Shown here: positions 1-43,345 of the stretch, in pieces
Layout of the letters: every line of letters starts with the position of its first letter
How positions within the stretch are numbered: position 1 is the first letter of the stretch
Assembly: GCA_022561755.1 (NCBI GenBank)
Contig: JADFQN010000007.1
Location: 1 to 43,345 of the forward strand
Direction: 5' to 3'
Source: Bacteroidota bacterium
GTDB taxonomy: Bacteria > Bacteroidota > Rhodothermia > Rhodothermales > Rubricoccaceae
Length of the DNA stretch: 43,345 nucleotides
Translations under genes and position numbers: made by a program
The notes under the pieces: model-generated
Databases searched by the model: none
Told to the model about the DNA's origin: nothing
What the model saw: only the letters and a program-made list of their open reading frames with translations

Positions 1-2
1 CG

Positions 3-1124
3 GAGTTGAACAGCCGCTGGGGCCGTTGCGTCTTCGATACCGAGAAGATATTAGAGAAGGCGGAGCTTCCGAAGTGTTATCTCAACGTCCACAGCCAAAC
101 AGGGTGGGTTATACAGAACGTGCCTATCGATGGGAGCAAACGTTTCTTGGACCCGATGGCTGGGTTCGGGACTGGGATGCCTCAGCACTCCACGTATTTC
201 GACCTGGGAGAGGGCGGAGTGATGCTGACTACCCTGCCAGCCTTGGCGGAGTGCAATCCTCGCCCGCTCGTCACCTTCGATCCACAGGGTGAGTTCAGGA
301 GCTTCCCCATCTCGCCCGACTTCGCCGACCCGGGCGGCGCCGGCGACGAAGACATTACCTCGCCGAGAGATATTCTACGTTTCATCTATGCGGATTCGTC
401 GCGTTACCGGCCGGGAACGCGCACCGTCTACAGCGATTTCGATATGATTGTGCTGGGTGAGGTCATCGGGGGAATCACCCGGCGACCTCTTGAGGAATAC
501 GTACACGACGTGTTTTTTGAGCCGCTCGGCATGACCAGCACCAGCTATCTGGGCACAGGCCGCCGCGACCCAACGGTGGTGCCCACCGAGAGCGACCGGT
601 CGTTCCGGGGGCGCATCATCCAGGGCGAGGTCCACGACGAAACCGCCTGGATGCTCGGCGGCGTTTCCGGCCATGCCGGCCTCTTCTCAACAGCAGAGGA
701 TCTGGCCAGATTCGCCTACATGATGGCCAACGGAGGCGAGGCCTACGGGCGGCGGTACTTCCAGCCGGAGACTATCCAGCTCTTTACGCGGCGTGTGTCT
801 TCGCGCGGCCGCTACCCGATGGCGCTGGGCTGGATGAGCTGGCGCTCGCAGAACGAAGGCTCTTCCTCGGCCGGACGCTTCTTCGGCCCGCGTTCCTTCG
901 GGCACACAGGCTATACCGGCACGTCCATCTGGATTGACCCCGACGAGGAACTGTTCGTCATCCTCCTTACCAACCGTGTCTTCCCCACCCGTCGAAACAG
1001 CCGCATCCGTAATGTGCGCCCAGCCTTCGCCGACGCGGCCGCGGGATCGCTACGGGCTCCCGCCGGGCATCCCGAACGGATGCTGGGCTTCGGGGCGGTA
1101 CCGGCGGATTTGCTGGGCTTCTGA
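3..1124 (+). CDS. Serine hydrolase, beta-lactamase (class C/PBP) family, 5' end outside window
   Basis: The C-terminal two thirds match the beta-lactamase/esterase family often fused to GH3 glycosidases in this lineage. There is a YSDFDMIVLGEVI block (the family's Tyr-Ser-Asn-type motif) near residue 140, then GEVHDETAWMLGGVSGHAGLFS, the most conserved stretch, and HTGYTGTSIWIDP (the KTG-equivalent) near residue 300. These enzymes are normally periplasmic. The frame is open to the window edge, so the gene very probably starts upstream; TTG at 6 is only the first possible start inside. Where the nucleophile motif SxxK would be expected, I see YFDLGEGGVMLTTLPAL. It aligns with the usual FDLASxTKVxxTT block but lacks both Ser and Lys. 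The next 60 residues also fit the family poorly. Either the N-terminal part is degenerate or the sequence near the edge is imperfect. Confidence 0.7.
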   Translation, partial: ELNSRWGRCVFDTEKILEKAELPKCYLNVHSQTGWVIQNVPIDGSKRFLDPMAGFGTGMPQHSTYFDLGEGGVMLTTLPALAECNPRPLVTFDPQGEFRSFPISPDFADPGGAGDEDITSPRDILRFIYADSSRYRPGTRTVYSDFDMIVLGEVIGGITRRPLEEYVHDVFFEPLGMTSTSYLGTGRRDPTVVPTESDRSFRGRIIQGEVHDETAWMLGGVSGHAGLFSTAEDLARFAYMMANGGEAYGRRYFQPETIQLFTRRVSSRGRYPMALGWMSWRSQNEGSSSAGRFFGPRSFGHTGYTGTSIWIDPDEELFVILLTNRVFPTRRNSRIRNVRPAFADAAAGSLRAPAGHPERMLGFGAVPADLLGF

Positions 1125-1208
1125 AGAACTCTTCGAAACCACCCCGGAACGGAACACATCTTGTGGCATCCGGTTGGACAGCCGATTTCTGAGTCAGCCC
1201 ACTCCTTC

Positions 1209-1529
1209 ATGCCCACCTACATCTACCGCCGCGAAGACGGCACCACGTTTGAACTCGTTCAGCGCATCACCGACGACGCGCTAACCGAAGACCCGGAAAG
1301 CGGCCAGAAGGTGGAGCGCGTGATTTCGGGCGGAATCGGGTTGCAGTTCAAGGGGACCGGCTTCTACATAACTGACTACGCGCGGGCCGGGAGCGGGGGC
1401 GAAACGACCAACGGAGAGGCGAAAAGCGAAACGTCGCCGGACGCGAAGCCAGAAGCCAAACCGGAATCGAAATCGGACGCGAAGCCGGAATCGAAGGGCG
1501 CGAAGGCCTCCGACACGTCGACGGAGTAG
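1209..1529 (+). CDS. FmdB-like small protein lacking the zinc-ribbon cysteines
   Basis: The first 60 residues follow the FmdB/CxxC_CxxC_SSSS template: MPTYIYRR at the start, then RVISGG, then LQFKGTGFYITDY. FmdB proteins carry a CxxC...CxxC zinc ribbon between these blocks. Here the positions read RREDGT and EDPESGQ, with no cysteine at all, so zinc binding is lost. The rest is a low-complexity tail rich in Lys, Glu, Asp, Ala and Pro, with a repeating DAKPE/SKPE unit, probably disordered. I start at ATG 1209 because MPTY is the invariant family N-terminus; an upstream in-frame start would add 16 unrelated residues. No Shine-Dalgarno sequence precedes it. The function of the family is not well defined. 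Confidence 0.75.
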   Translation: MPTYIYRREDGTTFELVQRITDDALTEDPESGQKVERVISGGIGLQFKGTGFYITDYARAGSGGETTNGEAKSETSPDAKPEAKPESKSDAKPESKGAKASDTSTE

Positions 1530-1558
1530 CTGCAACGGCGTATTCGCTGTCTGCGGTG

Positions 1559-2926
1559 TTAACGCGCGGTTCCCTGCCGCCACCGGCGGATAGCACGGCG
1601 CCAGATGGTCTCGTACGAGTTGCTCCGCTGCAACACCCAGTTCTCGAACGCAGGCCGCCGTGCAGCGTAGAATGACGCCCGCTCGAAAACAAACGTCGAA
1701 AGGCCGCTCCGCGATGAAAGGTCGTAGTGCCACGTTTCGGTCTCGAACCTGGTCTCCACGTAATGCGGTGGCCCGAAGAGCACGTAGACCATCCCCCTGT
1801 CTGTCTTCCACCCTTCCTTGTGCGTAGTGAAGAGCAGGTTGGCCTGCTCCACGCGCTCATAGTAGAGCCGCACAATACCGGAGGCCACGCGGCGGTCGTT
1901 GAAGAGGCTGCCCCAGAACGCATCGAAGCGGCGGCGGCGTTCAAGGAGCGTTTCGCCCCCGCTGATGAACTCGAACTCACGCTCCGAGGCGATGTAGGCC
2001 AGCGCGGAAATGAGGTCGTCCACTTCCGTAAGCCGTGGAAAATCGGCCTGGCGCACAGCAAACTCGCGGCTTTGCTCGGCGAACGGTGGCTGCCCCTCTC
2101 CTGTTCTCGCCTCCATGAGGATGCGATACATGCCCGGCTTCAATGGCGGCAGGTTGACCTCCACCGTCACCATGTCGGCGCCCAGTTCCAGCGTCCGCGA
2201 GGTCGTCTGGATCGTGTCCATCGGGGCGGCGTTAAAATCGACGCCCTTGAATTCGAGGGAGGAGCGCGCGTAGCTCATCCAGAAGCCGGGGCGAGCTACC
2301 GTGGTGTCGCTCTCCAATTGCTGGAGTTGCAGGCGGACGTTCGCGCCGGCCGGAACCTGGTACAAATCAATTGTGGACCGAAGCGAATCGAACCCGGCGG
2401 GCACACTGAGGGCTACGTGGGGCTCGAAGGCTTCGCCCGCCCGCTTTACCTCGATGTGCATGCGGCTCATTGCGGGCTCGCCCGAAGAAGCGGGCACCGT
2501 CACCCGCTGGCGACGCACCACGGTCTTGTCCGTTCCCTCGTCGGTAAGCGTGACTTCCACTACATACGTGCCCGGCGCTACTTCCAACCGCTCCTCCCTG
2601 ATGAAGGGTCGGAAGGACTGGGTCGATGCGTACGTAGGCAGCCTGAGCGTATCGGCATACTGTGCGGATCGAACACGGCCGCCGTCGTCATCACGCACAG
2701 CAACATCGTACCGTGCCAGCGCCTTAAATCCGGATCCATCCCGCGTGTACACCAACGAAGCGTGCGGCAGGCTCAGGTAGATATCCAGGCCCGGCTCGCC
2801 GGCGCGGAGCGTAGCCAGGGTCTCCATATCGAAGTTGGGCAGACCCGGCTCGTACGCCGCAGAGCGCCCGGCGTCGGGCGAATCGAGTTCGGAGAGCCCG
2901 GAGCATCCGGCGAGCCAGACGCCCAT
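1559..2926 (-). CDS. GWxTD-domain lipoprotein
   Basis: The C-terminal third contains EGWKTDRGMVYVLFGPP, the signature of the GWxTD domain. This domain is found in secreted proteins of Bacteroidota, Rhodothermota and Gemmatimonadota and has no assigned biochemical role. Upstream of it are beta-rich, Ig-like segments with phrases such as PGTYVVEVTLTDEG. The likely N-terminus is MGVWLAGCSG, giving a lipobox LAGC and an outer-membrane-anchored lipoprotein of about 455 residues. The signal is unusually short from ATG 2926. The frame stays open upstream to 3316, but that stretch is Pro/Arg-rich and runs through the repetitive gap before tpiA, so I exclude it. A non-standard start around 2960 would give a more typical signal peptide. 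Confidence 0.75.
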   Translation of the reverse strand: MGVWLAGCSGLSELDSPDAGRSAAYEPGLPNFDMETLATLRAGEPGLDIYLSLPHASLVYTRDGSGFKALARYDVAVRDDDGGRVRSAQYADTLRLPTYASTQSFRPFIREERLEVAPGTYVVEVTLTDEGTDKTVVRRQRVTVPASSGEPAMSRMHIEVKRAGEAFEPHVALSVPAGFDSLRSTIDLYQVPAGANVRLQLQQLESDTTVARPGFWMSYARSSLEFKGVDFNAAPMDTIQTTSRTLELGADMVTVEVNLPPLKPGMYRILMEARTGEGQPPFAEQSREFAVRQADFPRLTEVDDLISALAYIASEREFEFISGGETLLERRRRFDAFWGSLFNDRRVASGIVRLYYERVEQANLLFTTHKEGWKTDRGMVYVLFGPPHYVETRFETETWHYDLSSRSGLSTFVFERASFYAARRPAFENWVLQRSNSYETIWRRAIRRWRQGTAR

Positions 2927-3212
2927 GACGATGGTGCGGCATAGAGCACAGAATATCGGCGAAAGGGCGTTCTTCGGTGTGAGAGGGTGAGGGGCTGAGG
3001 GGGTGAGGGGGTGTTGATCTCCGCTTTGGGGGCGAAGAGTTGATGTCCAGGAATCCTTCTTGCCGCCCGCCGCCCGCCGCCGGCTGTCAAAATTCAGCCG
3101 CGGCACGACCTGGATTTTGCTCATACTCTCCGCAACAGTTTTTCCCGGCAATCTTTCAGAGCGCCATCTGCCGTCCGCAGTCTGCGGTCTACGCCTTGTA
3201 GCTGCACTCATT
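2927..3212. other. Gap with degenerate GGGTGAGGG word repeats
   Basis: This 286-base gap between tpiA and the GWxTD gene holds a degenerate tandem of a 9-base word, gggtgaggg/ggctgaggg, at about 2978-3013. A (CCGCCCG)n-like patch lies at 3062-3080, and short mirror-like words of the ctgccgtccgcagtctgcgg type at 3166-3188. I see no gene, and no complete second arm that would make the word repeat a hairpin. Compare the wordlike hairpins at 17807, 19180, 23850 and 27530. Confidence 0.5.
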
Positions 3213-3971
3213 TTAGTTCCGCGCAGCATCCGCCGCCGCCCCAACGATGGCAGCGAAGGCCTCCGCGTCGAGGCTGGCGCCGCCGATGAGGCCGCCGCCG
3301 ATATCCGGCTGGGCAAACAACTCGGCCGCGTTGCCTGGCTTCACGCTTCCGCCGTACAGGATCGGCACAGGCTCCTCTGCTCCAAAGCGAGCGGCCAGCT
3401 TCTCCCTGATGAAGGCATGCATGGCCTGCGCTTGCTCGGGCGTAGCGGTTCTACCCGTCCCGATAGCCCAAACAGGCTCGTAGGCCACGACCAGCGTGTT
3501 CCCGTGCCTCAACGAAACGCCGATCAGGCCGCCATCCAGTTGCCGCCCGACGACGGTTTCCGCTGCATCGCTATCGCGCTCTTCCAACGATTCCCCCACA
3601 CACAGGATGGGAGTCATGCCGTGCTTCATTACCTGCATCACCTTCTCCCCCACAAACGCATCCGACTCGTGGAAATGCCGGCGTCGCTCCGAGTGCCCTA
3701 CGATCACATACGTGCATCCGGCCTCACTTAACATTGTCGCCGAGACTTCGCCGGTGAAGGCTCCTTTCTCTTCCGGATGCACATTCTGGGCTCCCAGCGC
3801 CACGCGCGTCCCCCGAACGCGCTCACGCACCGCCTCCAGCCAGACCGACGGCGGGCAGACAGCGACGTCCACCGTGCGCGCGTCTGCGTCTGTTAGACGA
3901 ACCACTTCGGACGCCAGCCTGTCCGCTGCGCGGAGGTCCGTGTGCATTTTCCAGTTGCCGGCAACGAGCAT
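3213..3971 (-). CDS. tpiA: Triosephosphate isomerase
   Basis: It interconverts dihydroxyacetone phosphate and glyceraldehyde 3-phosphate in the cytoplasm (glycolysis and gluconeogenesis). The 252-residue protein has every family landmark: AGNWKMH at the N-terminus with the catalytic Lys, VGHSERR with the catalytic His near residue 95, the YEPVWAIGTG block with the catalytic Glu and the flexible lid, and the phosphate-binding YGGSVKP and GGLIGGASL loops near the C-terminus. The length is typical. The start ATG gives the canonical MLVAGNWKM opening. It is transcribed toward the GWxTD gene and is separated from it by a repetitive gap. Confidence 0.98.
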   Translation of the reverse strand: MLVAGNWKMHTDLRAADRLASEVVRLTDADARTVDVAVCPPSVWLEAVRERVRGTRVALGAQNVHPEEKGAFTGEVSATMLSEAGCTYVIVGHSERRRHFHESDAFVGEKVMQVMKHGMTPILCVGESLEERDSDAAETVVGRQLDGGLIGVSLRHGNTLVVAYEPVWAIGTGRTATPEQAQAMHAFIREKLAARFGAEEPVPILYGGSVKPGNAAELFAQPDIGGGLIGGASLDAEAFAAIVGAAADAARN

Positions 3972-4140
3972 GTGATCTAAGGTTTATAGGCTAAATGGAC
4001 GATACTGGAGTAAAGCCCGGCACACGCCGGGAAGGGGGAACGAGATGCCCTTGAATGGGTCCGTTCTTCTTCCTATGCTGGATGTCCGACGCGCAAAATA
4101 GTTCAACCACGTGCCGATCCTCTCTCTGCCTCTTACACCG

Positions 4141-4590
4141 ATGCGCCTCCGCCACCTCATCTTGCTTGTACCCGCCATCGCGCTGGCGGTGCTCGCCGCA
4201 GGCTGCGACGCGCTCGTCGACCGGCCTGGGCTAGCTCTGGAGTTTGGCGCGCCCTACAGCGTTCTGTTCGGCGAATCGGTAACAGCGGCAAACGGCCTTG
4301 TTCAGTCCACGCCCTTTACTGATGCGGGCGGAGCGCTCCACGTGGCCGTAGAGTTCACAGGAGGATGCGCCAATCATACGTTTCGCGCTGACTACACACT
4401 GGCAGAATCGGCGGCTACGATCTGGCTCGTCCATGCATCCAACGGCGACGCCTGCGAGGCACGGCTGATCGAAGAAGTAGTCGTTGCGCTGCCTACCGGT
4501 GTGCTCGAAAAGGCGCTGCTCGTCCTCGTCAGCCCCAGCGGGCGCGAGGAAACCATTGCGCGGTTCGATGCACCGATAGAGTCTCCCTAG
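4141..4590 (+). CDS. Small lipoprotein of unknown function
   Basis: A 149-residue protein with a clear lipoprotein signal: MRLRH, a hydrophobic stretch, then LAAGC with the lipidated Cys at residue 22. The mature part is acidic and beta-rich, with two further cysteines (GGCANH and DACEAR) that could form a disulfide. I chose ATG 4141 because it gives a standard signal peptide; the in-frame ATG at 4111 adds only ten residues. I recognise no family. The TAG stop at 4588-4590 is formed by the end of the type A repeat that follows, so the original C-terminus may have been fixed by that insertion. The gene converges on the peroxiredoxin gene. Confidence 0.7.
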   Translation: MRLRHLILLVPAIALAVLAAGCDALVDRPGLALEFGAPYSVLFGESVTAANGLVQSTPFTDAGGALHVAVEFTGGCANHTFRADYTLAESAATIWLVHASNGDACEARLIEEVVVALPTGVLEKALLVLVSPSGREETIARFDAPIESP

Positions 4591-4751
4591 GAGGCTGTTG
4601 AAATACTACGCCTTAAGCGAGGCGAGCGAATCTTGGCCAAGATCGAGGCGCGAAATCGCAGGCGAATCGGTGATTCGTCGAGTATTTCGCAACGCAAAGA
4701 TCGGGCAAGAGGCGCCGCCGCAGGTAGGTGGAGTTTTCAACAGCCTCCTAG
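4587..4751. repeat. Type A inverted-repeat element, full length (165 bp)
   Basis: The ends are CTAGGAGGCTGTTGAAA and its inverted partner TTTTCAACAGCCTCCTAG. The interior carries the family core, including cgaatcggtgattcg and a gcaacgcaaagatcggg block. It lies exactly between two convergent genes, and both take their TAG stop codon from its two ends. There is no coding potential. It is nearly identical to the copy at 12836-13001. Confidence 0.9.
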
Positions 4752-5221
4752 GCAGCCTCCGGCATCCGTTTCAGGATTTCCGCCGCGTGGTTCTCTGTTT
4801 TCGGCCGCCGGAAGACGTGGACGATCACTCCTTCCGGATCGATGAGGAAGGTGGTCCGCTTCGTGCCGGTGACCAGGTTCCCGTACAGGATTTTCTTCCC
4901 CCAGGTCCCGTAGGCGCTCATGATTGCTTTGTCGGGATCGGCGATGAGAGGGAACGGCAGGTCGAACTTGTTTACGAACTCGCCGTGCGATGCTACGTCA
5001 TCGGGCGAGACGCCGATCACGGCAATCCCCGCATCCATCAGGGATTTGTGATGGTCGCGCAGGTTGCAAGCCTGCCTCGTACAGAGCAGCGTGTCGTCTG
5101 CGGGGTAGAAGTAGAGGGCGACAAACTGGCCCTGATAATCTGCGAGAGAGATCGTGTCGCCCGTCTGGGTCGAGCCTTCAAATGCGGGGGCGAGGTCTCC
5201 CTTTTCGGGCATGGTGCTCAT
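4748..5221 (-). CDS. bcp: Thioredoxin-dependent peroxiredoxin, BCP/PrxQ type
   Basis: This enzyme reduces hydrogen and alkyl peroxides using a peroxidatic Cys, with thioredoxin as the electron donor. In the sequence YFYPADDTLLCTRQACNLRD the peroxidatic Cys is residue 47 and the resolving Cys residue 52, the five-residue spacing of the PrxQ subgroup. The usual DTPGCT reads DTLLCT here. The protein has 157 residues, normal for the family, and no signal peptide, so it is cytoplasmic. The TAG stop is contributed by the type A element at 4587-4751. A type B element lies directly upstream of the start, between this gene and surE. Confidence 0.95.
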   Translation of the reverse strand: MSTMPEKGDLAPAFEGSTQTGDTISLADYQGQFVALYFYPADDTLLCTRQACNLRDHHKSLMDAGIAVIGVSPDDVASHGEFVNKFDLPFPLIADPDKAIMSAYGTWGKKILYGNLVTGTKRTTFLIDPEGVIVHVFRRPKTENHAAEILKRMPEAA

Positions 5222-5235
5222 ACGTCGGCGGGTGT

Positions 5236-5399
5236 AGGAGTCTATCGGACTTAGGGGTTCGTGACGAGGCAGACGGGAAATCGAGAGCAGTTTTTCGATC
5301 TTTTGAGTTGCATAGTGGTGCCACGCGACGATAAAGATCGGAAAAATGGGCCGATTTGCCGCCGCCGCAGTAGAATCATCCTAAGTCCGATAGACTCCT
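5236..5399. repeat. Type B inverted-repeat element (164 bp)
   Basis: The terminal 20 bases, AGGAGTCTATCGGACTTAGG, are a perfect inverted repeat of the other end. The interior shows the type B hallmarks ttgagttgcatagtgg, aaagatcgg and atgggccgattt. It lies between bcp and surE. The surE reading frame runs into its right end and stops there. Confidence 0.9.
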
Positions 5400-6224
5400 T
5401 AATTTAGCCGGCTCCACGCGCCAGTCCCAGTCCTTGATGCGGCTGAGGTGGTCGTAGGCGGTGAGGTCGTAATGGATGGGGGTAATGGAAACGTAGCCCT
5501 GGTCAATGGCGTGGAGGTCGGTATCACGGCCATCATCGAGGTTTATGAACTTCCCTCCCATCCAATAGTACGGTTTGTCAAACGGATCGCGGCGCTCCTC
5601 GAACTCTTCTTCCCATCGTGCGCGTGCCAGCCGCGTCACGCGCACGCCTCGAATGTGCTCCATCGGCAAATCCGGGACGTTGACGTTCAGTAGAACGCCC
5701 GCCTGAAGGCCATTCTCCAGAATCCGCTCGGCTACGAGGCGCGCGTAGTGACCGGCGGCCTCAAAATCGATATCGGCTTCCCAAGAGCAATGCGAAACGG
5801 CAAACGAAGGCACGCCAAGAATAGCAGCCTCCGTGGCAGCACTCACGGTGCCTGAGTAGATCACGCTCACGGCGGTATTCGGGCCGTGGTTGATGCCGCT
5901 CACCACGAGATCCGGCTTGCGCGGCAGTAGCTTCTGGGCGGCCAGCTTTACGCAGTCGGCCGGTGTGCCCGTGACCGCGCGCGCCCATATCGGCCCTTCG
6001 GAAACCTCGAATGCCCACGGGTGCGCCCGTATCGGATCGTGAATGGTGATAGAATGGCCAACCGCACTTTGCTCCTGTACGGGAGCAACGACCGCTATCG
6101 TTCCCAACCCGTGCAGAGTCGCCGCGAGAGCGGCCAGACCACGTGCATCCACGCCGTCGTCGTTGGACAGCAGGATCAGCGGGCGGTCCGGCTGGACATC
6201 AAGCGCGAGGACAGCGTGAGACAT
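5376..6224 (-). CDS. surE: 5'/3'-nucleotidase SurE
   Basis: SurE is a metal-dependent phosphatase acting on nucleoside monophosphates and related substrates in stationary-phase or stressed cells. The motifs are clear: [14 protein letters not shown] at residues 17-30 carries the metal-binding Asp-Asp pair, followed by SGINHGPN and [11 protein letters not shown] (active-site Asn and Ser/Thr cluster). The 282-residue length is slightly longer than usual. The last residues, about LRSLSDLG, and the TGA stop are encoded by the terminal repeat of the type B element at 5236-5399, so the native C-terminus has probably been replaced by repeat-derived sequence. Its start lies beside the small cassette-like region to the right. 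Confidence 0.95.
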
Positions 6225-6254
6225 GGGACGTGAGTACGTGATTACGTGACTTCT

Positions 6255-6324
6255 CTTTAACGTTCAAGCTCAACGATTACTGAAAGTGAAGCACGCTTGA
6301 GTCCACAGGAGCAAAGCGTTAGGC
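6255..6324 (-). other. Weak attC-like site after the small ORF
   Basis: Read on the minus strand, the stop codon of the small ORF lies inside GCCTAAC, a perfect R''-type box (RYYYAAC). Seventy bases further on comes GTTAAAG, resembling an R' box. Short complementary pieces (TAACG/CGTTA and TCAAGC/GCTTGA) allow a hairpin, but the spacing is asymmetric. Read on the plus strand there is a GTTCAAGC L-type box directly beside the R box, with no spacer. The layout of ORF stop inside R'' is typical of integron cassettes, but the fold is weak. Confidence 0.3.
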
Positions 6325-6651
6325 ATCATTCTTCTCTCCTGGAAGAGGGTTTCGTGAACGAAGTCCCCAGAGAGGCTGCCCGTCTTCCGACGCTCTAGCG
6401 CCAACCTTGAGTAGTAGTCGTTTTGTTGTTTCTTCGTCGGCTCCAATAACATGCATGAGCACACCAAATGAGCGCCATTTATGCTCCTCGTGTCTTAGCA
6501 TCTCATCGAGCATCTCTAGTTGGGGCTGTTCACGCTGTTCTCGCATCTTCTTATCAATGTGGCTCGCTGCGAGCTGCGCCGCAATCGTTGCAACTGAGCC
6601 AATTACCGCACCCAGAACTCCTATTGGTCCGATGATGATCGGTTCGCTCAT
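6319..6651 (-). CDS. Small single-span membrane protein, hypothetical
   Basis: A 110-residue protein. The N-terminal 30 residues (GPIGVLGAVIGSVATIAAQLA) form one glycine-rich transmembrane helix. A charged, probably coiled cytoplasmic or periplasmic part follows, ending in KRLLLKVGARASEDG and WGLRSRNPLPG. I recall that ending from small uncharacterised membrane proteins in many bacteria, without a known function. It is visibly richer in A and T than surE and panB on either side. The flanks carry inverted words around gtgattacgtga (about 6235-6252 and 6694-6711). The stop codon lies inside an attC-like R box. These signs suggest a transferred single-gene cassette. The function is unknown. Confidence 0.6.
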   Translation of the reverse strand: MSEPIIIGPIGVLGAVIGSVATIAAQLAASHIDKKMREQREQPQLEMLDEMLRHEEHKWRSFGVLMHVIGADEETTKRLLLKVGARASEDGQPLWGLRSRNPLPGEKNDA

Positions 6652-6719
6652 GAGATGACGGCTATCACTAATATTGGTGTACGTGGAGGCTAGAGTCCAT
6701 CACGTAATCACATATTCCC

Positions 6720-7553
6720 TCAATAACTCTCCTCGTCGTTCGGGAAATCGCGGACGCGCACGTCCTCGATGTAGCCCTGAACGGCCTGGGTGATGGTTTC
6801 CGCGAGGTCGGCGTAGCGGCGAACAAAGCGCGGATTGAAGTCCTTTGTGAGGCCCAGGAGATCGTGTGTTACGAGCACCTGGCCGCTGCATCCGGTGCCC
6901 GCCCCGATGCCGATCGTCGGAATCGAAACACTCTCCGTCACCTCCGTGGCCAGCGCGGACGGGATCTTCTCGAGAACGACGGCAAAGCAACCCGATTCCT
7001 CGAGTTCGCGGATATCGCGCCGAAGGTCGTCGGCCTCCTGCTCCTCACGGGCGCGCACCTTGTAGGTGCCGAATTTGTAGATGCTCTGCGGCGTCAGTCC
7101 AAGGTGGCCCATCACCGGTATGCCCGCATCGATAATTCGGCGCGCAGACTCGAGCGTAACGGAGCCGCCTTCCAGCTTAACCGCGTGGGCGCCCGTTTCT
7201 TTCATCACACGGATAGACGAGCGCAGGGCCTCGCGGGAACTGCCCTGGAACGAACCAAACGGCAAATCGACCACCACGAGCGAGCGCTTCACGCCGCGCA
7301 CCACGCACTGGGCGTGGTAGATCATCTGGTCGAGCGTAACGGGCAGCGTGGTCTCGTGGCCTGCCATCACGTTTGAGGCCGAGTCGCCGACGAGTAACAC
7401 GTCGATCCCAGCCTCGTCGAGGATGCGCGCCGAGGTATAGTCGTACGCCGTGAGCATCGCAATGGGCACGCCCTCCACCCTCATTTCGAGGAGTGTTTGC
7501 GTAGTCACGCGTTTGGCCAACGCGGCGGCAACAGAAAAGGTTTGGGTGCTCAT
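6720..7553 (-). CDS. panB: 3-methyl-2-oxobutanoate hydroxymethyltransferase
   Basis: PanB transfers a one-carbon unit from methylene-tetrahydrofolate to 2-oxoisovalerate, the first committed step of pantothenate and coenzyme A synthesis. The barrel motifs are all visible: [40 protein letters not shown] (magnesium and substrate binding), [24 protein letters not shown] and [18 protein letters not shown] start at ATG 7553 (MSTQTFSV), giving 277 residues; an ATG at 7583 would add ten. No other pantothenate gene is nearby. The 290-base gap upstream carries a type C and a short type A repeat. Confidence 0.96.
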
Positions 7554-7710
7554 GGTGCTATCCGGCGCGTTGACGCCGTGCAATGGAATTGGAACGGAAG
7601 GATACGACCTACCCTACCAAAAACGACGCGGACGGCAACACGCGTCGCCGCCCGCGATCCCATACGCGCGATTCAATAGACTCGTAGGGAATTGTGAGTC
7701 TGAAGTACCA
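7554..7710. other. Intergenic stretch upstream of panB
   Basis: These 157 bases between the panB start and the type C repeat contain no ORF that I can support and no clear hairpin. Any panB promoter would lie here, but I cannot point to convincing boxes. Confidence 0.4.
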
Positions 7711-7781
7711 AGTTCCAAACTCCAAATCACAAAGAGTGCTTCAAGAGACCACTTCGAATCTGGTATTTAGAATTTGGTACT
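7711..7781. repeat. Type C repeat, copy 1 (about 71 bp)
   Basis: It begins agttccaaactccaaatcac and ends aatttggtact. It matches, in inverted orientation, the sequence at 29351-29421 over its whole length with only scattered differences. In both places the end ggtactt runs straight into the end of a short type A element, so the two repeats form a composite. Confidence 0.75.
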
Positions 7782-7843
7782 TAGGAGGCTGTTGAATTAC
7801 GTCATCCAGCCATGCGATCGAGCATTACTTCAACAGCCTCCTA
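7782..7843. repeat. Type A element, short form (62 bp)
   Basis: The ends TAGGAGGCTGTTGAA and TTCAACAGCCTCCTA are a perfect 15-base inverted repeat around a 32-base interior that lacks the usual core. It abuts the type C repeat on its left and ends three bases from the stop of the OmpH-like gene. It looks like an internal deletion derivative of type A. Confidence 0.85.
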
Positions 7844-7846
7844 GAA

Positions 7847-8425
7847 TCAGTTCCCTGCTGCGTTGACAGGCGGCGGCGGCGGCCCAATGTCGAGGCCAAG
7901 CTCGGCCATCACCGGATTCGTGATATTGAACGCCTCGTCGGAGGCAAACAAAATGACCGGCGCGTTGTTAGCGCGGGCCGAAAACACCATCATCAAGTTC
8001 ATCTCGCCCGCGATGGCATCGATGGCTTCCTGAAGGCGCATGAGCATCGGTTGGAGCATCTGCGATTCCCGCTGGGCCAGTTCGGCACGGCCCTGCGACT
8101 CGGCCTGTTCAAGGTCGCGCTGGAGCGAGAGGATTTCGTTTTCCCGGTCCTGTTGGGCTTCTGCAGACGCCACCGCACTCTGTGCAAACTGTTGGAGCTC
8201 CTCAAACTTTGCACGGAGGATGTCCTCGCGGGCTTGCAAATCGCCGGAAATTACCTCGTCACGCAATTGCAGCGAATCGCGCATCAGGGCGTACTCGGGC
8301 ATCTGGACAATAATGATGTCCGGATCGAGGTAGCCAATACGGACGGACTGCGCCTGCGCCCCTAGCATGGGCACAAGAATGGCCGCAGTGAGGCCAAGCG
8401 CCTGGAGGGTCGAACGGAGGGTCAT
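7847..8425 (-). CDS. OmpH/Skp family periplasmic chaperone, paralogue 1
   Basis: Skp-like proteins hold unfolded outer-membrane proteins in the periplasm before BamA inserts them. The protein has a signal peptide ending near GAQAQ, then IGYLDPDIIIVQMPEY (the family's conserved start), a long Gln/Glu-rich coiled coil (residues about 45-130), and a conserved C-terminal strand FNITNPVMAELGL. A short Pro-rich tail follows. From ATG 8425 it has 192 residues; the longer frame to 8614 is an artefact of reading into the intergenic region. It is the second of two tandem paralogues directly downstream of bamA on the same strand, consistent with joint expression. Confidence 0.9.
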   Translation of the reverse strand: MTLRSTLQALGLTAAILVPMLGAQAQSVRIGYLDPDIIIVQMPEYALMRDSLQLRDEVISGDLQAREDILRAKFEELQQFAQSAVASAEAQQDRENEILSLQRDLEQAESQGRAELAQRESQMLQPMLMRLQEAIDAIAGEMNLMMVFSARANNAPVILFASDEAFNITNPVMAELGLDIGPPPPPVNAAGN

Positions 8426-8489
8426 GAGGGAGTTCAGGGTTGGTAGGTAGAGAGGGTTGCGCAAGCCTGCAAAACGTGGCCGAAACGGA

Positions 8490-9020
8490 TCAGAGCCCAC
8501 GTCGGGCGGGATCCACGTCGAGTTCGTCGAGAACGAGATCGGTGATGTTGTGGGCGTCCTTGGCGTAGAGGAAGATGAGGTCGCCGGTGCGGTCGAACAC
8601 GAAGTCGTAGTCACCTTCTTCGGCGATCACCTCGACGGCGTCCAGCACGCGCTCCTGAATGGGCCGCATGGCCGTCTGCTCCTGGCGGAACAGTTCGCCC
8701 TCCGGGCCGAAATGGCGGCGGCGAAACTGCCCCATCTCCGTACGGCGAGTTGATATCTCAGTCAGCTTGCGCTCGCGATCCTCCGGCGTGTAGAGCAGGT
8801 CGCGGGCTTCAAACTCGCGCTCAAGATCGGCGATCTCCTGGGCCATAGCGTCTAGCTCGGCTTGCCATTGACCAGCAAGCCGATTCACCTGGTCGCGGGC
8901 TGTTTGGTACTCAGGAAGTAAGCGAAGAATCTCCTCCGAGTCGATAAAAGCCAACTTTTGCTGCGCGGCCGAAGGCGCTGCAACAACAAGGAGAGCAATG
9001 AGGCCGAGAATGGGGCGCAT
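8490..9020 (-). CDS. skp: OmpH/Skp family periplasmic chaperone, paralogue 2
   Basis: A 176-residue protein with a signal peptide (MRPILGLIALLVVAAPSAAQ), then KLAFIDSEEILRLLPEY, the typical Skp/OmpH opening, and an extended charged coiled coil from about residue 35 to 110. The C-terminal sheet strand is VFDRTGDLIFLYAKDAHNITDLVLDEL. It should act as a periplasmic holdase for outer-membrane proteins. It lies between bamA and the first paralogue, with a 64-base gap to the latter. A type B element separates it from bamA, which may insulate the chaperone genes from the upstream cluster. Confidence 0.92.
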   Translation of the reverse strand: MRPILGLIALLVVAAPSAAQQKLAFIDSEEILRLLPEYQTARDQVNRLAGQWQAELDAMAQEIADLEREFEARDLLYTPEDRERKLTEISTRRTEMGQFRRRHFGPEGELFRQEQTAMRPIQERVLDAVEVIAEEGDYDFVFDRTGDLIFLYAKDAHNITDLVLDELDVDPARRGL

Positions 9021-9072
9021 GACGTCCTACGGCTTGGTCAGGGGCAAAACAGGTTCGGAAGCGAAAAGACCA

Positions 9073-9240
9073 CTAGGAGGCTGTCTGACTAAGGGGATTG
9101 TAGCGAGGCGAGCGAGGAATCGAGTACATTTCTTCGATTTTCTGAGTTGCATAGTGGGGCTACGTAACGAAAAAGATCGGGGGAATGGGCCAATTTATCG
9201 CCGACGCAGTAGAATCGTCCTTAGTCAGACAGACTCCTAG
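9073..9240. repeat. Type B element (168 bp) between bamA and skp
   Basis: The terminal 22 bases, CTAGGAGGCTGTCTGACTAAGG, form an inverted repeat with the other end at 21 of 22 positions. The interior shows the type B signature tgagttgcatagtggggc, gtaacgaaaaagatcgg and gaatgggcc. The left terminus has the type A-like GGAGGC, the right the type B-like GGAGTC. Confidence 0.9.
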
Positions 9241-9277
9241 AATAGCTATCCGGTTTCGAGCGAGCTCCTGTTCGCCC

Positions 9278-11740
9278 TTATTGTGCCCCACCCAAGGAGA
9301 ACTGGAAACGCCATTGCGGTAAGCCGGAGTCGCCGGCGGAACGCGGCACGAAGGAATCAATCTGGTAGCCGTAATTGAGATCGAGCATACCCAGAATGGG
9401 CAGGAAGATGCGCGCGCCGAACCCGGCTGAACGGAAAAGCTGGCCAGGATTGTAGTCGTCAAAGCTATCCCAGGTGTTGGCCGCGTCAGCAAACAAGTAG
9501 GGTGCGAACGAGAACGCCTGCGACTGCACCGCAACTAGTTGCAATTCCGCCGAGTACTTGTTAAGGATGCGCCCGCCTACGTTTTCGCCACCCAACGTAG
9601 GTGAAATGGACTCGATGGGATAGCCGCGCATGAATACGAGATCCTTGCCGAATCCGCGGAACTGCCCCTGTGTATCGAGCGGGGAACCTCCGACGAGGAA
9701 TCGCTGAAACTGCACGTCGTCCCCCGTGAGCGACCCGATGTAGCCAAATCGGGTGCGAACGCTTAGCGAAAGACGGCCGGCCAACGGCGTGTACCACGCG
9801 TTCTGGAGATTCCACTTGTGATACTGGATGAAGCCCAATATCGGCGGCGCAACGGTCACAGAGAAGCTCAGGCTCGACCCGGCGGTGGGGAAGATCGGGT
9901 TGTCCAGAGAGTTCCGTGTCAAGCTCTGACGAACGGTAAACTCCTGGCTATTGCCCTCCGGAAGACCAAGCGAGTTGATGTTGTTCGCACCCGAAATGTT
10001 GTAAATGCGATACCCCAGGTCGGTGCCCGTCTGGAAGAAATCGTCCGGCCAGCTCAGGCTCTGGCGGTAAAACAGCCGCCCGAATCCGGAAGTAACCACA
10101 CTTTCGTCATCCGAACTGCTCTCGTAATAGGTAAACCCGACCGAGCCTCCCACAGGCGTACGCCGGCCGCGAAACCAGGGCTCCGTAAACGAGATGGAGT
10201 AGTTCTGGTAGCGCCGTCCGTTGGTCACTACCGACAGCGCCAACTGCTGCCCGTCGCCCGACGGCAGCGGCCTCCACGCCGATCCGTTGAACAGGTTCTG
10301 CATGGAGAAGTTGTTGAACGTCACACGCGCCTGCAGCAGCAGCCCGGTCGATCCGCCCCAACCGCCGGAGAGCTCCAACTGATCGCTGCCGGCTTCTGTA
10401 AGGTTATAGGCAAGGTCAACCGTCTTATCTTCCTCGTTGACAGATAGTTCCGGCCCATTCCCAAGGGTCGTTTGGTCGAAGTAGTTGAGTTGAATCAACT
10501 CGCGAACGGAACGCTCTAACGCCTGCCGGCTGTACGTCTGCCCAGGAATGGTTCGCAACTCGCGCCGGATTACGTGGTCCTTCGTCCGCGTATTGCCGCG
10601 AATGGTAATCTGCCCGAACTCATACACGTCGCCTTCCGTGATCTCGAAGAACAGGTCGAGCGAGTCGCCGGGAGCGTCGGTGATGGTATCGCGGATGTTG
10701 AACGTCAGGTACCCGCGATCGGAGTACAGGCTGGCAATGTCCGTGTGTTCCGCCGTGTAGAGAAGATTGCTTTCAAGCTGCGAGCGGTTGAACACGTCTC
10801 CCCGCTCAAAGCCGATGGCCTGAAGGAGCTGCGCGTCCGTAAACACGGTGTTGCCCTCGAACTCGATTTCGCGGACGAAGTACTGCGGGCCCTCCTCCAG
10901 TTCTATTTCAATAATCACGCCCTGGCTGCCGTCGGGCAGCTCCTGCAGGTACACGGAGTCGCGCACGACGCGTGCGCTGTAGTAGCCACGGTCGTTGTAG
11001 AAGCGGATGAGGTTCTGGAGGTCTTCCTCAAATTTCTCGTCCTCAAAGGTTTCGCGGCTCCAGAACCTCCACCAGCGATTTTCCGGCGTGTTCTTGAGGC
11101 GCTTGCGCAACGTGCCCTCGCCGAACACCTCGTTGCCGAAGAACTGGATATCCTGCACCTCCACACGCTGGCCCTTGTTAACGGTAAACACCAACTCTAC
11201 GCGACCGGTCTCCTCGTCCACCCGTCGGTCGACGTCAACGGTGATGAGCCGGTATCCCTTAGCGCGCAAATAATCTTGAATGACGCGAATGCTGCGGCCG
11301 ATCTCTGATGGGCGGACTGCGCGGCCCCGGAGCAGCGGCAGTTCGTCTTCGAGGTCGCTGCGCTCCCCCCCGCTCACTCCCTCGATGGTGTAGCCGCCCA
11401 GCCGAGGCTCTTCCACAACGCGAATCAGTAGGAACACACCGTCGCCTACCATCCTGTCGGCAACGATTTCTACCTCCGAGAAGAGCCCGCCCCGGTAGAG
11501 CTTGCGGATGGCTTCGCCAAAAGCCTCGTCGTACGGGAGCACCACCCGCTGCCCGACCTGCAAACCACTTACCTGTACTATAAACTGAACCGAGTTGGAG
11601 TCAGCGGCGCCCTCAACGTCAAGCGACAGAATCTCGTACCGCGCTACTGCCGACGCTGTACTCTGTTGCGCCAGAGCGGCGGGCACGAGGCCCGCACCGA
11701 CGAGAACGAGACCGGCGAGCAAAAGGGCGAAACGGGACAT
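9278..11740 (-). CDS. bamA: Outer membrane protein assembly factor BamA
   Basis: BamA is the pore-forming core of the BAM complex, which folds and inserts beta-barrel proteins into the outer membrane. The 820-residue protein has a signal peptide (ending ALAQQ) and a run of POTRA domains over about residues 25-430. Typical turns are seen, such as VQDIQFFGNEVFGEGTLR, VREIEFEGNTVFTDAQLL and FGQITIRGNTRTKDHVI. A 16-strand barrel follows. The conserved VRGF-type loop appears as QFRGFGKDLVFMRGYP, then GGRILNKYSAEL. The C-terminus ends FQFSLGGAQ rather than in a bare aromatic residue. It is followed by two Skp paralogues and preceded by uppS, the classic order of this envelope cluster. Confidence 0.97.
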   Translation of the reverse strand: MSRFALLLAGLVLVGAGLVPAALAQQSTASAVARYEILSLDVEGAADSNSVQFIVQVSGLQVGQRVVLPYDEAFGEAIRKLYRGGLFSEVEIVADRMVGDGVFLLIRVVEEPRLGGYTIEGVSGGERSDLEDELPLLRGRAVRPSEIGRSIRVIQDYLRAKGYRLITVDVDRRVDEETGRVELVFTVNKGQRVEVQDIQFFGNEVFGEGTLRKRLKNTPENRWWRFWSRETFEDEKFEEDLQNLIRFYNDRGYYSARVVRDSVYLQELPDGSQGVIIEIELEEGPQYFVREIEFEGNTVFTDAQLLQAIGFERGDVFNRSQLESNLLYTAEHTDIASLYSDRGYLTFNIRDTITDAPGDSLDLFFEITEGDVYEFGQITIRGNTRTKDHVIRRELRTIPGQTYSRQALERSVRELIQLNYFDQTTLGNGPELSVNEEDKTVDLAYNLTEAGSDQLELSGGWGGSTGLLLQARVTFNNFSMQNLFNGSAWRPLPSGDGQQLALSVVTNGRRYQNYSISFTEPWFRGRRTPVGGSVGFTYYESSSDDESVVTSGFGRLFYRQSLSWPDDFFQTGTDLGYRIYNISGANNINSLGLPEGNSQEFTVRQSLTRNSLDNPIFPTAGSSLSFSVTVAPPILGFIQYHKWNLQNAWYTPLAGRLSLSVRTRFGYIGSLTGDDVQFQRFLVGGSPLDTQGQFRGFGKDLVFMRGYPIESISPTLGGENVGGRILNKYSAELQLVAVQSQAFSFAPYLFADAANTWDSFDDYNPGQLFRSAGFGARIFLPILGMLDLNYGYQIDSFVPRSAGDSGLPQWRFQFSLGGAQ

Positions 11741-11980
11741 GCGTGTGCGTTGGGGGGGCGGCTGCCGAGTAGGCGCGCGGCGTCAAGTCTGAAAAGTTAA
11801 CACCATGCGCGCCCGGCCCATAGGGTTAACGGGCTGCCCTAATCGCGTTTTCAGAAGATTCGAGGCTGATTTTGCCACTTCTACACGAAGCGTGGGCACA
11901 GGGTGGAACCGTCGCCTCAACGGAGCCTCAGCGCCGATTATTGCGGAGGGCAGCCGCTCTTGCTCCATCCTTCTCGTGCT

Positions 11981-12781
11981 TCACTCCGCGGGCTGACGAA
12001 CGCGCCCGAACCGGCGGTCCCGGTCCTGGTAGTCGCGGATGGCGCTGTAGAGAGCGTCGCGGCGGAAATCGGGCCAGAAAAGGTCGGAGAAGTACAACTC
12101 GGCGTAGGCTATCTGCCAGAGCAGGAAGTTGGAAACCCGGTGCTCGCCGCCGGTTCGGATGAGGAGGTCCGGGTCCGGGATGCCGGCTGTGTCGAGCTCG
12201 GCGGCTACCATGTCCTCCGAAATGTCGGACGGGTCGAGATGAGCGGCCAGGGTCTTCTGCGCAAGCCGGCGCGCCGCCCGTGCAATCTCCCACCTCCCGC
12301 TGTACGAAAGCGCCAGGTAGAGCGTCATCCGCTGGTTGTTGCCGGTGAGTTCCATGGCCTCGGCCATCTCGCGTTGGCCGCGCTCCGGCAGTCGCGAAAG
12401 GTCGCCGATGGTTTGGAGGCGGATGTCGTTTTTGTTGAGGCGATCGGCCTCACGGCGCAGCGTACGCACGAGGAGTTCCATCAGCGCGATGACCTCCGCA
12501 GCGGGGCGGTTCCAGTTCTCCGTGGAGAAGGTGTAGAGCGTAAGGTGCTGCACGCCAAGCTGCGCGCAGGCCTCCGTTATATCGCGAACCGATTCTACGC
12601 CTTCCCTATGCCCGGCCACGCGGCGCTTGCCCTGCGCCTTCGCCCATCGACCGTTGCCGTCCATAATGCAGGCTATATGCACGGGTATCTCCCCGCGTGC
12701 CTTCAACGCATCCTGCACTGCCGCGTCCTCGGCGGTCTGGGCCTTCTTGGCGAGACGAACGGGCTCGGTCTGGACACTCAC
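11981..12781 (-). CDS. uppS: Undecaprenyl diphosphate synthase (cis-prenyltransferase)
   Basis: This enzyme condenses isopentenyl diphosphate onto farnesyl diphosphate to make the C55 lipid carrier for peptidoglycan and polysaccharides. Motifs in order: IACIMDGNGRWAKAQGK (catalytic Asp and phosphate loop), GHREGVESV, LYTFSTENWNRP, LALSYSGRWEI, PDPDLLIRTGGEHRVSNFLLWQ and AYAELYFSD. The length is 266 residues, with a slightly long N-terminal extension. It lies between rseP and bamA on the same strand. A type A element separates it from rseP, and a 240-base gap without recognisable content separates it from bamA. Confidence 0.97.
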   Translation of the reverse strand: MSVQTEPVRLAKKAQTAEDAAVQDALKARGEIPVHIACIMDGNGRWAKAQGKRRVAGHREGVESVRDITEACAQLGVQHLTLYTFSTENWNRPAAEVIALMELLVRTLRREADRLNKNDIRLQTIGDLSRLPERGQREMAEAMELTGNNQRMTLYLALSYSGRWEIARAARRLAQKTLAAHLDPSDISEDMVAAELDTAGIPDPDLLIRTGGEHRVSNFLLWQIAYAELYFSDLFWPDFRRDALYSAIRDYQDRDRRFGRVRQPAE

Positions 12782-12835
12782 GGCGTCTTACGATTCACTA
12801 GGGCCAGAAAGTACGGCGGAGATCGCTCCTCTACC

Positions 12836-13001
12836 CTAGGAGGCTGTTGAAATACTACGCCGTAAGCGAGGCGCGCGAATCTTGGCCGAGATCAAGGCGC
12901 GAAATCGCAGGCGAATCGGTGATTCGTTGAGTATTTCGCAACGCAGAGATCGGGCAAGAGGCGTCGCCGCAGATAGGTGGAGTTTTTCAACAGGCTCCTA
13001 G
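12836..13001. repeat. Type A inverted-repeat element, full length (166 bp)
   Basis: The ends CTAGGAGGCTGTTGAAA and TTTCAACAGGCTCCTAG differ by one base from perfect inversion. The interior closely matches the copy at 4587-4751 (cgaatcggtgattcg, gtatttcgcaacg). It lies between uppS and rseP and supplies the rseP TAG stop. Confidence 0.9.
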
Positions 13002-14407
13002 CCAAACCACCGGACGGCGTCGTTGAAAATGACAAACGCCATGAACGCGAGCAGGAGAACGAAGCCCACCTGCTGCACCACCATGCGAAACTTGACGCTC
13101 GGCTCGCGGCGCGTGATGCCCTCGTAGATGAGGAAAATGAGGTGCCCTCCGTCCAGCACGGGGATCGGCAGGATGTTGAAGATGGCAAGGGCGATGGAGA
13201 GCACGGCAACGATGTTCCAGAAGCCACGCGCCCCGGTATCCGCCGCCTCCTTGGTGGCCTTGGCGATGATGAGCGGCCCGCCAACCGACTCCCGGAAGTT
13301 CTCGCGCCCTGTGATGAGGCGCCCCACGAACTCCGCATAAAACGATGTGAGCGCCCAAGCCTCGTGAACCCCGGCCTTCACACCGTCAATCAGACCATAA
13401 CGCTCGTGCTCAACCAAAATGGCGGAGGGGTCGGGATATACGCCAACGGCATAGGAGCCATCTCCCTTTTCTTCGGGAGTGAGCGTGGCCTCGTAGAACG
13501 CGAATCCGCCTTCCTGAGCTACCGGAGCAGGATCATCGGCCAGAACCAACGAGTCGAGGCGCGACCAGCGTAAGAGCATCGAACCGCCGTCGGCTTGCTG
13601 AACGGCTGCAACCAATTCCACCCAATACGCCACATCCTGGCTGTCGATGGCGACGATACGGTCGCCGCCGCGAAGGCCTGCTTCCTCGGCCGGAGACCCC
13701 GGCACCGTCGCGCCGATCTGCGACGGCTCAATCGAGAAGCCAAAAGCTTCAAGCCCTCCCTCAGCCTGCGTACTACTCAATTCGGAAACCAGCCGATCCG
13801 GCCCTTCCATCGTCAGCGTGTCGCCTCCGCGCTCCACGGACATGAAGTAGGGGTTCGCCGAGAGAGCGCGCGGTGAGAGGATGTCGTCAAAGCGGTCCAG
13901 CCTTTCGCCATTGACGCCAACAATGCGGTCGCCGGTGCGGACGCCCATGTTGTAGGCCACCGACGAATCGGCCACATAGACGCCCTGCACGCTCTCGGCG
14001 GGTACGTACGCCTTGCCGTAGAAGAGCGCCAGCCCGATGAAGATGAGGAACGCGAAAATCATATTGAAGATGACCCCGCCGGAGATCACCACTATCCGCT
14101 GCCACACCGGCTTCGACCGGAACTCGTCGAGCTTCGGCTCCGACTCCATAAAATCGGTGTCCATGCTCTCGTCAATCATCCCGGCAATCTTGACGTAGCC
14201 GCCGAGCGGCACGGCGCCTATCCGATATTCGGTCTCGCCGATTTGCTTCCGCCAGACCACAGGAGGGAAACCGATGGAGAACGCATCAACGCGCATCCCG
14301 AAAAAGCGCGCTAAGAGGAAGTGCCCCAGCTCGTGGATGAAAACCAGAATCCCGAGTGCTAACGCAACCCAGAAGAAATACGAAAGGAAGTTGAGAACGG
14401 CGTCCAT
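12998..14407 (-). CDS. rseP: Site-2 intramembrane zinc metalloprotease RseP
   Basis: RseP-type proteases cleave anti-sigma factors and signal peptides within the inner membrane. The N-terminal helix carries FIHELGHFLLARFFG with the HExxH zinc site (here HELGH). GGYVKIAGMIDE follows, then two PDZ domains (about residues 120-320, with phrases such as NMGVRTGDRIVGVNGE and EAGLRGGDRIVAID). The third metal ligand sits in NILPIPVLDGGHLIF near residue 420. Length 469 residues. The TAG stop at 12998-13000 is formed by the end of the type A element, so the native last residues may be lost or unchanged. It lies between dxr and uppS. Confidence 0.96.
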   Translation of the reverse strand: MDAVLNFLSYFFWVALALGILVFIHELGHFLLARFFGMRVDAFSIGFPPVVWRKQIGETEYRIGAVPLGGYVKIAGMIDESMDTDFMESEPKLDEFRSKPVWQRIVVISGGVIFNMIFAFLIFIGLALFYGKAYVPAESVQGVYVADSSVAYNMGVRTGDRIVGVNGERLDRFDDILSPRALSANPYFMSVERGGDTLTMEGPDRLVSELSSTQAEGGLEAFGFSIEPSQIGATVPGSPAEEAGLRGGDRIVAIDSQDVAYWVELVAAVQQADGGSMLLRWSRLDSLVLADDPAPVAQEGGFAFYEATLTPEEKGDGSYAVGVYPDPSAILVEHERYGLIDGVKAGVHEAWALTSFYAEFVGRLITGRENFRESVGGPLIIAKATKEAADTGARGFWNIVAVLSIALAIFNILPIPVLDGGHLIFLIYEGITRREPSVKFRMVVQQVGFVLLLAFMAFVIFNDAVRWFG

Positions 14408-14537
14408 ACGGCGTTAAAGGGGGGAACGAAATCAGCGTTGAGCGATCAACGGGCGAGGTCCAAGCGTTTGTGTACGGAACAACGGCGAGCTACCGTTCCG
14501 AGACCATCAACAATTCACGTGCCGGATCGACGGTGGG

Positions 14538-15743
14538 TCAGGAAACGAGAACATTGGCGTGCTCACGCACTGTGTTGCGGGCAGCCTGGTCGGCCGCAAG
14601 GAGGCTTTCGAGATCGTCTCCGCCCTCGTTTAGGATTTGGGAAAGTGCACGTTCGATGAGGCGTGGGATGTCGGTAAAACGGATGCGCTCGGCAAGGAAA
14701 AGTTCAACGGCAGCCTCGTTGGCAGCATTCAGCACAGCGGGAGCAGTCCCGCCCTGTTGCAGCGCCTCGAAGGCAAGCTGTAGGCAAGGGAAGCGCTCGA
14801 AATCGGGTTCCTCAAAATCGAGGCTGCCCAGCACAGTCCAGTCGATGCGCTCGTGCGGCGCCGACCAGCGATAGGGGAAGGTGAGGGCATACTGGATGGG
14901 CACCTTCATGTCCGGCACGCCGAGTTGCGCCTTCACCGAGCCATCCACAAACGTGACGAACGAATGGAGGATGGACTGCGGATGCACAACGACGTTGATG
15001 CGGTCAGGCGCCAGACTAAACAGCCAGCGCGCCTCAATCACCTCCAGCCCTTTGTTCATTAGCGTCGCCGAGTCGATGGTGATCTTCGGGCCCATCGACC
15101 AGTTGGGGTGATTTAGCGCCTCGGCTTTGGTGATAGCGCCAAACGTATCGGACGGTCGATTGCGAAAAGGGCCGCCGGAGGCCGTGAGGGTGATGGATTC
15201 GACGGCCTCGGCATCCTCTCCCACGAGGCACTGGAAGATGGCCGAATGCTCCGAATCTACAGGGATCAGCATGGCGCCGTGTTCGCGGACGAAGCGCTCG
15301 ACCAGCGCCCCGGCGAGCACGAGCGTCTCTTTGTTAGCGAGAGCCACCATCTTTCCTGCTTCCACCGCTGCAAGCGTGGACCGAAGCCCGGCGGCGCCCA
15401 CGATGGCCGCAACGACGACATCCACATCGGCCGCAGAGGCGATCTCGCACAATCCTTCCATCCCCGAAACAACACGCGTTGGTGTACCCGCAAGCGCGTC
15501 TTTCAACGATGTGTACCGGGCCTCATCGGCGATGCAGACCACCTCGGGCTGAAACGCGCGCGCCTGCTCGGCCAGCAACTCCCAGTTCGAGCCCGCCGCC
15601 AATGCCTGAATCTTCAGACGGTCAGAGAAAAGCCGGACGATTCCCAGGGTCTGCGTCCCGACGGAGCCCGTCGATCCGAGCACGGCCAGCCGCCGCGGAC
15701 GGTCAGGTTGCGCAGCGTCGAACTGGCGGAGGGAAGGAATCAT
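14538..15743 (-). CDS. dxr: 1-deoxy-D-xylulose 5-phosphate reductoisomerase
   Basis: Dxr converts DXP to 2-C-methyl-erythritol 4-phosphate, the committed step of the non-mevalonate isoprenoid pathway, using NADPH and a divalent metal. Motifs: LAVLGSTGSVGTQTL (NADPH fold), ALANKETLVLAG, LIPVDSEHSAIFQCL (metal and substrate), TASGGPFR and ATLMNKGLEVIEARWLF. From ATG 15743 (MIPSLRQFD) it has 401 residues, normal for the family; the frame upstream to 15854 adds an unrelated basic stretch. It is followed by rseP, uppS and bamA, linking isoprenoid precursor supply to the lipid carrier and outer-membrane assembly. Confidence 0.97.
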   Translation of the reverse strand: MIPSLRQFDAAQPDRPRRLAVLGSTGSVGTQTLGIVRLFSDRLKIQALAAGSNWELLAEQARAFQPEVVCIADEARYTSLKDALAGTPTRVVSGMEGLCEIASAADVDVVVAAIVGAAGLRSTLAAVEAGKMVALANKETLVLAGALVERFVREHGAMLIPVDSEHSAIFQCLVGEDAEAVESITLTASGGPFRNRPSDTFGAITKAEALNHPNWSMGPKITIDSATLMNKGLEVIEARWLFSLAPDRINVVVHPQSILHSFVTFVDGSVKAQLGVPDMKVPIQYALTFPYRWSAPHERIDWTVLGSLDFEEPDFERFPCLQLAFEALQQGGTAPAVLNAANEAAVELFLAERIRFTDIPRLIERALSQILNEGGDDLESLLAADQAARNTVREHANVLVS

Positions 15744-15874
15744 ACAGCGATACCGGGGGTAGACCGGTGATAAGGCGGCAATACGAACAGACTCACCTCG
15801 TTGTCTCGGAGTCTGTCGGGGCAAAGATAGCCGGACGTTGCCCCGCTGCCGCACGTTTTTCGTTTCTTGATGCT

Positions 15875-17800
15875 ATGCGCCGACCGTCTCCCATCATGCT
15901 CGCAATACTCGTACTGGCGGCGGGCTTTTACAGCCTGCCCGCGGAGGCGCAGCGAACACCCGCCAGCCCTCCGACGCTCGGCGACGCCCCTTTACAGGCA
16001 ACGCCGGGATCGGATGGGCAAATCTCGGCGCTCTTCCAGCTTGCCGACCAGTACCTCCGCTCGGGCCAGATCGATCGCGCTGTAGCACTGATGGAGGATC
16101 TCTACGCCGACGAACCGGCGTCGCTTCCGGTCTTCACCAAACTGAAGCAGGTCTACACAGCAGCGCGGCTGTTCGATGACATCGTCGCCCTCGTGGAGCA
16201 ACGGATCGGGCAAGAAGGGCCGAGCATGAACCTCTACGCGGAACTTGGCATTGCGCTCCAGCAGGCAAGCCGCACCGAAGAGGCGTTGGAAGCCTGGAGA
16301 TCGGCTGTTTCCGCCGCCCCGAATGCGGAGATGACCTACCGGATTGTAGCCAACCACATGGGGCAGGCCCGGTTGTATGAAAACGCTGCGAGCGCGCTTC
16401 TGCAAGGGCGCGAATACCTCGGCGACTCCCTCCTCTACCGCGCCGAGCTCGCCAACCTGTACGGCCACGCGGCCAACTACGAGGGCGCCGCCGCTGAGTA
16501 CCTCGCACTTCTCACCGACAACCCCGATTCTGCGAACCTGGTCCGGGCCCGCCTGACGCGCCTTATTGACGCCGAAGGAGCAGCGGATGCTTTTTCGGCA
16601 GCGGTCGCGCGTGCCGTCCGGCAGAATCCCCTCAACCGCGCCTACCGCGAACTGGCCGCCTGGATCGCTCTCGAACGGGGCGACTTTTCTGGGGCGCTCG
16701 ATGCCAACATCGCCATCGACCGGCTTCAAGGCGAGCAGGGGCAGTCGCTGTTTGGATTCGCGGAGGCCGCCGTCACTGCCGACGCCTTTGAGGAAGCCCA
16801 GCGCGCCCTGACGATCATCGTGGAACGCCACGATAATGGTCCTATCGCCCCGCACGCGCACTTTGCGCTGGCGCAGTTGTCCGAGAAGCTGGCCGAGCAA
16901 TCCGGTGAGCGCGCCTTCGACACGGAAGGCCGGCGAGTTCCGGCTCCACATTACGAGGCCGCGCTCGAATCATATTCCACCTTCCCCGACCGGTATCCCC
17001 GCCATCCGTCTGCGGGCGAGGCCCTCGCGCGGGCTGCGGAACTCCAGCAAACGGTTTTCAGAGATTATACGGCGGCAGAGGAAATCCTGCGTACGCTCGT
17101 CGCCGGATCCATCAACCCGAGCATTTCGGGCAACGCCCGTCTCGATCTGGGCCGCGTTGCGCTCCGGCGTGGCGACCTCGGCGAGGCGCGAATGTCCTTC
17201 ACGCAGGTTGAGGAAGGCCTCCGAATCGGACCGATCGCAGAGAGCGCCCGGCTGGAACTTGCCAGGCTCGACTTCTACGAGGGCGACTTCGACGGCGCAC
17301 TGGCCCGCGCAGACGCGATGAACCAGAACACGGCGACCGACGCGGCCAACGACGCCATCAGCCTCAAACTGCTCGTGCGCGAGAACACCGGGCCGGACTC
17401 GCTTTCCGAACCGCTACAGGCGTACGCCCACGCGGCGCTTCTCCTGCGCCAACAGCGTCCGGGCGAAGCCCTCGCCGCACTCGACAAACTGCTCGCTTCC
17501 GCCGGCGCCCATCCAATTTCCGACGAGGCGGCGTTCCTCCGCATCGAGGCGTTGCGCGCCCTCCAGCGGCCCGACGACGCCCTCGTTGCTCTCGGCGGCT
17601 TCGCCTCCCGCTACCCCGATTCGTACCTCGTGGAGCGCACCGTCTTTCTTCGTGGCGAGGTCTACGAGCGCGATCTTGGCGACTTCGCCGCCGCCACCGA
17701 CGCCTACGCCGATCTACTTGTCCGCTACCCCGGCTCGCTGCTGGCCCCGGAGGCGCGGTCGAGGCTGCGCCGCATCCGTGGTGATAGGCCTCCGGGTTGA
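15875..17800 (+). CDS. Secreted TPR-repeat protein
   Basis: A 641-residue protein with a signal peptide (MRRPSPIMLAILVLAAGF... ending near PAEAQ). It is built almost wholly of helical tetratricopeptide repeats, for example DQYLRSGQIDRAVALMEDLY, LALLTDNPDSANLV and AYADLLVRYPGSLLAPEARSRL. These are protein-protein interaction scaffolds. In this position, next to the outer-membrane cluster, a periplasmic or outer-membrane assembly role is plausible but not shown. ATG 15875 is the start that gives a signal peptide; the open frame upstream to 15479 overlaps dxr antisense. The last repeats resemble YbgF/BamD-like tandem TPRs, but I cannot assign it to either family. Confidence 0.85.
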   Translation: MRRPSPIMLAILVLAAGFYSLPAEAQRTPASPPTLGDAPLQATPGSDGQISALFQLADQYLRSGQIDRAVALMEDLYADEPASLPVFTKLKQVYTAARLFDDIVALVEQRIGQEGPSMNLYAELGIALQQASRTEEALEAWRSAVSAAPNAEMTYRIVANHMGQARLYENAASALLQGREYLGDSLLYRAELANLYGHAANYEGAAAEYLALLTDNPDSANLVRARLTRLIDAEGAADAFSAAVARAVRQNPLNRAYRELAAWIALERGDFSGALDANIAIDRLQGEQGQSLFGFAEAAVTADAFEEAQRALTIIVERHDNGPIAPHAHFALAQLSEKLAEQSGERAFDTEGRRVPAPHYEAALESYSTFPDRYPRHPSAGEALARAAELQQTVFRDYTAAEEILRTLVAGSINPSISGNARLDLGRVALRRGDLGEARMSFTQVEEGLRIGPIAESARLELARLDFYEGDFDGALARADAMNQNTATDAANDAISLKLLVRENTGPDSLSEPLQAYAHAALLLRQQRPGEALAALDKLLASAGAHPISDEAAFLRIEALRALQRPDDALVALGGFASRYPDSYLVERTVFLRGEVYERDLGDFAAATDAYADLLVRYPGSLLAPEARSRLRRIRGDRPPG

Positions 17801-17806
17801 TTTCAT

Positions 17807-17927
17807 GAGAATGGGCGCGTGGGCGTATGGGCGTAAGGGAGGTGCAAAAAAAACCTCCCAAACACTTACCTCCCATACTCCCTCTCTCCCATACCCCCAC
17901 ACTCCCTGGCCCCTACTCTCCGATTCT
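17807..17927. repeat. Wordlike imperfect hairpin, gggcgtat/ctcccata words
   Basis: The left arm is a degenerate tandem of tgggcgta/tgggcgtg words ending gggaggtgc. A run of eight A's follows, then the right arm in the complementary style (cctccca, tcccatactccc, tctcccata). The inner stem GGGAGG/CCTCCC is perfect, and the outer arms pair imperfectly over about 35 bases. It fills the whole gap between the TPR gene and the next gene and could also act as a processing or pausing site. Confidence 0.55.
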
Positions 17928-17928
17928 T

Positions 17929-19176
17929 ATGAGAGTTCTTCTCGCTCTGCTTACTCTTTTCGCCGCGCTTCCTGCGAGCGCCCAAGACCTCCTCATCCCC
18001 ATGGATGAGACGCAGGCGAACCACCTGAAGGCGTACGGAGCCGTGTACCACGCGCTGGAGATGGGCATGGAGGTGGACTGGCTCCTCAACTACCGGGGCG
18101 GCTCGTTCCTCGCGCCGGGCGTGGAAGTGTTTGCCGCCGAGCTTCGCATTCGCGGTGTGTCGTTCGAGCCCGTGAACGGCGCGCCGATTCTGGCGGAGGT
18201 GGAGAGCCCGTCCGTGAACATGGCAGCTGTTCGGTTGGAGAAAGTCCCGAAGATTGCGGTGTACGCGCCTGAATTGACGCTACCGTGGGATGACGCCGTG
18301 CTGCTCGCGCTCACCTACGCCGAAGTCCCCTACGAACAGATTTACGACGACGACATCCTCGACGGCCGTCTCGGCGAGTTCGACTGGGTGCATTTGCACC
18401 ACGAGGACTTCTCGGGGCAGTACGGCAAGTTTTACTCGGCGTACCGCAACCAGGCGTGGTACCAACAGCAGCAGCGCGAGGCCGAAGCGGCTGCCGCTGC
18501 TCGCGGCTACGCAAAAGTGAGCCACCTCAAGCTGGACGTGGCCAGGGCCATTCGCGCCTACGTATTGGAAGGCGGATTCCTCTTCGCGATGTGCTCGGGC
18601 ACCGACACCTTCGACATCGCACTGGCTGCACAGGGTACCGATATCGTCCCAGCCGAAATGGATGGCGACGGCGTAGATGCGGACGCCCTCTCCCACCTCG
18701 ATTACTCGCAGACGCTCGCCTTCCAGGATTTCACCCCGTCGTTCAACGCGATGGAGTACGAGCACTCCGACATCGACATCAGCCCGCCAGGCCCGCTCCG
18801 CAATCCGCTGGTGGACTACTTCACGCTCTTCGACTTCTCGGCCAAGTGGGACCCCGTCCCGGCCATGCTCACACAGAACCACGTGGCGTCCGTCCGAGGG
18901 TTCATGGGGCAGACGACGAGCTTCCGCAAGAGCCTCATCAAACCGGGCGTAGTGACGATGGCGGAGGCCCCCGGCCGCGGCGCCGTACGTTACCTCTACG
19001 GCCCGCTCGGGCGTGGCTTTTTCGCCTTCTACGCGGGGCACGACCCCGAGGACTACCAGCACTTCGTCGGCGACCAGCCTACAGACCTGAACCTCCATCG
19101 GCACTCACCAGGCTACCGCCTCATCCTGAACAACGTGCTCTTCCCGGCGGCGCGGAAGCAGCCGCAGAAGACGTGA
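17929..19176 (+). CDS. Conserved secreted protein, 'asparagine synthetase B'-labelled family of Bacteroidota
   Basis: A 415-residue protein with a signal peptide (MRVLLALLTLFAALPASAQ). It closely follows a family widespread in Bacteroidota: LLIPMDETQANHLKAYG, VDWLLNYRGGSFLA, KIAVYAP, LPWDDAVLLALTYAEVPY, WVHLHHEDFSGQYGKFY, FLFAMCSGTDTFDIALAA and FMGQTTSFRKSLIKP. Databases often call it asparagine synthetase B, but I see neither an N-terminal glutaminase Cys nor a PP-loop, and the protein is exported, so that name looks wrong. Conserved His, Asp and Cys patches and a class I amidotransferase-like feel (FAMCSGTDTF resembling a nucleophile elbow) suggest a hydrolase-like fold. The true function is unknown. 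Confidence 0.8.
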   Translation: MRVLLALLTLFAALPASAQDLLIPMDETQANHLKAYGAVYHALEMGMEVDWLLNYRGGSFLAPGVEVFAAELRIRGVSFEPVNGAPILAEVESPSVNMAAVRLEKVPKIAVYAPELTLPWDDAVLLALTYAEVPYEQIYDDDILDGRLGEFDWVHLHHEDFSGQYGKFYSAYRNQAWYQQQQREAEAAAAARGYAKVSHLKLDVARAIRAYVLEGGFLFAMCSGTDTFDIALAAQGTDIVPAEMDGDGVDADALSHLDYSQTLAFQDFTPSFNAMEYEHSDIDISPPGPLRNPLVDYFTLFDFSAKWDPVPAMLTQNHVASVRGFMGQTTSFRKSLIKPGVVTMAEAPGRGAVRYLYGPLGRGFFAFYAGHDPEDYQHFVGDQPTDLNLHRHSPGYRLILNNVLFPAARKQPQKT

Positions 19177-19179
19177 GGT

Positions 19180-19284
19180 GAACGATGAAGGGTGAACGAT
19201 GAATGCTGAAAACTGAGCGCACGTAGCACGTATGGCCATGCGTGTATCTTCACTTCAGCCTTCATCTTTCACCCTTCATCGTTG
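19180..19284. repeat. Wordlike hairpin with 31-base arms
   Basis: The arm at 19180-19210 (gaacgatgaagggtgaacg...) and the arm at 19254-19284 are inverted repeats at 28 of 31 positions. They enclose a 43-base loop with a small atggccat palindrome. Each arm is itself a degenerate tandem of gatgaagggtgaa words. The TTG start codon of the following thioesterase gene overlaps the outer end of the right arm. Confidence 0.8.
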
Positions 19285-19806
19285 ATACCAAAGTCCCCTA
19301 CGCAGTCGCGGTGCCGCACGACCGAGCTGGTGTTGCCGAACGACACCAACGTGCTTGGCAATCTGATGGGCGGGCGGCTGCTGTACCTGATGGACATTTG
19401 CGCGGCTATCGCCGCCCAGCGGCACTCCAACAGCACGGTGGTAACGGCCGGCGTGGACAACGTGGATTTCCAGTCGGCAATCAAGCTCGGCGAAGTCGTG
19501 ATTCTGGAATCCGTCGTGAACCGAGCGTTTACGACCTCGATGGAAACGGAGATCAACGTGTGGGCCGAAGACACCACCACGGCCAAGCGCCGCACGTGCA
19601 ACCGGGCGTTCTACACGTTTGTCGCAGTGGATCAGAACGGGAGCCCCGTTCCGGTGCCGCCCATTCAACCCGAAACCGACGAACAGCGGGAACGATTTGA
19701 AGGCGCTGCACAGCGGCGCGAACTTCGGCTTATCCTTTCGGGTCGTCTGAGACTCGACGGCGCGAGGCACCTTCACGATCACCTCGCCGCCGTAACCGGC
19801 GCGTAA
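19282..19806 (+). CDS. Acyl-CoA thioesterase, hotdog fold
   Basis: It hydrolyses acyl-CoA thioesters to free acid and CoA. The core TELVLPNDTNVLGNLMGGRLLYLMDICAAIAAQRHS is the typical YciA/BFIT-type hotdog opening with the catalytic Asn/Asp region. VVTAGVDNVDFQSAIKLGEVV and MFYTFVAVD-like strands follow (here NRAFYTFVAVD). It is a single-domain protein of 174 residues with an extended C-terminus, cytoplasmic. No ATG is available before the conserved region. TTG at 19282 is the only good start and lies in the right arm of the preceding hairpin, so structure there could limit translation. Confidence 0.9.
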   Translation: MIPKSPTQSRCRTTELVLPNDTNVLGNLMGGRLLYLMDICAAIAAQRHSNSTVVTAGVDNVDFQSAIKLGEVVILESVVNRAFTTSMETEINVWAEDTTTAKRRTCNRAFYTFVAVDQNGSPVPVPPIQPETDEQRERFEGAAQRRELRLILSGRLRLDGARHLHDHLAAVTGA

Positions 19807-19832
19807 CCCCGCTCAGTATAACCCAGCCCCCT

Positions 19833-20261
19833 ATGCCACGCATTCCGCTCTTCCTTGCACTACTCGCTCTCTCTCTCCCGGCCACCGCCCAGCCGGGTAG
19901 TTTCGGAATCGGCGGGCAAATTGGTGAGCCCACAGGATTGACCATAAAAGTCCGGCCAGGGCCAGCCGCATTCGACGCGGCTGCCGAGTGGGACTTCGAT
20001 GACTTCATTTTCGTGCAAGGCCATTTGATCCTCAGTGAGCGGCGTTTCCAAGGTAGTCAGGTCGGCTATTATTACGGCCCAGGCATCTTCATCCGTGCGC
20101 GCAACAACGCTGACACAGCCTTCGGCCTGAGCTTCAACGCTGCCGTCAACTACTACACAGGACCAATTGAGTTCTTCGGGCAGATAACACCTCGCCTTCG
20201 CCTCACCCCTGACTCGGACTTCGATCTCGGCGTTGCATTGGGTATTCGCTTCTATCCCTAG
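19833..20261 (+). CDS. Small secreted beta-barrel-like protein, hypothetical
   Basis: A 142-residue protein with a signal peptide (MPRIPLFLALLALSLPATAQ). The mature part is rich in Gly and aromatic residues, with alternating strand patterns such as FGIGGQIGEPTGLTIKV, GYYYGPGIFI and FFGQITPRLRLTP. It ends LGVALGIRFYP, which resembles a terminal barrel strand. It could be a small outer-membrane barrel. I recognise no named family. The TAG stop at 20259-20261 is formed by the end of the following type B element. Confidence 0.65.
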   Translation: MPRIPLFLALLALSLPATAQPGSFGIGGQIGEPTGLTIKVRPGPAAFDAAAEWDFDDFIFVQGHLILSERRFQGSQVGYYYGPGIFIRARNNADTAFGLSFNAAVNYYTGPIEFFGQITPRLRLTPDSDFDLGVALGIRFYP

Positions 20262-20443
20262 GAGTCTGTCGGACTCAGGATGATTCGACTGCGGCGGCTG
20301 TAAATCGACCCATTTCCCCGATCTTTTTCGTTATGTAGCCCCACTATGCGCCTCAAGAGATCGATAAACTGCTCTCGATTTCCCGCCTGCCTCGTTACAG
20401 CCTGCCCCGCTTTGGCGGGGAACCCCTAAGTCCGACGGACTCC
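20258..20443. repeat. Type B element with extra hairpin (186 bp)
   Basis: The left end is CTAGGAGTCTGTCGGACT and the right end AGTCCGACGGACTCC, inverted at 14 of 15 positions. It is oriented opposite to the copies at 5236 and 9073 (interior cccactatgcgcctcaagagatcg). It has gained a small ccccgctttggcgggg hairpin near the right end. It supplies the stop of the upstream gene and ends nine bases before the start of the cobalamin-binding gene. Confidence 0.88.
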
Positions 20444-20451
20444 GAGCACAC

Positions 20452-20862
20452 ATGGATCGGCCGATTCGCATCCTCATCGCCAAGGTGGGCCTCGACGGGC
20501 ACGACCGGGGAGCCCGCGTCGTAGCCTCGGCGCTGCGCGATGCAGGGATGGAGGTCATCTATACGGGGTTGCGGAAGACGCCGGAGGTGGTGGTTGAAGC
20601 AGCCTTGCAGGAAGATGTGGACGCGGTGGGCGTTTCGATTCTCTCGGGAGCGCACATGACCGTCTTCCCGAAACTGCGCCGGCTGATGAACGCGGAGGAC
20701 ATGGACGACGTGATCCTGCTCGGCGGCGGCACCATCCCCGACGACGACGCCCAAACGTTGCTGGATTCCGGCGACGTGAGCAAAGTGTTCACGCCTGGCG
20801 CTTCGCTGGACGGCATCGTCGCCTACCTGCGCGAGGCCGTCGCTGAGAAGAGGGGCGCCTGA
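20452..20862 (+). CDS. Methylmalonyl-CoA mutase-type cobalamin-binding subunit
   Basis: A stand-alone B12-binding domain of 136 residues. [22 protein letters not shown] carries the DxHxxG motif whose His coordinates cobalt. [10 protein letters not shown] and [12 protein letters not shown] complete the cofactor pocket. It matches the C-terminal domain of methylmalonyl-CoA mutase and would work with a separate catalytic subunit that is not in this window, in propionate/succinyl-CoA metabolism or a related carbon-skeleton rearrangement. Its stop overlaps the start of the next gene (TGATG), so the two are translated together. A type B element ends just upstream, leaving little room for a promoter between it and the start. 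Confidence 0.9.
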
Positions 20863-21785
20863 TGCAGTACCCTCGCATCCTCATCACTGGCTCCGATGGT
20901 CTGATTGGGCAGGCGCTCCAGCGGAAGCTGGCCAACTGGCCCGAAGCCGATGTGCTGGCCACCGGCCTGGATGCCTCTCCCCGCCTCCGCGACGGCTCCG
21001 GCGGTTATGTGCCGCTGGACGTAACCGACCACGGGGCCGTCGAACGGCTCTTTCTGGATTTCGCACCGACGGCGGTCGTTCACCTCGCGGCCATGAGCAA
21101 GGTGGAAGCCTGCGAGCAGGACAAGGAGGCCTGCTGGCGCGTAAACGTGGAGGCCACGGCCAACATCGCACGGCTCTGCAAGTACCACGGCGCCCGCCTC
21201 GTCTTCCTCTCCACCGACTTCCTGTTCGACGGCGCGAACGGCCCGTACGCCGAGGACGATTACCCCGCGCCCGTCAACGCCTACGGACGTTCCAAGCAAG
21301 CCGCCGAGAATGCCATCCGCCTGTCGGGCCTGACGCAGTGGGCTTCCGTGCGCACCTCGCTTGTTTTCGGAACGGGCGACGACCTCAAGGGCCTCAACAT
21401 CGCAACACTGATGGTACGCGAACTGAAAGCAGGCGCTTCGTTTCTCGCGGCCACGGACCAGTTCCGCTCACCCACCTACGCACCGGACCTTGCGGACGGC
21501 CTCCGGCGCATCATCCAGTTTGAGAAAAGCGGCCTGTACCACCTCGCCGGCCGCGAGCGGTTGAGTGTATTCGATCTGTGTAGGCTGGCCGCTCCCGTCT
21601 TCGGTTTCGATCCGAACCTGATTGAACCCACGACGACGGCTGCATTACACCCCGACGCCCCTCGGCCGCTCAATGGCGGCCTGCTCATCCTCCGCGCTGA
21701 AAGCGAACTGGGCTTTCGGCCTCGCCCGCCGGCTGAGGCTTTTGCGGATCTGGGTAAGCGGTTGGGGCTGCCTATCGCCGCATAG
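20862..21785 (+). CDS. RmlD-like NAD(P)-dependent sugar-nucleotide reductase
   Basis: A 307-residue extended short-chain dehydrogenase. ILITGSDGLIGQAL is the Rossmann GxxGxxG motif, VVHLAAMSKVEACEQD the conserved His-Leu-Ala-Ala region, and YGRSKQAAE the YxxxK catalytic pair. FRSPTYAPDLADGLRR and YHLAGRERLSVFDLCR are typical of dTDP-4-dehydrorhamnose reductase (RmlD) relatives. No other rhamnose gene is nearby, so the substrate is uncertain. It is translationally coupled to the cobalamin-binding gene. A type A element begins six bases after its stop. Confidence 0.85.
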   Translation: MQYPRILITGSDGLIGQALQRKLANWPEADVLATGLDASPRLRDGSGGYVPLDVTDHGAVERLFLDFAPTAVVHLAAMSKVEACEQDKEACWRVNVEATANIARLCKYHGARLVFLSTDFLFDGANGPYAEDDYPAPVNAYGRSKQAAENAIRLSGLTQWASVRTSLVFGTGDDLKGLNIATLMVRELKAGASFLAATDQFRSPTYAPDLADGLRRIIQFEKSGLYHLAGRERLSVFDLCRLAAPVFGFDPNLIEPTTTAALHPDAPRPLNGGLLILRAESELGFRPRPPAEAFADLGKRLGLPIAA

Positions 21786-21790
21786 CTTGG

Positions 21791-21976
21791 CTAGGAGGCT
21801 GTTGAATTACGTCGTCCTGCCTTCCCGCCATGCGGCGGGACTCTCGGCCGATCTCTTCGTTGTGAGATGCCCGCCGAATCACCGATTCGACTACGATATC
21901 GCGCCTTGATCTCAACCGAGATACGCCCCGCACTTGCTGCGGGATTTCGGGGAGCACGTAATTCAACAGCCTCCTA
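21791..21976. repeat. Type A element, full length variant (186 bp)
   Basis: The ends are CTAGGAGGCTGTTGAATTACG and CGTAATTCAACAGCCTCCTA. It is inverted relative to the 4587 copy (gaatcaccgattcg core, gcgccttgatctc) and contains extra small hairpins, cccgccatgcggcggg and ccccgcacttgctgcggg. It lies between the convergent reductase and sulfotransferase genes. Confidence 0.9.
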
Positions 21977-21991
21977 AACCGCACGGCCGCC

Positions 21992-22573
21992 TCATAGCTT
22001 TCCGAGCGCCATTTTTACATAAACTTTTATCGTGCGCCAGCGCGATGATATATTCAGTCTTGGAAACTCGGTGGATGGTATCTCCTTGTTCAGAAAAGAA
22101 CAGAGTTCTTCCCAGCCTTCGCCGTGAGAGAAATCCATTATTAAAAGATCTTGCGGCCGGTCTTCAAAGTAGAGGTGAACATCATGATAATAGGCAAAAT
22201 ACGTAGCCCTAAAAACGTCTTCGTCGTACTGAGAGATACCATAAAGCGTTTCGTGCATTTCATCTATGACGGGAGTTTCTTTCCAATTGTAGTGAAGCCG
22301 CCCAGTCGAAAAAAGCCACTTCACGCTTGCTAGCCATTCATCAATGTTCCGGATCGTGCAGATGAATTTACTCCCAGGATATTCTTGGTCTAACTCTTTG
22401 TAGAGGATAGGAATCGGATTATCTGTAAATGCATCGTTCTCTTCCAAACATCGATCTCCGATGTTATTGAATACATTTACCGGGGTCTGTAATGTGCGGT
22501 AGCCCAGAATACGGAGGGCTGCCGCTAACGACGACGTCCCCGTACGCTGCAAGCCTATGCCGAAGATTTTCAT
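21992..22573 (-). CDS. Sulfotransferase family protein
   Basis: A 193-residue protein opening MKIFGIGLQRTGTSSLAAAL, the 5'-phosphosulfate-binding loop of PAPS-dependent sulfotransferases. FICTIRNIDEWLASVKWLF holds the 3'-phosphate-binding Arg and Ser. A C-terminal LLIMDFSHGEGWEELCSFL block has the family's final 'W..LC.FL' pattern. It would transfer sulfate from PAPS to an unknown acceptor, perhaps a surface glycan or lipid. The gene is clearly more AT-rich than its neighbours and sits between two type A elements (21791-21976 and 22663-22740), which suggests recent acquisition. No PAPS synthesis genes are nearby. Confidence 0.88.
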   Translation of the reverse strand: MKIFGIGLQRTGTSSLAAALRILGYRTLQTPVNVFNNIGDRCLEENDAFTDNPIPILYKELDQEYPGSKFICTIRNIDEWLASVKWLFSTGRLHYNWKETPVIDEMHETLYGISQYDEDVFRATYFAYYHDVHLYFEDRPQDLLIMDFSHGEGWEELCSFLNKEIPSTEFPRLNISSRWRTIKVYVKMALGKL

Positions 22574-22662
22574 TAATGTGACTGGCTACCGAGGTGACCA
22601 CGCTGATCTATGGAACGTAGGAAATTATCGCACACGTAGCCACACACGCCCTCTGAAACTCC

Positions 22663-22740
22663 TAAGAGGCTGTTGAAATACGTCATCCTGCCTGCGACGG
22701 CGCCTCTCGGCGACAGAGCACGTAATTCAACAGACTCCTA
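22663..22740. repeat. Type A element, short form (78 bp)
   Basis: The ends TAAGAGGCTGTTGAAATACG and CGTAATTCAACAGACTCCTA enclose a 38-base interior (cctgcctgcgacggcgcctctcggcgacagag). That interior matches the outermost parts of the full copy at 29535-29700, so this is a deletion derivative. It lies in the 277-base divergent gap between the sulfotransferase and FKBP genes. The rest of that gap shows nothing I can name. Confidence 0.85.
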
Positions 22741-22850
22741 ATAGAGATCGCCTGAGCCCCCCTTTCCTCCTAATCCGCACATGGCCTCCCATACCAGACG
22801 GGTAATTTTTGTAGTTCTGCGCTTTCCTCTCGGACCACTCCTCCAATTTC

Positions 22851-23777
22851 ATGGCCACCCGCACTTCTTCTCTCCTTGTCGCTCTCGCGGTCGCATTTGT
22901 GGGCTGCGGAAACGGCGAGGCCGGTTCTTCCGTCGACCTTGAAAACATACAGGATCGGTCGAATTTTGACCAGGCGTCGTATTTCATCGGCTTTCAGATG
23001 GGCAACCAGATCTGGTCGCAGATGGACAGCATAGACGTCGCCGATCTCAACATGGCCATTCTGCTAGCAGGCGCACGCGAGGCCCTGCAGCGGGACTCGA
23101 TGCGTCTAACGCCGACCAACGTGCGCCGAGTAATGCGCACGTTTGAAGATTCCCTTGGGCTTCGACGCCTGCGCAGGCAGGCCGTCGACGACACGAGCGC
23201 GCAGGCGTTCCTCGATGAGATCGCAACCAATACGGCCGCAACCGACTCGTTCTTCGCGTCGCTGGAAGGCATCGAGGGGCTTCAGACTACTGAGTCGGGC
23301 CTCCGCTACGTGGTTCTGCAGGAGGGTGAGGGCGAGCCGCCGGCAGAAGGCGACATCGCGCAGGTGAATATCTCTGCGTCGCTGATGGGCGGTGAAGAAT
23401 TTCGTGCATTGAGTACCCCGCCCGACGAGCCCGCACCCCTCGTCGTTGGCACTTTCCTAGTAGAGGGTCTGAACGAAGCGCTGAAGGGCATGGCTCCCGG
23501 TGAGTCGCGGCGTCTGTTTATCCCCCCGAGTCTCGCGTTTGGCTTCGGAGGCTGGGGCGATCCTGCGCCGAGCGACTCCTCATACGTCGAGGTAGAGTAT
23601 GACGAGGGCTTTAACGCTGTACCTGTGGAAATCGTTCACTACATTCCCCCAGCCACTGCTATCATCATTGAGGTAGAACTGACGGACGTACTCGATCCGG
23701 TCGACACGTCTGATTTTGGCATCGGTACTGCGCCTCCGGCCATTCCTCAGGAAGCCGCCCCGGCGCCGCAGCAGTAA
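22851..23777 (+). CDS. FKBP-type peptidyl-prolyl isomerase lipoprotein
   Basis: FKBP-type isomerases assist folding at proline bonds. The N-terminus has a lipoprotein signal with VGCGNGE (Cys near residue 20). A helical dimerisation segment like that of FkpA/Mip spans about residues 35-140. Then comes the linker GLQTTESGLRYVVLQEGEGEPP, followed by an FKBP domain (residues about 160-290) with LVEGLNEALKGMAPGESRRLFIPPSLAFG. The family's usual compact domain is interrupted by an insert (GDPAPSDSSYVEVEYDEGFN) before the last strand FVELT-type (here IIIEVELTDVLD). A Pro/Ala-rich tail ends the protein. It is probably anchored in the periplasm. Confidence 0.88.
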   Translation: MATRTSSLLVALAVAFVGCGNGEAGSSVDLENIQDRSNFDQASYFIGFQMGNQIWSQMDSIDVADLNMAILLAGAREALQRDSMRLTPTNVRRVMRTFEDSLGLRRLRRQAVDDTSAQAFLDEIATNTAATDSFFASLEGIEGLQTTESGLRYVVLQEGEGEPPAEGDIAQVNISASLMGGEEFRALSTPPDEPAPLVVGTFLVEGLNEALKGMAPGESRRLFIPPSLAFGFGGWGDPAPSDSSYVEVEYDEGFNAVPVEIVHYIPPATAIIIEVELTDVLDPVDTSDFGIGTAPPAIPQEAAPAPQQ

Positions 23778-23795
23778 AGTGGACAAATAATTCAA

Positions 23796-23833
23796 CAAGA
23801 AGGGCTGTTCCGAGGTTGGGACGGCCCTTCTTG
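23796..23833 (+). terminator. Strong hairpin after the FKBP gene
   Basis: Two 16-base arms, caagaagggctgttcc and gggacggcccttcttg, pair throughout with two G-U pairs around a six-base loop. It starts 18 bases after the FKBP stop. No T-run follows, so it is either a hairpin terminator without the classical tail or an mRNA 3'-end stabiliser. Confidence 0.65.
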
Positions 23834-23849
23834 CGTTTGGCAGTCTGTT

Positions 23850-24178
23850 AGTTGTTGGTGGTCAGTTGTTAGTGGTTGGGGTGCTGGGCCGAAATCAGAG
23901 GGTTAAAGATTGAAGGTTGGGGAAGGGAAAAGTGAAAAGGCAGATAGGGAGGTAGGGAGCTGGACAAGTAGGGTATAGTCGCCGGTAATGTGACAGTCGC
24001 CGGTGAATGGCCTCAGGCGGGCATACGCAAACCACCTCGGAGGCTCCAGGGCCTCGATTTGCCCTACCTGCCAATCTGGCTACCTCCCCATCTGCCTATC
24101 CGATATCCGATATCGAGAATCTGTCCTCCGTCCTCTGTCTTCCTGCCTCCTGACCCCTGATTCCCCTAATCCGACACA
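23850..24178. repeat. Wordlike repeat block between FKBP gene and recQ
   Basis: This 400-base gap holds no gene. It has a tandem of ttagttgttggtggtcagttg words, then the arm 23939-23975 (ggcagatagggaggtaggg...). That arm is an imperfect inverted repeat of 24059-24096. The loop contains two copies of agtcgccggt(a/g)a. The end near recQ, ctgtcctccgtcctctgtc...cctgacccctgattcc, is the complement of words found at 27535-27610. Similar degenerate hairpins occur at 17807, 19180 and 27530. Confidence 0.65.
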
Positions 24179-24181
24179 CAC

Positions 24182-26314
24182 CTAGCCCTTACGTACCCGC
24201 TCAATGATGGCCTCGCTGTATACATCGGCTTTTACCGGGCCGATGCCTTTCACGCCGAGCAAGTCGGCTACAGTCTGCGGCCGCTCCGACGCAATAGCCG
24301 TCAGCGTGCGGTCGCTGAGGACGACGTACGGCGGCACGCCGAGGGCTCGCGCCGTTTCCGTTCGCCAGGTGCGGAGATCCTCGAACAGCGCTCGGTCGTC
24401 ATCGCTGAGGTGCGCATCCTCCACGGCCCGCTTGCGGCGGACTTTCTTCGTCTCGGCCACGTCAAGCGAGATGACTTCTCGGTGGGCGATGGCCTGCTTG
24501 CCGAGTGCCGTCAACTCGACAACGGGATACTCTCCGCCCTTGATGCGGAGGTAGCCGTGCAGGATAAGTTGCTTGTAGTGGCCGTCCACCTCACCCTGCG
24601 ACATAGAACTGAGCCGCCCGAAGTACGGCGATTGCTCGTACCGCGCCATGCCCTCCGCCCTGGAGCCCGTGAGCATCTTCACGAGCGTCCGCCGCCCCGC
24701 ATTCCACGGAAGCCGCTGGACGGCGTCGAGCAACCCGATGGCGATGCGGGACTGCATCGGCAGGGTGTCGAACGAAGGGAGCACGCCGGGCGGTTTCGAC
24801 TTCAACCGTGCTTGAACGTCGCAGTTGTCACAGCAAGCATCGGAGACGGCTTCAGCCGTGTCGCCGAAATGGTCGAGGATGATCCGCCTGCGGCACTGGC
24901 CCGATTCGGCGTAGCCGATCATCCGGTCGAGATCATCCGTCTTCGCCTTCCGCAAACGCTCCACGCCGTCCAGCACTTTCTCGGCCTTTCGCGCATCCCA
25001 CGGCCCAATTCGCCACGACCGCTCGGGCGCGCCCGGGTCGAGGCGCTCCAACGCGCCCACCTTCTCCAGCAACCCCAGGGCCACGCGGCCTCCCACCGGA
25101 TGCAGGTCGGCGGCTTCGATGAGATGCTCCGGCTCCGCATCCACCGTACCGTCGCGAGCCTGGCGTTGGGCGGCGTGGAAGAGGGCGCGGAGGCTGCCGG
25201 AATCGGGGGCGTTCTGCTCGATGAACCACTCGCGCAAGCTGCGGTCGCTCGGCGCGTAGAAGAGCACCGCCGTCGCAGGGAGGCCGTCGCGGCCGGCCCT
25301 GCCCGCCTCCTGATAATACGATTCGAGGTTGCCCGGCACCGACCAATGCGCCACAAAACGCACGTCGGCGCGGTCGATCCCCATCCCGAACGCGTTCGTG
25401 GCCACAACGAGATCCACCCGTCCGCCCATAAACTCGTCCTGTACGTCCGATCGCTCGGCATCCGGCATCCCTGCGTGGTACATGCGAACTGGTCGCCGAC
25501 ACTCTTCACTGACGAAACGCGTCAACTTGTCGGCTTCCTTGCGCGTGGCAACATAAATCAGCCCGGCCTCGTCTTCGTGCTCGCTGAGAAAGGTCTTGAG
25601 CGCCGAGCGTTTTTCTCTGAGGGTCGGTGTGGAACGAACGACAAACGACAGGTTCGGCCGGTTGAAGCCCGTCACCAGCCGGGTAGGTTCGTGCAGGCCA
25701 AGCTGCGTCACGATATCGTCCTGAACGCGAGGCGTGGCCGTTGCAGTTAGGGCAACGCACGGAGGATGTCCCATGCGTCGGCGCGCATCGGCGATGGTGC
25801 GGTAGTCGGGGCGGAAATCGTGGCCCCACTGGCTTACGCAGTGCGCCTCGTCCACGGCCAGAACGTTGACACCAACGGCAGTAACCGCGCGCATGAAGCG
25901 GGGGCTCCGCAGGCGCTCCGGCGCTACGTAGATCATCCTCACGGCTCCACGCGCCACCGCCTCCAGCGCCGCCTCCTGCTCGCGCGCGCTCTGTGATGAA
26001 TTGACACCGACGGCCGGAATCCCCCGCGCCGTCAGTCCATCCACCTGATCCTTCATCAGGGCAATCAACGGCGAAATGACAACCGTTACGCCACCCTGCA
26101 TCAGGCACGCGGCCAACTGGTACACGAGCGACTTCCCCGCGCCCGTGGGCATCACCACAAGCACGTCGCGCGGCTCAAGGAGTGCCTGAAGCGCCTCGGC
26201 CTGCCCCTCGCGAAGGCTGTCGAACCCGAAGTAGCGTTGCAAAGCACCCACTACAGCAGGCGAACTAGCGGGCGATTCAGCAGGTAGCGCGGGGGGCGCG
26301 ATGACTTCAGGCAT
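24182..26314 (-). CDS. recQ: ATP-dependent DNA helicase RecQ
   Basis: RecQ unwinds DNA 3' to 5' in recombination and replication-fork repair. The 710-residue protein shows FGFDSLREGQAEAL (motif 0), MPTGAGKSLVYQL (Walker A), AVDEAHCVSQWGHDFRPDY (DEAH box and aromatic-rich loop), LTATATPRV, IYVATRKEADKL, YHAGMP, VVATNAFGMGIDRADVR and YYQEAGRAGRDG. The zinc site is CRRRIILDHFGD...CCDNC near residue 480. A winged-helix region and a C-terminal HRDC domain follow (WRTETARALGVPPYVVLSDRTL...LLGVKGIGPVK). The length and order are those of typical RecQ. It diverges from proC across a degraded type B element. Confidence 0.97.
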   Translation of the reverse strand: MPEVIAPPALPAESPASSPAVVGALQRYFGFDSLREGQAEALQALLEPRDVLVVMPTGAGKSLVYQLAACLMQGGVTVVISPLIALMKDQVDGLTARGIPAVGVNSSQSAREQEAALEAVARGAVRMIYVAPERLRSPRFMRAVTAVGVNVLAVDEAHCVSQWGHDFRPDYRTIADARRRMGHPPCVALTATATPRVQDDIVTQLGLHEPTRLVTGFNRPNLSFVVRSTPTLREKRSALKTFLSEHEDEAGLIYVATRKEADKLTRFVSEECRRPVRMYHAGMPDAERSDVQDEFMGGRVDLVVATNAFGMGIDRADVRFVAHWSVPGNLESYYQEAGRAGRDGLPATAVLFYAPSDRSLREWFIEQNAPDSGSLRALFHAAQRQARDGTVDAEPEHLIEAADLHPVGGRVALGLLEKVGALERLDPGAPERSWRIGPWDARKAEKVLDGVERLRKAKTDDLDRMIGYAESGQCRRRIILDHFGDTAEAVSDACCDNCDVQARLKSKPPGVLPSFDTLPMQSRIAIGLLDAVQRLPWNAGRRTLVKMLTGSRAEGMARYEQSPYFGRLSSMSQGEVDGHYKQLILHGYLRIKGGEYPVVELTALGKQAIAHREVISLDVAETKKVRRKRAVEDAHLSDDDRALFEDLRTWRTETARALGVPPYVVLSDRTLTAIASERPQTVADLLGVKGIGPVKADVYSEAIIERVRKG

Positions 26315-26346
26315 AGCTTGGTTTCGACAGACAACTCACGCTACCC

Positions 26347-26506
26347 AAGGATTCTATCAAATTCAGGATGATTCTAACGCGGCGGCTAATCGGCCCATTC
26401 CCCGATCTTTCTCGTTGCGTAGCTCCACTATGCGCCTCAAAAGATCGAGAAAATCATCTCGATTTCCCACTCGGCTCGATACGATCCTCTAGATCCGACG
26501 GACTCC
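26347..26506. repeat. Type B element, degraded copy (about 160 bp)
   Basis: The right end (ccgacggactcc) and interior (ccccgatctttctcgttgcgtagctccactatgcg) match the 20258 copy. The left end has drifted to aaggattctatcaaattcagg, so the terminal inverted repeat no longer pairs well. It is apparently an old insertion between recQ and proC. Confidence 0.75.
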
Positions 26507-26669
26507 AAGCAACCTACGAAACGAGGGCGCCGCCGTGAGACAAGGCCCTCGAATTCAAAACCCATGTCGGTTGGGTTTGGTGGGAAGACGATAATGCAGC
26601 CGTCTAATCTACGTGCGACGTAACACGGTGTCTGCGGTCGAAGCGCCGGTATCTTCGCGCCTCACGATT
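26507..26669. other. proC upstream region with a small hairpin
   Basis: cgagggc (about 26523) and gccctcg (about 26546) can form a seven-base stem around a 16-base loop. Otherwise this stretch before proC shows no ORF that I can support and no clear promoter boxes. Confidence 0.35.
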
Positions 26670-27506
26670 ATGCCCCCTATGCTTTCCGACCAACACATTG
26701 CCATCCTCGGCGTGGGCAACATGGGCCGCGCCCTCCTTGGCGGCCTCCTGCGCGGCCATGATGTCGCGCCCGAGCAAGTCCGCGTAACGCGGCGCGACAC
26801 GCAGGCGCTGGATGCGCTCCGCGAGGAGTTTCCCGGCCTGATCACTACGACAGATAATGCCGAGGCCGTGCAGGGCGCCGACATTGTCATTCTCGCCGTC
26901 AAACCGCAGGTGGTGAACGAGGTGATTGAGAGCGTCCGCGAGCACCTCGCCCCCAGCACGCTGGTCATTTCGATTCTCGCAGGCGTCACGACGGAATCGC
27001 TCAGAGAGTCGCTGGGGCAGGACGTTCCCGTGGTCCGCGCGATGCCCAATACGCCCGCCCTCGTTGACGAAGGCGCCACCGCCATTGCCGGCGGACGCTA
27101 CGCCGAGGACATCCACGTTAGCCGCACCCGCACCATTTTTGAGGCCGTCGGGTCGGTGGAAGTGTTGCCCGAACGCCTGATGGACGCTGTAACGGGCCTC
27201 TCCGGTTCGGGCCCGGCCTACGTGTACATGATCATCGAGGCTCTCACGGACGGCGGCGTAAAGCAGGGCTTGCCGAGGCCGCAGGCGTTCCGCCTCGCTG
27301 CTCAAACGGTTTTCGGCTCGGCCAAGCTCGTCCTCGAAACCGGCCGCCATCCTGCCATTCTCCGCGACGAAGTCACCACGCCCGGTGGCACCGCGATTGC
27401 TGCCGTGGCCGAACTCGAGCACCACGGCCTGCGAACGATGCTCATCAACGCGGTGGCCACGGCCACAAAGCGCTCGGCGGAACTGAGCGAACTCAACAAA
27501 TCCTAG
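26670..27506 (+). CDS. proC: Pyrroline-5-carboxylate reductase
   Basis: ProC makes proline from pyrroline-5-carboxylate with NAD(P)H. IAILGVGNMGRALLGGLLRG is the N-terminal Rossmann motif. VILAVKPQVVNEVI, SILAGVT, VVRAMPNTPALVDEGATAI, GLSGSGPAYVYMIIEALTDGGVK and VTTPGGTAIAAVAELE complete the family signature. I start at ATG 26670 (MPPMLSD), 278 residues; ATG 26679 is an alternative. The last codon TAG at 27504-27506 is followed at once by GAGTCTGTTGGG, a lone type A/B terminus. This stop therefore also lies at an element end. Confidence 0.97.
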   Translation: MPPMLSDQHIAILGVGNMGRALLGGLLRGHDVAPEQVRVTRRDTQALDALREEFPGLITTTDNAEAVQGADIVILAVKPQVVNEVIESVREHLAPSTLVISILAGVTTESLRESLGQDVPVVRAMPNTPALVDEGATAIAGGRYAEDIHVSRTRTIFEAVGSVEVLPERLMDAVTGLSGSGPAYVYMIIEALTDGGVKQGLPRPQAFRLAAQTVFGSAKLVLETGRHPAILRDEVTTPGGTAIAAVAELEHHGLRTMLINAVATATKRSAELSELNKS

Positions 27507-27520
27507 GAGTCTGTTGGGTT
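27503..27520. repeat. Solo terminus of a type A/B element
   Basis: CTAGGAGTCTGTTGGGTT matches the first 14-15 bases of the dispersed elements and supplies the proC stop, but no matching right end follows. It is followed by wordlike repeats up to 27655. It is probably a relic after deletion. Confidence 0.6.
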
Positions 27521-27529
27521 TAGGTGATG

Positions 27530-27655
27530 GTAGCAGGAATCAGGGGTCGGGAGTCAGGGGTCAGGAGCATGGAGAACTGAGGACGGAGAACTGAGGACGG
27601 AGGACGGAGCCGGGCAATCTTTAACCTGGAACCTTCAATCTTCAATCCTCATCTT
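27530..27655. repeat. Wordlike repeat block between proC and hisA
   Basis: Tandem degenerate words are caggaatcaggggtcgggagtc, gagaactgaggacgga (twice), then ctttaacctggaaccttcaatcttcaatcc. The same words occur in reverse complement at 23900-24175. There is no ORF and no clear promoter in this gap. Confidence 0.6.
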
Positions 27656-27715
27656 TCCGCACCGAACAAGCTCGGCTCTCATTTGTTGAAGTCGGGTTTT
27701 GGGCGCACCACAATC

Positions 27716-28495
27716 ATGCTCGTCATTCCTGCCATCGACCTCCGACGCGGCCAATGCGTTCGCCACCGCGAAGGCCGGATTGAAGACGAGACGGATTACT
27801 TCGCCGATCCCCTCCTGATGGCCAAGCTGTGGCGGGTCCAGAACGCGAAGGTGCTGCACCTGGCCAATCTGGATGGCGCTCACGACGACGCGACCGGGGT
27901 CAACCTGGAGTGCATCAAGGAGATTGCGGCAGAGCTCGACATCCCTATTCAGGTAGGCGGCGGCGTCCGCTCGCTGGAGGCCATCCAAACCCTGATTGAC
28001 GCCGGCGTGCACCGCGTCGTGGTGGGCACCATGGCCGTCCGCTCGCCGGACCTAGTCGAGGAGGCCGTCAAGCAGTTCGGGAGCAGCCGCATCGTCGTGG
28101 GCATTGACGCCGTCAACGGGCAAGTTCGGACAGAAGGCCGTTCCAAAGACGCTGGTCTCGACGCGATTACCCACGCGCTGGACATGGAACGGCGCGGCGT
28201 CAAGCGATTCGTCTATACGGACATCATGCGCGAGGGCATGCTCACCGGTCCCAATATCCCGGCCTACCGCGCGCTGGCTTCGAGGCTCACGACAGCACAC
28301 ATCACGGCCGCAGGGGGCGTATCCGGCTACCGCGACCTGCTCGCACTTCAAGCGCTCGAACCGCTCGGCGTCGATTCCGTGATCGTCGGCCGTGCCCTCT
28401 ACGAAAACCAGTTCCCCTGCCAGAAGATTTGGTGCTGGCACGAGAAGGACCGGGTAGACCTGAACAAGCCTTCCACGGCTCCCCTCTCAGCCTGA
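27716..28495 (+). CDS. hisA: HisA-type phosphoribosyl isomerase (TIM barrel)
   Basis: HisA opens the ribose ring of ProFAR in histidine synthesis. The barrel shows LVIPAIDLRRGQCVR with the first catalytic Asp, VLHLANLDGAHDD, IPIQVGGGVRSLEAI (phosphate binding), VVVGTMAVRSP, RIVVGIDAVNGQV with the second catalytic Asp, FVYTDIMREGMLTGPN, ITAAGGVSGYRDL and SVIVGRALYEN. It has 259 residues from ATG 27716. No other histidine gene is present. It is either a dispersed hisA or a HisA-like paralogue; the residues needed for the HisA reaction look intact. A short unannotated gap of 155 bases, with no ORF that I can support, separates it from lolA. Confidence 0.88.
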   Translation: MLVIPAIDLRRGQCVRHREGRIEDETDYFADPLLMAKLWRVQNAKVLHLANLDGAHDDATGVNLECIKEIAAELDIPIQVGGGVRSLEAIQTLIDAGVHRVVVGTMAVRSPDLVEEAVKQFGSSRIVVGIDAVNGQVRTEGRSKDAGLDAITHALDMERRGVKRFVYTDIMREGMLTGPNIPAYRALASRLTTAHITAAGGVSGYRDLLALQALEPLGVDSVIVGRALYENQFPCQKIWCWHEKDRVDLNKPSTAPLSA

Positions 28496-28650
28496 CCCCG
28501 TGGACGCGCCCATTCCGATACCTTTTCATCGGCCGAGGCGTCTCTATGATGTCTCTTCCCTCCGGGCGCCTGCTTCCGGTACGGGCTTTGAATTCTTCCG
28601 GGAACGCATGTCTCCCAACCAGGCGGCTTCCGCCGAAACCGATGATCACG

Positions 28651-29286
28651 ATGCTACACCTGAGATTTACCCGCTTCTTCGCCATTGCCGCCTTTGCCGC
28701 GATCGTCCTCTTGGCTGGACAGGTTCAAGCCCAGACCGCTGACGAAGTCGCGCGGCGTCTGCAACAGCGCTACCGCGCTCTCAACGCCATCCAGGCTGAT
28801 TTCGTCCAGCACGTCGGCGGCGCGTCGTTGCGCGGCACCCTCTCCGTCCGCGGCGATGCCTTTCGTATTGAGCTGCCCAACCAGGTACTCGTTTCCAACG
28901 GCGCCACGCTCTGGTCGTATTCGGAGGACGACAACCAGGTGGTGATACAGGACTACGACGAGCAGGAGCTTGGTTTCTCCATCGGGCAGCTCTTCACCAA
29001 TTACCTCTCAATTTTCCGCGTTACCGGCGCCACGCAGGCTACCATAAACGGCGTCCGCCACGATGTGCTCGCACTCGTCCCCCGCGAGGCCGGCACGTCC
29101 GTCCGCGACGCCACGCTGTACGTCCGCACGGAGGACGCAGTGCCCACCAAGGTCCGCGTCCACGACGTCAACGGCTCCACCCTCTCATTCGACCTTAGCA
29201 ACGTGCGCCTCAACCCGCGCCTTCCGAGCGACACCTTCACCTTCCGATTTCCGAGAGGCGTTGAGGTGATCGATCTTCGCTCGTAA
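28651..29286 (+). CDS. lolA: Outer-membrane lipoprotein carrier protein LolA
   Basis: LolA ferries lipoproteins through the periplasm to the outer membrane. A signal peptide (MLHLRFTRFFAIAAFAAIVLLAGQVQAQ) is followed by a LolA-type half-barrel: LQQRYRALNAIQADFVQHVGG, then GTLSVRGDAFRIELPNQVLVSNGATLWSYSEDDNQVVIQDY, the most conserved stretch. Later comes PTKVRVHDVNGSTLSFDLSNVRLNPRLPSDTFTF with the terminal strand FRFPRGVEVIDL. It has 211 residues from ATG 28651; ATG 28642 is equally possible. It fits the many lipoproteins encoded in this window. A short type A element begins just after its stop. Confidence 0.92.
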   Translation: MLHLRFTRFFAIAAFAAIVLLAGQVQAQTADEVARRLQQRYRALNAIQADFVQHVGGASLRGTLSVRGDAFRIELPNQVLVSNGATLWSYSEDDNQVVIQDYDEQELGFSIGQLFTNYLSIFRVTGATQATINGVRHDVLALVPREAGTSVRDATLYVRTEDAVPTKVRVHDVNGSTLSFDLSNVRLNPRLPSDTFTFRFPRGVEVIDLRS

Positions 29287-29287
29287 C

Positions 29288-29349
29288 TAAGGAGTCTGTT
29301 GAATTACCTCTTCTGTGGCAGGCCAAAAGAAATAATTCAACAGCCTCCC
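29288..29349. repeat. Type A element, short form (62 bp)
   Basis: The ends TAAGGAGTCTGTTGAATTA and TAATTCAACAGCCTCCCA enclose a 26-base interior without the core. It has the same length as the short copy at 7782-7843 and, like it, adjoins a type C repeat. Confidence 0.8.
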
Positions 29350-29350
29350 A

Positions 29351-29421
29351 AGTACCAAATCCCACGCACCGAATTCCAAGTGGTCTTATGAAGCACCCTT
29401 CGTGATTTGGAGTTTGGAACT
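29351..29421. repeat. Type C repeat, copy 2 (71 bp)
   Basis: agtaccaaatccc ... gagtttggaact is the inverted match of 7711-7781, including the inner words aagtggtcttatgaagcac (complement of gtgcttcaagagaccactt). It is sandwiched between a short type A element and a lone type A right end at 29438-29463. Confidence 0.75.
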
Positions 29422-29437
29422 AGGATTTTGTCGCAAG

Positions 29438-29463
29438 CGGATGATGTAGTTCAACAGCCTCCT
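29438..29463. repeat. Lone right end of a type A element
   Basis: gatgatgtagttcaacagcctcct matches the right terminus of the type A family (gatgacgta.ttcaacagcctcct). No left end precedes it; the type C repeat takes that place. Confidence 0.65.
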
Positions 29464-29504
29464 GTCGCATCAACTCTGCGGGTTCACGCCGCACGTATCT
29501 TTGG

Positions 29505-29535
29505 GCGGGGCTGCTTCGGCGGCCCCGCTTTTGTT
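29505..29535 (+). terminator. Rho-independent terminator
   Basis: GCGGGGCTGC, the tetraloop TTCG and GCGGCCCCGC form a ten-base stem with one G-U pair, followed by TTTTGTT. It is a classical terminator and probably ends the lolA transcript that reads through the repeats. Confidence 0.8.
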
Positions 29536-29700
29536 AATGAGGCTGTTGAAGTACCTCATCCTGCCTGCGACGGCGCCTCTCGGCCGATCTCTTTGTTGCG
29601 AGATGCTCGGCGAATCACCGATTCGACTGCGATCTCGCGCCTTGATCTCGGTCGAGATGCACTCGTCTCGGCGACAGAGCAGGTAATTCAACAACCTCTT
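29535..29700. repeat. Type A element, full length (166 bp), upstream of the UPF0104 gene
   Basis: TAATGAGGCTGTTGAAGTACC at the left and GGTAATTCAACAACCTC at the right show slightly diverged ends. The core gaatcaccgattcg, ctcgcgccttgatctc and cgacagagcagg matches the copy at 38962 in opposite orientation. It starts at the T-run of the preceding terminator and ends 15 bases before the next gene. Confidence 0.88.
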
Positions 29701-29715
29701 TTCGGCCTCTGCTCC

Positions 29716-30783
29716 GTGACCTCTCGCCAAAAAACCACGCTCCTCGTCGCCGGCAGCTTCGCGCTCGGCGGCGGCTTGTTGTACCTGGCCCTGCGGAACG
29801 CGGAGTTCTCGGCCGTAGGCGAGGCGCTGCGCACGGCATCCTACGGCTGGCTCGTTCCGCTTTTCATCGCTACGATGGTCGCCCACCTGCTTCGCGCGTG
29901 GCGCTGGCAGATGCTGCTGGAAACACTGCCCGGCGAGGACGGCGCACCGTCCGAGCGCGTTTCATTGCGGCTCGCGTTTTACTCGGTGATGATCGGCTAC
30001 ATGGTCAACTACGCTGCGCCGCGGCTCGGTGAGGTCGCCCGCGCGGCCAATGTTGCCGCGCAGACGAAACTGCGGTTTGCAGGCATTTTCGGGACGGTCG
30101 TCGTGGAGCGGGTGTTGGATGCTCTGGTGCTTCTCACGGCGCTGATTACGGTCGCAGCCTTGTTCCGCAAGCGGCTGGCCGGAATCTTGGGAATGTTTGG
30201 AGAAGGCCTCCGCTCCGCGCTCAACGACTTTCCGCCCTTCGCATGGATCCTTGTATTCTTGGTCACGGTTGGCCTCGTCGTTGGGGCCATCCTTCTGGCC
30301 CGCGCATTGAAACGGAGCCGCGCGTCGGAACGCTCCGGGAAGGAGGACAAACTGATTGGCATCCTCCGTTCATTCCGCGACGGCCTTGTTTCACTGGTCC
30401 GTGTTCGTCGGCGTGCTGGAGTTCTTTTCACAACATTGGGGATCTGGTTCTGCTACTTCCTCATGGCCGACCTGCCACTCCGGCTCTTCGGCATCACACA
30501 GACCTACAGCCTGGACATATTGGACTCGTGGGCGCTACTCAACGTGGGCGCCATCGGCATGTCGATTCCCTCGCCCGGCGGCACCGGCTCCTTCCACTAC
30601 GTGACCGTGCAAACGCTCGTGCATCTGCTGGGCGTCCCCGCGACCCCCGCTGCCACGTATGCCATCTTCTCGCACGCCGCTCAGTTGGTGCTCGTATGCG
30701 CCGTCGGCTTTGCGTGTTTGATTTTACAGGGAACGAGCCTGAAGGCCCTCCGAAAGACGACAGCCGAGGCGCGGACGGAATAG
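29716..30783 (+). CDS. UPF0104/lysylphosphatidylglycerol synthase-type membrane protein
   Basis: A 355-residue polytopic inner-membrane protein with seven to eight transmembrane helices. It matches the flippase-like transmembrane part of MprF (UPF0104): HLLRAWRWQMLLETL near residue 60, MIGYMVNYAAPRLGEVARAANVAAQTKLRFAGIFGTVVVERVLDAL near 105-150, and the C-terminal MSIPSPGGTGSFHYV block. It has no catalytic lysyltransferase domain, so it is a stand-alone transporter-like protein, substrate unknown. I start at GTG 29716 (VTSRQKTTLL). The open frame upstream to 29407 is encoded by repeats and is excluded. Confidence 0.9.
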   Translation: MTSRQKTTLLVAGSFALGGGLLYLALRNAEFSAVGEALRTASYGWLVPLFIATMVAHLLRAWRWQMLLETLPGEDGAPSERVSLRLAFYSVMIGYMVNYAAPRLGEVARAANVAAQTKLRFAGIFGTVVVERVLDALVLLTALITVAALFRKRLAGILGMFGEGLRSALNDFPPFAWILVFLVTVGLVVGAILLARALKRSRASERSGKEDKLIGILRSFRDGLVSLVRVRRRAGVLFTTLGIWFCYFLMADLPLRLFGITQTYSLDILDSWALLNVGAIGMSIPSPGGTGSFHYVTVQTLVHLLGVPATPAATYAIFSHAAQLVLVCAVGFACLILQGTSLKALRKTTAEARTE

Positions 30784-30806
30784 ACACCCGATCCCGTATT
30801 GGAGGC

Positions 30807-31181
30807 ATGAGCCCGCGGGCGATCGCTCTTGGCATCGTCTGCGTCCTCACGATGGGCGGTTTGATGGGCTGTGGATCGGAGGGCGCGGAGTCTAAATACA
30901 CGGCAGTTGGCTCTGCGGATATTGCGCGCCTGGATTCCGTGGACTTCTCGGGACAGATAGTTTCGGTGGGAGGATTCGTGTCCACACCCTACAACGGACG
31001 CTATCTCGTGTTAGATGACGGAACGGGCCGCATCCCCGTAATCCTGTCCGAATCGTTGGCCCTGGGCGTTGGGCGGAGGTTGCTGGTTCAGGGCCTTGTA
31101 GGCGAATTGGAGGGGTTTCCGGCCATCTCCGCCGACGTATGGCTCTACGACTCGGCGGGTACCCCCGTCCGTTCACCCTAG
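30807..31181 (+). CDS. Small lipoprotein with an OB-fold-like domain
   Basis: A 124-residue lipoprotein. The signal (MSPRAIALGIVCVLTMGGLMGC) puts the Cys at residue 22. The mature part has an OB-fold-like stretch, FSGQIVSVGGFVSTPYNGRYLVLDDGTGRIPVILSE, resembling nucleic-acid- or cofactor-binding OB domains of exported proteins. The ligand is unknown. ATG 30807 follows a ggagg only one base away, too close for a normal ribosome-binding site. It may form an operon with the membrane protein 23 bases upstream. The stop CCC TAG is followed by gctgaatacc, perhaps a decayed element terminus. Confidence 0.7.
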   Translation: MSPRAIALGIVCVLTMGGLMGCGSEGAESKYTAVGSADIARLDSVDFSGQIVSVGGFVSTPYNGRYLVLDDGTGRIPVILSESLALGVGRRLLVQGLVGELEGFPAISADVWLYDSAGTPVRSP

Positions 31182-31296
31182 GCTGAATACCATTCGGCGG
31201 GAAGTAGTTGGGTGGACAAATGGGCCTTCGTACCGTTCGTTCGGGCGGCAGGCATGACGCCCACCGGAAGCCACCACCACCAGTTCCTTTCGCGCC

Positions 31297-31545
31297 ATGC
31301 AAGCAATATTGACCTCAAACCCTCTCAGCGAGCTCATCAGTTCCGATGTGTACACGCTCCTGGCGAAGCACGAGTTGCTGAGCGAAAAGGGCGTCCGCGA
31401 CTACCGGATTCGAGCGCGGTTCCGCTCACTCCGCGAACGCGAAGTGCCGGCCTACGAGGCCATAGAGGAGCTTCGCTTGGAATACGCCTACCTCCAGTTC
31501 GACACGATCCGCAAGATCGTCTACGGCCTTCGCAACCGGAAGTAG
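31297..31545 (+). CDS. Small conserved cytoplasmic protein, unknown function
   Basis: An 82-residue helical, basic protein without signal peptide or cysteine. The phrases NPLSELISSDVYTLLAKHELLSEKGVRDY and AYLQFDTIRKIVY resemble a small conserved protein I recall from Bacteroidota, and I know no function for it. It is followed by a very strong terminator at 31630. It is the last plus-strand gene before the convergent rlmB. Confidence 0.7.
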   Translation: MQAILTSNPLSELISSDVYTLLAKHELLSEKGVRDYRIRARFRSLREREVPAYEAIEELRLEYAYLQFDTIRKIVYGLRNRK

Positions 31546-31596
31546 CCGGAAGGCTTTCCGCCTGCCAACACAACACCCCAGGATTGGGTGAGAGAC

Positions 31597-31622
31597 GGAC
31601 GGGTACTGCACACCCGTCCGGT
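31597..31622 (+). other. Short hairpin before the main terminator
   Basis: ggacgggt and acccgtcc form an eight-base stem around a short loop. It sits 50 bases after the small gene's stop and just ahead of the strong terminator. It may be a processing site or a weak first terminator. Confidence 0.45.
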
Positions 31623-31629
31623 CAGAGGG

Positions 31630-31671
31630 AACGCCGCTGTGGCCGCGTAAGGCCGCGGCGGCGTTTTTTTT
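31630..31671 (+). terminator. Strong rho-independent terminator
   Basis: AACGCCGCTGTGGCC and GGCCGCGGCGGCGTT make a 15-base stem with two G-U pairs and a six-base loop (GCGTAA), followed by eight T's. It ends transcription of the small plus-strand gene. The T-run overlaps the stop codon of the convergent rlmB gene. Confidence 0.92.
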
Positions 31672-32455
31672 ACGGGCTCTGCGGCTCCGCATGTTCCCTC
31701 GCCGCCACAAACAACACAATCCCCGCAGCCACTGAGGCATTCAGTGACTCCACGTCACCAACTATTGGGATGGCGACCAGCACGTCGCATTCGGAGCGAA
31801 CACGGGGACGCATCCCCTTCCCTTCGCTGCCTACAACCAGGACGACGGGGCGATCCCAGTCGTAGTCCCAGACGGAGGTGCGCTCCCGAGAGCTTGTGGC
31901 CGATCCGCCGTCCAGGCCGACCACCCAATAGCCCCGCTCCTTGAGGCTGAATAGGGCTTCGGCGAGGCTCGAGACCCGCGCGATGGGAATGCGCAGGGCC
32001 GTGCCTGCACTAGCCTTGACGGCCGTTGCGCTGAGTGGGGCCTGGCCACGCTCGGGGACGATCACGCCTGAAGCTCCAGAGGCCACCGTACTCCGCAGAA
32101 TTGCCCCGTAGTTTTGCGGATCCTCGATACCGTCCATCGCCAGCAAGAAGGGTTTTCGTTCGCGAACGGCATTCAGATCGGGCGCGATCTGTTTGAGCAT
32201 GTCGTCGAGGTCGAGGTAAGCCACGGGCGCGGCCATCGCAACGACGCCCTGATGCGTCGCCTTCGGGGCCAGCTTGTTGATCCTGACTTCCGGGACCATC
32301 TGCGTGGGCACGCCCGCCGCCTTTGCAGCCCGCCGGATGGCGTCGATCTGGCTGCCGTGGACGCCCTTTTGGAGGACCACCTTTTCGATGCGCCCATCGC
32401 CGCGCTCAAGCGCCTCGAGCACAGGGTTACGGCCGATGATTACCAAATCGTTCAT
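31670..32455 (-). CDS. rlmB: 23S rRNA (guanosine-2'-O-)-methyltransferase, RlmB/TrmH family
   Basis: A SpoU-family knot methyltransferase that uses SAM to methylate a ribose 2'-hydroxyl in 23S rRNA. The N-terminal substrate-binding domain starts VIIGRNPVLEALERGDGRIEKVVLQKG. The catalytic domain carries motif 1, MDGIEDPQNYGAILRS (with the conserved Asn and Arg), motif 2, VVLVVGSEGKGMRP, and motif 3, IPIVGDVESLNASVAAGIVLF. It has 261 residues, normal for RlmB. The exact target guanosine cannot be read from the sequence. It is followed by the decarboxylase gene upstream on the same strand (22-base gap). Confidence 0.93.
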   Translation of the reverse strand: MNDLVIIGRNPVLEALERGDGRIEKVVLQKGVHGSQIDAIRRAAKAAGVPTQMVPEVRINKLAPKATHQGVVAMAAPVAYLDLDDMLKQIAPDLNAVRERKPFLLAMDGIEDPQNYGAILRSTVASGASGVIVPERGQAPLSATAVKASAGTALRIPIARVSSLAEALFSLKERGYWVVGLDGGSATSSRERTSVWDYDWDRPVVLVVGSEGKGMRPRVRSECDVLVAIPIVGDVESLNASVAAGIVLFVAAREHAEPQSP

Positions 32456-32477
32456 GCGTCAAGGTAGAAACGCGGCC

Positions 32478-33959
32478 TTATGATGTCGCGGATCGCGCCA
32501 ACGATGCCACACGGGCATGCAGGCGATCCACGAAGGCCTCGTGCTCGGGCTTCATCAGCACGCTTCGAAGAATCCGCGCGTGCGGCCGATCAGCCTCCAA
32601 GTGTGGGTGTAGGGCAACCATCCGCTCTGCGTCCATCCGGTAGGTGCTTAGGAACACAGGATCGTCCGCGTCTGCCATCCCCCGCTCGAAAACAGACTGT
32701 CCGGCCGCGTCAACCAGCGAGAGCGTGCCCGCGTTGGGGAAGTAGGTGACGATGTCGGTCTCGGGCTGGGTATACAGTTCAAGCACATCAGAAGCCTCGA
32801 TCAAGGCCGCCCATCGACGCGCCGCGCGCAGGCCTGCAGCGAGGATCGGGCCAAGGCCCTCCTCCGCTTCCAACGGAAGGCACTTGAGCGCGAGCCACAG
32901 GGCGCCTGCCGCCGCACCCGGTCGCGAGCACTCCAGACTGATCTCGCCGAGGTGCAGCTCCTCGCTCGTGAAATATGTGTACGGCGAATCGTGCCGGTAG
33001 AACCGCCCGACCGACGAATCGCGGAAGAGCACGCAGCCGCACCCGTACGGCTGGAGGCCGTGCTTGTGCGGATCGATCACAACCGAATCTGCTTCGGCGA
33101 TGGCGCGGAAATGTCTGGCGGTGAACTCAGGAATACTGCCAGTAACCCCCTCCCCGCTTCGCGGACCTCCCCCTGACAGGGGGAGGGGTTCATTTTCTGA
33201 AACCTCCGCGCCATTATGTGCCAACAAGGCGAAGAACCCTCCATACGCGGCATCAACGTGCAGCCGAACGCCATACCGGCGGAGCAGCGACAGCGCATCG
33301 GCAATCGGATCGACGGCGCCGAGGCCTGTCGTGGTAGCCGAAAGCACCACGGTTCCGATGTCGCCGGTCTTCAGCACGTCTTCCAGCGCGTTGAGGTCAA
33401 TCCGGCCCTCCGGCGTAGCGGAGACGGCACGCGCTTCCATCCGCAGAATATGCGCCATTCTGCTGTGCGTATAGTGGGCGTCCGCGCTGTACGCGATGCC
33501 TTTGTCGGGGTGGAGTTCGCGGGCCACGAACAGCGCTTCGAGGTTCGCCATCGTGCCTCCCCCGGTGAGGTGACCGAGGTGGTCGTCCGGCAGGCCGAAC
33601 ATGGCAGCCACATCGCGGACCACCTCCTTCTCCATTTGGCCGGTCGGAGGGCCACCGTCCAGCGCGTGGTTATTCGGGTTGATGCGCATCGCAGCAGTGT
33701 AGGCTGCCATAGCCACAGGGTGTGGCGGCTTCAGCATTTGCCCGGCGTAGCGCGGATGGAAGAATGGGTAGTTGCCGCCATCGTCCGCCGGCGGCGCCGT
33801 CAACCGGCCGAGGTATTCCTCCAATGCCGTGCCCAGACGTTCCTCATCCACCGACATCGTCGGATGCCGCTCAAAAGGCCCAAACGACGCCTCCCACTGA
33901 TCAATTGTGTCGTGGGCCTGCTCGAGAAGAGATCGGATGTCCGGGTAGCGGCGGGGCAA
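32478..33959 (-). CDS. PLP-dependent group II amino acid decarboxylase-like protein
   Basis: The fold type I decarboxylase family (glutamate/aromatic amino acid decarboxylases). Motifs: RINPNNHALDGGPPTGQMEKEV, LTGGGTMANLEALF (PLP phosphate loop), VRLHVDAAYGGFFALLA (PLP-ring Asp and His-equivalent) and DSVVIDPHKHGLQPYGCGCVLF with the PLP lysine. The substrate is not evident. Between AHNGAEVS and the following strand lies an insert, ENEPLPLSGGGPRSGEGVTGS. It is encoded by a palindromic DNA repeat (33144-33190) inserted in frame, in a loop next to the active-site strand. The gene overlaps no neighbour and follows the M16 gene by 11 bases. Confidence 0.9.
   Translation of the reverse strand: MPRRYPDIRSLLEQAHDTIDQWEASFGPFERHPTMSVDEERLGTALEEYLGRLTAPPADDGGNYPFFHPRYAGQMLKPPHPVAMAAYTAAMRINPNNHALDGGPPTGQMEKEVVRDVAAMFGLPDDHLGHLTGGGTMANLEALFVARELHPDKGIAYSADAHYTHSRMAHILRMEARAVSATPEGRIDLNALEDVLKTGDIGTVVLSATTTGLGAVDPIADALSLLRRYGVRLHVDAAYGGFFALLAHNGAEVSENEPLPLSGGGPRSGEGVTGSIPEFTARHFRAIAEADSVVIDPHKHGLQPYGCGCVLFRDSSVGRFYRHDSPYTYFTSEELHLGEISLECSRPGAAAGALWLALKCLPLEAEEGLGPILAAGLRAARRWAALIEASDVLELYTQPETDIVTYFPNAGTLSLVDAAGQSVFERGMADADDPVFLSTYRMDAERMVALHPHLEADRPHARILRSVLMKPEHEAFVDRLHARVASLARSATS
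33144..33190. repeat. Palindromic repeat inserted inside the decarboxylase gene
   Basis: AACCCCC...AGGGGTT, 47 bases, with inner stems CTCCCCCTGACAGGGGGAG and CCGCTTCGCGG. I recall this as a dispersed palindromic DNA word, widespread in GC-rich genomes, that often yields spurious 'CQGEVREAGRG'-like translations, as it does here in another frame. In the decarboxylase frame it reads through without a stop. Confidence 0.75.
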
Positions 33960-33970
33960 CAGATGTTTCC

Positions 33971-35296
33971 TCAGGCTGTTTCAGAAGAGGATTGACCGTT
34001 CGGATCGGTGGGCACGTACCAGCCGACCGTCAGGCGGTCATCTGAAAAAACACGCGCAGCGGCTTCCCGGATGGCCTTGGCCGTCACGGCCTCGATGCGC
34101 TCGCGGTACTCGGTAAAGAGCTTCCAGTCGCCCACAGCGATGGCCTCGTTGAGGCGAGCCGCCACGGCCTGCGGGCCGTCCCGTCCGTACGCCTCTTCAG
34201 CCACCACCTGCCTTCGGGCACGGGCCAACTCGGCTTCGGTGACGCCCTCGTCTACGACCTCGGCTGCGGCTGCTCGCATTTCGGTTTCCACCTCCTCGTG
34301 CGAAGTTCCAGGTGTGAGCATCGAGTAGATCGCAAACAGACCCGGATCGCGGAGACGCGGGAAGAACGCCCCGGCGTGCGTGGTGAGGCCGGCGTCCGTG
34401 AGCTTTCGGTAGAGGCGCGAGCTCTTGCCGCCGGAGAGAATCTGGCTGAGTACATCGAGGGCGTCGGCGTCTTCGTCGAGGCCGGCGGGCGCTTTCCACG
34501 CCAGCAACACCATCCCGAGCTGCCCGGCCTGCTTCACCACCACACGGCGCTCCCCGATCTGCTCGGGCTCGCGCGTAGCGTTTTGGGGGATGTCCACGGT
34601 GTCCTCCGGACCCGCGGCTAGTCCACCGAAACCCGCCTCAATCAGGTCCAGCGCCTCCTTTTTGTCGAAATGCCCGATGACGGAGACCGTTGCATTCTGC
34701 GGCCAGTAGTACGTGTCGTAGAAGTGCCGCAGGCCCTCGGCCGAAACGGTTTCCACATCCGACCGCCAGCCGATGACGGGGTGCCCGTACGGATGGGCGA
34801 AGTAAGCCGAGGCAAAGACTGCGTGCAGCAGCTTCTGAAGCGGCTCATTCTCGCCCCGATCCAGTTCGTTGAGCACCACAGTCCGCTCGTCGGCGAGGTC
34901 CTCGTCGCTCACGCGAGCGCCGCGCATCCGATCCGCCTCGATCTCGATGGCCAGCGGAAGGTGCTCGCTCGGAACCAACTCGAAGTAGTTGGTGCGATCG
35001 TACGATGTCGTCGCGTTCATCTCGGCGCCCACGCGCTGGAGAACCGAAAAAATGCTCGTGCCCTTGTCCCGGTTGAAGCGCTCCGTCCCCTTGAACATCA
35101 GGTGCTCCAACAGATGCGTCGCGCCGGTCATTCCGGCCCCCTCGTTGCGGCTGCCCACGCGATACGTAACCATGAACGTGGCCACGGGCGCGGCGGCCTC
35201 GGGCAGAAGAAGAACTGTCAGGCCGTTCTTTGTATGGCGGTATTCCTCAATGCCGGAGGAGGATTGGACGAAGGTGAAGGCGGGGTGTTCGGTCAT
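33971..35296 (-). CDS. M16-family zinc metallopeptidase
   Basis: An insulinase/pitrilysin-type protease, likely a two-domain bacterial processing peptidase. The inverted zinc motif HxxEH is seen in TGATHLLEHLMFKGT, with the third ligand Glu in the downstream ERTVVLNELDRGENEP helix. The second M16 domain spans about residues 210-420 (LGMVLLAWKAPAG, LSQILSGGKSSRLYRKL). From ATG 35296 (MTEHPAF) it has 441 residues. There is no signal peptide, so it may be cytoplasmic or exported by another route. The stop lies 11 bases before the decarboxylase start, so the two genes form an operon. Confidence 0.93.
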   Translation of the reverse strand: MTEHPAFTFVQSSSGIEEYRHTKNGLTVLLLPEAAAPVATFMVTYRVGSRNEGAGMTGATHLLEHLMFKGTERFNRDKGTSIFSVLQRVGAEMNATTSYDRTNYFELVPSEHLPLAIEIEADRMRGARVSDEDLADERTVVLNELDRGENEPLQKLLHAVFASAYFAHPYGHPVIGWRSDVETVSAEGLRHFYDTYYWPQNATVSVIGHFDKKEALDLIEAGFGGLAAGPEDTVDIPQNATREPEQIGERRVVVKQAGQLGMVLLAWKAPAGLDEDADALDVLSQILSGGKSSRLYRKLTDAGLTTHAGAFFPRLRDPGLFAIYSMLTPGTSHEEVETEMRAAAAEVVDEGVTEAELARARRQVVAEEAYGRDGPQAVAARLNEAIAVGDWKLFTEYRERIEAVTAKAIREAAARVFSDDRLTVGWYVPTDPNGQSSSETA

Positions 35297-35404
35297 AGGC
35301 GAAAGATGAGTGGCGCGTGGGACGCTCGCCCAATATCGATGATCCAATTCCTGCTTGCGAATTGCTTCCTTCGTTTAGTTTACATCCCCGCAAACGCTCC
35401 AGCT

Positions 35405-35524
35405 ATGTCAACAGACCACCAACCTCCCGGCTACTCAACCGTCACGCCGCTCCTCATCGTGGAAGGCGACGACGACCAGATCGCCTTCCCCGAAACAACT
35501 TTCGGTGTGACGATAATTGTGTAG
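35405..35524 (+). pseudogene. Remnant of a VOC/PhnB-like gene (N-terminus only)
   Basis: The 39-codon ORF reads MSTDHQPPGYSTVTPLLIVE and ends AFPETTFGVTIIV. It matches the start of VOC-superfamily PhnB-like proteins, which open 'GYxTVTPYLxVxG...I.F...FG'. It then stops, and nothing of the rest of the domain (about 100 residues) follows before the next gene. I read it as a decayed fragment. The stretch 35297-35404 before it shows nothing I can name. Confidence 0.55.
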
Positions 35525-35540
35525 AGGCGTATGAAGGCGC

Positions 35541-36521
35541 ATGAGAGCCATTATTGCAAATAGTCTTGGATCACCAGAAGTCTTTGAGCTGCAAGAGGTA
35601 GCGTCTCCGGAGCCGGGTGAAAAACAGGTTCTCGTGCAATTGCACGCCACGGGTGTGAACTTCGCCGAAACCGAGCGAAGGCGGGGAGTCTACGCAACGC
35701 CTTCTTTCCCCTGGTGTCCGGGTGCCGAGGGCGCCGGCGAGATCGTTGGGGTGGGGCCGGGAGCAGACTCCAACTTGATGGGCAAACGCGTGGCGTTCTG
35801 GGGCCCGGGGACAACCGTGTCCGGTACATATGCCGAATATGCAGCAGTTTCGGTTGATGCACTGTTCCATCTCAGTGACAAGATCTCTTTTGACGTCGGA
35901 GCCGCGCTGCCCCTTCAGGGTCTGACGGCATATGGTTTGGCTTACTTCGCCGGGAGAATTCGCGAGGAAATGGCCGTACTGATCCATGCCGCAGCCGGAG
36001 GCGTAGGACAGTTGCTCGTTCAAATGGTCCGTAACCAGGGCGCACGGGTCTTCGCAACCACGTCCACAACCGAAAAGGCCGACATCGTTGCCGGCCTCGG
36101 AGCGGAGCCCTTTTTATATGGTGACGATCTACGCGATCACATAGCGAAAGCGACAGACGGCCGCGGCGTCGACCTCGTTTATGACTCCATTGGAAAGGCT
36201 ACACAAGGGCAAAGTCTGTCGCTTCTCGCGCCGTATGGCGAATTGATTCATTTTGGAGAGGCGAGTGGGCCAGCGGGGGCGATACTGCCGGAACAACTCT
36301 ACGATCGATCGCTAAAGGTCAGCGCCTTCGGCTTGAATACAGATCGAGATCCGGCCGTGTGGACGAAGGCTCGGAGGGATCTATTGAGCTGGATAGAAGA
36401 CGGAACCCTAAAAGTGTCGATACCGGTCCGACTTCCTCTTGAACAGGCATCGGAAGCCCATCGGCTCCTCGAAAGCCGCGCGACGACGGGCAAAGTCATC
36501 TTATATCAGGGGACGAGCTAA
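35541..36521 (+). CDS. NADPH:quinone oxidoreductase-like MDR enzyme
   Basis: A zinc-free medium-chain dehydrogenase/reductase of 326 residues. The N-terminal GroES-like domain contains VLVQLHATGVNFAETERRRG and PGAEGAGEIVGVG. The Rossmann part has AAAGGVGQLLVQM, the NADPH-binding motif of quinone oxidoreductases, and VDLVYDSIGKAT. The zinc-binding Cys/His set of alcohol dehydrogenases is absent. It probably reduces quinones or enones with NADPH in the cytoplasm. Its start follows the VOC remnant by 17 bases. A stem-like segment (ggagaaaggtgag / ctcactcacctctcc) at 36528-36602 may end its transcript. Confidence 0.9.
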   Translation: MRAIIANSLGSPEVFELQEVASPEPGEKQVLVQLHATGVNFAETERRRGVYATPSFPWCPGAEGAGEIVGVGPGADSNLMGKRVAFWGPGTTVSGTYAEYAAVSVDALFHLSDKISFDVGAALPLQGLTAYGLAYFAGRIREEMAVLIHAAAGGVGQLLVQMVRNQGARVFATTSTTEKADIVAGLGAEPFLYGDDLRDHIAKATDGRGVDLVYDSIGKATQGQSLSLLAPYGELIHFGEASGPAGAILPEQLYDRSLKVSAFGLNTDRDPAVWTKARRDLLSWIEDGTLKVSIPVRLPLEQASEAHRLLESRATTGKVILYQGTS

Positions 36522-36607
36522 TTAGAGCGTTGGAGAAAGGTGAGCCGGAGATGCATGCTATCGCATGAATCATCTACATTGGCGGCTCTCACTCACCTCT
36601 CCCCGCC

Positions 36608-38119
36608 ATGCGCTGGTTTCTCTCGCTCTCTCTTGCACTCGTCCTCTCCGGGTGCGCTACGGTTTCGCCTACGGTTGATCTCGCAGTTCGCGTAACGCCG
36701 CCGGATCCGACCGTTTCGTTCACGATCCTGCAACTCAACGACGTGTATGAAATCACGCCGGTCGCAGGTGGACGTGAGGGTGGTCTCGCTCGCGTGGCGA
36801 CTATCAGAAAACAACTTCTCGCGGAGAATCCGAATACCTACACCGTCATCGCCGGCGACTTCTTCGGCCCCTCGGCGCTGGGTACGGCGCGTGTAGATGG
36901 CGAGCGCCTCCGAGGCAAACAAATGGTGGCCGTCCTGAACGCCCTTGGCCTCGACCTGGCTACGTTCGGCAACCATGAGTTCGACCTTGACGAGGGCGAC
37001 TTCATGATGCGGATGGAGGAAACCAATTTCGATTGGGTCTCGACCAATGTCGCTGATGCGTCAGGGACGATGTTCATGAAAACGGAGCCTCATCACTTGG
37101 TCACGTTCACGGATGACGAGGGCGATGCTGTGAGAGTGGCATTCGTCGGTGTGACGCTCGATTCTAACCCAAAGGACTACGTCAGGTACAGCAACCCCAT
37201 CCGCGAGCTTTACGACGAGGTTGAGTATTTATCGGATCGCGCTGATGTGATTGTCGCCCTCACGCACCTGGCCTTGGAGGACGACATCCGCGTTGCTGTC
37301 GAGATCCCGGAGATCGACGTGATCCTTGGCGGTCACGAGCACGAGAATGTAGAGGTTTACAGGGGCAGCGACTTCACGCCGATCTTCAAGGCGGACGCGA
37401 ATGCACGGTCGGTGTACATCCACCGGATCACGTTCGACCCGCGTACGGGTGACATTAGGATGAACTCCGAATTGCTGCCGGTGACGGATGCTATCCCGGA
37501 TGATCCTGAAGTCGCCGCAGTGGTTCAGGAGTGGGTTGACATCGCCTTTTCGGGCTTTATCGAGCAGGGCTTTGATCCCAATGCGGTCGTGACCACCACC
37601 ACAGAAGCCCTCGATGGCCGCGAGGCAACGATCCGCAACCGCGAAACCAACCTCGGGTCGCTCATTGCAGAATCGTTCCTTCGCGAAGACGGCAGCGCTG
37701 ATCTCGCCGTGTTCAACGGCGGATCCGTACGAATTGACGACGTGCTCCCGGCCGGCGACGTTTCGCAATACGACATCATTCGCGTGATGCCCTTCGGCGG
37801 CAACGTGCTCGCGGTGGGCATAAAAGGCTCGGTGCTCGCTCAGGCACTCTCGCAGGGACTCGCCAACAGGGGCTCAGGTGGATTCCTCCAGACCGCCAAC
37901 GTCTCCCGCGACGGCGAGACGTGGATGATAGGCGGAGAGGCGCTCGACCCGGATCGTACCTACCGCATGGCCACGAATGACTTCTTGGTATCAGGCCGCG
38001 AAACCGGGCTCGACTTCTTCAACGTCGAGGAAAACCCGGACATGGAACTCCTCGCCACTCACCGCGACGTCCGCATGGCGTGTATCGACGAGCTTCAGCG
38101 GAGGTTTGGAAGGCCGTAG
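36608..38119 (+). CDS. 5'-nucleotidase/UshA-like metallophosphoesterase lipoprotein
   Basis: A 503-residue protein with a lipoprotein signal (LALVLSGCATV, Cys near residue 16). The metallophosphatase domain shows FTILQLNDVYEITP (first motif, with Asp and Asn-Asp), VIAGDFFGPS, TFGNHEFDLDEG (motif 3), ALTHL and VILGGHEHENVEV. A 5'-nucleotidase C-terminal domain follows, with LGSLIAESF, AVFNGGSVRID, MPFGGNVLAVGIKG and NDFLVSGRETGLDFF. It likely hydrolyses nucleotides on the cell surface or in the periplasm. The first motif has Val-Tyr where classic UshA has a metal-binding His, as in some of its bacterial relatives. Two perfect palindromes follow the gene. Confidence 0.92.
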   Translation: MRWFLSLSLALVLSGCATVSPTVDLAVRVTPPDPTVSFTILQLNDVYEITPVAGGREGGLARVATIRKQLLAENPNTYTVIAGDFFGPSALGTARVDGERLRGKQMVAVLNALGLDLATFGNHEFDLDEGDFMMRMEETNFDWVSTNVADASGTMFMKTEPHHLVTFTDDEGDAVRVAFVGVTLDSNPKDYVRYSNPIRELYDEVEYLSDRADVIVALTHLALEDDIRVAVEIPEIDVILGGHEHENVEVYRGSDFTPIFKADANARSVYIHRITFDPRTGDIRMNSELLPVTDAIPDDPEVAAVVQEWVDIAFSGFIEQGFDPNAVVTTTTEALDGREATIRNRETNLGSLIAESFLREDGSADLAVFNGGSVRIDDVLPAGDVSQYDIIRVMPFGGNVLAVGIKGSVLAQALSQGLANRGSGGFLQTANVSRDGETWMIGGEALDPDRTYRMATNDFLVSGRETGLDFFNVEENPDMELLATHRDVRMACIDELQRRFGRP

Positions 38120-38143
38120 CCGGTTTGTCGGTAACCATGTTAG

Positions 38144-38163
38144 GGGCGATTCATGAATCGCCC
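38144..38163. repeat. Perfect 20-base palindrome gggcgattca/tgaatcgccc
   Basis: A perfect inverted repeat with no loop, 25 bases after the nucleotidase stop. This exact kind of palindrome, built on gattcatgaatc flanked by G/C runs, is one I recall as a dispersed word in several phyla. Confidence 0.8.
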
Positions 38164-38186
38164 GTACGTGGCGGATTGGGAACCGT

Positions 38187-38212
38187 AGTGGGCGTATCGC
38201 GATACGCCCACT
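38187..38212. repeat. Perfect 26-base palindrome around cgtatcgcgatacg
   Basis: AGTGGGCGTATCG followed by its exact complement, 24 bases after the first palindrome. Both lie in the 109-base gap between two convergent genes and could together serve as a bidirectional terminator-like structure; there is no T-run. Confidence 0.85.
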
Positions 38213-38228
38213 CGAACAGAGCAGCGCG

Positions 38229-38873
38229 TCACGCAGGCCCGCCGGAACGCACGAAGCGCATGCCCTCGAACACGAGGCTGCCACCATCGGCGTTTTCGTG
38301 GACATTAATGAGCAGCACGTCACCGGTGCATTCGTACGTCATCAGGCTTCGATCCGAGGTCTCGAAGACGCTCTCGAGGTCGCTTGACGAACTGCTCATC
38401 TGGCGGCCACCCATCATCATCTCCGTATTCGTAGTCATGTTGCCGGTGCCGTCCGTAAAACGCAGCGTATCAGCATCTACGGCATAGGTGCCGGTCGATG
38501 TCCCGTTCATGGTATTCGTCATGGTCATCGGTCCCATCGGCGAGTCAGCGTTGATCGTGATGGTGAGGTTGTCCATCGTGTACTCCGCCGAGCCATCCCG
38601 GCCAAGCGTCATGAAGCCGCGGCCTTCTGAGCCGCCGAACTCCAGCTCCATGCCAACGCCGTCATCGGCCATCATGGCGTTCACGGCGTCCATGTTGTAG
38701 GAGGATTCCACGTCCAGCTCCCACGTGCCCGCGAGGCAATCGGCGCCTGCGAGGTTTATGGAAGGCGAGTCGATGCCGGACACGTCGCCGGCGGTAGAGT
38801 AAGAACTATCGAAGTCGTCTCCTCCGCAAGCGAGGGCGAATGGAAGCAGAAGGATCAGCGCGTAGCGGGTCAT
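38229..38873 (-). CDS. Lipocalin-like lipoprotein, hypothetical
   Basis: A 214-residue lipoprotein: MTRYALILLLPFALACGGDD gives a lipobox with Cys near residue 16. The mature part, after a Ser/Asp-rich linker, begins CLAGTWELDVESSY, the GxW motif that opens lipocalin folds. Strands with T-N-T and G-S-x-E patterns follow (MTMTNTMNGTSTGTYAVDADTLRFTDG). The ligand is unknown. I use ATG 38873; the open frame upstream to 39068 runs into the type A element at 38962 and translates it, so it is excluded. Confidence 0.75.
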   Translation of the reverse strand: MTRYALILLLPFALACGGDDFDSSYSTAGDVSGIDSPSINLAGADCLAGTWELDVESSYNMDAVNAMMADDGVGMELEFGGSEGRGFMTLGRDGSAEYTMDNLTITINADSPMGPMTMTNTMNGTSTGTYAVDADTLRFTDGTGNMTTNTEMMMGGRQMSSSSSDLESVFETSDRSLMTYECTGDVLLINVHENADGGSLVFEGMRFVRSGGPA

Positions 38874-38961
38874 GGGGCTGGGGTGAAGGTGAAGCGTCAA
38901 CGTACGACCAAGACGCCGGGTATCCCTCTGGCACCGTGACTCATCCGTGAGGTATCCTACG

Positions 38962-39129
38962 CTAAGAGGCTGTTGAATTACGTGCTCTGTCGCCGAGACG
39001 AGCGCATCTCGGTTGGGATCAAGGCGCGAGATCGTCGTCGAATCGGTGATTCGGCGAGCATCTCGCAACGAAGAGATCGGCCGAGAGGCGCCGTCACAGG
39101 CAGGATGACGTATTTCAACAGCCTCCTAA
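38962..39129. repeat. Type A element, full length (168 bp)
   Basis: CTAAGAGGCTGTTGAATTACG and TTTCAACAGCCTCCTAAG are the ends. The core cgaatcggtgattcggcgagcatctcgcaacgaagagatcgg lies in the same orientation as at 4587 and opposite to 29535. It occupies the divergent gap between the lipocalin-like gene and the Rieske chimera. Confidence 0.9.
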
Positions 39130-39171
39130 GGCTTACCAACTTTCCCTGACCCTACCTCGCCTTTCCCCTCT

Positions 39172-40101
39172 ATGCCTGTAACAGCAACCTCGCCATCGCA
39201 GTTGACGTGGACCAAAGTCCTCGGGCCCGATGAATTGCCTGAGGGTCGTGTATTACCCGTCACCTGCGCGCTCACAACAGTGTGCATGACGCACTTTGAA
39301 GGCGAGTATGGTGCTCTGGATAATCACTGCCCCTATCAAGGCGGTCCGCTCGGGGAGGGCTCCATCGAGAAGGGTTTGCTACGCTGCCCGTGGCATGGAT
39401 GGGACTACCATCCTCTCACCGGCACGCCTGCTATCAGTCCGTCGCGTTTCCCAGACCTTGCGAGCGTTGAGGACTTTCGGCGCGTGGCCGATGAGGTCCG
39501 CGAGGAAAGCGGCGGCATCCCCATCGGGTTCAAGTTATCTGCCCAGCACATCGAGGCCGACATCGACTTTGCTCTCGATGTCACAGTCGACTACATCATC
39601 CTCGACGGGCGAGGCGGGGCAACCGGGGCGGCGCCGGAGATTTTCAAGAACAACATTTCGGTTCCGACACTTGCTGCACTTGCGCGGGCTCGCCGGCATC
39701 TTAACAAGCGCGGTGCAGACGGGGTCACACTGATCATCACGGGCGGCCTGCGAACCGAATCCGATTTCGTAAAGGCGCTCGCCCTCGGCGCCGACGGAGT
39801 TGCCGTAGCGAACTCGGCTCTTCAAGCCATCGGCTGTCTCGGCATGCGTGCCTGCCACACGAATAACTGTCCGGTTGGCATTGCCACACAGAAGCCGAGT
39901 CTACGTGCGCGTCTGGAGATCGCAGCATCAGCGCGGCAACTGGCGAATTTCTTCGAAGCCACGGTCCACCTCATGCAGATTCTCGCACGCGCCTGCGGGC
40001 ACGATCAACTCAGCGGATTCAATACCAACGACCTGACGACGTGGAAACGGGACATCGCACATTTGACGGGGGTGAGATATGCAGGGGTGGAGCCGGATTG
40101 A
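39172..40101 (+). pseudogene. Rieske / glutamate-synthase (FMN) chimeric ORF, probably a deletion fusion
   Basis: Residues 1-85 form a Rieske [2Fe-2S] start of the type found before TPP-dependent enzymes: MPVTATSPSQLTWTKVLG, LDNHCPYQGGPLGEGS and LRCPWHGWDYHPLTGTP. From AISPSRFPDLASVEDFRRV onward it is the C-terminal half of an FMN-binding glutamate synthase-like protein: IPIGFKLSAQHIEADIDF, YIILDGRGGATGAAP, the [3Fe-4S] motif CLGMRACHTNNC and LTTWKRDIAHLTGVRYAG. The rest of the Rieske domain, any TPP domain and the first half of the glutamate synthase barrel are missing. The first Rieske CxH motif reads CPY, losing a His ligand. I read the ORF as a chimera from an in-frame deletion joining two genes, and its product as probably non-functional. 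An assembly join is also possible. Confidence 0.7.
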
Positions 40102-40161
40102 AGTCGGATCGTGAGGCCGTAACAGATTCAGAGGGGTGTTTCAGTCATGGCGAGATGCTTG

Positions 40162-40291
40162 GAATAACATTGGTGGGTTCACGTTGAGGCATGACGGATC
40201 GCACCTTCACTTGCGGCAAGGGCCAACTAGGATTCTCGATCTAGGATGGCGGTCGCAGCCCGCAGCCGTCAAGTGCAGGGCGATGTTATGC
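40162..40291 (-). other. attC-like recombination site 2 (130 bp), candidate
   Basis: Read on the minus strand it starts GCATAAC and ends GTTATTC, the R'' and R' boxes. ATAACAT and ATGTTAT pair. The inner CACTTGA/TCAACGTG arms pair with one bulged base, and an apical GCCA-CTAG stem caps the structure. It is a long imperfect hairpin as in large attC sites. The single bulge lies on the opposite arm from the one expected for minus-strand polarity, so orientation is uncertain. It lies 62 bases after the stop of the 98-residue cassette protein. Confidence 0.5.
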
Positions 40292-40353
40292 GGCGTCCGA
40301 CGGACCTCAGAAAGCGTGGATACGAAGACCCATTTCATTGAAGCGCGTCGAGC

Positions 40354-40650
40354 TCACGCCTGCGAGTATTTCTTGATCGCCTCGAGATAAGTGCGCTCGC
40401 TCTCATCCTTGAACTTTCCCTTGCTGTCCTTAAGGGCATTGAGCTTCTCGTAGATGCTGTTATAGATGATGCGTTGTGCTTGATTTGAGAGATTCTGATC
40501 CTCGATAGGGTCCAAATCAACATCCTCACTTAGAAACAAGTCCAGCAACTTTAGCAATTGCTCCTTGTCGATCTCATCAATCGGTTTCCAGTCGTCCTTC
40601 TCGTCGACTCTAAAGAGGCCGCTACCCTTTTCAATGCTTAAGATCTTCAT
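40354..40650 (-). CDS. Small partner protein of the PHP-ATPase
   Basis: A 98-residue acidic protein without signal or membrane segment. MKILSIEKGSGLFRVD at the N-terminus looks like two beta strands. KPIDEIDKEQLLKLLDLFL, then NQAQRIIYNSIYEKLNAL and DESERTYLEAIKKYS, look like helices. I do not recognise a named family. The start ATG 40650 lies inside the last codons of the PHP-ATPase gene, overlapping by 20 bases, so it is translationally coupled and almost certainly acts with it. ATG 40668 and 40677 are alternatives. AT-rich like its partner. The TGA stop is followed 62 bases later by an attC-like site. Confidence 0.75.
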   Translation of the reverse strand: MKILSIEKGSGLFRVDEKDDWKPIDEIDKEQLLKLLDLFLSEDVDLDPIEDQNLSNQAQRIIYNSIYEKLNALKDSKGKFKDESERTYLEAIKKYSQA

Positions 40651-42655
40651 AGCCTCGCCTCCGTTCATTGTACGCATCCTCGCCAGCCTCCAAACAGCCC
40701 ATCGTAACTTCCCAGTTATCTAGGCTCTTCCCGTCTGGAGTGCGCAGTTGCTTGTTGGCAGGGAAGCCTGAATAAATGCGATAGCAGATTTCTTCATCCA
40801 CGAGCTCCTTTCTGGTGCATAGAAGGTAGTTTGGTTTGATAGATGCCCCGACTGTGTTGTTATGTGTTACCAGAACGACTGGCATATGTTCGGCAAGATC
40901 CTTGATAATTACGTTCACTTCAGATTTTAGAAAAAGGTTGTCAAACGACGACTCCGGCTCATCGATCAATAGCATTTCATACCTCTGGGCGTCCTCAATT
41001 TCCTGGAGGAGGTTGAATTCAGATCTCTCACCGCCAGACACTTCAAAGCCATCCTTATTGAGGATCTTGTAATCAATCTTGGCGAAGTACTTGCTAAGGT
41101 CAGCTTCTTCCAAACCGTCGATCTCCCGAAGTTCCTGCAAGTACCTATACGGGTGTTTGTACAACTTGAACGCCCCGCTGAACTTACTCTTGAGTCTGCT
41201 CAATTCTTTCAGCTCACTCGCTCCCTGGAAATCTCTGACGCTCGCGACGATCTCGAAGCCCTGAAGTCGTTTGCGCATTATCTCTCGTTGAACCCTTGCC
41301 GATTGTACAGCTCGTTCGAACCTAACCACTTTGTTGCGGTTCATGGCTATGCCATAAAGATCAACGTCTTCTATTGTTGTGGCGGCGGATTTTCTTCGTA
41401 ATTTTCCTTTTGTCTCCGTTACCAGGTCGTTGACCCACACCTTTTTCAATCGGAGCAGCTCTCGCTTGCTGTACTCTAGCATCAACTCCACAATCAAAGC
41501 CTTTAGGCCGTCCAGCGACACGTGCTTCTCTATCATCTCTCGAAATTCAACATTTTCAATTAGGTTCTGAGTTGATTCGATTAGATCGAATATGTTTTTC
41601 TGTTTGAGGATGGCAAATTTCTCCTCCCGAAACAAACTTGCTTTGGAGTATGCGTCGTGCTTCTCTATTTCATTTGCAAATTTCTTAAGTGAGCGCAAGT
41701 ATTCGGACACCGACCTTGAGTCGGTTTCAAGATCGACGTCCAGAACATCGTTAATCACGACTTGAAGCTCCTCAAGATACCCTCGAGAATGCAAACTGTG
41801 TTCTTCGCGAAGGAACCTGCTAAATCGCTTTTCGTCCTGCTTCTCATCGCGTTCCACTAGTGAAAACTGTTTGATGTACTTCACGTTCTCGAATTCTTCG
41901 CAAATGCGCTTCAGTGTATGCGACTTGCCTGACGATCTCTCTCCGATGATTACGTTCAGGCTGGTTGACAGCATCTGACCGTCATCAAAGATCTGAAATG
42001 TCTTACTGCCATCGCTCTCAGACAACGAAACTTTGCTCTTGTCTCGAAGGCAGCTCCTTATTGCGGAGAAACTCGCCTCATCACATGCGACATAGGTTTG
42101 TCGGACGGGAAACGTGAGCAAATTTTCGTCGATCCTACAGTCGCTGAAATAGACAGGGACTAGCCGCTCTTGGCCCTTAAGCCAGTAGACGAATTTCTTC
42201 ACGCTCGACACCTCGCCCGCCGTTACGAATTGCTGGAGCTTGAGTAAAGTGTGCTCCTTGAGCTGTGGCTTCTTGTCGTAGTGCGGAATCAGGATGTACT
42301 TGGCAAGGTCTCCATATATTTGTATCAATTGTTCAACCGTGATAGAGCTCTTCTTCGTTGGGCGCAGTTTGGTGATTTCCTGGCATTTCTCATCGAAGTC
42401 TTTGAGATCGGACCCGTCCGCGATCAAGAGCAACTGGCCGCCCTCGAGATCGATCTCGATCCCGGGGAGAACCAACTTCCTAATACCTGCCTTGATTATC
42501 TCAAATTGCTTAAGGGAAAATTGATTGTGATTCGTTATCGCGATACAATCGAGATATCTGACACGTACATAATCTTTCAGTCGCTTAAGACTAAAGGTGA
42601 AAGCGGCATCGCTAGGAGTGGATAGTGTATGAATATGAAAGTCTATTTTGATCAT
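40631..42655 (-). CDS. PHP-domain / ABC-SMC-type ATPase, candidate defence protein
   Basis: The N-terminal PHP phosphoesterase domain (residues 1-150) has HIH at residues 7-9, ITNHN with His 43, PGIEI with Glu 67 and IPHYD with His 125, all expected metal ligands; the usual TDHN reads TNHN. The ATPase begins with Walker A GERSSGKS at 238-245. A charged coiled-coil region (about 270-520) resembling SMC/Rad50/RecF-type ATPases follows. The signature SGGERS starts at 540, Walker B LLIDEPESSFDN near 562 and the H-loop VLVTHNN at 598. Known relatives combine PHP nuclease or phosphoesterase activity with an ABC ATPase, and TrlF is a similar protein. ATG 42655 is chosen (GTG 42667 would add four residues). 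Far more AT-rich than the chromosome around it; flanked by attC-like sites. Confidence 0.85.
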   Translation of the reverse strand: MIKIDFHIHTLSTPSDAAFTFSLKRLKDYVRVRYLDCIAITNHNQFSLKQFEIIKAGIRKLVLPGIEIDLEGGQLLLIADGSDLKDFDEKCQEITKLRPTKKSSITVEQLIQIYGDLAKYILIPHYDKKPQLKEHTLLKLQQFVTAGEVSSVKKFVYWLKGQERLVPVYFSDCRIDENLLTFPVRQTYVACDEASFSAIRSCLRDKSKVSLSESDGSKTFQIFDDGQMLSTSLNVIIGERSSGKSHTLKRICEEFENVKYIKQFSLVERDEKQDEKRFSRFLREEHSLHSRGYLEELQVVINDVLDVDLETDSRSVSEYLRSLKKFANEIEKHDAYSKASLFREEKFAILKQKNIFDLIESTQNLIENVEFREMIEKHVSLDGLKALIVELMLEYSKRELLRLKKVWVNDLVTETKGKLRRKSAATTIEDVDLYGIAMNRNKVVRFERAVQSARVQREIMRKRLQGFEIVASVRDFQGASELKELSRLKSKFSGAFKLYKHPYRYLQELREIDGLEEADLSKYFAKIDYKILNKDGFEVSGGERSEFNLLQEIEDAQRYEMLLIDEPESSFDNLFLKSEVNVIIKDLAEHMPVVLVTHNNTVGASIKPNYLLCTRKELVDEEICYRIYSGFPANKQLRTPDGKSLDNWEVTMGCLEAGEDAYNERRRGYEDLKH

Positions 42656-42844
42656 ATTTCCCGACACACTCGTTTATCGCATCGAGTAAGCAGCTTATCC
42701 GACATGTATCGAACACGGCCGGTCGGTGATCTGCTTGATGGAGGACCGGCTAATGCGGGAGCGGGCTGCATTCTAATGTCAGTTGGATTGGTTGCGCCAG
42801 GGCAGAGCTTGGAAGTCGATTTGAATGCTGTGAGGTTGTGAGCC

Positions 42845-42914
42845 GCATAACGGAGTCGCGGTTAAGCGTCACTTCCCAGATGGGAAGGTGTACGGCTTCA
42901 ACCGCTGGTTATGA
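42845..42914 (-). other. attC-like recombination site 3 (70 bp), strong candidate
   Basis: Read on the minus strand: TCATAAC (R''), a five-base spacer, GTTGAAGC (L''), a hairpin, GCTTAAC (L'), a nine-base spacer and GTTATGC (R'). The L boxes differ from those of the aadA1 attC site in one base. Positions 42859-42878 pair with 42881-42904 in a 20-base stem. That stem has four single unpaired bases (42887, 42891, 42894, 42899), all on one arm, the L'' side. One-sided extrahelical bases are a hallmark of folded attC sites. It lies 52 bases after the stop of the membrane-protein gene on the right. Confidence 0.78.
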
Positions 42915-42965
42915 GTCGATTGCGCGAGCAACGCAGAAAGAGATCCGGCGGGGCGTGGCTGTGAT

Positions 42966-43337
42966 CTAGCTGCCCTCGCTCGCTGGTGTAGCAGGCTTTC
43001 TCAGCCGTGCGCCGATAAACCCCCCGAGACACGCGGCTACAAGGCCGGAAGCGAGGAAGGGCAAGTCGTCCCTAAAGAAGGATCCGAATTGTCCAGAGGA
43101 AATCAGGCCGATCGTGACGAGTAGCAAACCGGGGGCAACTACCCACAACCCCCATCTCCAGGCACCACCCGGCCAGAGGGTGCCGATGAGTAGCCCCGCA
43201 GCACCGAAAATGGCTGTTGAAATGAGGATCGCTGTGGCGAAAGACGGCGACTCCAATGGCAGGTTGGCTGGCGCGAACGCCGCGAGGAGACCGAGGAGGA
43301 CGGCGATCGCGTAGGCGAAGCGTGGCTGCCGGTTCAT
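42966..43337 (-). CDS. Small four-helix membrane protein, cassette-borne, hypothetical
   Basis: A 123-residue hydrophobic protein with about four transmembrane helices: AYAIAVLLGLLAAFAPANL, TAILISTAIFGAAGLLIGTL, GLWVVAPGLLLVTIGLI and FLASGLVAACLGGFIGARLR. It ends in a short polar tail. I recognise no family. It reads in the same direction as the PHP-ATPase, and its stop is followed at 52 bases by the strong attC-like site, so it is probably the gene of a separate cassette in the same array. More cassettes may lie beyond the right edge. Confidence 0.7.
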   Translation of the reverse strand: MNRQPRFAYAIAVLLGLLAAFAPANLPLESPSFATAILISTAIFGAAGLLIGTLWPGGAWRWGLWVVAPGLLLVTIGLISSGQFGSFFRDDLPFLASGLVAACLGGFIGARLRKPATPASEGS

Positions 43338-43345
43338 TGGGACTT

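Follow-up and report, generated by a model that had tools for sequence, protein, structure and literature searches.

A two-gene PDC-M49 candidate defence unit very probably carried as a single integron cassette in Rubricoccaceae

Integron cassettes carrying anti-phage systems were published in 2025 (Science 10.1126/science.ads0768 and 10.1126/science.ads0915; Nat Microbiol 10.1038/s41564-025-01927-7; cited in PMC12444791), and cassettes with two open reading frames were already known (PMC12444791, PMC8618304). Clusters of attC sites lacking an integrase are termed CALIN (IntegronFinder 2.0, PMC9024848), and PDC denotes a phage defence candidate (PMC11514479). A literature search under the name PDC-M49 found no paper naming this candidate system, and none combining integron and Rhodothermales was found. 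The locus described here lies at the right end of a 43,345-nt contig of a Rubricoccaceae bacterium (the window, analysed over its whole length), where a PDC-M49 gene pair stands between two integron-type recombination sites, labelled attC 1 and attC 2. Since these sites flank the pair, it was very probably captured as one cassette, and we hold with high confidence that positions 40195–42850 are a single integron cassette with a two-gene candidate defence unit, the last of its array.

Integrases of the IntI type recombine the folded bottom strand of an attC site into attI or another attC, and in a cassette that has circularised, the 5' end pairs with the R'' box of that same cassette. Read along the minus strand, the right end of the window consists of a membrane-protein gene (43337–42966), attC 1, a 195-nt leader, M49A, M49B and attC 2, beyond which a Rieske/glutamate-synthase-like gene lies on the opposite strand. 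The cassette body (40195–42850, minus strand) is 2,656 bp long, from the T after the G of the attC 1 R' box to the G of the attC 2 R' box. The sequence at its 5' end, GTTATGCGGC, and that at its own R'' box, GCCGCATAAC, are reverse complements of each other, with all 10 bases matching. Among eight further cassettes in the own genome, six have 8–10 bases matching in this way, and the remaining two have 3 and 5. The unit thus combines its own 3' attC with R''-L''-hairpin-L'-R' arms (R' degenerate, GTC), complementary ends, and the gene orientation and spacing of a cassette. The first-pass annotation had described the genes around attC 1 as reading in the same direction, with stops 50–65 bases ahead of an R'' box as in cassettes, and both statements hold: the membrane-protein gene, M49A and M49B are all on the minus strand, and the stop-to-R'' distance is 62 nt for M49B and 51 nt for the membrane-protein gene before attC 1. 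Its description of the pair as AT-rich is true in relative terms only, with a GC content of 48% in the cassette against 60% in the window. A search of the coding strand of the leader recognised no promoter. The membrane-protein gene (123 aa, 42966–43337, minus strand) belongs to the preceding cassette, whose start is off the contig, and its product resembles DUF3792/TIGR04086 below both cut-offs. The contig ends at 43345, inside the array, which therefore runs off it, and no overlap was found between this right end and another contig. Joining the window contig (C130) and contig C191 into one array was considered and dropped; other genes bound C191 on both sides.

The right-hand site, attC 1 (42845–42914, minus strand), forms the end of the upstream cassette. 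From 42914 to 42845 it is laid out as R'' TCATAAC (42914–42908), a 5-nt spacer, 3 nt, an unpaired G, L'' AAGCCG, the hairpin, L', a spacer and R' GTTATGC (42851–42845). We searched with an attC covariance model built from 24 trimmed sites, 11 from class-1 integron plasmids, 9 from integrons of family genomes and 4 from elsewhere in the own genome. This model is unable to span long hairpins, so a second was built from long sites; the window sites and the near-copies of attC 1 were left out of both training sets. Run unfiltered, the first model gives attC 1 as its top match in the 43-kb window (22.9 bits, E 0.0017; runner-up 11.8 bits, E 1.2); genome-wide, attC 1 taken alone has E = 0.12. The long-site model reports nothing in the window with default filters; unfiltered, over both strands, it ranks attC 1 first (E 0.00013) and attC 2 second. 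A Python search for the attC arm pattern, with 150 dinucleotide-shuffled windows as controls, scores attC 1 at 50.4 and attC 2 at 35.8, with the next candidate at 24.2; this arm scan shares the training set of the first model and is therefore not a fully independent method. Folding of attC 1 has a z-score of −5.2, and equal stability was reached in 0 of 200 shuffles. An Rfam search gave no match, and neither did a short DNA pattern for attC run on the own genome. The site first read at 42845–42914, with arms in the order R''-spacer-L''-hairpin-L'-spacer-R', is thus the best match of both covariance models in the window, and it passes the covariance-model check then proposed for it with models built without the window sites. 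Near-copies of attC 1, 97–99% identical, occur at C191:5038–5107, C191:7387–7456 and C99:11615–11684, with identity stopping at the R' box. In the window the site follows the membrane-protein gene, and at the three near-copies it forms the end of an ORF-less cassette of ~230 bp. This ORF-less cassette, with an attC almost identical to attC 1, was seen at 5038–5271 and 7387–7625 of C191 (L116) and at 11615–11867 of C99 (L157).

The left-hand site, attC 2 (40189–40291, minus strand), is the M49 cassette's own attC and the last in the array, with R'' GCATAAC at 40291–40285 and a degenerate R', GTCATGC, at 40195–40189. Its arm spacing, R''-5-3-1-6, is the same as that of attC 1. It is absent from the output of the first model and from the default-filtered output of the long-site model in the window; unfiltered, its second rank with the latter corresponds to 15.6 bits and E 0.042 (43 kb, both strands). 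In the arm scan, its score was reached by none of the 150 shuffled windows (peak 32.8). The left site had first been placed at 40162–40291; the second rank in both searches upholds the site itself, and its boundary moves by 27 bases, to a start at 40189. GTTATTC at 40162–40168 was tried as the left R' box and rejected, the R'' box pairing instead with GTCATGC. A degenerate R' at the final site of an array is also found in contig C29 (ATTATGC). The degenerate R' of this weak site probably recombines poorly.

The own assembly comprises 3.06 Mb in 198 contigs and is 88% complete. The window was initially read as lacking an integrase, which is correct, and an IntI search of this 88% complete genome gave no frame above the cut-off. 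Contigs C191, C29 and C99 each have an attC array beside a platform of 250–400 bp, consisting of an attI-like segment and the 5' part of an intI that then breaks off, and the attI-like part is present in C134. These sister arrays of the own genome carry a variety of further attCs together with attI-like sequences and remnants of intI. The search for IntI and further cassettes that the first-pass annotation suggested was successful for further arrays, on other contigs, and unsuccessful for a full IntI, the own-genome intI being truncated. Among family genomes, six of nine have an IntI above the curated cut-off, and in most of the family IntI copies examined the attC array lies on the attI side and reads away from intI (divergent). 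The platform copies lie at 7590–8000 of C191 (L116), 1154–855 of C29 (L127) and 13295–13604 of C99 (L157), the latter two being 78% and 76% identical to the first. In C191 and C29 the match breaks off at about one and the same codon of intI, which would fit duplication of an already truncated platform. At 3482–4733 of C54 (L158), a cassette-like gene resembling candidate PDC-S11 (E 1.6e-10) adjoins a weak attC and a tyrosine recombinase gene.

At its distal end the array borders a chromosomal flank gene (39172–40101, plus strand) that encodes 309 aa, with a Rieske domain and the C-terminal part of a glutamate-synthase-like domain. The congeneric genome G001 has the gene in synteny, on a contig that breaks off ~80 nt after it. 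The matching open frame in G001 has 695 aa, and of the glutamate-synthase domain the window copy retains the C-terminal half only; given these lengths, the window gene may be internally deleted. A 395-nt 3' fragment of the flank gene (window 39710–40104) recurs with 89% identity at 10334–10728 of C99 (L157). This is the distal end of the cassette array on C99, a placement suggestive of joint copying of integron and flank. A dispersed repeat of ~130–200 bp, ~78–96% identical between copies, occurs in the window at 38962–39128, 29539–29700, 21791–21976, 4586–4754 and 12831–13007, and also in C134, C81 and C180.

The larger protein, PDC-M49A (40631–42655, minus strand; 674 aa), is a putative PHP domain fused to an ABC-type ATPase and matches PADLOC model PDLC04680 over residues 1–673 of 674 (E 2.4e-281, 933 bits). 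The small partner, PDC-M49B (40354–40677, minus strand), has 107 aa, or 98 aa from an internal ATG at 40650, and matches PDLC04682 (E 4.7e-32). Adjacent M49A and M49B genes matching these models over nearly their full lengths are what PADLOC recognises as PDC-M49. M49B overlaps the end of M49A, and this order and overlap are common to the copies from Rhizobium, Phaeobacter, genome G209 and a viral contig. M49A has the PHP-type N-terminal motifs DFHIHT, TNHN and PGIE, followed by the ABC-type ATPase motifs GERSSGKS, VSGGERSEF, LLIDEPESSFDN and THNN. Compared with relatives from G209 (same class), Rhizobium and Phaeobacter plasmids and the viral contig, invariant elements are HxH, H43, E67, H125, D172, the Walker A motif GxRSSGK, the signature SGGER, LIDEPESSFDN and THN. 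The N-terminal half aligns with the TrlF-family AAA-like ATPase model NF045780 (E 1.6e-19), which likewise has a PHP-type N-terminus and then an ATPase; however, the 70.2 bits fall below the family cut-off of 350, and 674 aa stand against a model of 944 positions, making M49A a distant relative at most. A Pfam search of M49A gave no PHP match, and the PHP reading of the N-terminus rests on the motifs, the sub-cut-off TrlF alignment and the annotation of homologues. An AlphaFold model of M49A made from two sequences reached a pLDDT of 40, too poor for a fold search.

Homologues of the pair were obtained from plasmids, a genome search and an alignment-based scan of IMG/VR. Relatives with 36–50% identity occur on 57 plasmids (five genera; mostly Enterococcus and Staphylococcus) and one IMG/VR contig. 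Peptide-pattern scans with M49A alone, over genome contigs and viral contigs, returned no relatives. The first-pass annotation had allowed that the genes might be syntenic core genes. They are instead accessory, with no full-length match in 59 near relatives and the pair in 2 of 395 genomes of a phylum sample, its own included (1 of 394 others). The genes near some homologues include AbiH, an abortive-infection family gene, serine recombinases and a type I restriction-like gene. On viral contig IMGVR_UViG_3300033565_000054 (L164, 6001–10656), the pair has phage-like genes on one side and a type I restriction-like gene on the other. An attC scan at five homologue loci (G209, Rhizobium, Phaeobacter, Enterococcus and the viral contig) found no site.

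Could the two sites be hairpins formed by chance, or a small repeated element, and the pair an ordinary genomic island without site-specific recombination? The weakness of attC 2 would agree with this, as would the fact that attC 1 is one of four genomic copies of a repeat whose homology reaches 37 bp beyond R''. However, this repeat stops at the R' box, each copy stands before a different cassette, and the arms agree with an attC model whose training sites came from class-1 plasmid integrons and elsewhere. With the diverse attCs, attI-like sequences and intI remnants of the sister arrays and the complete match of the cassette ends, such an origin appears extremely improbable. Alternatively, the attCs would be real and the pair would have entered an existing cassette by transposon or illegitimate insertion, never having moved as a cassette. 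In favour of this, the unit is long for a cassette (2.66 kb), and no homologue with scanned surroundings lies between attC sites; yet no transposase and no remaining gene of an older cassette was noticed in the interval between the attCs, the 62-nt spacing from gene to attC is that of ordinary cassettes, and the ends match each other at every one of the ten positions, which leaves this history very unlikely. In the preferred reading, capture as one cassette, an IntI of the present or an earlier host would have mobilised the unit by recombining the folded bottom strand of its attC into the array at the G/TT of R'. With the integrase end beyond the contig and the intI remnants of the own genome truncated, the array may now be fixed.

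The function of the captured pair is a separate question, and anti-phage defence is its rather probable candidate. The pair is presumably expressed, and motifs and neighbourhood suggest a defence role in which the ATPase would switch a PHP phosphoesterase or nuclease. Most likely, M49A would sense or switch through its ABC ATPase, its PHP domain would be the effector (a metal-dependent phosphoesterase or nuclease), and M49B would serve as regulator or adaptor. A metabolic or DNA-repair role for a PHP-ATPase pair that is nonetheless a cassette is a lesser possibility to be taken seriously, as defence is deduced from the PADLOC candidate list and gene neighbourhoods only. Against such a role speak the patchy spread, the occurrence on plasmids, a viral contig and a cassette, and the defence-type genes that adjoin in several places. 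A broader and more doubtful scenario is that PDC-M49 is a working phage defence that moves as a complete two-gene cassette in Rubricoccaceae, that the platform of attI and truncated intI was copied to several chromosomal sites, and that the surviving arrays are dispersed stores of defence and adaptation served in trans by an IntI elsewhere.

Compared with known systems, the proteins of the window resemble PADLOC PDC-M49 over nearly their full length, with gene order and overlap as in other copies, whereas the position between attC sites is shared with no other copy whose surroundings were scanned. The locus resembles a CALIN in that its contig has a pair of attC sites without an integrase; unlike in a CALIN, the window contig ends inside the array, so that an integrase may lie beyond its end. 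Like the defence cassettes of 2025, it holds defence-type genes that are joined to an attC and retained within an integron array. Those cassettes belong to Vibrio or to mobile integrons, whereas here a 2.66-kb two-gene PHP-ATPase candidate is found in Rubricoccaceae (Rhodothermota). The example suggests that a complete defence system of several genes and over 2.5 kb can fit into one cassette. As both defence cassettes and two-ORF cassettes were already known, the window cassette is a new and unusually long example rather than a new principle.

What the first reader, a model, noticed from the sequence alone, without database searches (positions are those of the whole stretch)
40354..42655. PHP phosphoesterase fused to an ABC/SMC-like ATPase with an overlapping small partner: possible anti-phage system
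An intact PHP metal site and a complete ABC ATPase with a coiled-coil insert are joined in one 674-residue protein. It is translated together with a 98-residue partner that I cannot assign. Nuclease- or phosphoesterase-plus-SMC-like ATPase designs recur in phage defence systems (family knowledge), and the unit sits in apparently mobile, AT-rich DNA. I recognise neither the pair nor the partner as a named system.
Basis: partly seen in the sequence, partly recalled or inferred. Interest (0 to 1): 0.75.

Follow-up and report, generated by a model that had tools for sequence, protein, structure and literature searches.

The report
Phage-defence gene pair on integron cassette
Two overlapping genes, a fused metal-enzyme/ATP-powered DNA-sensor protein and an inseparable small partner, match a catalogued but untested phage-defence candidate, and here the pair appears to travel as a mobile integron gene cassette.

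Summary
At 40631-42655 (-) there is a 674-aa protein A: an N-terminal PHP domain followed by a complete SMC/RecN/UvrA-like ABC ATPase head with a helical insert. At 40354-40650 (-) there is a 98-aa partner B that overlaps A by 20 nt. One correction: the last PHP ligand (DxH) is Arg174, which is Arg in 74 of 75 aligned sequences.

The pair is not unnamed. It matches PADLOC's phage-defence candidate PDC-M49A (E 2e-281) and PDC-M49B (3e-32). B follows A in 77 of 80 species-level loci. The other three could not be judged fully; one shows the first 36 residues of B at a contig edge. Relatives sit inside or beside type I, II and III restriction operons and on 57 plasmid records.

What is added here: the pair lies in an integron-type gene cassette. 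A 70-nt attC precedes it, with 98-99% copies at three other places in the same genome. Relatives in unrelated bacteria are also attC-flanked.

Likely mechanism: a DNA-sensing ABC ATPase licenses an EndoQ-like PHP nuclease, with B as obligatory co-subunit or brake. Function is inferred; nothing was assayed.

The parts
40631..42655 (-). gene A: PHP-ABC ATPase, 674 aa (PDC-M49A)
   Evidence: (E 2.4e-281, residues 1-673 of 674)
42050..42655 (-). PHP domain of A, residues 1-202; H7, H9, D16, H43, E67, H125, D172 kept, terminal His replaced by R174
   Evidence: VIA-align: EndoQ 7k30 Z 15.7; RNase AM, PolIII/PolC PHP Z ~12
41921..41944 (-). Walker A GERSSGKS, residues 238-245
   Evidence: sequence
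41297..41845 (-). helical (short coiled-coil-like) insert in the ABC head, residues 271-453; no cysteine, so no zinc-hook motif
   Evidence: secondary structure; sequence
40718..41287 (-). C-terminal ABC lobe with signature SGGER, Walker B LLIDEPE and H-switch H598 (residues 457-646)
40354..40650 (-). gene B: 98-aa acidic partner (pI 4.7), PDC-M49B; beta-hairpin, short helix and 40-residue helix predicted
   Evidence: (E 3.4e-32)
40631..40650 (-). 20-nt overlap of A end and B start (translational coupling inferred)
42845..42914 (-). attC site (70 nt) of the preceding cassette: R'' TCATAAC, extrahelical G, R' GTTATGC; cassette recombination point at the G/TT of 42851-42849
   Evidence: (z -2.76)
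42656..42850 (-). 5' leader of the PDC-M49 cassette (no sigma-70 promoter match on this strand)
40162..40291 (-). presumptive attC at the 3' end of the cassette: R'' GCATAAC (40291-40285) is the exact complement of the R' GTTATGC that starts the cassette; its own R' is uncertain (GTTATTC at 40168, or a degenerate GTCATGC inside)
   Evidence: (z -1.47, weak)
42966..43337 (-). 123-aa ORF of the neighbouring upstream cassette (weak DUF3792-like match, below cut-off)

Best explanation
A two-gene phage-defence (or anti-mobile-element) module of the PDC-M49 type, carried as an integron gene cassette. Proposed mechanism: protein A dimerises through its SMC/RecN/UvrA-like ABC heads on abnormal DNA (ends, lesions or replication structures of an invader). 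ATP binding or hydrolysis then brings the PHP domain, whose closest structural match is the DNA endonuclease EndoQ, onto a nucleic-acid phosphodiester and cuts it. B, made from an overlapping start in near-equal amount, is an obligatory co-subunit that docks on A and licenses or restrains it. SHOWN by sequence: pair anatomy, conservation, obligatory pairing, restriction-operon and plasmid contexts, attC flanking. INFERRED: DNA as trigger, nuclease activity, role of B, and protection against phage.
For: PADLOC PDC-M49A/B matches over full length. B follows A in 77 of 80 GTDB loci and 6 of 6 fetched plasmid loci; the three misses are an A cut at residue 609 with the contig ending 181 nt later (L043), a contig ending 100 nt after A (L061, whose genome still shows B residues 1-36) and a stretch masked by N (L103). 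B is never alone in the genomes searched. Embedding in immune operons: HsdS overlapping A by 1 nt and HsdR 2 nt after B in L068; type III Mod and Res right after B in L095; type II methyltransferase after B in L109; Res just before A in L057 and L098; HsdR near A in L036. Fold: EndoQ-DNA Z 15.7 (217 aligned, rmsd 3.5), other PHP enzymes Z 12-15, UvrA Z ~12; SMC, RecN and JetC heads by Foldseek. Patchy distribution, low G+C and plasmid carriage. Integron cassette.
Against: No activity measured. The PHP site lacks the canonical last His (Arg174), so catalysis could be altered or lost. B has no assignable fold relative (no Foldseek hit at E<=0.001 in PDB or viral models). The neighbours in the window itself are not recognised defence genes. 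The 3' attC is weak and the genome keeps only an integrase remnant, so the cassette may be stranded and little expressed; no clear promoter was found. Genes about 5 kb or more away in the relatives' loci also give PADLOC hits (60 families in 101 proteins), so neighbour enrichment was not measured strictly.
Confidence: 0.62

Rival explanations
1. Toxin-antitoxin or abortive-infection pair: A is a nuclease toxin that acts on host RNA or DNA, and B is the co-translated neutraliser that phage infection removes or inactivates.
For: Small acidic partner encoded with the larger enzyme in a fixed overlap; B never occurs without A in the genomes searched; weak similarity of the ABC tail to AriA (1.3e-3) among the PADLOC matches.
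Against: The small gene comes second, not first as in most antitoxin-toxin operons (recalled); B has no known antitoxin fold; embedding in restriction operons suits a direct-acting nuclease as well.
Confidence: 0.2
2. Accessory of restriction-modification: A-B processes restriction products or regulates the restriction enzyme, so it needs an RM partner.
For: In several loci the pair lies within or against type I, II or III RM operons.
Against: No RM gene is seen beside the pair in the window or annotated in the six plasmid stretches fetched; the RM type varies between loci, which argues against a fixed partner.
Confidence: 0.12
3. DNA repair or replication protein (RecN/UvrA-like) without an immune role.
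For: The ABC head resembles UvrA, RecN and SMC and the PHP domain resembles EndoQ and PolIII.
Against: In the class only 3 of 244 genomes carry it and none of the 8 same-genus or same-family genomes searched does; plasmid, cassette and RM-operon carriage; foreign G+C.
Confidence: 0.05

Closest known systems
PDC-M49 (PADLOC-DB 2.0.0 phage-defence candidate; PDCs come from the Payne et al. 2024 preprint, seen only as a citation in PMC13356809)
   Same: Both proteins, full length, order and pairing
   Different: Nothing separates it as a protein pair; the integron-cassette carriage is the addition made here. I could not read the source preprint, so whether it notes this is unknown.
TrlF family AAA-like ATPase (NCBIfam NF045780, 944 positions)
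   Same: Weak profile match over PHP and N-terminal ATPase part (1.6e-19, 70 bits, residues 3-467)
   Different: Far below the 350-bit cut-off, shorter by ~270 residues
EndoQ (PDB 7k30) and other PHP enzymes (RNase AM, PolIII/PolC PHP domains)
   Same: PHP fold, most metal ligands; VIA-align Z 15.7 for EndoQ-DNA
   Different: No ABC head in the matched structures; the terminal DxH is DxR here
SMC/Rad50/RecN/UvrA ABC heads, including JetC (Wadjet)
   Same: Head motifs and fold
   Different: Short helical insert (~180 residues) without hinge or zinc hook; PHP domain fused in front
Integron-borne defence cassettes (Darracq et al., Kieffer et al. 2025; seen only through passages of the review PMC12409362)
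   Same: Defence gene(s) flanked by attC sites as a cassette
   Different: A long (about 2.6 kb) full-length two-gene cassette; the review says integron-borne defence systems tend to be streamlined

Membership tests
PDC-M49 | A matches the PDC-M49A profile over its whole length | tested here: met
   2.4e-281, 1-673 of 674
PDC-M49 | B matches the PDC-M49B profile and sits next to A | tested here: met
   3.4e-32; 20-nt overlap
PDC-M49 | relatives are embedded in immune loci | tested here: met
   for relatives; not so for the window's own neighbours
PDC-M49 | anti-phage activity | not testable with these tools
   PMC12988326 (passages) calls most PDCs unvalidated; nothing found for M49
TrlF family (NF045780) | score over the curated cut-off of 350 bits | tested here: not met
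   70.2 bits
Active PHP phosphoesterase | complete set of metal ligands including the terminal DxH (motif recalled) | tested here: not met
   H7, H9, H43, E67, H125, D172 invariant in 75; position 174 is Arg in 74, Lys in 1 (two plasmid relatives at 27% identity have His174 but Glu125)
ABC/SMC-type ATPase head | Walker A, Q-loop, signature, Walker B, H-switch | tested here: met
   core residues 75 of 75
Integron gene cassette | attC upstream, recombination point at G/TT | tested here: met
   copies 98-99% identical that part just after the GTT of R'
Integron gene cassette | cassette start R' complementary to its own 3' R'' | tested here: met
   GTTATGC once (42851) and GCATAAC once (40291) on that strand in 43 kb
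Integron gene cassette | complete, well-folded 3' attC | tested here: inconclusive
   z -1.47, 17 of 200 shuffles fold as well; R' ambiguous
Integron gene cassette | integron integrase in the genome | tested here: inconclusive
   none over cut-off in this 88%-complete genome; N-terminal remnant beside an attC array on contig C191; full IntI in 17 of 40 relatives including the same genus, 0 of 14 controls

The most novel reading that the evidence does not exclude
PDC-M49 is a distinct class of innate immunity: an ABC head that senses invader DNA structure drives a PHP enzyme whose DxR active site gives it an unusual substrate (modified DNA, or tRNA), with B as the licensing subunit. Integrons have captured this module independently in several bacterial lineages, so that integrons and restriction operons act as two alternative carriers of one and the same self-contained system.
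Probability: 0.25. Interest if true: 0.68.

Novelty: new member of a known kind. Interest (0 to 1): 0.46.

Why it matters
If right, a widespread but untested defence candidate gains a concrete anatomy to test: an invariant partner, a defined catalytic set with a conserved Arg in place of the usual His, and an ATPase cycle. Its repeated carriage on integron cassettes puts a full-length two-gene nuclease module into a vehicle that bacteria shuffle and exchange, and widens the known cargo of chromosomal integrons outside Vibrio.

Tried and rejected
Searches that led nowhere. 'PDC-M49' in 5.39 million held papers: 0. Papers on PHP plus ATPase plus defence and on TrlF gave nothing on this pair in the listings. 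The ABC-ATPase survey and the PDC preprint by identifier were not held. Protein A against 50,697 phage records: no match; B likewise. Viral contigs: 5 loci, 3 of them clear relatives. B fold searches in PDB and viral models: nothing significant. Pfam alone would have missed the identity (best E 0.0068).

Considered and dropped. (1) TrlF membership: below cut-off. (2) The 119 of 395 phylum genomes with a PDC-M49A match at E<=0.001 are mostly not family members: only G000 and G163 score over 900 bits, the rest are partial matches of under 80 bits to other proteins; the control search hit 10 of 14 named genomes in the same way. (3) L103's 1395-aa frame is a masked stretch read through, not a fusion. 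(4) Many attC-like scan hits inside genes are chance; only sites flanking the pair with both hairpin and R'/R'' logic are used. The pair test alone is modest: 5 of 83 loci (window included) against 1.4 expected from mismatched pairs.

Rows left out before counts. From alignment A3: L032, L043, L046, L053, L103, L114, L115 (broken, cut or unclear start), and the plasmid rows. From the overlap list: L070 (short B), L115, and the plasmid loci. Searches count families, not proteins, and only the top 25 families were printed. Only two neighbours on each side were scanned (280 proteins). B was searched in the genomes of 40 of the 80 loci.

Full report
WHAT IS THERE. On the minus strand, A (ATG 42655, stop ending 40631, 674 aa) is followed by B (ATG 40650, stop ending 40354, 98 aa), overlapping by 20 nt. 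Both are about 46% G+C in a 61% G+C contig. The window is the whole contig C130 of a fragmented genome (198 contigs, 3.06 Mb, 88% complete), and it ends 690 bases upstream of A.

IDENTITY. PADLOC-DB gives PDC-M49A for A (2.4e-281, residues 1-673) and PDC-M49B for B (3.4e-32). Pfam gives only sub-threshold matches to A and B, NCBIfam gives a weak TrlF match (70 bits, cut-off 350), and PHROGs nothing of note. PDC means phage-defence candidate; two papers that I read in passages (PMC13356809, PMC12988326) cite for them a 'guilt-by-embedding' study, a preprint by Payne et al. (not held), and the second states that most are unvalidated. No held paper mentions PDC-M49.

DISTRIBUTION AND PAIRING. A scan of one genome per GTDB species found at least 188 stretches that encode a relative, of which the best 80 were kept (32-64% identity; Pseudomonadota, Bacteroidota, Bacillota, Planctomycetota, Omnitrophota, Spirochaetota, Patescibacteria and others). 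B follows A in 77 of 80, and in 6 of 6 plasmid loci. The three misses are not clean absences: L043 (A cut at residue 609, contig ends), L061 (contig ends 100 nt after A; one search finds B residues 1-36 at that edge) and L103 (masked with N). One counted locus, L115, has a broken A frame. The overlap is exactly 20 nt in 63 of 75 loci listed, 23 in 9, 26 in 1, 41 in 2. B is single-copy in 40 of 40 carrier genomes searched (half of the 80). In the window's class A and B are in the same 3 of 244 genomes, and the eight same-genus or same-family genomes lack both, which suggests a late, horizontal acquisition. Plasmids: 57 of 72,556 records hold A, 53 of them over most of its length. Phages: none of 50,697 records.

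IMMUNE CONTEXTS. In L068 a type I specificity gene overlaps the start of A by one base and a type I restriction gene begins 2 nt after B; in L095 type III Mod and Res follow B; in L109 a type II methyltransferase follows B; in L057 and L098 a type III Res precedes A. In L036 a type I restriction gene lies just upstream. Of the ten neighbours scanned one by one, seven matched restriction or methylase models and three (in L036, L095 and L109) matched nothing at 1e-10. Among 280 nearest neighbours 155 and 189 PADLOC families matched at 1e-20 (two batches of 140), against 60 among 101 genes about 5 kb or more away; these are counts of families, not genes, and the far genes share the islands, so this is only indicative.

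STRUCTURE AND CHEMISTRY. The AlphaFold model of A (pLDDT 87.9) has a PHP domain (1-202) and an ABC head (~215-662) split by helices 271-453. VIA-align puts EndoQ bound to DNA first (Z 15.7, 217 residues, rmsd 3.5), then other PHP enzymes (Z 12-15), and for the head UvrA and SMC proteins (Z ~12); Foldseek lists SMC, RecN, JetC and RNase AM. ABC residues are invariant. PHP ligands H7, H9, H43, E67, H125 and D172 are 75 of 75; the terminal DxH is DxR in 74 of 75. Two distant plasmid relatives show the opposite swap (His174 present, Glu at 125). So the site is probably functional but altered. B (pLDDT 83.8) is a beta-hairpin plus helices with no significant structural relative, acidic (median pI 4.8 of 76).

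THE INTEGRON CASSETTE. 5' of A lies a 70-nt site at 42845-42914 with R'' TCATAAC, an L''/L' stem with an extrahelical G, and R' GTTATGC. A 91-nt stretch that holds it folds better than 200 of 200 shuffles (z -2.76), and a scan that scores it 15 found no site of 11 or more in 872 kb of simulated sequence. The same site recurs 98-99% identical at three further places (C191 twice, C99 once), and the four sequences part company just after the GTT of R', the recombination point. On C191 such sites bound a row of short genes (acetyltransferase, methyltransferase and others) next to an integrase remnant that points away from them. Full integron integrases are in 17 of 40 relatives, including the same genus, and in 0 of 14 control genomes. 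At the other end of the pair, 63 nt after B, R'' GCATAAC is the exact complement of the R' that opens the cassette; each heptamer occurs once on that strand in the 43-kb window. The 3' attC itself is weak (z -1.47) and its R' ambiguous.

Other lineages show the same. L074 (Chromatiales) has an attC before A and another right after B, with GTTATGC/GCATAAC as partners. L060 (Desulfobulbaceae) has an attC after B, a partner heptamer 40 nt before A, and a following cassette. L046 (Deltaproteobacteria) starts inside an attC and has a second, with a degenerate R', after B. L106 (Endonucleobacter) has an attC after B and a second one 0.8 kb on; no exact partner heptamer lies before its A. L106 and L071 (Desulfuromusa, another phylum) share 88.7% DNA identity only over a cassette-sized stretch that ends inside the attC. 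That makes 4 of the 80 loci; most of the others show no attC next to the pair with this scan (3 sites near the pair in 2 loci at score 11 or more; L060 and L046 were found by the other tests). In a tree of 81 proteins the four labelled rows (window, L060, L074, L106) need four changes, all forced by well-supported branches (shuffled labels give about the same, so this shows separate placements, not clustering). L056, L071 and L078 look like remnants by eye.

HOW IT MOST LIKELY WORKS. An ABC head of this kind dimerises on ATP around DNA (family knowledge); the fused EndoQ-like PHP domain would then cut. B, made by overlap at matched dose, is the co-subunit that permits or restrains this. These steps follow from family knowledge and the models, not from assay.

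VERDICT. A good catch, correct in substance. The pair is a known, unproved candidate; the addition is that it sits in an integron-type cassette here and in several unrelated bacteria, with an obligatory partner and a characteristic DxR PHP site.

Noticed in passing
window 39172-40101 (+): Rieske plus glutamate-synthase ORF of 309 aa looks internally shortened: the same-genus relative G395 (L148:3053-5128) has a 691-aa ORF with nearly the whole Glu_synthase region. It abuts the end of the cassette array; a second, diverged fragment of it lies beside another attC on contig C99 (L127:10060-10725).
   Followed up: partly
L126 (contig C191) 4161-8055: Small attC array with acetyltransferase, methyltransferase, a 172-aa and a 159-aa ORF and a 135-aa ORF that by eye resembles a TIR domain (no Pfam match at 0.01), divergent from an integrase remnant.
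   Followed up: partly
L126:18278-18301 and 7574-7597; L127:11820-11843: Half-attC pieces on the opposite strand followed by a common motif near GAGCGAGCGAAGCGAG; unexplained, perhaps a repeated cassette end.
   Followed up: no
L010:2-301 and 863-1105: The homologue in genome G163 lies next to two copies of the same 80-aa gene end, as if an element duplicated its target gene end on insertion.
   Followed up: no
L106:7921-10413 and L071:7921-10411: Nearly the same cassette-sized stretch (88.7% DNA identity) in a gammaproteobacterial symbiont and a Desulfuromusa: a transfer across phyla.
   Followed up: yes
L030-L035: Most plasmid copies lie near recombinases or IS elements and, in two records, near other abortive-infection genes (AbiH in L030, abortive infection family protein in L032).
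   Followed up: no
L107 and L109: Near-identical A proteins in contigs labelled Clostridia and Tenericutes, with the same arrangement of downstream ORFs; transfer or mislabelled bins.
   Followed up: no
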